IMG/VR virus record: IMGVR_UViG_3300020421_000087
Location: 1-31,882 of that record
Length of the DNA stretch: 31,882 nt
Source: a virus
Direction: 5' to 3' (one strand)
Made by a program: the position numbers and the translations under genes. Below the pieces are notes generated by a model. That model made no database searches and was not told where the DNA came from. It saw only the letters and a program-made list of their open reading frames with translations. Positions 1 to 31,882 of the stretch are shown here, piece by piece. Within the stretch, counting starts at the first letter, position 1. The number at the start of each line of letters is the position of its first letter.

Positions 1-56
1 ATGAGTGTAGTATCTTCTGAGTAGAAGGTGACTCGATTGTGGCAGTGATTTGGCAT
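1..56 (-). CDS. Api92-like phage protein, N-terminal fragment
   Basis: This reading frame starts at base 56 on the minus strand and is still open at the left edge, so only 18 codons are visible. The peptide begins MPNHCHNRVTF, which matches the usual beginning of the Api92-like (DUF1281) phage family, MPNxCxNxVxI. The function of that family is unknown. A TATACT -10 box lies at 85-80 on the same strand, giving a leader of about 17 bases. It is the third leftward gene and has its own promoter. The family call rests on one short motif. Confidence 0.5.
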   Translation of the reverse strand, partial: MPNHCHNRVTFYSEDTTL

Positions 57-79
57 AAATGCTGTATTGAATTAATTTA

Positions 80-99
80 AGTATAGCGAATAATCGCTA
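80..99 (-). promoter_or_regulatory. Leftward promoter with inverted repeat over the -10
   Basis: On the minus strand a TATACT box (85-80) is overlapped by a perfect 6-bp inverted repeat, TAGCGA at 84-89 and TCGCTA at 94-99, with a 4-base loop. There is no recognisable -35. It could also act as a weak terminator for the gene ending at 121. Confidence 0.45.
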
Positions 100-120
100 G
101 GAATGATAGTGCAAATGATA

Positions 121-300
121 CTAGAGGTAGTTCGTTCTATACGATCCTACTACCTCGTTTAGCATCTTGTCGAACTCGTCTCTGTCGTAGTCGTTTCTCT
201 CTTCTATGTCCATTTCATAGGCAAGCATAACAGACTCGATAAGCATATCAACTTGGTTATCTGTGAGTTTAAATACTCTCATTTTAAGATCAAGGGTCAT
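121..300 (-). CDS. Small acidic phage protein, unknown function
   Basis: This encodes 59 residues on the minus strand, rich in Asp and Glu, with a predicted helical pattern (KLTDNQVDMLIESVML near the N-terminus). The start codon overlaps the stop of the upstream gene as ATGA (bases 300-297), which suggests translational coupling. A second in-frame Met at codon 7 is an alternative start. There is no recognisable domain. It forms a two-gene leftward unit with 297-473. Confidence 0.6.
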   Translation of the reverse strand: MTLDLKMRVFKLTDNQVDMLIESVMLAYEMDIEERNDYDRDEFDKMLNEVVGSYRTNYL

Positions 301-473
301 TGTATCATGCCCTCGAACTTATCTCTTGCTAGTCTGTCTAATGCTATTTGAACACCTAAGTGATTCTCTATAGTAGCGAACATCTCAGCAGTAAGTTTGT
401 TTGCTGTGCAGAAATCCTCTACCGCTTCATCGAAGCATTGCTCTAGTAGTAGTTCGTTTTGTAGGCAACTCAT
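297..473 (-). CDS. Small helical phage protein, unknown function
   Basis: This encodes 58 residues starting MSCLQNELLLEQCFDEAV. It looks all-helical, with alternating acidic and hydrophobic residues. A strong Shine-Dalgarno AAGGAGA (487-481) sits 7 bases before the ATG, and a TATAAT box (508-503, minus strand) lies upstream. Both support real expression. It overlaps the next leftward gene by four bases (ATGA). I do not recognise the family. Confidence 0.65.
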   Translation of the reverse strand: MSCLQNELLLEQCFDEAVEDFCTANKLTAEMFATIENHLGVQIALDRLARDKFEGMIQ

Positions 474-480
474 GTTTGGT

Positions 481-508
481 TCTCCTTGTTTGTTATATTA
501 ATATTATA
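481..508 (-). promoter_or_regulatory. Leftward promoter -10 and ribosome binding site
   Basis: TATAAT on the minus strand at 508-503, followed by AAGGAGA at 487-481 and then ATG at 473. No clear -35 is seen 16-18 bases upstream. Confidence 0.55.
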
Positions 509-528
509 CTGCCTATGAACGACATATG

Positions 529-579
529 GGGTGATAGTGGACACTAATAAAAGTGTCACACACAGGATAGATATCACCC
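529..579. repeat. Nested inverted repeat between divergent promoters
   Basis: The outer arms GGGTGATA (529-536) and TATCACCC (572-579) are perfect 8-bp complements. Inside them GACACT (540-545) and AGTGTC (552-557) form a second perfect pair. The structure lies between the leftward -10 (508-503) and the rightward -10 (590-595), so an operator or RNA hairpin role is possible. Confidence 0.5.
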
Positions 580-589
580 GCTGCCGATG

Positions 590-595
590 TATGAT
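590..595 (+). promoter_or_regulatory. Rightward -10 box TATGAT
   Basis: TATGAT lies 23 bases before the ATG at 619. The -35 is unclear. It faces the leftward promoter at 503-508 across the nested inverted repeat. Confidence 0.4.
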
Positions 596-618
596 AGTGT
601 ATATACGAAGTTCTCACT

Positions 619-921
619 ATGATGCAAACTCATTCAATCACCCTAGGAATGAATATCCCTAATGCGGGTAAAGTCACCAACCAAATGTGGATCGACTTCT
701 TAAACAGTAAGGTCCTTGCTGCTCTAGACTATGCAACTATCACCGACTCAATCGGCATATACAAAGGCACCCTAGAGAAAAGCAAAACAATTTCAGTTAC
801 CACGGATGACACCGCTGCAGTGGATGCACTTCTAGAAGTGGGTGATGCATACAAGAAAGCATTTAATCAGGATGCTATAATGTATAGTGTCACCGCTGTC
901 CCCATACTACAATTTACATGA
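619..921 (+). CDS. DUF3574-like small protein
   Basis: This encodes 100 residues. The central and C-terminal pattern resembles DUF3574 proteins: a Val-Thr turn followed by W..F at about 19-28, a short strand with G near 46-51, then ESK-like 'EKSKTISV' at 53-60, and the closing 'AYKKAFNQDAIMYS' at 77-90, which fits the family's Y...F.Q.sV ending. The role of DUF3574 is unknown. The start could be either of two adjacent ATGs (619 or 622). It overlaps the next small frame by ATGA at 918-921. The family call comes from pattern memory, not a search. Confidence 0.6.
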   Translation: MMQTHSITLGMNIPNAGKVTNQMWIDFLNSKVLAALDYATITDSIGIYKGTLEKSKTISVTTDDTAAVDALLEVGDAYKKAFNQDAIMYSVTAVPILQFT

Positions 922-998
922 CAGACAACATCTCAATTAAGGAAATCATCCGCCTTGTTGCCCTATTCTTCACTACACTATTTGACATCCGAGCGTAG
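918..998 (+). CDS. Putative 26-residue hydrophobic peptide
   Basis: A short frame starts at the ATGA overlap with the preceding gene. Its middle, IIRLVALFFTTLF, is strongly hydrophobic and could be a short membrane-inserting helix, with charged residues on both sides. The four-base overlap favours translational coupling. The length alone does not prove coding. No family is recognised. Confidence 0.4.
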   Translation: MTDNISIKEIIRLVALFFTTLFDIRA

Positions 999-1024
999 TC
1001 TTCCCGCTGCGAAGCAGCTGACTA
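996..1024. repeat. Hairpin after the 619-998 gene pair
   Basis: Perfect GCTGC-GAA-GCAGC stem-loop at 1006-1018, flanked by outer arms TAGTC (996-1000) and GACTA (1020-1024). It begins in the stop codon of the small peptide. There is no T-run after it, so it is not a classical intrinsic terminator. Confidence 0.4.
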
Positions 1025-1062
1025 GTCATGATCAATAAACGTTAAGTTGTATCATTTGATCC

Positions 1063-1090
1063 TTTACGTATACGTGTAATCCTCTATAAT
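1063..1090 (+). promoter_or_regulatory. Promoter for the 1097 gene, possibly leaderless
   Basis: TTTACG (1063-1068), a 16-base spacer and TATAAT (1085-1090). A perfect 10-bp palindrome ACGTATACGT (1066-1075) overlaps the -35. Usual spacing puts transcription start at about 1096-1098, on the ATG itself. Confidence 0.55.
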
Positions 1091-1096
1091 AGAGAC

Positions 1097-1288
1097 ATGA
1101 AACAAACCACTACGAGTTCTATGTTCAACAAAGATTTAACACCAATGTTCGATGGTCGCGTTCTAATGAATGAGTCCGCTATGAAAGATCCCGTGCTTAT
1201 GGCAGTATTGCACGATATGGCAAAGCGAGACTTTGAACCACTTGAGCACCCGACTGGTGGCACTCTATGGATTAGCGATAGGCACTAA
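1097..1288 (+). CDS. Small phage protein, unknown function
   Basis: This encodes 63 residues with a polar N-terminus and a middle section with a likely helix (DPVLMAVLHDMAKRDFEPL). There is no recognisable domain and no Shine-Dalgarno. The TATAAT box is so close that the mRNA may start at the ATG. A dedicated promoter and an ORF compatible with the neighbouring small-gene pattern support it. Confidence 0.6.
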   Translation: MKQTTTSSMFNKDLTPMFDGRVLMNESAMKDPVLMAVLHDMAKRDFEPLEHPTGGTLWISDRH

Positions 1289-1323
1289 TCCATATGTTAC
1301 ACTTTATTAACATACACACTTCC

Positions 1324-1355
1324 AACCTCATAAACGCACTTGATGAGGTTATAAT
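1324..1355 (+). promoter_or_regulatory. Inverted-repeat/-10 module before the 1390 gene
   Basis: Perfect 8-bp arms AACCTCAT (1324-1331) and ATGAGGTT (1343-1350) end exactly on the first base of TATAAT (1350-1355). The hairpin occupies the place of a -35, and no TTGACA-like hexamer is seen. Confidence 0.6.
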
Positions 1356-1389
1356 AAGTATATACAAACAATTCACACCACAGAGCAAC

Positions 1390-1578
1390 ATGACTACTTG
1401 GGCAATCCAACCTTCAGACTACGGAAACGAAGTCAAGATCTGGGCAGACGTATTTGACGGATCACACTTTGCAGATGCTAAACGCCATGCAGAGAGACAG
1501 GCAGAATTGCTTGAGAGACCTATCACAATATGGAAAGTCGGCACAGTATCCGAGTTCAAGTGGATGGAGGTTAAGTAA
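1390..1578 (+). CDS. Small phage protein, unknown function
   Basis: This encodes 62 residues beginning MTTWAIQPSDYGNEVKIWAD. The frame is open further upstream to an ATG at 1294, but the TATAAT box at 1350-1355 lies inside that extension, so the start at 1390 with a leader of about 28 bases is preferred. The protein is compact with a central helix (FADAKRHAERQAELLE) between likely strands. The stop overlaps the next start as TAATG (1576-1580). Confidence 0.6.
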   Translation: MTTWAIQPSDYGNEVKIWADVFDGSHFADAKRHAERQAELLERPITIWKVGTVSEFKWMEVK

Positions 1579-1805
1579 TGGATCGTTACTGGAACATTTG
1601 CTCATTCTTAAATGATGAAGAAGTTCATAAGGTCTGGAACATCATAGATGATGCTCTAGACCGTAAGGGATGGGTAGGCACTGCAGATGATGCCGAACTA
1701 TCAATAAGGTTATATGATCCTAATCTCAAACAGAACATAGATGCTTCAACATCATACGAACCCGAACCGTTTGAAGTAGATCACCCCTACTTCTACGAAG
1801 CGTAA
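1578..1805 (+). CDS. Small acidic phage protein, unknown function
   Basis: This encodes 75 residues, acidic, with aromatic residues at both ends (MDRYWN and HPYFYEA). GGAGG at 1565-1569 lies 8 bases before the ATG and serves as Shine-Dalgarno inside the upstream gene. The start overlaps the previous stop by one base, so the two genes are one operon under the 1350 promoter. No family is recognised. Confidence 0.65.
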   Translation: MDRYWNICSFLNDEEVHKVWNIIDDALDRKGWVGTADDAELSIRLYDPNLKQNIDASTSYEPEPFEVDHPYFYEA

Positions 1806-1811
1806 CATTTG

Positions 1812-1865
1812 ATAGCGTGGCGTGTATCTCGCGTATTGCCAATTACTATAAGTCCACGCTATAAT
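1812..1865 (+). promoter_or_regulatory. Promoter with long-range inverted repeat before the 1892 gene
   Basis: TTGCCA (1836-1841), an 18-base spacer and TATAAT (1860-1865) form a near-consensus sigma-70 promoter. The 9-bp arms ATAGCGTGG (1812-1820) and CCACGCTAT (1854-1862) enclose it and overlap the -10. Confidence 0.65.
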
Positions 1866-1891
1866 ATAAACATACAACGAAACACCCAAAC

Positions 1892-2494
1892 ATGGAAGTT
1901 CAAGCACACGGTAACTACTACGAAGATCTTAAGACTAGACAGATCACTGGATTGTCTAAGGTAGACTATGACGCATTAAAAGAAAATGGTTATACGTCAG
2001 GCATGGATATTATGAAAGGACTTCTTTCTATATCTGACTACAGCATTAAGACTGCTAAGGGTAATAGAGTAGACTGTGGCGACGTGCTACGTCGTAGGCA
2101 GGAATTCGACTATAACCTAGTTGTTGGTGTATATGAGCAGTGCGGGGATAATAAGGTATTCCATACTGAGTATACTTTCTACATCAGACCAGAGCATGAA
2201 CGCAAACTATGGGGAAAGATGAATTACAACCAACTTGCAGAGTATGTAACCTATATCAAGAACATACCCGCAGGAAAGCAAGCACAGCAGGAAACTAAAA
2301 CAGAAAGAATGGTCTTAAAGAACTGCATCTCAGACAATGACGCATTAGTTAAGATCCACCCAAAGGTAGACAGTAAGAACCAGAGACGTGTTCAATGTTC
2401 AGTTAAGATCTCAGAACTAATGAATGCTGACATACCATATACAAAACGACTTATAAGAGAGACCGTTTTCAGCCCGAGCAGACAGTTCAATTAG
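1892..2494 (+). CDS. Hypothetical protein, 200 residues
   Basis: A soluble, mixed-charge protein with no signal peptide or membrane segment. The N-terminal third is rich in Tyr, Lys and Asp; a central 'VDCGDVLRRRQEFDYNLVV' segment is followed by likely beta strands (KVFHTEYTFYI), a helical stretch (NYNQLAEYVTYIKNI), and a basic C-terminal part (KVDSKNQRRVQCSVKI). I do not recognise the family and assign no function. It is transcribed from its own near-consensus promoter and is the largest gene of the left region. The start is the first ATG after the promoter (leader about 20 bases). Confidence 0.75.
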   Translation: MEVQAHGNYYEDLKTRQITGLSKVDYDALKENGYTSGMDIMKGLLSISDYSIKTAKGNRVDCGDVLRRRQEFDYNLVVGVYEQCGDNKVFHTEYTFYIRPEHERKLWGKMNYNQLAEYVTYIKNIPAGKQAQQETKTERMVLKNCISDNDALVKIHPKVDSKNQRRVQCSVKISELMNADIPYTKRLIRETVFSPSRQFN

Positions 2495-2505
2495 TGGCAC
2501 AACAA

Positions 2506-2536
2506 CCCTAGCATTAACCGTGCTAGGGATTATAAT
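2506..2536 (+). promoter_or_regulatory. Inverted-repeat/-10 module before the 2564 gene
   Basis: Perfect 8-bp hairpin CCCTAGCA (2506-2513), 7-base loop, TGCTAGGG (2521-2528), then TATAAT at 2531-2536. The hairpin takes the -35 position and starts 11 bases after the upstream stop, so it may also terminate upstream transcripts. Confidence 0.6.
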
Positions 2537-2563
2537 AGTAGTAACAAAACAATTAAAGCAAAC

Positions 2564-2833
2564 ATGACTTTAACTCTTCAGCAAGAACTAAACACAGAAG
2601 ATCCAAAGACCGATTACAACGGTTGGGCAGACTGGACTACTTGGAACTGTGCCTTATGGATTAACAACGATGAGACACTTTACCATATAGCAAGCAGATG
2701 CGAGGACGCATTCGACTTCATCATAGAAATGCAAGAATACAACATGCTAAAAACTCCAGACGGTGCAGCATGGACAATGGCAGACTATGACGAGTTAAGC
2801 GAGTTAATTCAAGAGATAGAAAGACAATATTAA
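2564..2833 (+). CDS. NGW/TWN-motif small phage protein
   Basis: This encodes 89 residues, acidic. The segment at about 18-34 ([17 protein letters not shown]) matches a widespread small phage and plasmid family recognised by NGW.NW.TWN..LW..N. The function of that family is not known to me. The rest is helical and rich in Glu and Asp. It has its own promoter module (2506-2536) and a leader of about 20 bases. The family link is from the motif only. Confidence 0.7.
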
Positions 2834-2848
2834 CGATTGTTACAGTAT

Positions 2849-2888
2849 GGGGGGTTTATCCTCCCCCTACCCATATAGGGGTTATAAT
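2849..2888 (+). promoter_or_regulatory. G/C-rich alternative hairpins and -10 before the 2923 gene
   Basis: GGGGGG (2849-2854) can pair with CCCCC (2863-2867), or CCCCTA (2864-2869) can pair with TAGGGG (2876-2881). The two folds exclude each other. TATAAT (2883-2888) follows one base after the second arm. No -35 is seen. Confidence 0.55.
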
Positions 2889-2922
2889 AAGGATAACAAG
2901 CAATTACATCACATTTTAGATT

Positions 2923-3117
2923 ATGCAAATTCAAAGATTTATCGAAGTTCCAAATACAAACATTCAAGAACCAGTTCTCTCTCACCAGTTCGCAGATGAA
3001 CTATGCTTAAGCATTTCCGAGGACTACGGTTATGCAGAGGTCGTCTGGTATGCTCTCAACGGAAAGCGAGTAGTCGAGGGTTGCTATGGCGACCTCGGTG
3101 CAGTGGGGGTTATATAA
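2923..3117 (+). CDS. Small phage protein, unknown function
   Basis: This encodes 64 residues beginning MQIQRFIEVPNTNIQEPVLS. The composition suggests a small alpha/beta fold, and the end is glycine rich. The promoter at 2883 gives a leader of about 28 bases. The stop overlaps the next start as TAATG (3115-3119). No family is recognised. Confidence 0.6.
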   Translation: MQIQRFIEVPNTNIQEPVLSHQFADELCLSISEDYGYAEVVWYALNGKRVVEGCYGDLGAVGVI

Positions 3118-3329
3118 TGGATACTCTAACCACGGGGTTATATAGGGATATAGTATATACTGAGTATATGCTAGAGCATGACCTAACATATGACGAGATG
3201 ATGAGCAAAGTTCATGTTGATGAGATGCTCAAGCGTGTGGCACACATGGAGTGGCAGGATGAGCAGAGGTCAGCATGGATGGCAGGAGAGAAACCACAGT
3301 TTGTAGTTCCTGACGACTGCCCATTCTAG
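3117..3329 (+). CDS. Small Met-rich acidic protein, unknown function
   Basis: This encodes 70 residues. The same frame is open back to an ATG at 3003, but that part lies wholly over the preceding gene; the TAATG overlap at 3115-3119 points to 3117 as the start. The protein is largely helical, with repeated Met, Glu and Asp (YDEMMSKVHVDEMLKRVAHM), and ends VVPDDCPF. No domain is recognised. Confidence 0.55.
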   Translation: MDTLTTGLYRDIVYTEYMLEHDLTYDEMMSKVHVDEMLKRVAHMEWQDEQRSAWMAGEKPQFVVPDDCPF

Positions 3330-3602
3330 GCAGCGTGGCAAACCTGATGTAGGTAGCACTGAAACAGAGTGATAGTAATCCCTCGTCTAAATGTAAGACC
3401 ACATGAACTGGATCGCATAAGACTTTCAAGGTGAGCGATGCACTGCTCTTTAAGTCGAACTTAAGCAGCGATCCAGTCCCTAACCCAGTTCGCGGGCGGG
3501 GGGGCGTTTTAAAGGAGTCCCATAGAGCTAATCTATAAAGTCTTGCATCCGCGAGCGAGATATAAAATATAAAATTTTTTCAAAATATTTTCTGAGGTAA
3601 AA
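3330..3602 (+). other. Non-coding region with a structured segment
   Basis: No convincing gene is seen in these 273 bases. Perfect 10-bp complements ACTGGATCGC (3407-3416) and GCGATCCAGT (3468-3477) enclose a second hairpin, in which CTGC and TTAAGT pair across a CGA loop with ACTTAA and GCAG, leaving a three-base bulge. The 71-base unit looks like a folded RNA but does not have tRNA arm lengths. It is followed by a G-rich run near 3491-3505 and then A/T-rich promoter DNA. Confidence 0.5.
3561..3597 (+). promoter_or_regulatory. Tandem -10-like boxes and RBS for the PPTase gene
   Basis: TATAAAAT occurs at 3561-3568 and again at 3568-3575, followed by an A/T-rich leader and GAGG (3594-3597), five bases before the ATG at 3603. 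No strong -35 is seen. Confidence 0.45.
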
Positions 3603-4094
3603 ATGCCCCCTTTGATTTTTCACAACGATGACACACATGTATATCTGTTCAGTAATATAGATGAACCTAACCATCCCTCTGGTGGCATGATAAGATGTGC
3701 CATGAGAGAATTTCTGAGTAGTCGGGTATTAGACTGTAAGGAACCTATAACGATGCATTGGAATAAATCGGACAGTCATATCTTTAGCGTCGTTGCTGTC
3801 TCTACAAAGCAAGTCGGTATTGATATCGAATATATGAAAGAACGTCCCTATGAGAAGATCTCCAAGAGATACTTCCACGAGTGGGAACACACTGATGACA
3901 AGGATATCTTCTACGATCTCTGGACTAGGAAAGAAGCATTCACTAAGCATAAGAAAGGAAAGATAGCAGAGAACATGAGAGAGTTAATGTATACACCAAC
4001 AAAAGGTGGTGGAAGACGTATAGAGAAGTATACTGACAGGTTTACACAGTTAATGAACTTACCTCCCAACACTATGGGATACCTTTATCAATAA
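3603..4094 (+). CDS. 4'-phosphopantetheinyl transferase, Sfp/HetI type
   Basis: This enzyme family moves the 4'-phosphopantetheine arm from coenzyme A to a serine of acyl, aryl or peptidyl carrier proteins. In the 163 residues the family signatures appear in order: an N-terminal SDSH at 56-59 in place of the usual N-x-SH(S); VGIDIE at 71-76, giving the Mg-binding Asp74 and Glu76; an R-Y-F segment at 89-91; and W-T-R-K-E-A-F-T-K at 107-115, giving catalytic Glu111 and Lys115 in the W..KEA..K motif. It is shorter than Sfp (about 224 residues), mainly at the N-terminus. The protein is basic and cytosolic. GAGG at 3594-3597 supports the start. No carrier protein is seen nearby, so the target is probably a host protein; that is inference. 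Confidence 0.82.
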   Translation: MPPLIFHNDDTHVYLFSNIDEPNHPSGGMIRCAMREFLSSRVLDCKEPITMHWNKSDSHIFSVVAVSTKQVGIDIEYMKERPYEKISKRYFHEWEHTDDKDIFYDLWTRKEAFTKHKKGKIAENMRELMYTPTKGGGRRIEKYTDRFTQLMNLPPNTMGYLYQ

Positions 4095-4103
4095 CTGTGA
4101 ACG

Positions 4104-4142
4104 TTGACAAATGTTAGGAATTGGTGATATAATAAATATCAC
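4104..4142 (+). promoter_or_regulatory. Consensus sigma-70 promoter with -10 inside an inverted repeat
   Basis: TTGACA (4104-4109), an 18-base spacer and TATAAT (4128-4133) are both perfect hexamers. The -10 lies in a perfect inverted repeat, GTGATAT (4124-4130) and ATATCAC (4136-4142). Confidence 0.8.
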
Positions 4143-4167
4143 AAGTTGACCTCTTCTTCACCGACCT

Positions 4168-4365
4168 ATGATCCGCCTCGACGAACGGTTCTCCACTTAC
4201 CTAAATGGAACCAAAACATTTCTTATAGACAATGTAAGACAAAAAGTAAGAGCGTATGGGTATAGGTGTGATGGTTCTAGTATCATTGGTTACTATGTCA
4301 TCACGGATGATTGGAGATTGAACTATGATAATAATGAACAATTAGTATTCAAGGAGGAAATTTAA
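4168..4365 (+). CDS. Small phage protein, unknown function
   Basis: This encodes 65 residues, with alternating charged and aromatic positions (YYVITDDWRLNYDNNEQLVF) that suggest a small beta fold. It is driven by the consensus promoter at 4104-4133 (leader about 28 bases). The stop overlaps the next gene's start by one base, and AAGGAGG within its end serves the next gene. No family is recognised. Confidence 0.65.
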   Translation: MIRLDERFSTYLNGTKTFLIDNVRQKVRAYGYRCDGSSIIGYYVITDDWRLNYDNNEQLVFKEEI

Positions 4366-4631
4366 TGTCAGGCGACTACTTCACACATGTTGATAGAGAT
4401 GTCAGAGATAGGTATGAAGAGTTACTTTTGAGGCACTCTGCAGCGTGGAAAGCAATAGACAAGCTGACAGAAAAAGTAGGAGAGTTAGAATCTAAACTGT
4501 CCAACTATAATCTTTATATGAAGAGATCTGATGATCACAAGTATGAGAAACTTGTTGATGTTGTTTGTGACCACGATAAATGCATTACCCAACTTATAGA
4601 AAGGACTAGCGATGGTGATGTCAATTGGTAG
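4365..4631 (+). CDS. Coiled-coil-like small protein
   Basis: This encodes 88 residues, mostly helical, with a heptad-like stretch at about 27-48 (WKAIDKLTEKVGELESKLSN). A strong Shine-Dalgarno AAGGAGG (4351-4357) lies seven bases before the ATG. It is in one operon with 4168-4365 by a TAATG overlap. It contains two Cys and several His in the last third (VVCDHDKC), a possible metal site, although that is only a residue pattern. Function unknown. Confidence 0.7.
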   Translation: MSGDYFTHVDRDVRDRYEELLLRHSAAWKAIDKLTEKVGELESKLSNYNLYMKRSDDHKYEKLVDVVCDHDKCITQLIERTSDGDVNW

Positions 4632-4747
4632 ATACTGAGACACTACTACGAATATACTTACAGGTAACTAAGAAACCAGTTCCAGTTCGCTTGAAGTATA
4701 AGTATCCACCGATGCGTAAGGCACATACTGTTGGAACCTTTGGGTAA
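4625..4747 (+). CDS. Possible 40-residue frame with TTG start
   Basis: An open frame overlaps the end of the preceding gene by seven bases and could start at TTG 4625. The product is basic and aromatic (RLKYKYPPMRKAHTVGTFG at the C-terminus) and looks more protein-like than random sequence. There is no clear Shine-Dalgarno, so it would depend on termination-reinitiation at the TAG at 4629-4631. No slippery heptamer is visible. Weak call. Confidence 0.3.
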   Translation: MVDTETLLRIYLQVTKKPVPVRLKYKYPPMRKAHTVGTFG

Positions 4748-4765
4748 AAAATCGCGTCGTATATC

Positions 4766-4773
4766 TCTAAATA
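4766..4773 (+). promoter_or_regulatory. T4-like late promoter core TCTAAATA
   Basis: CTAAATA matches the late promoter core reported for cyanophages and is close to T4 TATAAATA. It lies 15 bases before the ATG at 4789, at the start of the late structural operon, and marks the change from the sigma-70-like promoters to its left. Confidence 0.55.
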
Positions 4774-4788
4774 ATTAAAAAGATTATC

Positions 4789-4995
4789 ATGGAGAATTTG
4801 CAAGGAGAGTTCATTATCAAAGAAGGGGGAGAAATCCTTACGTTTGATAGATGTGGAGACCTACCAGATGAGTTTGACCATTTGATTAAGTTTGCTCCTG
4901 TATCGCCAGAACCGCCTCATACTGAGGAGGAACATAACGAGATGAGCAAGTATACACAATACTTACAGGAACTAGTATCAAGAGAGAGGAAGTAA
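4789..4995 (+). CDS. Small acidic protein upstream of the PAAR tip
   Basis: This encodes 68 residues with an acidic middle part (FAPVSPEPPHTEEEHNEMSK) and a helical C-terminus (YTQYLQELVSRERK). It lies directly before the PAAR gene with a TAATG overlap (4993-4997), and begins the late baseplate operon. It may be a small virion or assembly factor; that is inferred from position only. No Shine-Dalgarno is seen. Confidence 0.65.
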   Translation: MENLQGEFIIKEGGEILTFDRCGDLPDEFDHLIKFAPVSPEPPHTEEEHNEMSKYTQYLQELVSRERK

Positions 4996-5285
4996 TGCCC
5001 GCAGTCACACGTAAAGGAGATGCAGATGTCACTCATTGTTCTGGTATGACCAGACAAGGGGCAAGCACTAATGTATTCGTAAACGGTATAGGAGTCTCTC
5101 GTCAGGGAGATAATAATACTGGACACCTATTGCCAGGTTCACCTTGTCCTGGCCACTCTGCTCCTATAGCAACAGGTAGCACAAGTGTATTTGTCAATGG
5201 TAAAGGATGTGGTAGAGTAGGAGATGGCATCAGTGGATGCACATCAGTTGCTGAAGGTTCAGAAGACGTATTTGCAGGAGGATAG
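4995..5285 (+). CDS. PAAR-motif spike tip protein (T4 gp5.4-like)
   Basis: PAAR proteins form the sharp cone at the end of the tail spike and bind a zinc ion at the tip. The 96 residues start MPAVTRKGD, as usual for the family, and show two repeats of S-T-x-V-F-V-N-G (positions 24-31 and 62-69) plus G-x-G-x-x-R-x-G-D (31-39 and 71-77). His14, His44, His54, Cys15, Cys51, Cys72 and Cys82 are candidates for the zinc site. The length is typical. GAGAGGAAG just before the ATG is a plausible binding site. It is followed after one base by a small basic gene, then gp25. Confidence 0.88.
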   Translation: MPAVTRKGDADVTHCSGMTRQGASTNVFVNGIGVSRQGDNNTGHLLPGSPCPGHSAPIATGSTSVFVNGKGCGRVGDGISGCTSVAEGSEDVFAGG

Positions 5286-5286
5286 A

Positions 5287-5454
5287 ATGGGAAAGGCAAA
5301 AAGAATTATAGATGGTAAAAGGAATGCAAATGTTCCTGTAGATATGTCAGATAAGTTCTATGATGAAGGAAATGAGTATTGTAGATACCTTATTACTGAT
5401 CCTCGTAGTGATAGACTAGAGCGAAAACGTAAACCTTTCGAGAAACGAGTATAA
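5287..5454 (+). CDS. Small basic protein between PAAR and gp25
   Basis: This encodes 55 residues beginning MGKAKRIIDGKRNANVPVDM. The frame extends upstream to an ATG at 5224 inside the PAAR gene, but AGGAGG (5276-5281), five bases before 5287, fixes the start there. It is rich in Arg and Lys (RLERKRKPFEKR near the end). It probably belongs to the same late operon. Its stop TAA is the centre of the TATAAATA promoter for gp25. Function unknown; a minor virion protein is possible. Confidence 0.65.
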   Translation: MGKAKRIIDGKRNANVPVDMSDKFYDEGNEYCRYLITDPRSDRLERKRKPFEKRV

Positions 5455-5457
5455 ATA
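5450..5457 (+). promoter_or_regulatory. T4-type late promoter TATAAATA for gp25
   Basis: A perfect TATAAATA, the T4 late consensus read by the gp55-type sigma factor, 27 bases before the gp25 ATG. It overlaps the stop codon (5452-5454) of the preceding gene. ATATTGCG follows at 5471-5478. Confidence 0.75.
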
Positions 5458-5484
5458 CATTGATGAAGGTATATTGCGTTTTCA

Positions 5485-5874
5485 ATGGCTTTGACTTCAA
5501 AGTCCTTTAGGGACTTTTCACTAACATTTGAAAAGAATGCTGTGACAAACGATGTGTTGTCATTGAAGAACGAAGCTGCAATTAAACAGTCAGTAAAGAA
5601 CATTGTTCTCTACAATTTTTTTGAGAAACCTTTTGACCCGTTCTTCGGTGGTAACATAGTTGGTCTATTGTTCGAGAATTTTACACCAACAATGGATTTA
5701 GAGATTAAATACCGTTTAGAAGAAGCAATAGAGGTATATGAACCTAGAGTTACCGCTGTTAGTGTAAATACAGTGTTTGAAGAGGATCGTAACGAGTTCA
5801 ATGTATCCATAAATTACTTGATATTAGGCATACAACCTAAATTTGATGATATTACAGTAGCATTTAAACCATAA
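5485..5874 (+). CDS. 25: Baseplate wedge subunit gp25
   Basis: gp25 is the small conserved wedge protein that sits at the sheath-proximal part of the T4-type baseplate and nucleates sheath assembly (gp25/TssE family). The 129 residues match T4 gp25 length (132). Characteristic parts are a helix AAIKQSVKNIVLYNFFEKPF (31-50) followed by DPFFGG (51-56), LLFENF (61-66) and the family hallmark YEPRV (85-89), then C-terminal strands. The gene is preceded by a perfect late promoter and its stop overlaps the gp6 start (5872-5876), as expected for partners that form one wedge core. Confidence 0.92.
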   Translation: MALTSKSFRDFSLTFEKNAVTNDVLSLKNEAAIKQSVKNIVLYNFFEKPFDPFFGGNIVGLLFENFTPTMDLEIKYRLEEAIEVYEPRVTAVSVNTVFEEDRNEFNVSINYLILGIQPKFDDITVAFKP

Positions 5875-7724
5875 TGGCATTTAATCAAGTCAATGCTCTT
5901 GAATTTAACCAAATCAAGGCACAAATCAAAGAATATTTGAAATCGCAGTCACAATTTAGCGATTATGACTTTGAAGGATCGTCTCTTACTGTATTAATTG
6001 ATACATTAGCGTATAACACATACTACACAGCAGTAAATGCCAACCTTGCGGTCAATGAAGGGTTCCTAGAGACTGCAGTTTTACGAGAAAACGTTGTAAA
6101 ACTTGCTAGAATGATTGGTTACACACCAAATTCTGCAAAGTCAGCAAGAACTACAGTCAATATTGCAGTTCAAACTGCATTTCCTTACCCTAAGTCAGTC
6201 ACAATTGCTGCAGGATTGGTTCTAAACTTCACAGGACTCGATAATAACAACTTTGTATTCTCTATTCCAACAGATGTTTCACAATCTGTAGACAGTTTAA
6301 CAGGAATTGCATCGTTCAACAACCTAGAATTAACGGAAGGACTATACTTACAAGATACTTTTGTAAAAAATGAGACACAGAGACAGAGATTTATACTAAC
6401 AAACAATAGAGTCGATACTACAAGCATGATTGTAGAGGTAACTTCTGGAACAATTACAGAGAAATACCTACAAGTATCAGACATTACTAAGATTACATCT
6501 ACATCTAAAGTATTCTACTTGGAAGAAAGTGAGTATCAGATACCAGAAATACTATTTGGAGACGGTGTAATAGGAAAAGCACTGGAGAATGGAGACGTTG
6601 TAACCGTAAAATATACAACTTCTGCAGGAGCTGGTGCTAATGGACTGAAAGTTTTTGAAAATATCGGAACTTTTAGAGATAATTTGAACAATGCTATAAC
6701 TTCTGGCATTACAATTAGCACAGTTACGTTCCCAGATGGAGGAGCAGAACCAGAATCTACGGAATCTATCAAGTTTTCCGCACCAAAATTCTATTCTGCG
6801 TTCGGTAGAGCAGTTTCTACTCAAGATTATGAGGCAATTATACCGCAAATATACCCAAACGTTGCGTCAATTGCATGTTACGGTGGAGAAGAAGCGGAAC
6901 CTCCCCAATTTGGTAAGGTATTTTTGGCAATCAAACCAAGAAATGCTGATAAATTATCACTTTCTGAGAAAAATTCTGTATTGAAGAAGCTCAGAGACTT
7001 CTCTGTTGCTGCAATTCAACCTACAATCATTGATCCATCGGTTCTTTACGTAGATTTGAACAGTTTTGTGTATTACAATCCCAATAATACACGCAGAACT
7101 CCTGCAGAAATAAAGAATCTTATCATAATTACACTAAATGCACTGAATGCTAGTGGTGAATTTAATAAATTTGGTGGTAAATTCAAATATTCTAAGGTTC
7201 AGAACATTATTGATGATGCAGAAAGGTCAATTACCTCTAACATCACTCGTATTACTATGAGAAAGAACGTTACAGTAGATCTAAACACTCGTGTAAACTA
7301 CAGTATTTGCTACGGTAACAGAATTAACCAACAAACATCTACAAATCCAACTATATTATCGAGTGGATTCAAGATTGTGGGTGATGACATCAATACTTAC
7401 TTCCTAAATGACGATGGTGCAGGGTCATTAAGACTTTACTACGTTAAAGGAACTGGTGAGTTTGAGTATATTGATGGATTATGGGGATCCGTAGATTATG
7501 ATATGGGAGAGATTGTAATTAATGACTTGATAATACAATCTACTAGTGTAACAAATAATACATTACAAATTAAAGCTACACCTAAGTCAAATGACTTGGT
7601 TTCTCTCCGAGAAACTTATATTACTATGGGTATAGATAACTCAGTAGTTACTGTAGTAGAAGATACTATCAGTAGTGGTTCAAACTTATCTGGAACAGGA
7701 GTAATTCCAGAGTCTAGCTATTAA
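5874..7724 (+). CDS. 6: Baseplate wedge subunit gp6
   Basis: gp6 forms the inner ring joining the six wedges of the baseplate. The 616 residues are close to T4 gp6 (660). The N-terminus (NQIKAQIKEYLKSQ ... YDFEGSSLTVLIDTLAYNTYY) is typical of cyanophage gp6. At about 287-355 lies the Baseplate_J-like segment, with ESTESIKFSAPKFYSAFGRA then VSTQDYEAIIPQIYP. The C-terminal third is beta rich. Its position directly after gp25 is conserved in T4-like phages and supports the call. It begins on the gp25 stop. Confidence 0.92.
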   Translation: MAFNQVNALEFNQIKAQIKEYLKSQSQFSDYDFEGSSLTVLIDTLAYNTYYTAVNANLAVNEGFLETAVLRENVVKLARMIGYTPNSAKSARTTVNIAVQTAFPYPKSVTIAAGLVLNFTGLDNNNFVFSIPTDVSQSVDSLTGIASFNNLELTEGLYLQDTFVKNETQRQRFILTNNRVDTTSMIVEVTSGTITEKYLQVSDITKITSTSKVFYLEESEYQIPEILFGDGVIGKALENGDVVTVKYTTSAGAGANGLKVFENIGTFRDNLNNAITSGITISTVTFPDGGAEPESTESIKFSAPKFYSAFGRAVSTQDYEAIIPQIYPNVASIACYGGEEAEPPQFGKVFLAIKPRNADKLSLSEKNSVLKKLRDFSVAAIQPTIIDPSVLYVDLNSFVYYNPNNTRRTPAEIKNLIIITLNALNASGEFNKFGGKFKYSKVQNIIDDAERSITSNITRITMRKNVTVDLNTRVNYSICYGNRINQQTSTNPTILSSGFKIVGDDINTYFLNDDGAGSLRLYYVKGTGEFEYIDGLWGSVDYDMGEIVINDLIIQSTSVTNNTLQIKATPKSNDLVSLRETYITMGIDNSVVTVVEDTISSGSNLSGTGVIPESSY

Positions 7725-7730
7725 TCTAAT

Positions 7731-10700
7731 ATGACAAATAGTTCTTGGAGAGTTGGGTCGTGGACGACACCTACCACAACGGTTACACAACCGCCTGTGC
7801 CATCGGAAGTCAGTCCCGAATCTAGATCCAAAATATCAACACATATAAGAGGACAATTTCCGTCGTTTATACGGGAAGAGTATCCTACGTTCATTGATTT
7901 TGTCAAGGAATACTATAAATCGCAAGAATTAAAAGGATATTGCATTGATATAATTCAAAACTGGTCAGATTATTATAATATTGACAATTATGGCGATCTA
8001 GTTACGACTACAAAGTTGATTTCTGCAACTTCTGCAGATTCTACAACGATTGACGTTGAATCTACACGTGATTTTCCGTCAGAAGGACTTTTATTGATAG
8101 ATGATGAGATAATTTACTACCAAAGCAAGGGTTCAACACTATTTCAAGACTGTGGGCGTGGATTTAACGCTGTAAAGGCAGTTGGATTGAAGGCAGACTA
8201 CAAATTTGAGTTTACAACAGCTGCAACACACACTCAAGGCACAGAAGTTGTCAACTTAAACAACATTTTCCCAATTTACATGCTTGGGAAGTTTAAGGAA
8301 CAGTTCCTAAACACATTTCCAAAGAATTTTGCACCTAACGTAACAGAAAGCACTGTAATAAAACGTATTAAGGACTTCTACTCGTCAAAAGGAACAAGTA
8401 GATCATTCCAGTTTGTATTAAGAGCATTATTTGGCGTAGACTCAGAAGTATCATACCCTAGAGAGAGAATATTCAAACCTAGTGATGCATTTTACACTTC
8501 TAGAGAAATTATTCGTGCAGTTCCGTTAAAAGGCAACCCAATAGAACTTGTAGGCGAAGTATTATATCAAGATGCAGATCCAAACGACCCAAATATCGGA
8601 TTTGCAAGAATTTACGTAAAAGGCGTCGTAGAAGTGTTTACTTCTACTGGAACAATCTATGAAATTGACGTAGATACCAATAATTCAGTAGGAACCTTCG
8701 TAACTCCGTATAAAACGATGTTAGCGGAGGATTTAGGTGCTAATTTAACAGATACTACTGTTACAGTCGATTCTACACTAGGGTGGCCTGAAACAAATGG
8801 TAAGTTTAGGATAAAAGACGAAATAATCAGTTATACCGATAAAACAGTTACACAATTCCTTGGATGTAGTCGTGCTAGAGACAATACAGTCAATATTGCA
8901 CATGATGCGGGTCAAGACGTTATTGCTGCGTTTAAAATCTACGGTTCTTCCAATGTAGACAGTTCTGAGATACAATTAAAGATATTTGGTGGCACTAGAG
9001 GTGTAATACTGAATACTGGTGGTAGATACTACTTACCAGACTCAAAAGTCACTACTCCCCTTGCACCTGGCTTTGATAGCATTGATCCTATATGGGATAG
9101 TTTTGTATACAACGTAAGACGTGCTCTCAGAGGCGTCTCAGCGACCCTAGGAACGCCATTAGCGAATGGATCGGTAAGATGCACGGTAGTGACGAAAGAG
9201 AAGCATAGATTGGTCAGAGATGACTCTGTTAGAATCTTAAATGCTCCAGAAGACATTTACAACAATAGTCACACTGTTGTAGGTATTGTTGACGACTTTA
9301 CATTCGAGTTTATCTTCTCATCATCTCCTGCACAAGGTATATCTGGTATTGAGTTCTTTATTGCTAGAGAATTTGCATTTGGTAAGAGTGATGACACATC
9401 TATCAATATAGCGATCAAAGATACTACAGGTGACGTTCAAAACACATATCAGTCAGATTCTAATGCAATAGTAGCAAGCACAGGAATTCCTACACATAAG
9501 ATAGGACCTTTTGCTGCAAATGACCTAGATCCTGGCAATCAGAGATATCTAAAACGTATTCCTCTTAAACCAAGCATAAAATCACAAAAAACATCAACTC
9601 CTGTAGGTCAAGTTGGTATTGGTGCAAATGGTGTCCCACTATTCTCATTTAAGTCTAATAATACGAAAAAGTTTGGTGGTGTAAAAAGTATTGAGAAAAT
9701 AATTGGTGGATCTGGATATGACATCACAAACCCACCTACTGTAGAATTTGAACCTGAGTATAAGTTAGATACAACGTATGCATCTGGTCTTAGAGTAACA
9801 TATAACGGAAACAGATACAGATCACTCAATCCTGGCAAATCATCACCTACAGTCTATCCTATCCACACATTAGGAGTAGTAACAGTAGGAACTATTGATT
9901 GGGAGTATGAGGGAGCAAGTGCAGAAGCATCCGTAATTATTACAGGTTCCGTAACCTCTATCAACGTAACGAGTGGAGGAAGCGGATATACTACGCAACC
10001 TATCGTATCAATCGTCGGTGGTGGTGCAACTAGCGGAAACCAAGCGTTTGCTACCGCACAAATTACGGAAGGTTCCGTAACTGGTATTACTATTGTGAAT
10101 GGTGGTGCGGGATATACGAGCGTTCCTACGGTATCCATATCAGGAGGAGGCGGAAGTGGTGCAACTGCTAGTGCAGTTTGTCGAGGTCCTGTAGATACTA
10201 TTACTATTGATAATGCAGGATCGCAGTATACATACGAACCAACTATCAATCTGATAAGTGGAAGCGGAGCTGTTGCTTATCCATCAATACTAAACGGTAA
10301 GATAGAGAGTATAATTGTTACATTCGGTGGTAGTGGATACTTCGGTCCTCCAGACGTTATTATTACAGGAGACGGAGTTGGTGCGACTGCATTTGCTACT
10401 GTAGATCTATCTTCTAATATTGTTACTGGTATTACTGTATCAAGTAAGGGTGTTGGTTATACAGCGGGTTCTACTAGGATTGATATTGTATATCCTGGCT
10501 CAGGTGCACGTTTCCAGACTAGACTTACAGAACTATCTGTCAATGAAGCAGCAACAGGTAATGAACTAGGCAGTAATACATTTGTATCACCCAAGACTAC
10601 AGACGTATACGGTGGTGCTACATTCCAAGGTGAGAACTATCTAATCTTCAATGGCGAATATGGTTACCTCTATAATCCTAAGCAACTAAGATTCTTACTT

Positions 10701-13700
10701 AAGGATAGTATTGGTTTAGATAATAACGGAGCTCTGCAGGAATTACCTCCTACAGTGCACTCACCTATTATTGGTTGGGCGTATGACGGACATCCTATCT
10801 ACGGACCTTACGGATATGAAGATCCTGAGAATACCGCACCTTTCAACTCATATAAACGTATTAGAAGTAGTTACAGAGTAAAGACATCAAGAGCGTCTAT
10901 TCTAAGCGGTCTCAGTGACCCTCTAGGCACATATCTTGAGGATTATGAATATGTGGAAGGTCTTGGTGATTTAGACCGTTACAATGGCAGATACTGCGTA
11001 ACTCCAGAATATCCAAATGGAGTGTATGCTTACTTTACAACTATTACAGGAACCACTGGTTATCCCGCATTCCCATACTTTGTAGGATCAGAGTTTTACG
11101 GTGAAGCGGATGAAGTAAACTGGAATGGTAATGGATTGCAGAGAAACTTTAATGAAGACGCAATACGTTACAGAGCACCATTTGTAGGTGTTGATAATAT
11201 TACAGCAAAGAGAAAGCAATTAGACGATAAGATTGACTTCTTCCTTGCAATGGAAGATAGCACTACTCTCATAGTCATGGAGACTGGTGAGACATTAACA
11301 TATATTGAAGATGGTATCGGATACTTTAGTTACTATCCTTTCGTTAGAGGTGGATCTGCGGATTCTCTAATTGTATCTTCTACTAATAAGTTTTCATCAG
11401 CTGGTGTAAATCAATATCTTGTAGAAGGTGGTGGTAAAGAATATAAGGTCAACGATAGGTTACAGTTTGATAATACTGGAACTGGTGGAGATGGTGTAAG
11501 TGCAATCGTATCTCAAATTGAAGGAACTACTGTTAATTCAGTAGCACGTTTTGTTGGAACTTACAATGATCAGTTTGTTGCTATAGTAACCACTGCAAAT
11601 AGTCATCTACTACAAGTTGGTGATAGAGTCGATATAAAGGTAACTGACAACGCTGCTACAAGAACATTAACAAGTAAGGTTATTAATAGCAATTATCATT
11701 TCAAATACTTTGATTTACAAAGTATGAAATTACTTGATGCTTGGGCGGGAACTACTGCATATGTTGAAGGAGATTTAGTTCATGTAGCAAATAGAGTATA
11801 CGTTGCAGCTAGCACTGGAACTTCTGGAGCATCTTCACCTACACATACTACTGGAACTGCAGGAGACGGAGTTTTAGATTGGACTTACCTTAGAGTAAGA
11901 ACAGATGGTAACTTATTCCAAGATGGTTGGTCATCTATTACTGGTGGTTCTGGTTATACTAACGGAACATACATCAATGTCCCTATAACAACCAATGGTG
12001 ATGGATTATTAGGAAAGGCAACTATAGTTGTTGGTAGTGGTGCTGTTCAAGCAGTTACAATTACAGAATTTGGATATGGTTATGATATCGGTGATACAAT
12101 ATCTGCAGATGATATTAATATTGGTAATGGTGGTGGATCTGGGTTTACTATCACACTAACTCAAGTGCAACGAGAAGTTCAGTGTCACGTTAGTGGTATT
12201 AACTCACATCAACTTAGTGCAGGAGACATTGTTAATATCTCAGGTGTCTCACCTACGTCTTACAATAAGACAAACTATGTTGTAGTAAGATCAGAGACTG
12301 CTAGGAAGTTTACAGTCAAGAGAAACTTTGCAGCAACAAGTGCAGCAAATGTTACAACAGGTAATAGTGGTAATCCTGCAGACATTTACGTCAAAGAACC
12401 AAACTTATCAGTTATAAATGGACACTCATACATCTTTGATACATCTGATGCAAGTAATAGTGGACAAGTTCTATCATTTACACTTGATCCTGCAAATACA
12501 GACATCTTTACTTACAAAAACATTATTGAAGAGTCTAGAGATCCAATCACCAACGAACAGAACTCTCTAACAGTCAAAATAGTAGATTTGCCTGGCATTT
12601 TCTATTACCATGACATTAAACATACAATTACAGCACCAAATACCTTTACAGTTGTAGTTCAGAACAAAACAGCTGATCATCCTCTGTTTGGTCAAGGATC
12701 TGGTAAAGGATATTGGATGACTGGTGACAAATATGGAAGTCTTGCTCAGTCACCATCACTTACTATGTCTCGTGGTGTAACATATACATTCTTACAAAAC
12801 GATTCATCAAATACTACACATGCTATCTACTTCTCAGAGAGTGAGGATGCATATGGTGGCACAAACAGATATGAGAAAGGAGTTGTTTATAGAATTAACG
12901 GTGATGTAGTTTCTTGGGACGATTATAACGCTAACTTCGGAACTGCAGTTTCTAGAAGTGTAGAAATTACCCCTACAGTAGATTCTCCAAACAATTTACA
13001 CTACGTTTGTCAAAACCATGCTTATATGGGTAACGTAATCTCTATTAAGAGTGATGTTTCTAATAGTAGGTATTTCTCAATAATCAATGACCCGATATTA
13101 GGCGATCAGACAGTTATCGCAGTAAGTAGCACCACTGAGTTCTCCTACAGTATGGCAGTTGCACCCGAAGCTGGTTATGGAGTAGGTGTATCATATGATA
13201 CAAGTTCAATATACCCAACAGGCGGTGTTGCAACTATAACAATTGGAGATAGTGGTAGAAATTATCAATCATTACCTAAATTAAGTGGTTCTTCTAGATC
13301 TGGGTCAGGTGCTACTGCTGTAGCGACTATTTCTGGTGGATTATCAAATGTATCAATATCAAATAACGGATCTGGTTATAATCAAGCTGATTTGCCTACT
13401 TGTGTTGTAACAATGCCTGATTTTGTAGATTTGACGCTAGAAAATATATTAGGCAACTTTATTAAAGATGAAATCATTATTGGAAAAGAAGTTCAAGATA
13501 ATAGCACTGCTAGAGGAAAGGTTATATCATGGAACCCAATTACATCAGTATTAAGAATACAACCTCTACGTAATACAAGAGTTGGTGCAGGACAGAAAGG
13601 ATATATCATGTTCAATGCGGGTAAATCATATAGCATCAATCCATCACAGATTGACGCAGTAGGATATGCAGATCAATTCTTCTTTGGAGCACATGATGCA

Positions 13701-16700
13701 AAAACTGGAGATCCAGTCAAATATGTCTCAGCACAGACTAACCCAGTTAGTAATCTTACAGTAGGACAAACATACTACATTATCAACATAGGTGATTCAG
13801 ATCGTGTGAAGTTAGCAGAGACACCACAGCTAGCAGAAGTAGGCACTGCGATCACTGTAACCAATTCTGGAACTGGCACACAGGAGTTTAAGATTCTCTC
13901 AAGAGTTTATACAGGTGGTAACTCAGTAGCAATTATTAATACAATATCAGGAACGCAATCTACAGTTGCTGCAGCGGTTTCTGGTGCGGGTCAAGTATCA
14001 TCAGTAACAGTTACACAGGCAGGAACAAATTATAGAAATGCACCAACAGTATTATTTGACGATCCATATTACGGTATAATCGCAACTGTCTCAATTAAGA
14101 CTCAATCTGCAACGAACTATGGAGCAAGTCAAACATACACAGGTATACAACAAAAGTCTATAGCAGGAACCAGTGCGACTGGTGCTGAATTTACGGTGGC
14201 CACGAACGGTGCAGGAACTGTTGAGACAGTAACTGTAACAAATGGTGGAACTGCATATAACATAGCAGACGATATTACAATATCTGGAGCAGACTTAGGT
14301 GGAAGTGATGGTGCTGATGATTTAGTCATAGAACCAGTTACAATGACATTCAATGATGTCGTCCAAACTAAGACATTACTAGATGCAGCAATAGACACTA
14401 TAACTGTAACGAACTCTGGATCTGGTTATCTATCTGCACCTACTATCAGTGCACAAGGTGGTAATGGAATCAACTCTTCATTAAATGCATTGATATCAAA
14501 TCAAGGTGTATCTCTTATTAATATTGAAGCTGGTGGACAACAATATCAAAGTCCTCCAATAATCAATATTGAGCAGAAATCTGGAACTGGTGCATCAATA
14601 CTTCTTAAGTCATCAGATATGGGTGAGATATTGAAGATTGGTGGTGAGAACATTACATTTAACTACAGTCACGATAGAACACTAAAACCAAAGTTAAATA
14701 CAACCTATAATTTACAATTAGTCAGAACTCAAGTTATTGATTATCTTGAAGTTGTAAATGGTGGTGCTAATTTTGTATCACAACCAGAAATCATACTTGA
14801 TGGTGGTCAAGGTTCATTATTTGAGTTAGAACCAATAATACAGAACGAGATTATACAGGCAGTAGAGGTTAATAATTCTGGTAGAGGATTTACATCTGCA
14901 CCTACAGTTAAGGCAAAAGTCAGTCATACATTTGTAGCACTTAACTCAAGTAGCACAATAAACTTCCCATATAACGCTAAGATTCCATCAGGAACCAAAG
15001 TTACTCTAGTAGAGTCATCTGGAACTCTTCCAGAACCATTAGTAGTAGGAACAACATACTTTGCTGTAGCAGCAACTACTGCAAATGGATTAGCAACTAA
15101 TCAGATCAAATTAGCAACATCTCTTGCTAATGCAAACACTGAGACTACAATTTCATTTACAAGTCCACCTTTAGGCGATCCACTTACAGGTCAAACTTAT
15201 TTCCTTCTTGAAACTACAGATTTAGGTGACAATATCATTGCATACATGAAACCAGCTACTTTCTCTATTGGAGAGAGAATATATCAGGGTGCATCTAATA
15301 CATCATTTACTGCATTTGGATTTATTAAGAATTGGGATGCATCAGGTCGTGTTGTTAGTGTTGAACTTATAGAAGGTGACTTTGTAGTTGGCGAACCTGT
15401 ATTTGGTGAAGAGTCTGGTGCGTTTGGTCAGATACATGCATTTGATAGAGCAGATGCTGAATTTATCGTATCACCAATTAGCACATCATCTGCAAACTGG
15501 GAGAAGACAACTGGATTCTTAGATCTTAACGAACAACGTGTATATGACAGTAATAGATTCCAAGAATTCTCATATAACATATCATCTTCAATTAATATTA
15601 ATAGTTGGAAGAATCCACTTAAGTTTGCAGCACACCCTGCAGGATTTAAGGTAGTTGGAACACAAGTATTACTATCAAGTGTCAAGAAAGAGTTTAGACC
15701 AAGATCAACTTCTAATCTCAACCCAAGTAGTCAATTTGATTGGTGGTCACCAAATACAAATACTCTTGGCACAACATTTAATGGAACAACCTTCATAACA
15801 CCAAAACCATCTGCTAAGAATACTGGTAAATTATCTAAGATTAGTAACTTTGCATTATCCAAACCAGATTACACTGCATTAGTTCCTACAGAGGTTTCTA
15901 TCTACGGAAAACAGTTATTAGACGTTCAGAAGATCTTATCTTGTATCTCATATAAGATTGATGATATTAGCGACAGGACATTAACATTTGACGGATCTAG
16001 CACTACTATTGTAGATAGTGTCAATGATAGAATTACAATTACTAATCATGGTCTTCTAACAGGACAACAAGTAACTTACTTCTCTGGTGGAGATAGATTC
16101 TTAGATGCTAGAGATTTAATCGTCAATAACATTGATTATATTGTAGAAGAGACAATTGGTTTCTTAAATGCTCTATATCCATCACTAACATACGATCAAG
16201 CAAAATGTGCTAGAGATACTAGACTTGTAATCGCAGCATGGACAAATGATCTTAAGTATGGTGGTAACTACTTTAGTGTGGATGCTGCACAACAATATAC
16301 TGACGGGACAGGTATTCAACACGTAGCTGGTGAAGAGGCAGAAACAATATATGCATTTAATAAAGCAAGAGACTTATGTTTATTAGCAGTAACTAACGAT
16401 CTTCCAGTAGGAACATACACAGACATAGTTCCACAAACAGATCTAAGTATTACTAATGATTCTGGTGGTTGTGCTGATGTCAAGAGTGCTATCACAATCT
16501 TTGCAGGAATAGTTACAGGTGCTATCGCAGATCCTACTGCTGCACTACCTACTATCAATGCAGGGAATTATCCAAACAACAGAGCTGGCACACCTATTGG
16601 TGGACTTACAAATGCTAGTAAGTATTTTGTTAAAGTTGTAGATGCAAATACAATAGAATTAGCATTAACAGACGGTGCAACCTCAATAGATCTAACATCA

Positions 16701-19700
16701 CAAGGATCAGGTGTAGGACATACACTAAGATGCTTTATAGACGGTATCAATGACTCATTTGCAGTAAGAGTTGATGGTATTGACATAGGAACTAAGATCG
16801 GTAAGACTGCAGCAACATCACAATTATTATTAGCGATAAATGGATTGATTGCAAACCCTGCTACTTACACATTTGCAAATAACGTTGTAACATTTGTTAC
16901 TCCACCATTATCAGGCAGTAAAGTCCTCGCAATGTATTTTGATCGTTCTGATTACACTAGTTCATTTGTATTAGATCAGATTGGAGATGAGATAAAAACA
17001 TTTGGTGCAATCACAGGTGGTAGTGGGTATAGCGATGGCGTATACACTGCAGTGCCACTTAAGAATAGATTAGGTTCTGGTGTTGGTGCAACTGCTGATA
17101 TTACAGTTACTGGTGGTAAAGTAAGTGGTGTCGTTCTCAATGCAGCTGGTAATGGTTATACAGACAATGATGTATTAGCAATATCTGATCCTCGTGTTGG
17201 AGAACAATTAGTCAAACACTTCATTCCATCAACCGCAACATATGCTCCTGCATCTGGTGAAATGGTATTGACCATAGGTTCTGGACATGGTTTATCAGCA
17301 CCTAGCACACATACACCTACAGGTGCGACATACGATCCTAATACAGGTCTGATGGTGGTAACTATTAACGATCATGGATTTGTAAATGGAGACTTTGTTA
17401 AGTTTGCAGATGGTGCGATTAAATTTAGTTGCACATATTCTGGTGGTGGTAATGACGATTATCCTCGTTCTACAGATTATGCATCAGACAGATGGTTAGA
17501 AGCATTTGATTGCACTACAAATACATTTACAGTTCAAGTTCTTGATACTATTCCTTCTACAAACACTGATCCACATACATTCGTATCTGCAGTAACAAAC
17601 AGCGTTAAGAAGGCAGTATCTACAGTAAGGATTGCTAACGAGTCATTACAGTTCAGTTGTAACTATGGTGGCGGTGGAACTGCATCATATCCACGTCCTA
17701 CAGATCCTATTGGAACTCAAGGCAAGATGAAAGATGTTCCTGTTGAAGCAGTGGCAACCACAACAATTACTGTTAACGCATTGAATGGAACAGCACCTAC
17801 AAACACTGACGCACATACATGGGTAGGACTCTCAGCATACCAGTTCCAACCAACAGATATTGCTTACACACCATCTACAGGTGAGATGGTTCTTACATTG
17901 AATGGTCATCCATTAATTAAAGGTGACAGAATATTCTTTGCTAATAATTCACTAACATTTACATGTGGTTTAGATAATAACCAAACACAGCACACATATC
18001 CTAGAGTTGGAGATCCATCAGAAGGTGCATGGCATACTATTGACGCTGTAACTGCAAATACATTTACTGTCAACGTAGGTGTATCATCTGATACATCAAC
18101 ACATACATTTGTGAGTGCCACTTCTACAGCTGTCACAAGGGCAGTTGTCAGTTACGGTGTTTACAAATACAGCAAAGTTGCAGACGCAGGAAACTTACTT
18201 AGACTTAATCAAAACTTTATTGCTACAACTGCATACGGTAGAATGCAAGCAGCAAACCCATCTTTCTCTGCTGTCTACAAAACCAAATGTGTTCGTGATA
18301 CAAACTTACTAATAGATGCAGTAGCAGACAACGTAGAGTTTGGTGGAAACGATGCAACATACGATGCTGCTAACTTCTATGTTGGAACAGTTCATCTAGG
18401 TGGAGAAGAAGATGAGTCTGTAGAAGTATTCAATCATGCTAGAGATATTTGTCGTCAGGTCATGCGTAACCTAACAGTTACTACAAATGGTGATACTGTT
18501 GGCACACAAATAAAAGATAATACTATTAGTAATGATTCTGGTAGCACATCATACTCCGAGGCATGCTGTGTTGATACTGCATCAACAATATCTACATTGT
18601 GGGCGATTGTAACTCAGGCAGTAGGAACTACAGCGGGTGGTAGTGGAAACTTGAACGGTATTACTAGAACAGCATCAACACAACCATTCTTCCAAGTTGA
18701 TGTCGGTAGCGTAACCTTTGATGGACAAGATGCAGTATTTACTACATTGTCTGGTGGATCTACACAGATATTACCACCAAGTGATAACTTCTTGATATTC
18801 TTGAATAGCACATTACAAATCAAAGGAACAACTGATGCATACACATATACAGGTAGCACACTTACATTTACAGAACCACCTCTAGCTGGTATGGACTTCT
18901 TTGGATTCTACTTTGGTAAATTGACTCAATTAGATCCTATCGAACCATTCTTTGATAGTAAGAAGAAAACATTTACTATGAAAGAGAATACTGAACCATT
19001 CTCTCTAGAAAGTGACAACGCTGCAGTTCAAGCACAAAATAACTTGATTATATTCCTCAATGGTGTGTATCAGGAACCTGGCGTAGCATATAACCTAACA
19101 GGATCTATCATAGAGTTTAGTGAGGCACCTAGAGCAGGATCTGATTGTATCCTATTCATCTATACAGGTAGTGCAGCAGATATTCTAGTAAGTAACACAT
19201 ACAACGCTATTGATCCAGAAGACAGAGTTAAGATTTCTAGTGAAGGTTCTGATCGTCTTGTCGCAGCTGTCTCAAGTTCGACTACTATTGATAGTTACGA
19301 ATATACAGGTTTGAAACCAACTGTTGCTGAGTTTTCTGCAACTGTAACTGGAGGACAGGTAACACAAGTCAATATTACTAATCAGGGTTCTAACTATGAG
19401 GTTCCACCTATTCTAATATTCCAAGGTGGTGGTGGAGAAGGTGCGTCTGCTGAGACTACAATTGAGACTGGAAGTGGTAGAGTTTTATCAGTCATAAATC
19501 TAAAGGGTGGTGCAGGATATACTAGTGCTCCTACTGTATTAGTTGTTCATCCTCTAGATCTAGAAAGAAAACAAAGAAATAGAATCATATCTAATTCATT
19601 GTCATTAGGAACATCTTACCTATCATCTACATTATCACAAGCGGGAACTACTATTAACTTGAAGAATGTATACTTTAATTCTTCTGAGAAGAATGGTTTC

Positions 19701-20102
19701 CCTGACGAAGGTGAAGTATTGATACCATTCTACAATACATCTGTTACTCCACCAGTATGGACATGTGAAAGAATATTGTATGGATCTAAGGATGTAAGTG
19801 GTAATACACTAACAGTTGCAACAGGTGGTAGAGGTGCCGAAGGAACAACTGCTGCAGAGCATCCAGTCCTTACAGGAACTTATACTTCTAGCGGACTTTC
19901 ATGCACAGTCACTACCTCTAGTAATCATAATTTAGTTACTGGTCAAAGATTCTATCTAGAATTTACTAGTGGCACTGGATTTGACGGAACATATATTGTT
20001 ACCGTAACAGGAGCAACAACATTTACAGTTGAATTCCCATTCTCACGAACAACAAGTGGAAACGTTAGTCTCCTCCCAGAAGTTCGTCTAAGATCATTAT
20101 AA
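7731..20102 (+). CDS. Giant virion structural protein, YHYH-type, 4123 residues
   Basis: A single open frame of 12.4 kb between gp6 and gp8, the place of T4 gp7. The N-terminus (about 30-240: FIREEYPTFIDFVKEYY, then FKEQFLNTFP, then IKDFYSSKGTSRSF) resembles a baseplate-attachment domain common in marine T4-like phages. Then come G-S-G-Y beta repeats (about 20 in all), two W/TAY..G modules (679-729, 1335-1390), a YHYH domain (about 985-1105, GWAYDGHPIYGPYGY near 1015), a cupredoxin-like domain (about 1630-1775; His1697, Cys1760, His1763, Met1766), a helical Cys-containing module (2793-2939) repeated at 3487-3637, and tandem TGxMVLT modules (3167-3472). No signal peptide is seen. It is probably a wedge-attached adhesin or peripheral baseplate protein. 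Equivalence to gp7 is inferred from position. Confidence 0.85.
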   Translation: MTNSSWRVGSWTTPTTTVTQPPVPSEVSPESRSKISTHIRGQFPSFIREEYPTFIDFVKEYYKSQELKGYCIDIIQNWSDYYNIDNYGDLVTTTKLISATSADSTTIDVESTRDFPSEGLLLIDDEIIYYQSKGSTLFQDCGRGFNAVKAVGLKADYKFEFTTAATHTQGTEVVNLNNIFPIYMLGKFKEQFLNTFPKNFAPNVTESTVIKRIKDFYSSKGTSRSFQFVLRALFGVDSEVSYPRERIFKPSDAFYTSREIIRAVPLKGNPIELVGEVLYQDADPNDPNIGFARIYVKGVVEVFTSTGTIYEIDVDTNNSVGTFVTPYKTMLAEDLGANLTDTTVTVDSTLGWPETNGKFRIKDEIISYTDKTVTQFLGCSRARDNTVNIAHDAGQDVIAAFKIYGSSNVDSSEIQLKIFGGTRGVILNTGGRYYLPDSKVTTPLAPGFDSIDPIWDSFVYNVRRALRGVSATLGTPLANGSVRCTVVTKEKHRLVRDDSVRILNAPEDIYNNSHTVVGIVDDFTFEFIFSSSPAQGISGIEFFIAREFAFGKSDDTSINIAIKDTTGDVQNTYQSDSNAIVASTGIPTHKIGPFAANDLDPGNQRYLKRIPLKPSIKSQKTSTPVGQVGIGANGVPLFSFKSNNTKKFGGVKSIEKIIGGSGYDITNPPTVEFEPEYKLDTTYASGLRVTYNGNRYRSLNPGKSSPTVYPIHTLGVVTVGTIDWEYEGASAEASVIITGSVTSINVTSGGSGYTTQPIVSIVGGGATSGNQAFATAQITEGSVTGITIVNGGAGYTSVPTVSISGGGGSGATASAVCRGPVDTITIDNAGSQYTYEPTINLISGSGAVAYPSILNGKIESIIVTFGGSGYFGPPDVIITGDGVGATAFATVDLSSNIVTGITVSSKGVGYTAGSTRIDIVYPGSGARFQTRLTELSVNEAATGNELGSNTFVSPKTTDVYGGATFQGENYLIFNGEYGYLYNPKQLRFLLKDSIGLDNNGALQELPPTVHSPIIGWAYDGHPIYGPYGYEDPENTAPFNSYKRIRSSYRVKTSRASILSGLSDPLGTYLEDYEYVEGLGDLDRYNGRYCVTPEYPNGVYAYFTTITGTTGYPAFPYFVGSEFYGEADEVNWNGNGLQRNFNEDAIRYRAPFVGVDNITAKRKQLDDKIDFFLAMEDSTTLIVMETGETLTYIEDGIGYFSYYPFVRGGSADSLIVSSTNKFSSAGVNQYLVEGGGKEYKVNDRLQFDNTGTGGDGVSAIVSQIEGTTVNSVARFVGTYNDQFVAIVTTANSHLLQVGDRVDIKVTDNAATRTLTSKVINSNYHFKYFDLQSMKLLDAWAGTTAYVEGDLVHVANRVYVAASTGTSGASSPTHTTGTAGDGVLDWTYLRVRTDGNLFQDGWSSITGGSGYTNGTYINVPITTNGDGLLGKATIVVGSGAVQAVTITEFGYGYDIGDTISADDINIGNGGGSGFTITLTQVQREVQCHVSGINSHQLSAGDIVNISGVSPTSYNKTNYVVVRSETARKFTVKRNFAATSAANVTTGNSGNPADIYVKEPNLSVINGHSYIFDTSDASNSGQVLSFTLDPANTDIFTYKNIIEESRDPITNEQNSLTVKIVDLPGIFYYHDIKHTITAPNTFTVVVQNKTADHPLFGQGSGKGYWMTGDKYGSLAQSPSLTMSRGVTYTFLQNDSSNTTHAIYFSESEDAYGGTNRYEKGVVYRINGDVVSWDDYNANFGTAVSRSVEITPTVDSPNNLHYVCQNHAYMGNVISIKSDVSNSRYFSIINDPILGDQTVIAVSSTTEFSYSMAVAPEAGYGVGVSYDTSSIYPTGGVATITIGDSGRNYQSLPKLSGSSRSGSGATAVATISGGLSNVSISNNGSGYNQADLPTCVVTMPDFVDLTLENILGNFIKDEIIIGKEVQDNSTARGKVISWNPITSVLRIQPLRNTRVGAGQKGYIMFNAGKSYSINPSQIDAVGYADQFFFGAHDAKTGDPVKYVSAQTNPVSNLTVGQTYYIINIGDSDRVKLAETPQLAEVGTAITVTNSGTGTQEFKILSRVYTGGNSVAIINTISGTQSTVAAAVSGAGQVSSVTVTQAGTNYRNAPTVLFDDPYYGIIATVSIKTQSATNYGASQTYTGIQQKSIAGTSATGAEFTVATNGAGTVETVTVTNGGTAYNIADDITISGADLGGSDGADDLVIEPVTMTFNDVVQTKTLLDAAIDTITVTNSGSGYLSAPTISAQGGNGINSSLNALISNQGVSLINIEAGGQQYQSPPIINIEQKSGTGASILLKSSDMGEILKIGGENITFNYSHDRTLKPKLNTTYNLQLVRTQVIDYLEVVNGGANFVSQPEIILDGGQGSLFELEPIIQNEIIQAVEVNNSGRGFTSAPTVKAKVSHTFVALNSSSTINFPYNAKIPSGTKVTLVESSGTLPEPLVVGTTYFAVAATTANGLATNQIKLATSLANANTETTISFTSPPLGDPLTGQTYFLLETTDLGDNIIAYMKPATFSIGERIYQGASNTSFTAFGFIKNWDASGRVVSVELIEGDFVVGEPVFGEESGAFGQIHAFDRADAEFIVSPISTSSANWEKTTGFLDLNEQRVYDSNRFQEFSYNISSSININSWKNPLKFAAHPAGFKVVGTQVLLSSVKKEFRPRSTSNLNPSSQFDWWSPNTNTLGTTFNGTTFITPKPSAKNTGKLSKISNFALSKPDYTALVPTEVSIYGKQLLDVQKILSCISYKIDDISDRTLTFDGSSTTIVDSVNDRITITNHGLLTGQQVTYFSGGDRFLDARDLIVNNIDYIVEETIGFLNALYPSLTYDQAKCARDTRLVIAAWTNDLKYGGNYFSVDAAQQYTDGTGIQHVAGEEAETIYAFNKARDLCLLAVTNDLPVGTYTDIVPQTDLSITNDSGGCADVKSAITIFAGIVTGAIADPTAALPTINAGNYPNNRAGTPIGGLTNASKYFVKVVDANTIELALTDGATSIDLTSQGSGVGHTLRCFIDGINDSFAVRVDGIDIGTKIGKTAATSQLLLAINGLIANPATYTFANNVVTFVTPPLSGSKVLAMYFDRSDYTSSFVLDQIGDEIKTFGAITGGSGYSDGVYTAVPLKNRLGSGVGATADITVTGGKVSGVVLNAAGNGYTDNDVLAISDPRVGEQLVKHFIPSTATYAPASGEMVLTIGSGHGLSAPSTHTPTGATYDPNTGLMVVTINDHGFVNGDFVKFADGAIKFSCTYSGGGNDDYPRSTDYASDRWLEAFDCTTNTFTVQVLDTIPSTNTDPHTFVSAVTNSVKKAVSTVRIANESLQFSCNYGGGGTASYPRPTDPIGTQGKMKDVPVEAVATTTITVNALNGTAPTNTDAHTWVGLSAYQFQPTDIAYTPSTGEMVLTLNGHPLIKGDRIFFANNSLTFTCGLDNNQTQHTYPRVGDPSEGAWHTIDAVTANTFTVNVGVSSDTSTHTFVSATSTAVTRAVVSYGVYKYSKVADAGNLLRLNQNFIATTAYGRMQAANPSFSAVYKTKCVRDTNLLIDAVADNVEFGGNDATYDAANFYVGTVHLGGEEDESVEVFNHARDICRQVMRNLTVTTNGDTVGTQIKDNTISNDSGSTSYSEACCVDTASTISTLWAIVTQAVGTTAGGSGNLNGITRTASTQPFFQVDVGSVTFDGQDAVFTTLSGGSTQILPPSDNFLIFLNSTLQIKGTTDAYTYTGSTLTFTEPPLAGMDFFGFYFGKLTQLDPIEPFFDSKKKTFTMKENTEPFSLESDNAAVQAQNNLIIFLNGVYQEPGVAYNLTGSIIEFSEAPRAGSDCILFIYTGSAADILVSNTYNAIDPEDRVKISSEGSDRLVAAVSSSTTIDSYEYTGLKPTVAEFSATVTGGQVTQVNITNQGSNYEVPPILIFQGGGGEGASAETTIETGSGRVLSVINLKGGAGYTSAPTVLVVHPLDLERKQRNRIISNSLSLGTSYLSSTLSQAGTTINLKNVYFNSSEKNGFPDEGEVLIPFYNTSVTPPVWTCERILYGSKDVSGNTLTVATGGRGAEGTTAAEHPVLTGTYTSSGLSCTVTTSSNHNLVTGQRFYLEFTSGTGFDGTYIVTVTGATTFTVEFPFSRTTSGNVSLLPEVRLRSL
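16093..16545 (+). repeat. Helical Cys module, copy 1, inside the giant gene
   Basis: Residues about 2788-2939 hold the pattern P.......K-C-A-R-D-T-R-L-V-I-A-A, then YGGN, AA..Y, GEEAETIYAFNKARDLC and a SITNDSGGCADVKSAI ending. The same order of elements occurs again at 18188-18640, so this is an internal duplication at protein level, diverged in DNA. Confidence 0.7.
17229..18145 (+). repeat. Tandem TGxMVLT beta modules inside the giant gene
   Basis: Residues about 3167-3472 contain three units starting Y-x-P-x-T/S-G-x-M-V-x-T (ATYAPASGEMVLTI, ATYDPNTGLMVVTI, IAYTPSTGEMVLTL) and three units with F-x-C ... YPR ... T-x-T-V-x-V ... THTFV. The units are about 85-95 residues long and clearly related. 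Confidence 0.65.
18188..18640 (+). repeat. Helical Cys module, copy 2, inside the giant gene
   Basis: Residues about 3487-3637 repeat the module at 16093-16545: NFIATTAYGRM, then KCVRDTNLLIDAVADN, FGGN, GGEEDESVEVFNHARDIC, ISNDSGSTSYSEACCVDT and a closing IVTQAV helix (IVTGAI in copy 1). The CxRDT and ARDxC cysteines are conserved between the copies. Confidence 0.7.
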
Positions 20103-20105
20103 ATA
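20098..20105 (+). promoter_or_regulatory. T4-type late promoter TATAAATA for gp8
   Basis: A perfect TATAAATA centred on the stop codon (20100-20102) of the giant gene, 21 bases before the gp8 ATG. ATATTGCG follows at 20119-20126, directly against the start codon. Confidence 0.75.
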
Positions 20106-20126
20106 ACCAATAAAGCTTATATTGCG

Positions 20127-21641
20127 ATGGCATTAGTTACAGACAATTTTAGAATATACGCTGCGGAAAGCTTTAGAGATACCTTGCAGACCTCAAATAA
20201 GGTTTATATGTTTGTAGGTAGAGCAAAGACTTGGGGTAGCACAGATGTGCCACCTACAGGGGAACCTCTTGATAGTTTCGAGTATGCGAGAACTTCTTAC
20301 GGTGACTCTGTTGCTTTTAAGCGTGTTGACATATCCGATACTGCTCTGGTAATACCTAGAGTTGATTGGATAGATCCTACAAAAACCACTGGTGGCGTAG
20401 GAAGAACATATTCGATGTATAAACCTGATTATGCACCGACAAAAACTACTGCAAACGGTTCTTCTAGACTGTATGACAGTAACTTCTATGTTATGAACTC
20501 AGACTTCAATGTCTACAAGTGTCTTTATAATGGTGAAAGTCCTGACTTCCCAAGAGGACGCCCCTCATTGGTAGAACCAACAGGAACTTCAACAACTATT
20601 ATTGAAACATCAGATTCACCTGGCGTATACTCTTATCGTTGGAAGTATCTTTACACTATTGACGCTGACAACATTCTAAAGTTTGTTACCTCAGAATTTA
20701 TTCCTGTTTTATCAAACTCACTTGTAAAATCTGCAGCAAATGCAGGATCTGTGGATAGTGTTGTTATTGAGAATGCAGGATCTGGTTATAACAACGGAAC
20801 ATTTACTAATGTCCCTATTCGTGGTGATTACAATATTAATGGTGGAACCCAAGCATTATGCACAGTCATTGTGGTATCTGGTTCTGTATCTTCCGTGACA
20901 ATTACACAAGCAGGATCTGGATATAGTTTTGCATCTATTGATGTAAGTCTTATTCCTAATATTGGTAGTGGACAAAATGCTAGTCTTGATGTTGTATTAC
21001 CTCCTAACGGTGGTCATGGAAATGACTCTGTAAGAGAACTAGGTGCTTATCGTCTTATGTTTGCTAGTAAACTAGAAACTACTAGTGCGTTCATTGATTT
21101 CCCAAATGATTTAACATATAGAAGAGTTGGTCTTGTATTGAATCCTACTGATTACAACACTACAACAGTTTGTAGTCAAAATACTAGATCTGCTGTTAAA
21201 GCATTGATATTCCCACAGTCAGGTGCAGGAACACCTAGTGGAACATTCGTAGCTGGTGAGACTATCACTCAAGCATCTACAAATGCAAAAGGATTGGTTG
21301 TATCATATGATACATCAACAAAAGTCTTGAAGTATTATCAAGATCAAACAGATGGAACTGTAAATGGTGACGTAGTTGCTTTCTCTGGTTCTAATCAAAT
21401 TACAGGATCTGCAAGTTCTTATACTGCAACTCCAGATTCAACCTTTGGAACATCTTCTGTTCCTCTAACACAGATAACAATTGGTGTATCTGTTTTTGAG
21501 TTAGGTTTATCATTTGTTGGAGGTTATGCCAACGAAGAAATTGAATTAAACTCAGGTGAAATATTATACCTAGATAATAGGATCCCGATCACTCGTTCGG
21601 TAGACCAAAACGAAGAGCTAAAAGTAGTAATTGAATTCTAA
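20127..21641 (+). CDS. 8: Baseplate wedge subunit gp8
   Basis: gp8 is a wedge protein at the outer part of the T4 baseplate. Landmarks shared with T4 gp8 are the N-terminal FRDTL (16-20), VYMFVGRAKTW (26-36), VIPRVDW (75-81), VYKCLYN (129-135) and YRWKYLYTID (170-179) followed by FIPV (191-194). The protein is 504 residues against 334 in T4. Much of the extra length is an insertion at about 208-290 carrying two G-S-G-Y repeats of the kind found in the giant neighbour. It directly follows a late promoter and abuts the next gene without a gap. No Shine-Dalgarno is seen. Confidence 0.88.
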   Translation: MALVTDNFRIYAAESFRDTLQTSNKVYMFVGRAKTWGSTDVPPTGEPLDSFEYARTSYGDSVAFKRVDISDTALVIPRVDWIDPTKTTGGVGRTYSMYKPDYAPTKTTANGSSRLYDSNFYVMNSDFNVYKCLYNGESPDFPRGRPSLVEPTGTSTTIIETSDSPGVYSYRWKYLYTIDADNILKFVTSEFIPVLSNSLVKSAANAGSVDSVVIENAGSGYNNGTFTNVPIRGDYNINGGTQALCTVIVVSGSVSSVTITQAGSGYSFASIDVSLIPNIGSGQNASLDVVLPPNGGHGNDSVRELGAYRLMFASKLETTSAFIDFPNDLTYRRVGLVLNPTDYNTTTVCSQNTRSAVKALIFPQSGAGTPSGTFVAGETITQASTNAKGLVVSYDTSTKVLKYYQDQTDGTVNGDVVAFSGSNQITGSASSYTATPDSTFGTSSVPLTQITIGVSVFELGLSFVGGYANEEIELNSGEILYLDNRIPITRSVDQNEELKVVIEF

Positions 21642-24600
21642 ATGGCACAGAATACAAACCTAAACATAGCTCCTTACTTCGATGATTTCGACAAAAGCAA
21701 GGGGTTTTTAAAGGTTCTCTTTAAGCCTGGCTTCCCAGTCCAAGCAAGAGAACTTACAACGTTGCAAACTTTGTTGCAAGATCAGATAGACACGTTTGGT
21801 CAAGGCGTATACAAAGAAGGTTCTATGGTGGTGCCTGGTGGTATTACGTTGAATAAGAGTGTGCCATGTATCTTAATTCAAAATAATTACCTCAACCTAG
21901 ACGTAGAAAATTATAGAACATCATTAGATGGACAGATTATTAAAGGATCTACATCTGGTGTTCGTGCACGTATTCTATTTTCTGTCAGTGCGACAACTTC
22001 TACAAGAAGTAACATAACATTCTATCTTAATTACTTACAAAAAGCAGAAGACAATACAACTAATACATTTACAGCTGGAGAAACATTTACTTGCGAAAGC
22101 GATATAACATATGCATCTACTACTATTGCAGCTGGAACGCCATTAGCACAGTTACTTAACTCATCTGCCACATCTACTGGATCTACTGCTAGTATTGGTG
22201 CAGGAATATTCTTCTCTAGAGGTTATTTCGTTAATGTTGCAGAACAAACAATTATATTAGATCAGTATGGGATTGATCCATCATATAAGGTAGGATTAAA
22301 AGTAGAAGAAAGAATCGTAACTGCTGATGAGGACGCAAGTTTATATGACAATGCTATAGGAAGCACAAACTTCTCAGCACCTGGTGCAGATAGGTTTAAA
22401 ATTACACTAACATTAGTTAAGAAGTTATTAACAGCACCTAACTCTGCTGACTTTATAGAGTTACTTAGAACTAATACTGGTAAGATTGAGAAAAAGGTAG
22501 AACGTAGTGATCTAGGTTTTATCAATGATGTATTAGCAACTAGAACAAAAGAAGAATCTGGTAACTACTATGTTAAAAAATTCAAGGTAGATGCGAAAGA
22601 AAACTTAGATGATGGATTTAACGGTGGTGTATATCAATCTACAGAAACGACACAAGATGGTAACACACCATCAGAAGACAAGGTAGCGATACAATTATCT
22701 TCAGGATGTGCTTATGTTCAGGGTTATAGAACAGAAAGGTTATCATCAACATACAAAGATATAGAGAAACCAAGATCATTTGACACAGAGATGAACAAAA
22801 CAGTCACCTCTGACTTTGGTAACTCTGTTTTAATGACAAATATTTACGAGGCACCTCGTTTATATGAAACTATTACATTTAGAGATCAAGCAACAGCAAC
22901 ACCTGGCTCAGCAGCGGGTGATGCAATTGCAACTGCAAGAGTTGCTAACTTTTCTTATGTTGAAGGATCTTTAACACCTGGCAATGCATCTACAGTATAT
23001 CGTGCAAATCTTATTGACGTAGATTTCATACAAAAACTTACCATGACAGGTAGTGTTAGTGGATCTCCTGCTACAGGTGACCGTATGATAGGTCAAACCA
23101 GTGGTGCAGTAGCATATGAAGTGTCAGATAGTGGTAATGATTTGCTTGTCAATGGTGTAAATGGAACATTCGTAGCTGGCGAGGTTGTCAAGGATGCAGT
23201 TGGAGCTACTATAGGAACTATATCTAGTATCAAAAGATACAACATGGCAGACGTCAAACAGTATTCTTTCAATACTGGTGGTGGAACTGCTGATTCAGTA
23301 TTAGATGTTAAGGTTATATTACCTGGCTCAGGTCCTATTTTATCAGGTCACTCTGCAGGATCTGCAACTATTACTTCTACGTTGTCTAACTTTGCGTCTC
23401 AATTGATAATAGGAGACATTGTAGAGTTCTCAAATAACGGTGCATCTCATAGAGCAAGAGTTACCGCTGTTACTGATAACTTTAATTTCAATGTAACTCG
23501 TCTAGGATCTACTACATTAGCTAATGGTGCATTGACTAGTGGTATTATAAGGACACGTCCAGAGATAAAAGATGCAGAGAAGAAGCAACTTCTTACACCT
23601 CTTGGATATGCAGCAGTAAAAAATACAAATAATAACAACACAGTCAACCCATCAGGACGTTTTAGAACAACTGTATCTGGTATAAGTGTTAGTGCGGGTA
23701 ATGCAACTGCTACTGCAGGAGCAGGACTAAAGTGGATCAATGGGTCAGATAATGATGACTTTATTGCAATCGTAACTGCAGGATCAGATGCGGGTAAAAT
23801 CTATTCATCTGGTAATGGATTTACTCTTAACGGTTCTAGTGCAAACGTAGATGCTTTATCACTAACAGGCATGTCCAATGCAACATCAATTGATGTTATT
23901 GGAACAGTTTCTAGTGCAGATAGATCTGGTAAGGCAAAAACTACAGAGAGAATGAAGGTTCTTAAGGTAGCTGGTTCTACAGGTAGTTCAAATGGATTAT
24001 CACAAGTTAATGATGGTCATGGAACTAGAGTAGAAGATGATCTTATATCTCTTGGTTGTGCTGACGTATTTAAAATTAAGGCAGTATTTGAATCTACAAA
24101 TGCAAGTGATCCTGTCATTCCACACTTCCAGTATACAAACTTACTAGGAACACTAGCAATAGATGACGTTATACAAGGAGATGCTTCTGGTTCAAGAGCA
24201 AGAATTGTATCTACTACAGGAAATGAGATATACTTTATTCCAATAGAAGATGATAAGTTTACAGATGGTGAGACTATTACAGCACCAAATGCTACACTTA
24301 AGATTCAATCAAATGGTATTGACTTAGGTTCTGCAAATGTTACAGATAACTTTGATCTTGATAATGGTCAAAGAGATCAGTTCTATGATTATTCTAGATT
24401 AGTAAGGAAAGCTGGAGTTGCAGCACCAACACATAAACTATTGATTATATTCGATAGATTCTTTACATCTAATGGTGTTAATCCATATACTGTTGACTCA
24501 TATGCAGCATCAGATTACAAAATTATTCCATCATACGAAGGAACTCAACTTAGAGATGTTATTGATTTCCGTCCAATAGTTCCACAGGCACTATCAGGTA

Positions 24601-27600
24601 GTGGATCTCAAGCATCACCGTTTACTCTAAGTGCAACAGGATACTTTAACCAAGCATCTAGAGCATTTACAAATAACGAGACAGGATTGCCTGGCATCAG
24701 TGATACAACTACTTTAAGTTTACAGTATTACTTACCTCGTGTTGACAAACTATTCTTAGACAGTAATAGCATTATCTCTATTGTGAAAGGTGCACCTAGC
24801 ACTAGACCACAACCTCCAGAAGATCTAGAGGATGCAATGTTACTTGCAACGATAACATATGTCCCATATGTCTTTAACGTTGAAGAAGATATCAGTATTG
24901 TAGAAACAAACTTTAAGAGATATACCTTCAGAGATATACAGGTATTAGAAGATAGAATTAAGACACTTGAATTCTATACACAGTTGTCACTACTAGAGAG
25001 TGAGACTGCAAATATGGAGATTAGAGATGCTAGTGGTCTTAGCAGATTTAAAAATGGTTTCATAGTTGATAACTTTGCAAGTCTTTCTACTGCAGATACA
25101 TTACATCCTGATTATAGGGTATCTACAGATTTTGAAAGAGGACAAATGCGTCCTGCACACTATACAACACAGGTTCCTCTACAATACAGCACAGCATCAC
25201 AGAATGTAAAACAAAATGATGAGGATATAATTACGCTTCCATATACATCTAGCGTTCTTGTAGATCAACCATATGCATCAGCTGTTGAGAATGTCAACCC
25301 ATTTAACGTCTTTACATTTACTGGTGACGTTGAATTATATCCAGAGTCAGATAACTGGGTAGATACTAAGTCACTCAATCCTATTCAAGGTCCTGTTGTA
25401 GAAGGTAACTTCTTAACAACAGTCAGAGAATACAATGCAGACCAGAATGGTTTCTCTCCTATACATTGGAACTCATGGAAAACAACATGGACAGGAACTG
25501 ATGTTCAGAGATCAGTAGGATCATGGCGTGGTGGCGGTGGTAAAGGTAGAACACAACGTCGTAGAACTATTACTACAACAACTACAACAACCACAAAACA
25601 GAGCAGAACAGGTATTAGATATAGAGTTACTCCTGTGATTGAACAGCAATCATTGGGTAGTAAAGTTGTATCAGTAGAGCATATTCAGTTTATGCGTTCT
25701 AGGAATATATCATTTACATGTCAAAAACTAAAACCAAGAACTAAGTTCTTTGCATTCTTTGACAGCATTGCAGTTCCTAAGAAGTTAATTACACCTAAGA
25801 TTATGGGTGTGATAAAAGATCCAAGCACTGATGCACAAACAAACAACATTCCATTCCAAATCGGTGAGACAGTTCATGTTAAAAAAGGAAACGGTAAATT
25901 CAGATTTAAGGCAAGAGTATCAGCTCCTAACGAAAATATTGCAATCAATCCTATTGATGGCACTGACATAAGCACAACAACTGACTACACATCTAACTTG
26001 ACCTTTATCAATATTGATACTAAGTCACTTGCAGATCAAGTCAAAGGTAACTACTACGGATCACCTAAGATCAATGATTACTTAGTTGGTGAGACTAGTG
26101 GTGCAGTTGCAAAAGTATCAAACAAAGATTTGATTACAGACAAGAAAGGTAATCTTAGAGGTTCATTCTTTATTGATGCACCTAATGTAGAAGGCAACGT
26201 TAAGTTTAAGACTGGAACAAAACTGTTCAGACTTAGTGATACATCTAATGACAGTAGAGTTGTTGGTGTATCTGACTCTAGTGGTGAAGCAGAATTTAGT
26301 TCATCAGGTATCTTACAGACTACACAAGAGACTATTATATCTGTAAGAAATGCAAGAGTTACATCTGAGGATCAGTTTGACGCTAGAACATTAGTTAATG
26401 TTACATCTGAATCAAGAGATGAGACTAGATGGTGTGACCCACTAGCACAAACATTCTTGATTGACGACTCAACCCTTGAGGGTGGTGTATTCTTAACTAA
26501 GATTGATATATTCTTCTTTACTAAGGATCCAGAAATCCCTGTAGCATTAGATATCAGAACTGTAGAAAACGGTAACCCAACACAAACAGTATTACCATTC
26601 TCTAAGGTAGTTAAAGATGCAGAAGATGTATTTACATCAGCTGATGCATCTAAACCAACCACATTTGAGTTCAAAGCACCTGTCTACATTCCACTTCTAA
26701 AAGAATGTGCAATGGTATTGACATCAGATTCCAACCAATACAAAGTATTCATCTCACTTCTAGGTGAAGATGCTATTGACGCTGCACACGTTGGAGAGAA
26801 AATATCTGAACAACCATATATCGGTGTCTTATTCAAGTCTCAGAATGCGTCTACTTGGACTCCTTCTCAGTATGAAGACTTGATGTTCAAGATTTACAGA
26901 GCAGAATTTACATTACCGACAACAGCAGCACCATCTAAACTTATCCTAGAGAACGGTGAGTTAGGTGAAAGCAATGGTGGATTCTTGAATCTAAGAAGAA
27001 ATGCACTTAAGACAACATCTGGTAGTGACTTAATCAGAGTATTCCATAGTAATCATGGTATGCAATCTGGATTGAACTACTTGAAGATGAGTGGCGTTAT
27101 CTCTGAGGTGGCAAACAGCACAACTGCAGCACAGTTAAGTAGCACAGGAACATCTATTGAGATTGCAGAAAACAATGGTTTCCATACTACTATAGGTGGT
27201 AGTTCAGTAAGTTCATCAAATCCTGGCTTCATTAGAATACTAGGAACTGAAGAAGACGGTAGTGGTGATGAGATCATCGCATACTCTGGACTTAGTGGCA
27301 CAAATAACAAAGTTGTCAACTTTATAACAAATGGTAGAAACCATACTGGAACATCAGGATCATCAACTGGTAAGATACATGCAGCTGGTGCTATTGTAGA
27401 ATGCTATAACTTTGACGGTATACCTCTTACTAAGATCAATAAGACACATAGTAGTGGTATTACTTCTATCAATAGTCCTCACAGTTACAACTTACAAATA
27501 TCTGGTGTAAATGCAGGAACTGGTATACAAGGTGGTGGAGCAAACATCGTTGCATCACAAAACGTTCCATGGGATGTCTTATCTCCACAGATACAGAGTC

Positions 27601-28301
27601 AGGTAGAACCTCGCACTAGCATCATTGCTAGAGTTCAAGGAACCAGTGGAACATCTTGCGGACCTTTCCCTGCTAACGTTACAGCAGAGACATCATTTAT
27701 TAAGGACAGTGACTTCCAAGAAATATCTCTCGGTGAGGAGAATTACTTCCCTGCTACAAAGATAGTTGCAAACCAGATCAATGAGATCAACAGAATGAAT
27801 AGTGTTAAGTCATTGACACTTGAATTAAATCTTGATTCTGAAGTATCACACCTATCTCCTGTCATTGACTTGACTAGATGTGACGCTATTACAACAGGAA
27901 ACGTAATTAACAACATAGAACCATCAGTAAATGTCGGTGGAGAATGTGCTGCTAACTACATTACTAAGGTTGCACGACTAGAGAAGAGTGCTTCTGGATT
28001 GAAAGTAATGCTCGCAGCAAACGTTTGGAGTGACTCTAAGATTAGAGTGATGTATAAATTGATACCAGCTGGTTATAGTGACAACCTAGATGAATTACCA
28101 TTTGAGTTCTTTAACACAACAGGTATTCCAGACTCAGGTGAATTAGTTCCTAACAATGACCTAGAGACATTTACAGACTATGAATACACAGTTGAGGATG
28201 TAGAGGCATTTGAAGGTTTCCAGATCAAGATAAGTTTACTCAATCATGCACAACCATATATACCAAGAGTCAAAGATTTCAGAGGAATCGCTCTAGCATA
28301 A
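21642..28301 (+). CDS. DUF4815 tail/baseplate structural protein, 2219 residues
   Basis: The N-terminus (NIAPYFDDFDK, then GFLKVLFKPGFPVQARELTT, then LLQDQIDTFG, about 7-54) is typical of the DUF4815 phage tail family. Several G-x-T/A-S-G-x-x-A motifs follow (for example RMIGQTSGAVAYEV and YLVGETSGAVAKVS). A short Gly/Arg-rich linker and a run of eight Thr lie at about 1295-1320. At about 1597-1640 DPLAQTFLIDD and GGVFLTKIDIFFFTKDPEIP mark a second widespread tail-protein domain. The C-terminal part is beta rich. It begins on the base after the gp8 stop, so it is likely a baseplate-peripheral protein, in the place of T4 gp9/gp10 and perhaps their functional counterpart; the latter is inference from order. 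Confidence 0.82.
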   Translation: MAQNTNLNIAPYFDDFDKSKGFLKVLFKPGFPVQARELTTLQTLLQDQIDTFGQGVYKEGSMVVPGGITLNKSVPCILIQNNYLNLDVENYRTSLDGQIIKGSTSGVRARILFSVSATTSTRSNITFYLNYLQKAEDNTTNTFTAGETFTCESDITYASTTIAAGTPLAQLLNSSATSTGSTASIGAGIFFSRGYFVNVAEQTIILDQYGIDPSYKVGLKVEERIVTADEDASLYDNAIGSTNFSAPGADRFKITLTLVKKLLTAPNSADFIELLRTNTGKIEKKVERSDLGFINDVLATRTKEESGNYYVKKFKVDAKENLDDGFNGGVYQSTETTQDGNTPSEDKVAIQLSSGCAYVQGYRTERLSSTYKDIEKPRSFDTEMNKTVTSDFGNSVLMTNIYEAPRLYETITFRDQATATPGSAAGDAIATARVANFSYVEGSLTPGNASTVYRANLIDVDFIQKLTMTGSVSGSPATGDRMIGQTSGAVAYEVSDSGNDLLVNGVNGTFVAGEVVKDAVGATIGTISSIKRYNMADVKQYSFNTGGGTADSVLDVKVILPGSGPILSGHSAGSATITSTLSNFASQLIIGDIVEFSNNGASHRARVTAVTDNFNFNVTRLGSTTLANGALTSGIIRTRPEIKDAEKKQLLTPLGYAAVKNTNNNNTVNPSGRFRTTVSGISVSAGNATATAGAGLKWINGSDNDDFIAIVTAGSDAGKIYSSGNGFTLNGSSANVDALSLTGMSNATSIDVIGTVSSADRSGKAKTTERMKVLKVAGSTGSSNGLSQVNDGHGTRVEDDLISLGCADVFKIKAVFESTNASDPVIPHFQYTNLLGTLAIDDVIQGDASGSRARIVSTTGNEIYFIPIEDDKFTDGETITAPNATLKIQSNGIDLGSANVTDNFDLDNGQRDQFYDYSRLVRKAGVAAPTHKLLIIFDRFFTSNGVNPYTVDSYAASDYKIIPSYEGTQLRDVIDFRPIVPQALSGSGSQASPFTLSATGYFNQASRAFTNNETGLPGISDTTTLSLQYYLPRVDKLFLDSNSIISIVKGAPSTRPQPPEDLEDAMLLATITYVPYVFNVEEDISIVETNFKRYTFRDIQVLEDRIKTLEFYTQLSLLESETANMEIRDASGLSRFKNGFIVDNFASLSTADTLHPDYRVSTDFERGQMRPAHYTTQVPLQYSTASQNVKQNDEDIITLPYTSSVLVDQPYASAVENVNPFNVFTFTGDVELYPESDNWVDTKSLNPIQGPVVEGNFLTTVREYNADQNGFSPIHWNSWKTTWTGTDVQRSVGSWRGGGGKGRTQRRRTITTTTTTTTKQSRTGIRYRVTPVIEQQSLGSKVVSVEHIQFMRSRNISFTCQKLKPRTKFFAFFDSIAVPKKLITPKIMGVIKDPSTDAQTNNIPFQIGETVHVKKGNGKFRFKARVSAPNENIAINPIDGTDISTTTDYTSNLTFINIDTKSLADQVKGNYYGSPKINDYLVGETSGAVAKVSNKDLITDKKGNLRGSFFIDAPNVEGNVKFKTGTKLFRLSDTSNDSRVVGVSDSSGEAEFSSSGILQTTQETIISVRNARVTSEDQFDARTLVNVTSESRDETRWCDPLAQTFLIDDSTLEGGVFLTKIDIFFFTKDPEIPVALDIRTVENGNPTQTVLPFSKVVKDAEDVFTSADASKPTTFEFKAPVYIPLLKECAMVLTSDSNQYKVFISLLGEDAIDAAHVGEKISEQPYIGVLFKSQNASTWTPSQYEDLMFKIYRAEFTLPTTAAPSKLILENGELGESNGGFLNLRRNALKTTSGSDLIRVFHSNHGMQSGLNYLKMSGVISEVANSTTAAQLSSTGTSIEIAENNGFHTTIGGSSVSSSNPGFIRILGTEEDGSGDEIIAYSGLSGTNNKVVNFITNGRNHTGTSGSSTGKIHAAGAIVECYNFDGIPLTKINKTHSSGITSINSPHSYNLQISGVNAGTGIQGGGANIVASQNVPWDVLSPQIQSQVEPRTSIIARVQGTSGTSCGPFPANVTAETSFIKDSDFQEISLGEENYFPATKIVANQINEINRMNSVKSLTLELNLDSEVSHLSPVIDLTRCDAITTGNVINNIEPSVNVGGECAANYITKVARLEKSASGLKVMLAANVWSDSKIRVMYKLIPAGYSDNLDELPFEFFNTTGIPDSGELVPNNDLETFTDYEYTVEDVEAFEGFQIKISLLNHAQPYIPRVKDFRGIALA

Positions 28302-28522
28302 TGGAAGAACCAATTGAACTACTCCCTGTTGAGGGTCATACGACTCTTGGCAGGGATCCCACGTCTAATGCAATACTTAATACTGACACTTCGCAGTATG
28401 ATGCATATATCAAGGCGAGAGAACTTGCAAAGAAAAAAGATAAAACATTAGAAGACCTCAGAAAAGAACTAGATGAGGTTAAGGCACTTCTGACAACCCT
28501 AGTGGAGAAGAAGGATAAATAA
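28301..28522 (+). CDS. Small coiled-coil virion-associated protein
   Basis: This encodes 73 residues. The N-terminus is extended and Pro/Thr rich; from about residue 35 to the end it is a charged helix (ARELAKKKDKTLEDLRKELD and onward) with a coiled-coil pattern. The start overlaps the previous stop by one base. It closes the large baseplate operon. Function unknown; probably a small virion or chaperone protein. Confidence 0.7.
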   Translation: MEEPIELLPVEGHTTLGRDPTSNAILNTDTSQYDAYIKARELAKKKDKTLEDLRKELDEVKALLTTLVEKKDK

Positions 28523-28536
28523 AGTTAAGCTAAATA
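28514..28536 (+). promoter_or_regulatory. Late promoter cores before the fiber cluster
   Basis: GATAAATA (28514-28521, overlapping the previous stop) and GCTAAATA (28529-28536) both resemble the late consensus. The second lies 22 bases before the ATG at 28559. Either could start the fiber operon. Confidence 0.5.
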
Positions 28537-28558
28537 TTATATGGGAATTCTTTAAAGA

Positions 28559-28897
28559 ATGGCAAGTGCTGTATCCAACTTAATAATATATCAGGGTTCT
28601 GACTTTATCATTGACTTTACAGTCGAAAATGATAACGGAACGGATTTTGACCTGACTGGATATTCGGCAGCGTGTTTGATTAAAAAGCACTACACAAGTA
28701 GCACTTCACAAACAGTAACTGCTGCAGTTTTATCTCCTGCTACAAGCGGAAGAGTTCAACTATCTTTGACTAATTCACAGACCGCTGCTATGAAGAGTGG
28801 ACGGTTTGTATACGACGTTGTAATAACTTCTGGATCTGGCATTAAGTCCAGAGTGTTAGAAGGATCGGTAAGCGTTCTTGAGGGAGTAACACTTTAA
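28559..28897 (+). CDS. Ig-like/BppU-N-like small structural protein
   Basis: This encodes 112 residues, predicted all-beta. The pattern IYQGSDFIIDFTVEND followed by DFDLTGYSAACLIKK (about 10-46) resembles the N-terminal domain of baseplate proteins such as BppU and similar phage Ig-like folds (GDt..i.f ... iDLTG). The C-terminus (GRFVYDVVITSGSG and then VLEGSVSVLEGVTL) fits the closing strands. It is likely a fiber or neck accessory protein. The start codon overlaps a 14-bp palindrome. It abuts the next gene with no gap. Confidence 0.65.
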   Translation: MASAVSNLIIYQGSDFIIDFTVENDNGTDFDLTGYSAACLIKKHYTSSTSQTVTAAVLSPATSGRVQLSLTNSQTAAMKSGRFVYDVVITSGSGIKSRVLEGSVSVLEGVTL

Positions 28898-29119
28898 ATG
28901 GCAAGACTAAGATTTGGAGACCAATCAGTTCCAAGAGTCACACGTGTCGCTACAGGTGGTGGCGGTGGCACAATTGGCGGAATGTCAGACGTAGATTTGA
29001 CAGACACATCACAAGGTGGACTAGCAAACGGATCAGTGCTCGTGTATGACGCGACAAGCACAAGATTCATCGCTACAAACGTATTAAACGACATAACAAT
29101 TAATGGGGGTAGCTTCTAA
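28898..29119 (+). CDS. Glycine-linker fiber connector protein
   Basis: This encodes 73 residues: a basic N-terminus (MARLRFGDQSVPRVTRVA), a glycine run of five at about 20-24, then a motif common in fiber proteins (MSDVDLTDTSQGGLANGSVL followed by VYDATSTRF, about 29-57). It ends ITINGGSF, like the DGGTF end of the next fiber. It starts on the base after the previous stop and overlaps the next start (29117-29121). Probably a short tail-fiber adaptor. Confidence 0.6.
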   Translation: MARLRFGDQSVPRVTRVATGGGGGTIGGMSDVDLTDTSQGGLANGSVLVYDATSTRFIATNVLNDITINGGSF

Positions 29120-30804
29120 TGGCATCGAATATCCTGATAAAAAGGAGCACAGGTTCTACAGCACCTGGCACTATTACGTTCGGTGAGTTAGCCGTTACTA
29201 CTGGTGCAAATGGAACGCAAGCAAATGCGGGTGACAGACTATTTGTTGGAGATAACAATGGTGCTGCACAGATTGTAGGTGGTAGATACTTTACAGATCT
29301 ACTGGATCATGTGCATGGCACACTTACAGGTAGTTCTTCAGTTATTGTAGATAGTAACTCGAAGATAGACCAATGGTTAGTAGATGACATTGAGTTAAAT
29401 GCTAACGTAATCACAACTTCTACAACAGACGCTGATCTTATTCTTCGTGCAAATGGCACAGGTAAGATTGTAGTTGAAGATGGACAGGAAGTAGAGTTTG
29501 GAACTACAGGAGACATAGAACTCTCATTTAATGACTCAGATGCAGTTTTAGACGTCAAGCGTGTCGCGGGAACTCCCGACTTGCGTATCGCTGACGATAT
29601 GAAACTAATCTTTGGTAATAACAAAGATGCTTCTATAGTATATGACGAGACAACAAGTGATAAACTAAAGATTGATGGTGCAGACATTGAAGTCGGAACC
29701 ACATCAACAAGTAAGGTAAACTTTGCAAATACCACAGATGCTTCTAACGTAGCAACTGCGGGTGTTACATTTGCAGGTGGTATCGGTGTTGCAGCAACAG
29801 CATGGATCAAAGATCTACAAGTTGACGACAATGCAACAATCGGAACTGCAGCTGGTGACTCACTTACAGTTAACTCAACAACTACATTCCAGAATGGTGT
29901 AACCTTTAATGGTCAAACAAACATTTCTGGTAATACACAACAGACTGGTTCTATTGAGATTGACAATCTTAAATTAGATGGTAACTCAATTACAACTATC
30001 AACTCTGTTACAGAATTAATACTTGACCCTGACCCTACAACTGATGCGGGTGGTCTTGTTATTATTAAAGGTGACCTCCAAATTGATGGAACTACAACTA
30101 CAGTGAACTCTGCTTCAATGTCAGTTAACGATCCTACAATTGAATTAGGAGATCCAACAACTCCTGTCACACTGACTGCATCTGCAGCTGGTGGACAAAA
30201 CCAAGTTGTTGTGGATGTTGTAGATCAATTACAAGTTGGTGACACAGTTACCTCCTCAGTAACTGGTATTCCTAGTAACACAACAATTTCTGCTATTAAC
30301 GTAGGAACAAAAACACTTACTTTAAGTAATAACCTTTCACAAACAATGGCAGATGACTCTGTTCTTGTTACTGTGAGTGGTGCTGATGATCAATTAGATC
30401 GTGGTGTTAAGGTTCACTACAATGCTTCTGGAACTAACAAGTTTGGATTCTTCGGTTATGACCGCACAGGTGGTGCTGATGGATTAGGTGCATGGACATT
30501 CATTGAAGATGCAACAGATACAAACACTGTATTCGGTGTCACAGGTAACCGTGGAACCGTATTACTAGGTGATTTAGAACTTGATACTGACCTTGAGGTT
30601 CAGTATGGTGGAACTGGAGTAGGGACATTTACCTCAAATGGTATTGTCTATGGTGCAGGAACAAGTCCTTTACAGGTAACTGCAGAGGCAAACATGGCAT
30701 CACCTGGCACAGGATCTGATGCAACAACATCTTTCCAAGTATTGACGGTAACTGCAGGAGGCGTTCCTGTATGGACTGACACTATCGACGGGGGAACGTT
30801 CTAA
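29119..30804 (+). CDS. Tail fiber protein, 561 residues
   Basis: The N-terminus (ASNILIKRSTGST, then GTITFGELAVTT, then GDRLFVGDN) matches the attachment domain at the start of many phage fibers (Mtd-N-like, I.lkRs.t....l..GElavn). The body is made of short beta repeats rich in Asp, Thr and Gly (for example DIELSFNDSDAVLDVKR and GDLQIDGTTTTVNSASMSV). A motif QYGGTGVGTFTSNGIVYG (about 500) is common in fiber shafts. No enzymatic domain is seen. It is part of the late adhesin cluster and a candidate for host recognition. Confidence 0.8.
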   Translation: MASNILIKRSTGSTAPGTITFGELAVTTGANGTQANAGDRLFVGDNNGAAQIVGGRYFTDLLDHVHGTLTGSSSVIVDSNSKIDQWLVDDIELNANVITTSTTDADLILRANGTGKIVVEDGQEVEFGTTGDIELSFNDSDAVLDVKRVAGTPDLRIADDMKLIFGNNKDASIVYDETTSDKLKIDGADIEVGTTSTSKVNFANTTDASNVATAGVTFAGGIGVAATAWIKDLQVDDNATIGTAAGDSLTVNSTTTFQNGVTFNGQTNISGNTQQTGSIEIDNLKLDGNSITTINSVTELILDPDPTTDAGGLVIIKGDLQIDGTTTTVNSASMSVNDPTIELGDPTTPVTLTASAAGGQNQVVVDVVDQLQVGDTVTSSVTGIPSNTTISAINVGTKTLTLSNNLSQTMADDSVLVTVSGADDQLDRGVKVHYNASGTNKFGFFGYDRTGGADGLGAWTFIEDATDTNTVFGVTGNRGTVLLGDLELDTDLEVQYGGTGVGTFTSNGIVYGAGTSPLQVTAEANMASPGTGSDATTSFQVLTVTAGGVPVWTDTIDGGTF

Positions 30805-30818
30805 AACTTATTTGAATT

Positions 30819-31025
30819 ATGGACGCAAAAATTGTTATTTCTATACTACAAAAGAAAATTTCTGAATTGACACTGATAAATGTAATGATGGAGGCACAAA
30901 TCCAAGATTTACAAACTCAGTTAAATAGTATGAATACTGACCAACAATCTGAGAATGCTCTAGATGGCAACGAGAATCAAGCTAAAGAGATCGACGACAG
31001 CAGCAGCAGTCCCGACGACTTCTAA
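30819..31025 (+). CDS. Small coiled-coil protein overlapping the next fiber
   Basis: This encodes 68 residues: a heptad-patterned helix (VISILQKKISELTLINVMME, then AQIQDLQTQLNSM, about 5-38) and an acidic Ser/Asp tail. The last 62 bases overlap the start of the following fiber gene in another frame. It has 14 bases of spacing from the previous fiber and no Shine-Dalgarno. A trimerisation or chaperone role beside the fibers is possible but not shown. Confidence 0.65.
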   Translation: MDAKIVISILQKKISELTLINVMMEAQIQDLQTQLNSMNTDQQSENALDGNENQAKEIDDSSSSPDDF

Positions 31026-31882
31026 CCTAGAAGATGGTGAGGTCGCTCTTAATATAGCGGATAAAAAATTATACGCTAGAAACGGATCGAATATAATAGA
31101 GGTGGCAAACCAGAAACCCAATACGGGTGAGGTGGTTACTACCATGCTTTCCACTGACATAACGAATGGTCAGGGGAATACTTTCTATGTTGCTACAGTA
31201 GGTTCTAATAATGATAATCTTGCCAATGGTGGTGGTAATGGTAAACACCCAGACACACCATTCCTTACTATAACAAAGGCATTATCAGTTGCTACATCTG
31301 GTGATACAGTCATCGTTGCACCTGGCGAATACCAAGAGGCATTCCCAATGACCGTTGGTGACGGTGTAACATTGCGTGGAACTAATTTAAGATCAACATC
31401 TGTAAAACCAACAAGCGGAACTAACGATAATAACGCATTTATATTATCTGGAGACTGTCATGTTTCCGACTTAACAATCAAAGATTTTTTCTACAACAGT
31501 GGTGCTGATGAAGGATATGCATTTGTTGTAGTATCAAACATGGACTCTACACAAAGTCCATATCTAGAAAGAATAACAGTATTAACAAAAGGTAGTGTAG
31601 TATCTGGATCTGATCCTTATGGATATGCACAAGGAGATGCAGGACGTGGTGCTAAATTAGATGGTGCAAACTTAGCATCTGCATCACAACACGGTTCTGT
31701 GTTGTTTAATGAGTGCACATTCATTACACCTAATCAGGTTGGTGTAAAGGTCACTAATGGTATGCGTGTAGAGTGGTTGAATTGCTTCAACTATTTTGCA
31801 TCTATCGGTATACAAGGTATCCAAGGTGCTACTGGTAGATCTGGCACAGGTCAAACAAGATTAAAATTAGGTGGAACATCAG
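30964..31882 (+). CDS. Beta-helix tail fiber/spike, 5' part
   Basis: A frame that starts at ATG 30964, directly after an in-frame TAG (30961-30963), and is open to the right edge (306 codons seen). The N-terminus MATRIKLKRSTTAAAVPTTS followed by LEDGEVALNIADKKLYARNG is the same attachment domain type as in the previous fiber. From about residue 75 (FYVATVGSNNDN, then PDTPFLTITKALSVATSGDT, then VIVAPGEYQE) it has the typical start of a right-handed parallel beta-helix (pectin-lyase-like), known from phage spikes and depolymerases. No catalytic residues can be assigned. The C-terminus is missing. Confidence 0.8.
   Translation, partial: MATRIKLKRSTTAAAVPTTSNLEDGEVALNIADKKLYARNGSNIIEVANQKPNTGEVVTTMLSTDITNGQGNTFYVATVGSNNDNLANGGGNGKHPDTPFLTITKALSVATSGDTVIVAPGEYQEAFPMTVGDGVTLRGTNLRSTSVKPTSGTNDNNAFILSGDCHVSDLTIKDFFYNSGADEGYAFVVVSNMDSTQSPYLERITVLTKGSVVSGSDPYGYAQGDAGRGAKLDGANLASASQHGSVLFNECTFITPNQVGVKVTNGMRVEWLNCFNYFASIGIQGIQGATGRSGTGQTRLKLGGTS

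Follow-up and report, generated by a model that had tools for sequence, protein, structure and literature searches.

The open reading frame (ORF) considered here encodes a 4'-phosphopantetheinyl transferase (PPTase), and lies in a window that comprises the whole 31,882-base IMG/VR record (Table 1). By sequence comparison, the window represents part of the genome of a T4-like Prochlorococcus phage resembling Eurybiavirus. Its gp25, gp6, gp7, and gp8 region, together with nearly all of the flanking small genes, follows the same order in P-HM1, P-HM2, and MED4-213, all named species of the genus Eurybiavirus, and its gp6 is 88-90% identical to that of these three phages. The PPTase gene is located directly upstream of the baseplate genes PAAR-gp25-gp6-gp7. 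Occupying the place of the baseplate wedge initiator gp7 is one uninterrupted reading frame of 4,123 aa (7731-20102, +), similar in size to gp7 of P-HM1 and P-HM2. Elsewhere, a 100-aa protein encoded at 619-921 (+) matches DUF3574 (E 1.8e-7) and, weakly, an S-adenosylmethionine lyase family (E 1e-3); it is 82-87% identical in the three Eurybiavirus genomes, and its product is possibly SAM-lyase-like, going by these matches. A search of the window for Rfam families and tRNAs returned none.

Table 1. Coordinates of the PPTase gene, its motifs, and related features in other phages and contigs
Feature	Sequence	Position	Strand	Details
PPTase ORF	window	3603..4094	+	163 aa, ATG start
GAGG, probable ribosome-binding site	window	3593..3596	+	read from sequence, ~7-10 nt upstream of the PPTase ORF
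P2 motif WNKSD, residues 53-57	window	3759..3773	+	HMMER alignment to Sfp 1qr0
P3 motif GIDIE, residues 72-76 (metal-ligand position Asp74, and Glu76)	window	3816..3830	+	conservation and Sfp alignment
W..KEAFTK motif, residues 107-115 (Glu111, Lys115)	window	3921..3947	+	conservation in viral set
PPTase gene	P-HM1	41410-41868		
Acyl carrier protein (ACP) gene	P-HM1	18565-19041		
ACP gene	P-HM2	18917-19411		
The two ORFs at the cpeT-adjacent place	L093; L013	14071-14640; 14369-14866		

The GAGG ahead of the ATG agrees with the original prediction, which had given the gene a ribosome-binding site. The promoter of its own that had also been claimed was not recovered, as no sigma-70-like site is found upstream on the plus strand (3300-3603), and the TATAAATA motif that precedes gp25 and gp8 is absent upstream of the PPTase gene. 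The sole perfect promoter-like site, of sigma-70 type (TTGACA-18 nt-TATAAT, with a TG before the second hexamer), is found at 4104-4133 (+), just past the PPTase stop codon and ahead of an ORF at 4168-4365. Sites carrying TATAAATA or GATAAATA, similar to the T4-type late promoter, occur at 5450, 20098, and 28514, that is, 29-45 nt upstream of gp25 (5485), gp8 (20127), and an ORF at 28559. The main text of a P-HM2 infection transcriptome study makes no mention of the PPTase and ACP genes (PMC5082946).

A small single-chain PPTase of the Sfp-like fold

By family, fold, and conservation, the ORF is a real PPTase, and enzymatic transfer is predicted for its product. The original claim of a phage-encoded PPTase with an Sfp-like fold, for which a profile search without a PPTase hit had been named as a refutation, is upheld by a match to the Pfam family ACPS (PF01648) of 33.7 bits against a cut-off of 25 (E 4e-8), the single match to this family in the whole record, and additionally by the fold matches and the conserved catalytic residues. 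The ORF also matches phrog_23098 (E 7e-53), a family without a named function. IMG/VR holds 57 viral relatives of this protein, and each of 29 diverse viral members matches PF01648 individually (E <= 0.001). The AlphaFold (AF2) model has a pLDDT of 88.7 and a pTM of 0.83, and the top 33 matches in a PDB fold search with it are PPTases throughout, led by 4mrt, the complex of Sfp with CoA and a carrier (E 2.6e-5). The TM-scores reach only moderate values (0.4-0.6), in line with a chain much smaller than the solved PPTases. When a nine-sequence viral profile was compared with the PDB sequence set, Sfp alone was matched. Pairwise dN/dS values among viral copies range from 0.10 to 0.28 for pairs with estimable dS, those with dS above 1 being rough, and by this measure the gene is under purifying selection.

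The nearest named relatives are PHM2_076, PHM1_077, and CPMG_00044, which belong to the groups T4-GC500 and phrog_23098. The PPTases of P-HM1, P-HM2, and MED4-213 are 52-54% identical to that of the window over the full length and share with it the flanking genes and the conserved motifs, including WNKSD; the window protein is longer (163 aa versus 152 aa), with a longer loop before the last strand. Judged by full-length similarity and gene order, it is orthologous to PHM1_077 and PHM2_076. Its 52-54% identity to the Eurybiavirus orthologues compares with 74-90% for most genes a few kb away. This divergence despite purifying selection may reflect either fast divergence or allele replacement.

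Two of the sequence motifs initially proposed, GIDIE and W..KEAFTK, are indeed found in the 163-residue protein. The third, SDSH, proved to be out of register, the correct P2 motif being WNKSD. In a gap-free profile alignment that continues to GIDIE, the phage HWNKSD pairs with HFNISH of Sfp (1qr0), so the universal P2 His (His90 in Sfp, His111 in the human enzyme) corresponds to Asp57, and the His of SDSH, His59, varies freely across the viral family. Among the 29 diverse viral sequences, W53, S56, G72, D74, I75, E76, W107, K110, E111, A112, and K115 are invariant. D74, E111, and K115 align to Sfp (D107, E151, and K155) or to the equivalents in all 51 cellular PPTases. From these aligned invariant residues and the Sfp fold match, it is likely that Asp74, Glu76, Glu111, and Lys115 meet in one site.

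The best solved-structure match is Sfp from Bacillus subtilis (1qr0 and 4mrt; profile E 1.7e-7), which has the GIDIE and W..KE motifs and the single chain in common with the window PPTase, but is larger (~228 residues). Group II (Sfp-type) enzymes are generally single chains of ~220-280 aa with two pseudo-symmetric halves; the window protein has an Sfp-like fold and a P2 motif ahead of GIDIE, but only 163 aa. With AcpS, the group I holo-ACP synthase formed by a homotrimer of ~120 aa chains, the viral PPTase shares the superfamily, the predicted reaction, and the presumed substrate, a fatty acid synthesis (FAS)-type ACP. Unlike AcpS, the viral chain has the WNKSD motif ahead of GIDIE, and the structures it matches by fold belong to the single-chain enzymes of group II.

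The label "HetI-type" given at first to this protein could not be retained, since the NCBIfam HetI model scores 29.4 bits against a cut-off of 370 and the viral clade falls outside the PPTases of Prochlorococcus and Synechococcus. HetI and the other cyanobacterial host PPTases belong to the same Pfam superfamily as the viral ones and have the same catalytic residues, but they are ~220-260 aa long and keep the P2 His that the viral proteins lack. A 65-sequence tree places the viral PPTases together in a single group (100/98), outside the Prochlorococcus/Synechococcus clade. Their deeper placement with other cyanobacterial PPTases (89/80) is unsure, as the tree is built on ~120 columns, with cellular sequences solely from genomes of the cyanobacterial phylum and a long viral stem, so that no donor can be named.

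An acyl carrier protein in complete relatives

The original prediction stated that no carrier protein gene is present in the window, and PF00550 does find none there, which reflects where the window stops. Each complete relative has one PF00550 match above the cut-off, namely PHM1_027 in P-HM1, PHM2_029 in P-HM2, and CPMG_00087 in MED4-213, the first two of which are annotated as "acyl carrier protein ACP". This fatty-acid-type ACP is encoded ~22-24 kb upstream of the PPTase in all three genomes. The ACP gene adjoins the gp5 hub and tail-fibre genes. As the start of the window corresponds to ~38,000 in P-HM1 coordinates, an equivalently placed ACP gene would be located ~19 kb beyond it.

The phage ACP has 23 relatives in IMG/VR. 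All 22 examined retain the DSL serine, along with an N-terminal helix region of 21 residues and a tail at the C terminus, which reads QTxVPHPxSPxMSKKP in most of them. One member, at 75.1 bits, exceeds the cut-off of 71 set for an NCBIfam subfamily of bacterial acyl carrier proteins. The model of the phage ACP consists of a helical ACP core, in which Ser59 starts the helix 59-73, and a low-confidence tail; the core is 51-59% identical to the Prochlorococcus ACP.

As for partners of this ACP, genes for fatty acid, polyketide, or peptide synthesis are not named in the stretches of the P-HM1 annotation examined, and Pfam searches with ten selected P-HM1/P-HM2 proteins (the ACP plus nine others, hypothetical or with weak annotation) returned no such synthesis family besides the ACP itself. 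In P-HM2, a 2OG-Fe(II)-oxygenase-like gene (Pfam E 1.1e-5, just below the cut-off) adjoins cpeT, between it and the ACP gene; in the divergent contig G022, its place is occupied by a 189-aa ORF of unknown family.

The ACP/PPTase pairing has already been published: an acyl carrier protein (T4-GC457) and its synthetase (T4-GC500) were described as common to P-HM1 and P-HM2 and as not found in the other cyanophages compared (Sullivan et al. 2010, PMC3037559). The window contributes a further PPTase, more diverged than the published ones. In a narrow literature search, no function was found to be given for the pair. Within the phage collection, full-length PPTase matches and long ACP matches (at least 80% coverage) are restricted to the same three phages, while gp6 matches 2,270 phage records, including 373 from Synechococcus and 61 from "Cyanophage". 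This shared restriction is consistent with a functional pair, but it concerns a single genus and does not amount to independent evidence. Among marine contigs, the pairing test in IMG/VR is weak, since almost all of them end before the second locus. None of the 22 larger PPTase contigs searched carries an ACP, most of them stopping short of its region; G022, whose PPTase is ~41% identical to that of the window, spans to cpeT and has no ACP beside it. The reverse search of 14 ACP contigs found a PPTase in the P-HM1 record alone.

Taken as a whole, the protein is most likely (roughly 70%) a small single-chain Sfp-like PPTase with which a Eurybiavirus-like Prochlorococcus phage loads its own FAS-type ACP. 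CoA or a CoA-like donor would bind to the enzyme, with D74 and E111 as the ligands of Mg. If the roles known from the human enzyme (PMC2148441) carry over, E111 would activate the ACP serine and K115 would assist the cleavage of the pyrophosphate. The 4'-phosphopantetheine arm of CoA would thus be moved to the conserved DSL serine of the phage ACP, yielding holo-ACP. This proposal assumes that the phage of the window also encodes an ACP elsewhere in its genome, and that this ACP is the main substrate. The holo-ACP might then carry acyl groups made by the fatty acid synthesis of the host and put them to use for the phage, for instance by diverting or storing them or by acylating a phage product.

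The original prediction had instead argued, from the lack of a carrier gene, for control of host lipid or secondary metabolism, an argument weakened by the ACPs that complete relatives carry outside the region covered by the window. The enzyme could still act mainly on the host carrier, the fatty acid ACP of Prochlorococcus, maintaining its holo form at a time when host proteins are no longer replaced. Given the similarity of the phage and host ACP cores, an enzyme that serves either may also accept its counterpart, and genes acting on host metabolism are common in lytic cyanophages. This reading is nevertheless rather unlikely, given that the phage has an ACP of its own, that a host PPTase is found in some Prochlorococcus genomes, and that the ACP and PPTase genes are restricted to the same phages.

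Two further ideas were discarded. A link to the neighboring "putative RTX toxin" of P-HM1 and P-HM2, through HlyC-like acylation by acyl-ACP, was dropped because the toxin has no Pfam hit and no window orthologue is listed. A role in hypermodified bases, by comparison with phage SP-15, for which an ACP reductase is listed (PMC5977210), finds no support in the present data.

An apparently altered 3'-phosphate grip and its possible meaning

The P2 His is present in 51 of 51 aligned cyanobacterial PPTases. In the 57 IMG/VR copies of the viral enzyme, its position holds Asp in 53 and Asn in two, with two not covering it: the Ser-His pair by which group II is recognized at P2 thus keeps its Ser and has lost its His in 55/55 copies covering the site. 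In the human PPTase, the His side chain contacts the 3'-phosphate of CoA, while the alpha-phosphate is bound by Ser110 and by the main chain of this His; in Sfp, the 3'-phosphate is additionally contacted by Lys28 and Lys31 (PMC2148441). The alpha-phosphate Ser is retained in the window protein (Ser56, beside Asp57). The viral N terminus falls ~20 residues short of the cellular enzymes and shows no alignment to their basic segment; the part that holds Lys28 and Lys31 in Sfp seems to be missing.

The 3'-phosphate grip therefore looks remodelled, either lost or rebuilt, in the viral family, and the CoA affinity or donor preference of the enzyme probably differs from that of Sfp. With the catalytic residues kept and the clamp apparently altered, these enzymes may have a low affinity for CoA or be able to use dephospho-CoA. 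In the human enzyme, the R47A and R86A changes, which remove two other 3'-phosphate contacts, raised kcat, and product release was suggested by the authors as rate-limiting for the wild type (PMC2148441), so that rapid catalysis at low affinity is no less plausible than a switch of donor. A more specific scenario, in which the viral clade uses 3'-dephospho-CoA, alone or as well as CoA, and the phage thereby charges its own ACP while the CoA pool of the infected cell changes, is speculative and has low odds. The family-wide change of the P2 His looks unreported in the open-access papers that were checked.

The same changes could be read as those of a protein related to PPTases that has given up phosphopantetheine transfer to carriers, and acts as a binding protein or moves another nucleotide-linked group. 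The Asp or Asn found throughout in place of the 3'-phosphate His, and the apparent loss of the N-terminal clamp region, would fit such a protein. However, D74, E76, E111, K115, and Ser56 are invariant, the dN/dS values are low, and the human variants indicate that loss of grip need not abolish catalysis, making this option improbable. Least probable is a target in the virion or another phage protein instead of a PF00550-type carrier, for which the PPTase gene upstream of the baseplate genes, the ACP beside the gp5 hub genes, and the lack of an ACP in the usual place in G022 could be cited, but these neighborhoods reflect shared gene order, are only suggestive, and do not prove function.

With loading of the phage ACP as the preferred reading, the loss of the P2 His across the family poses the question of how the donor is bound and whether CoA is discriminated from dephospho-CoA. 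The 57 PPTase and 23 ACP relatives in marine viral contigs indicate that the pair extends beyond the three cultured phages. If a lytic phage does encode both an ACP and its activating enzyme, it would have a private acyl-carrier pathway inside the ocean's most abundant photosynthetic cell.
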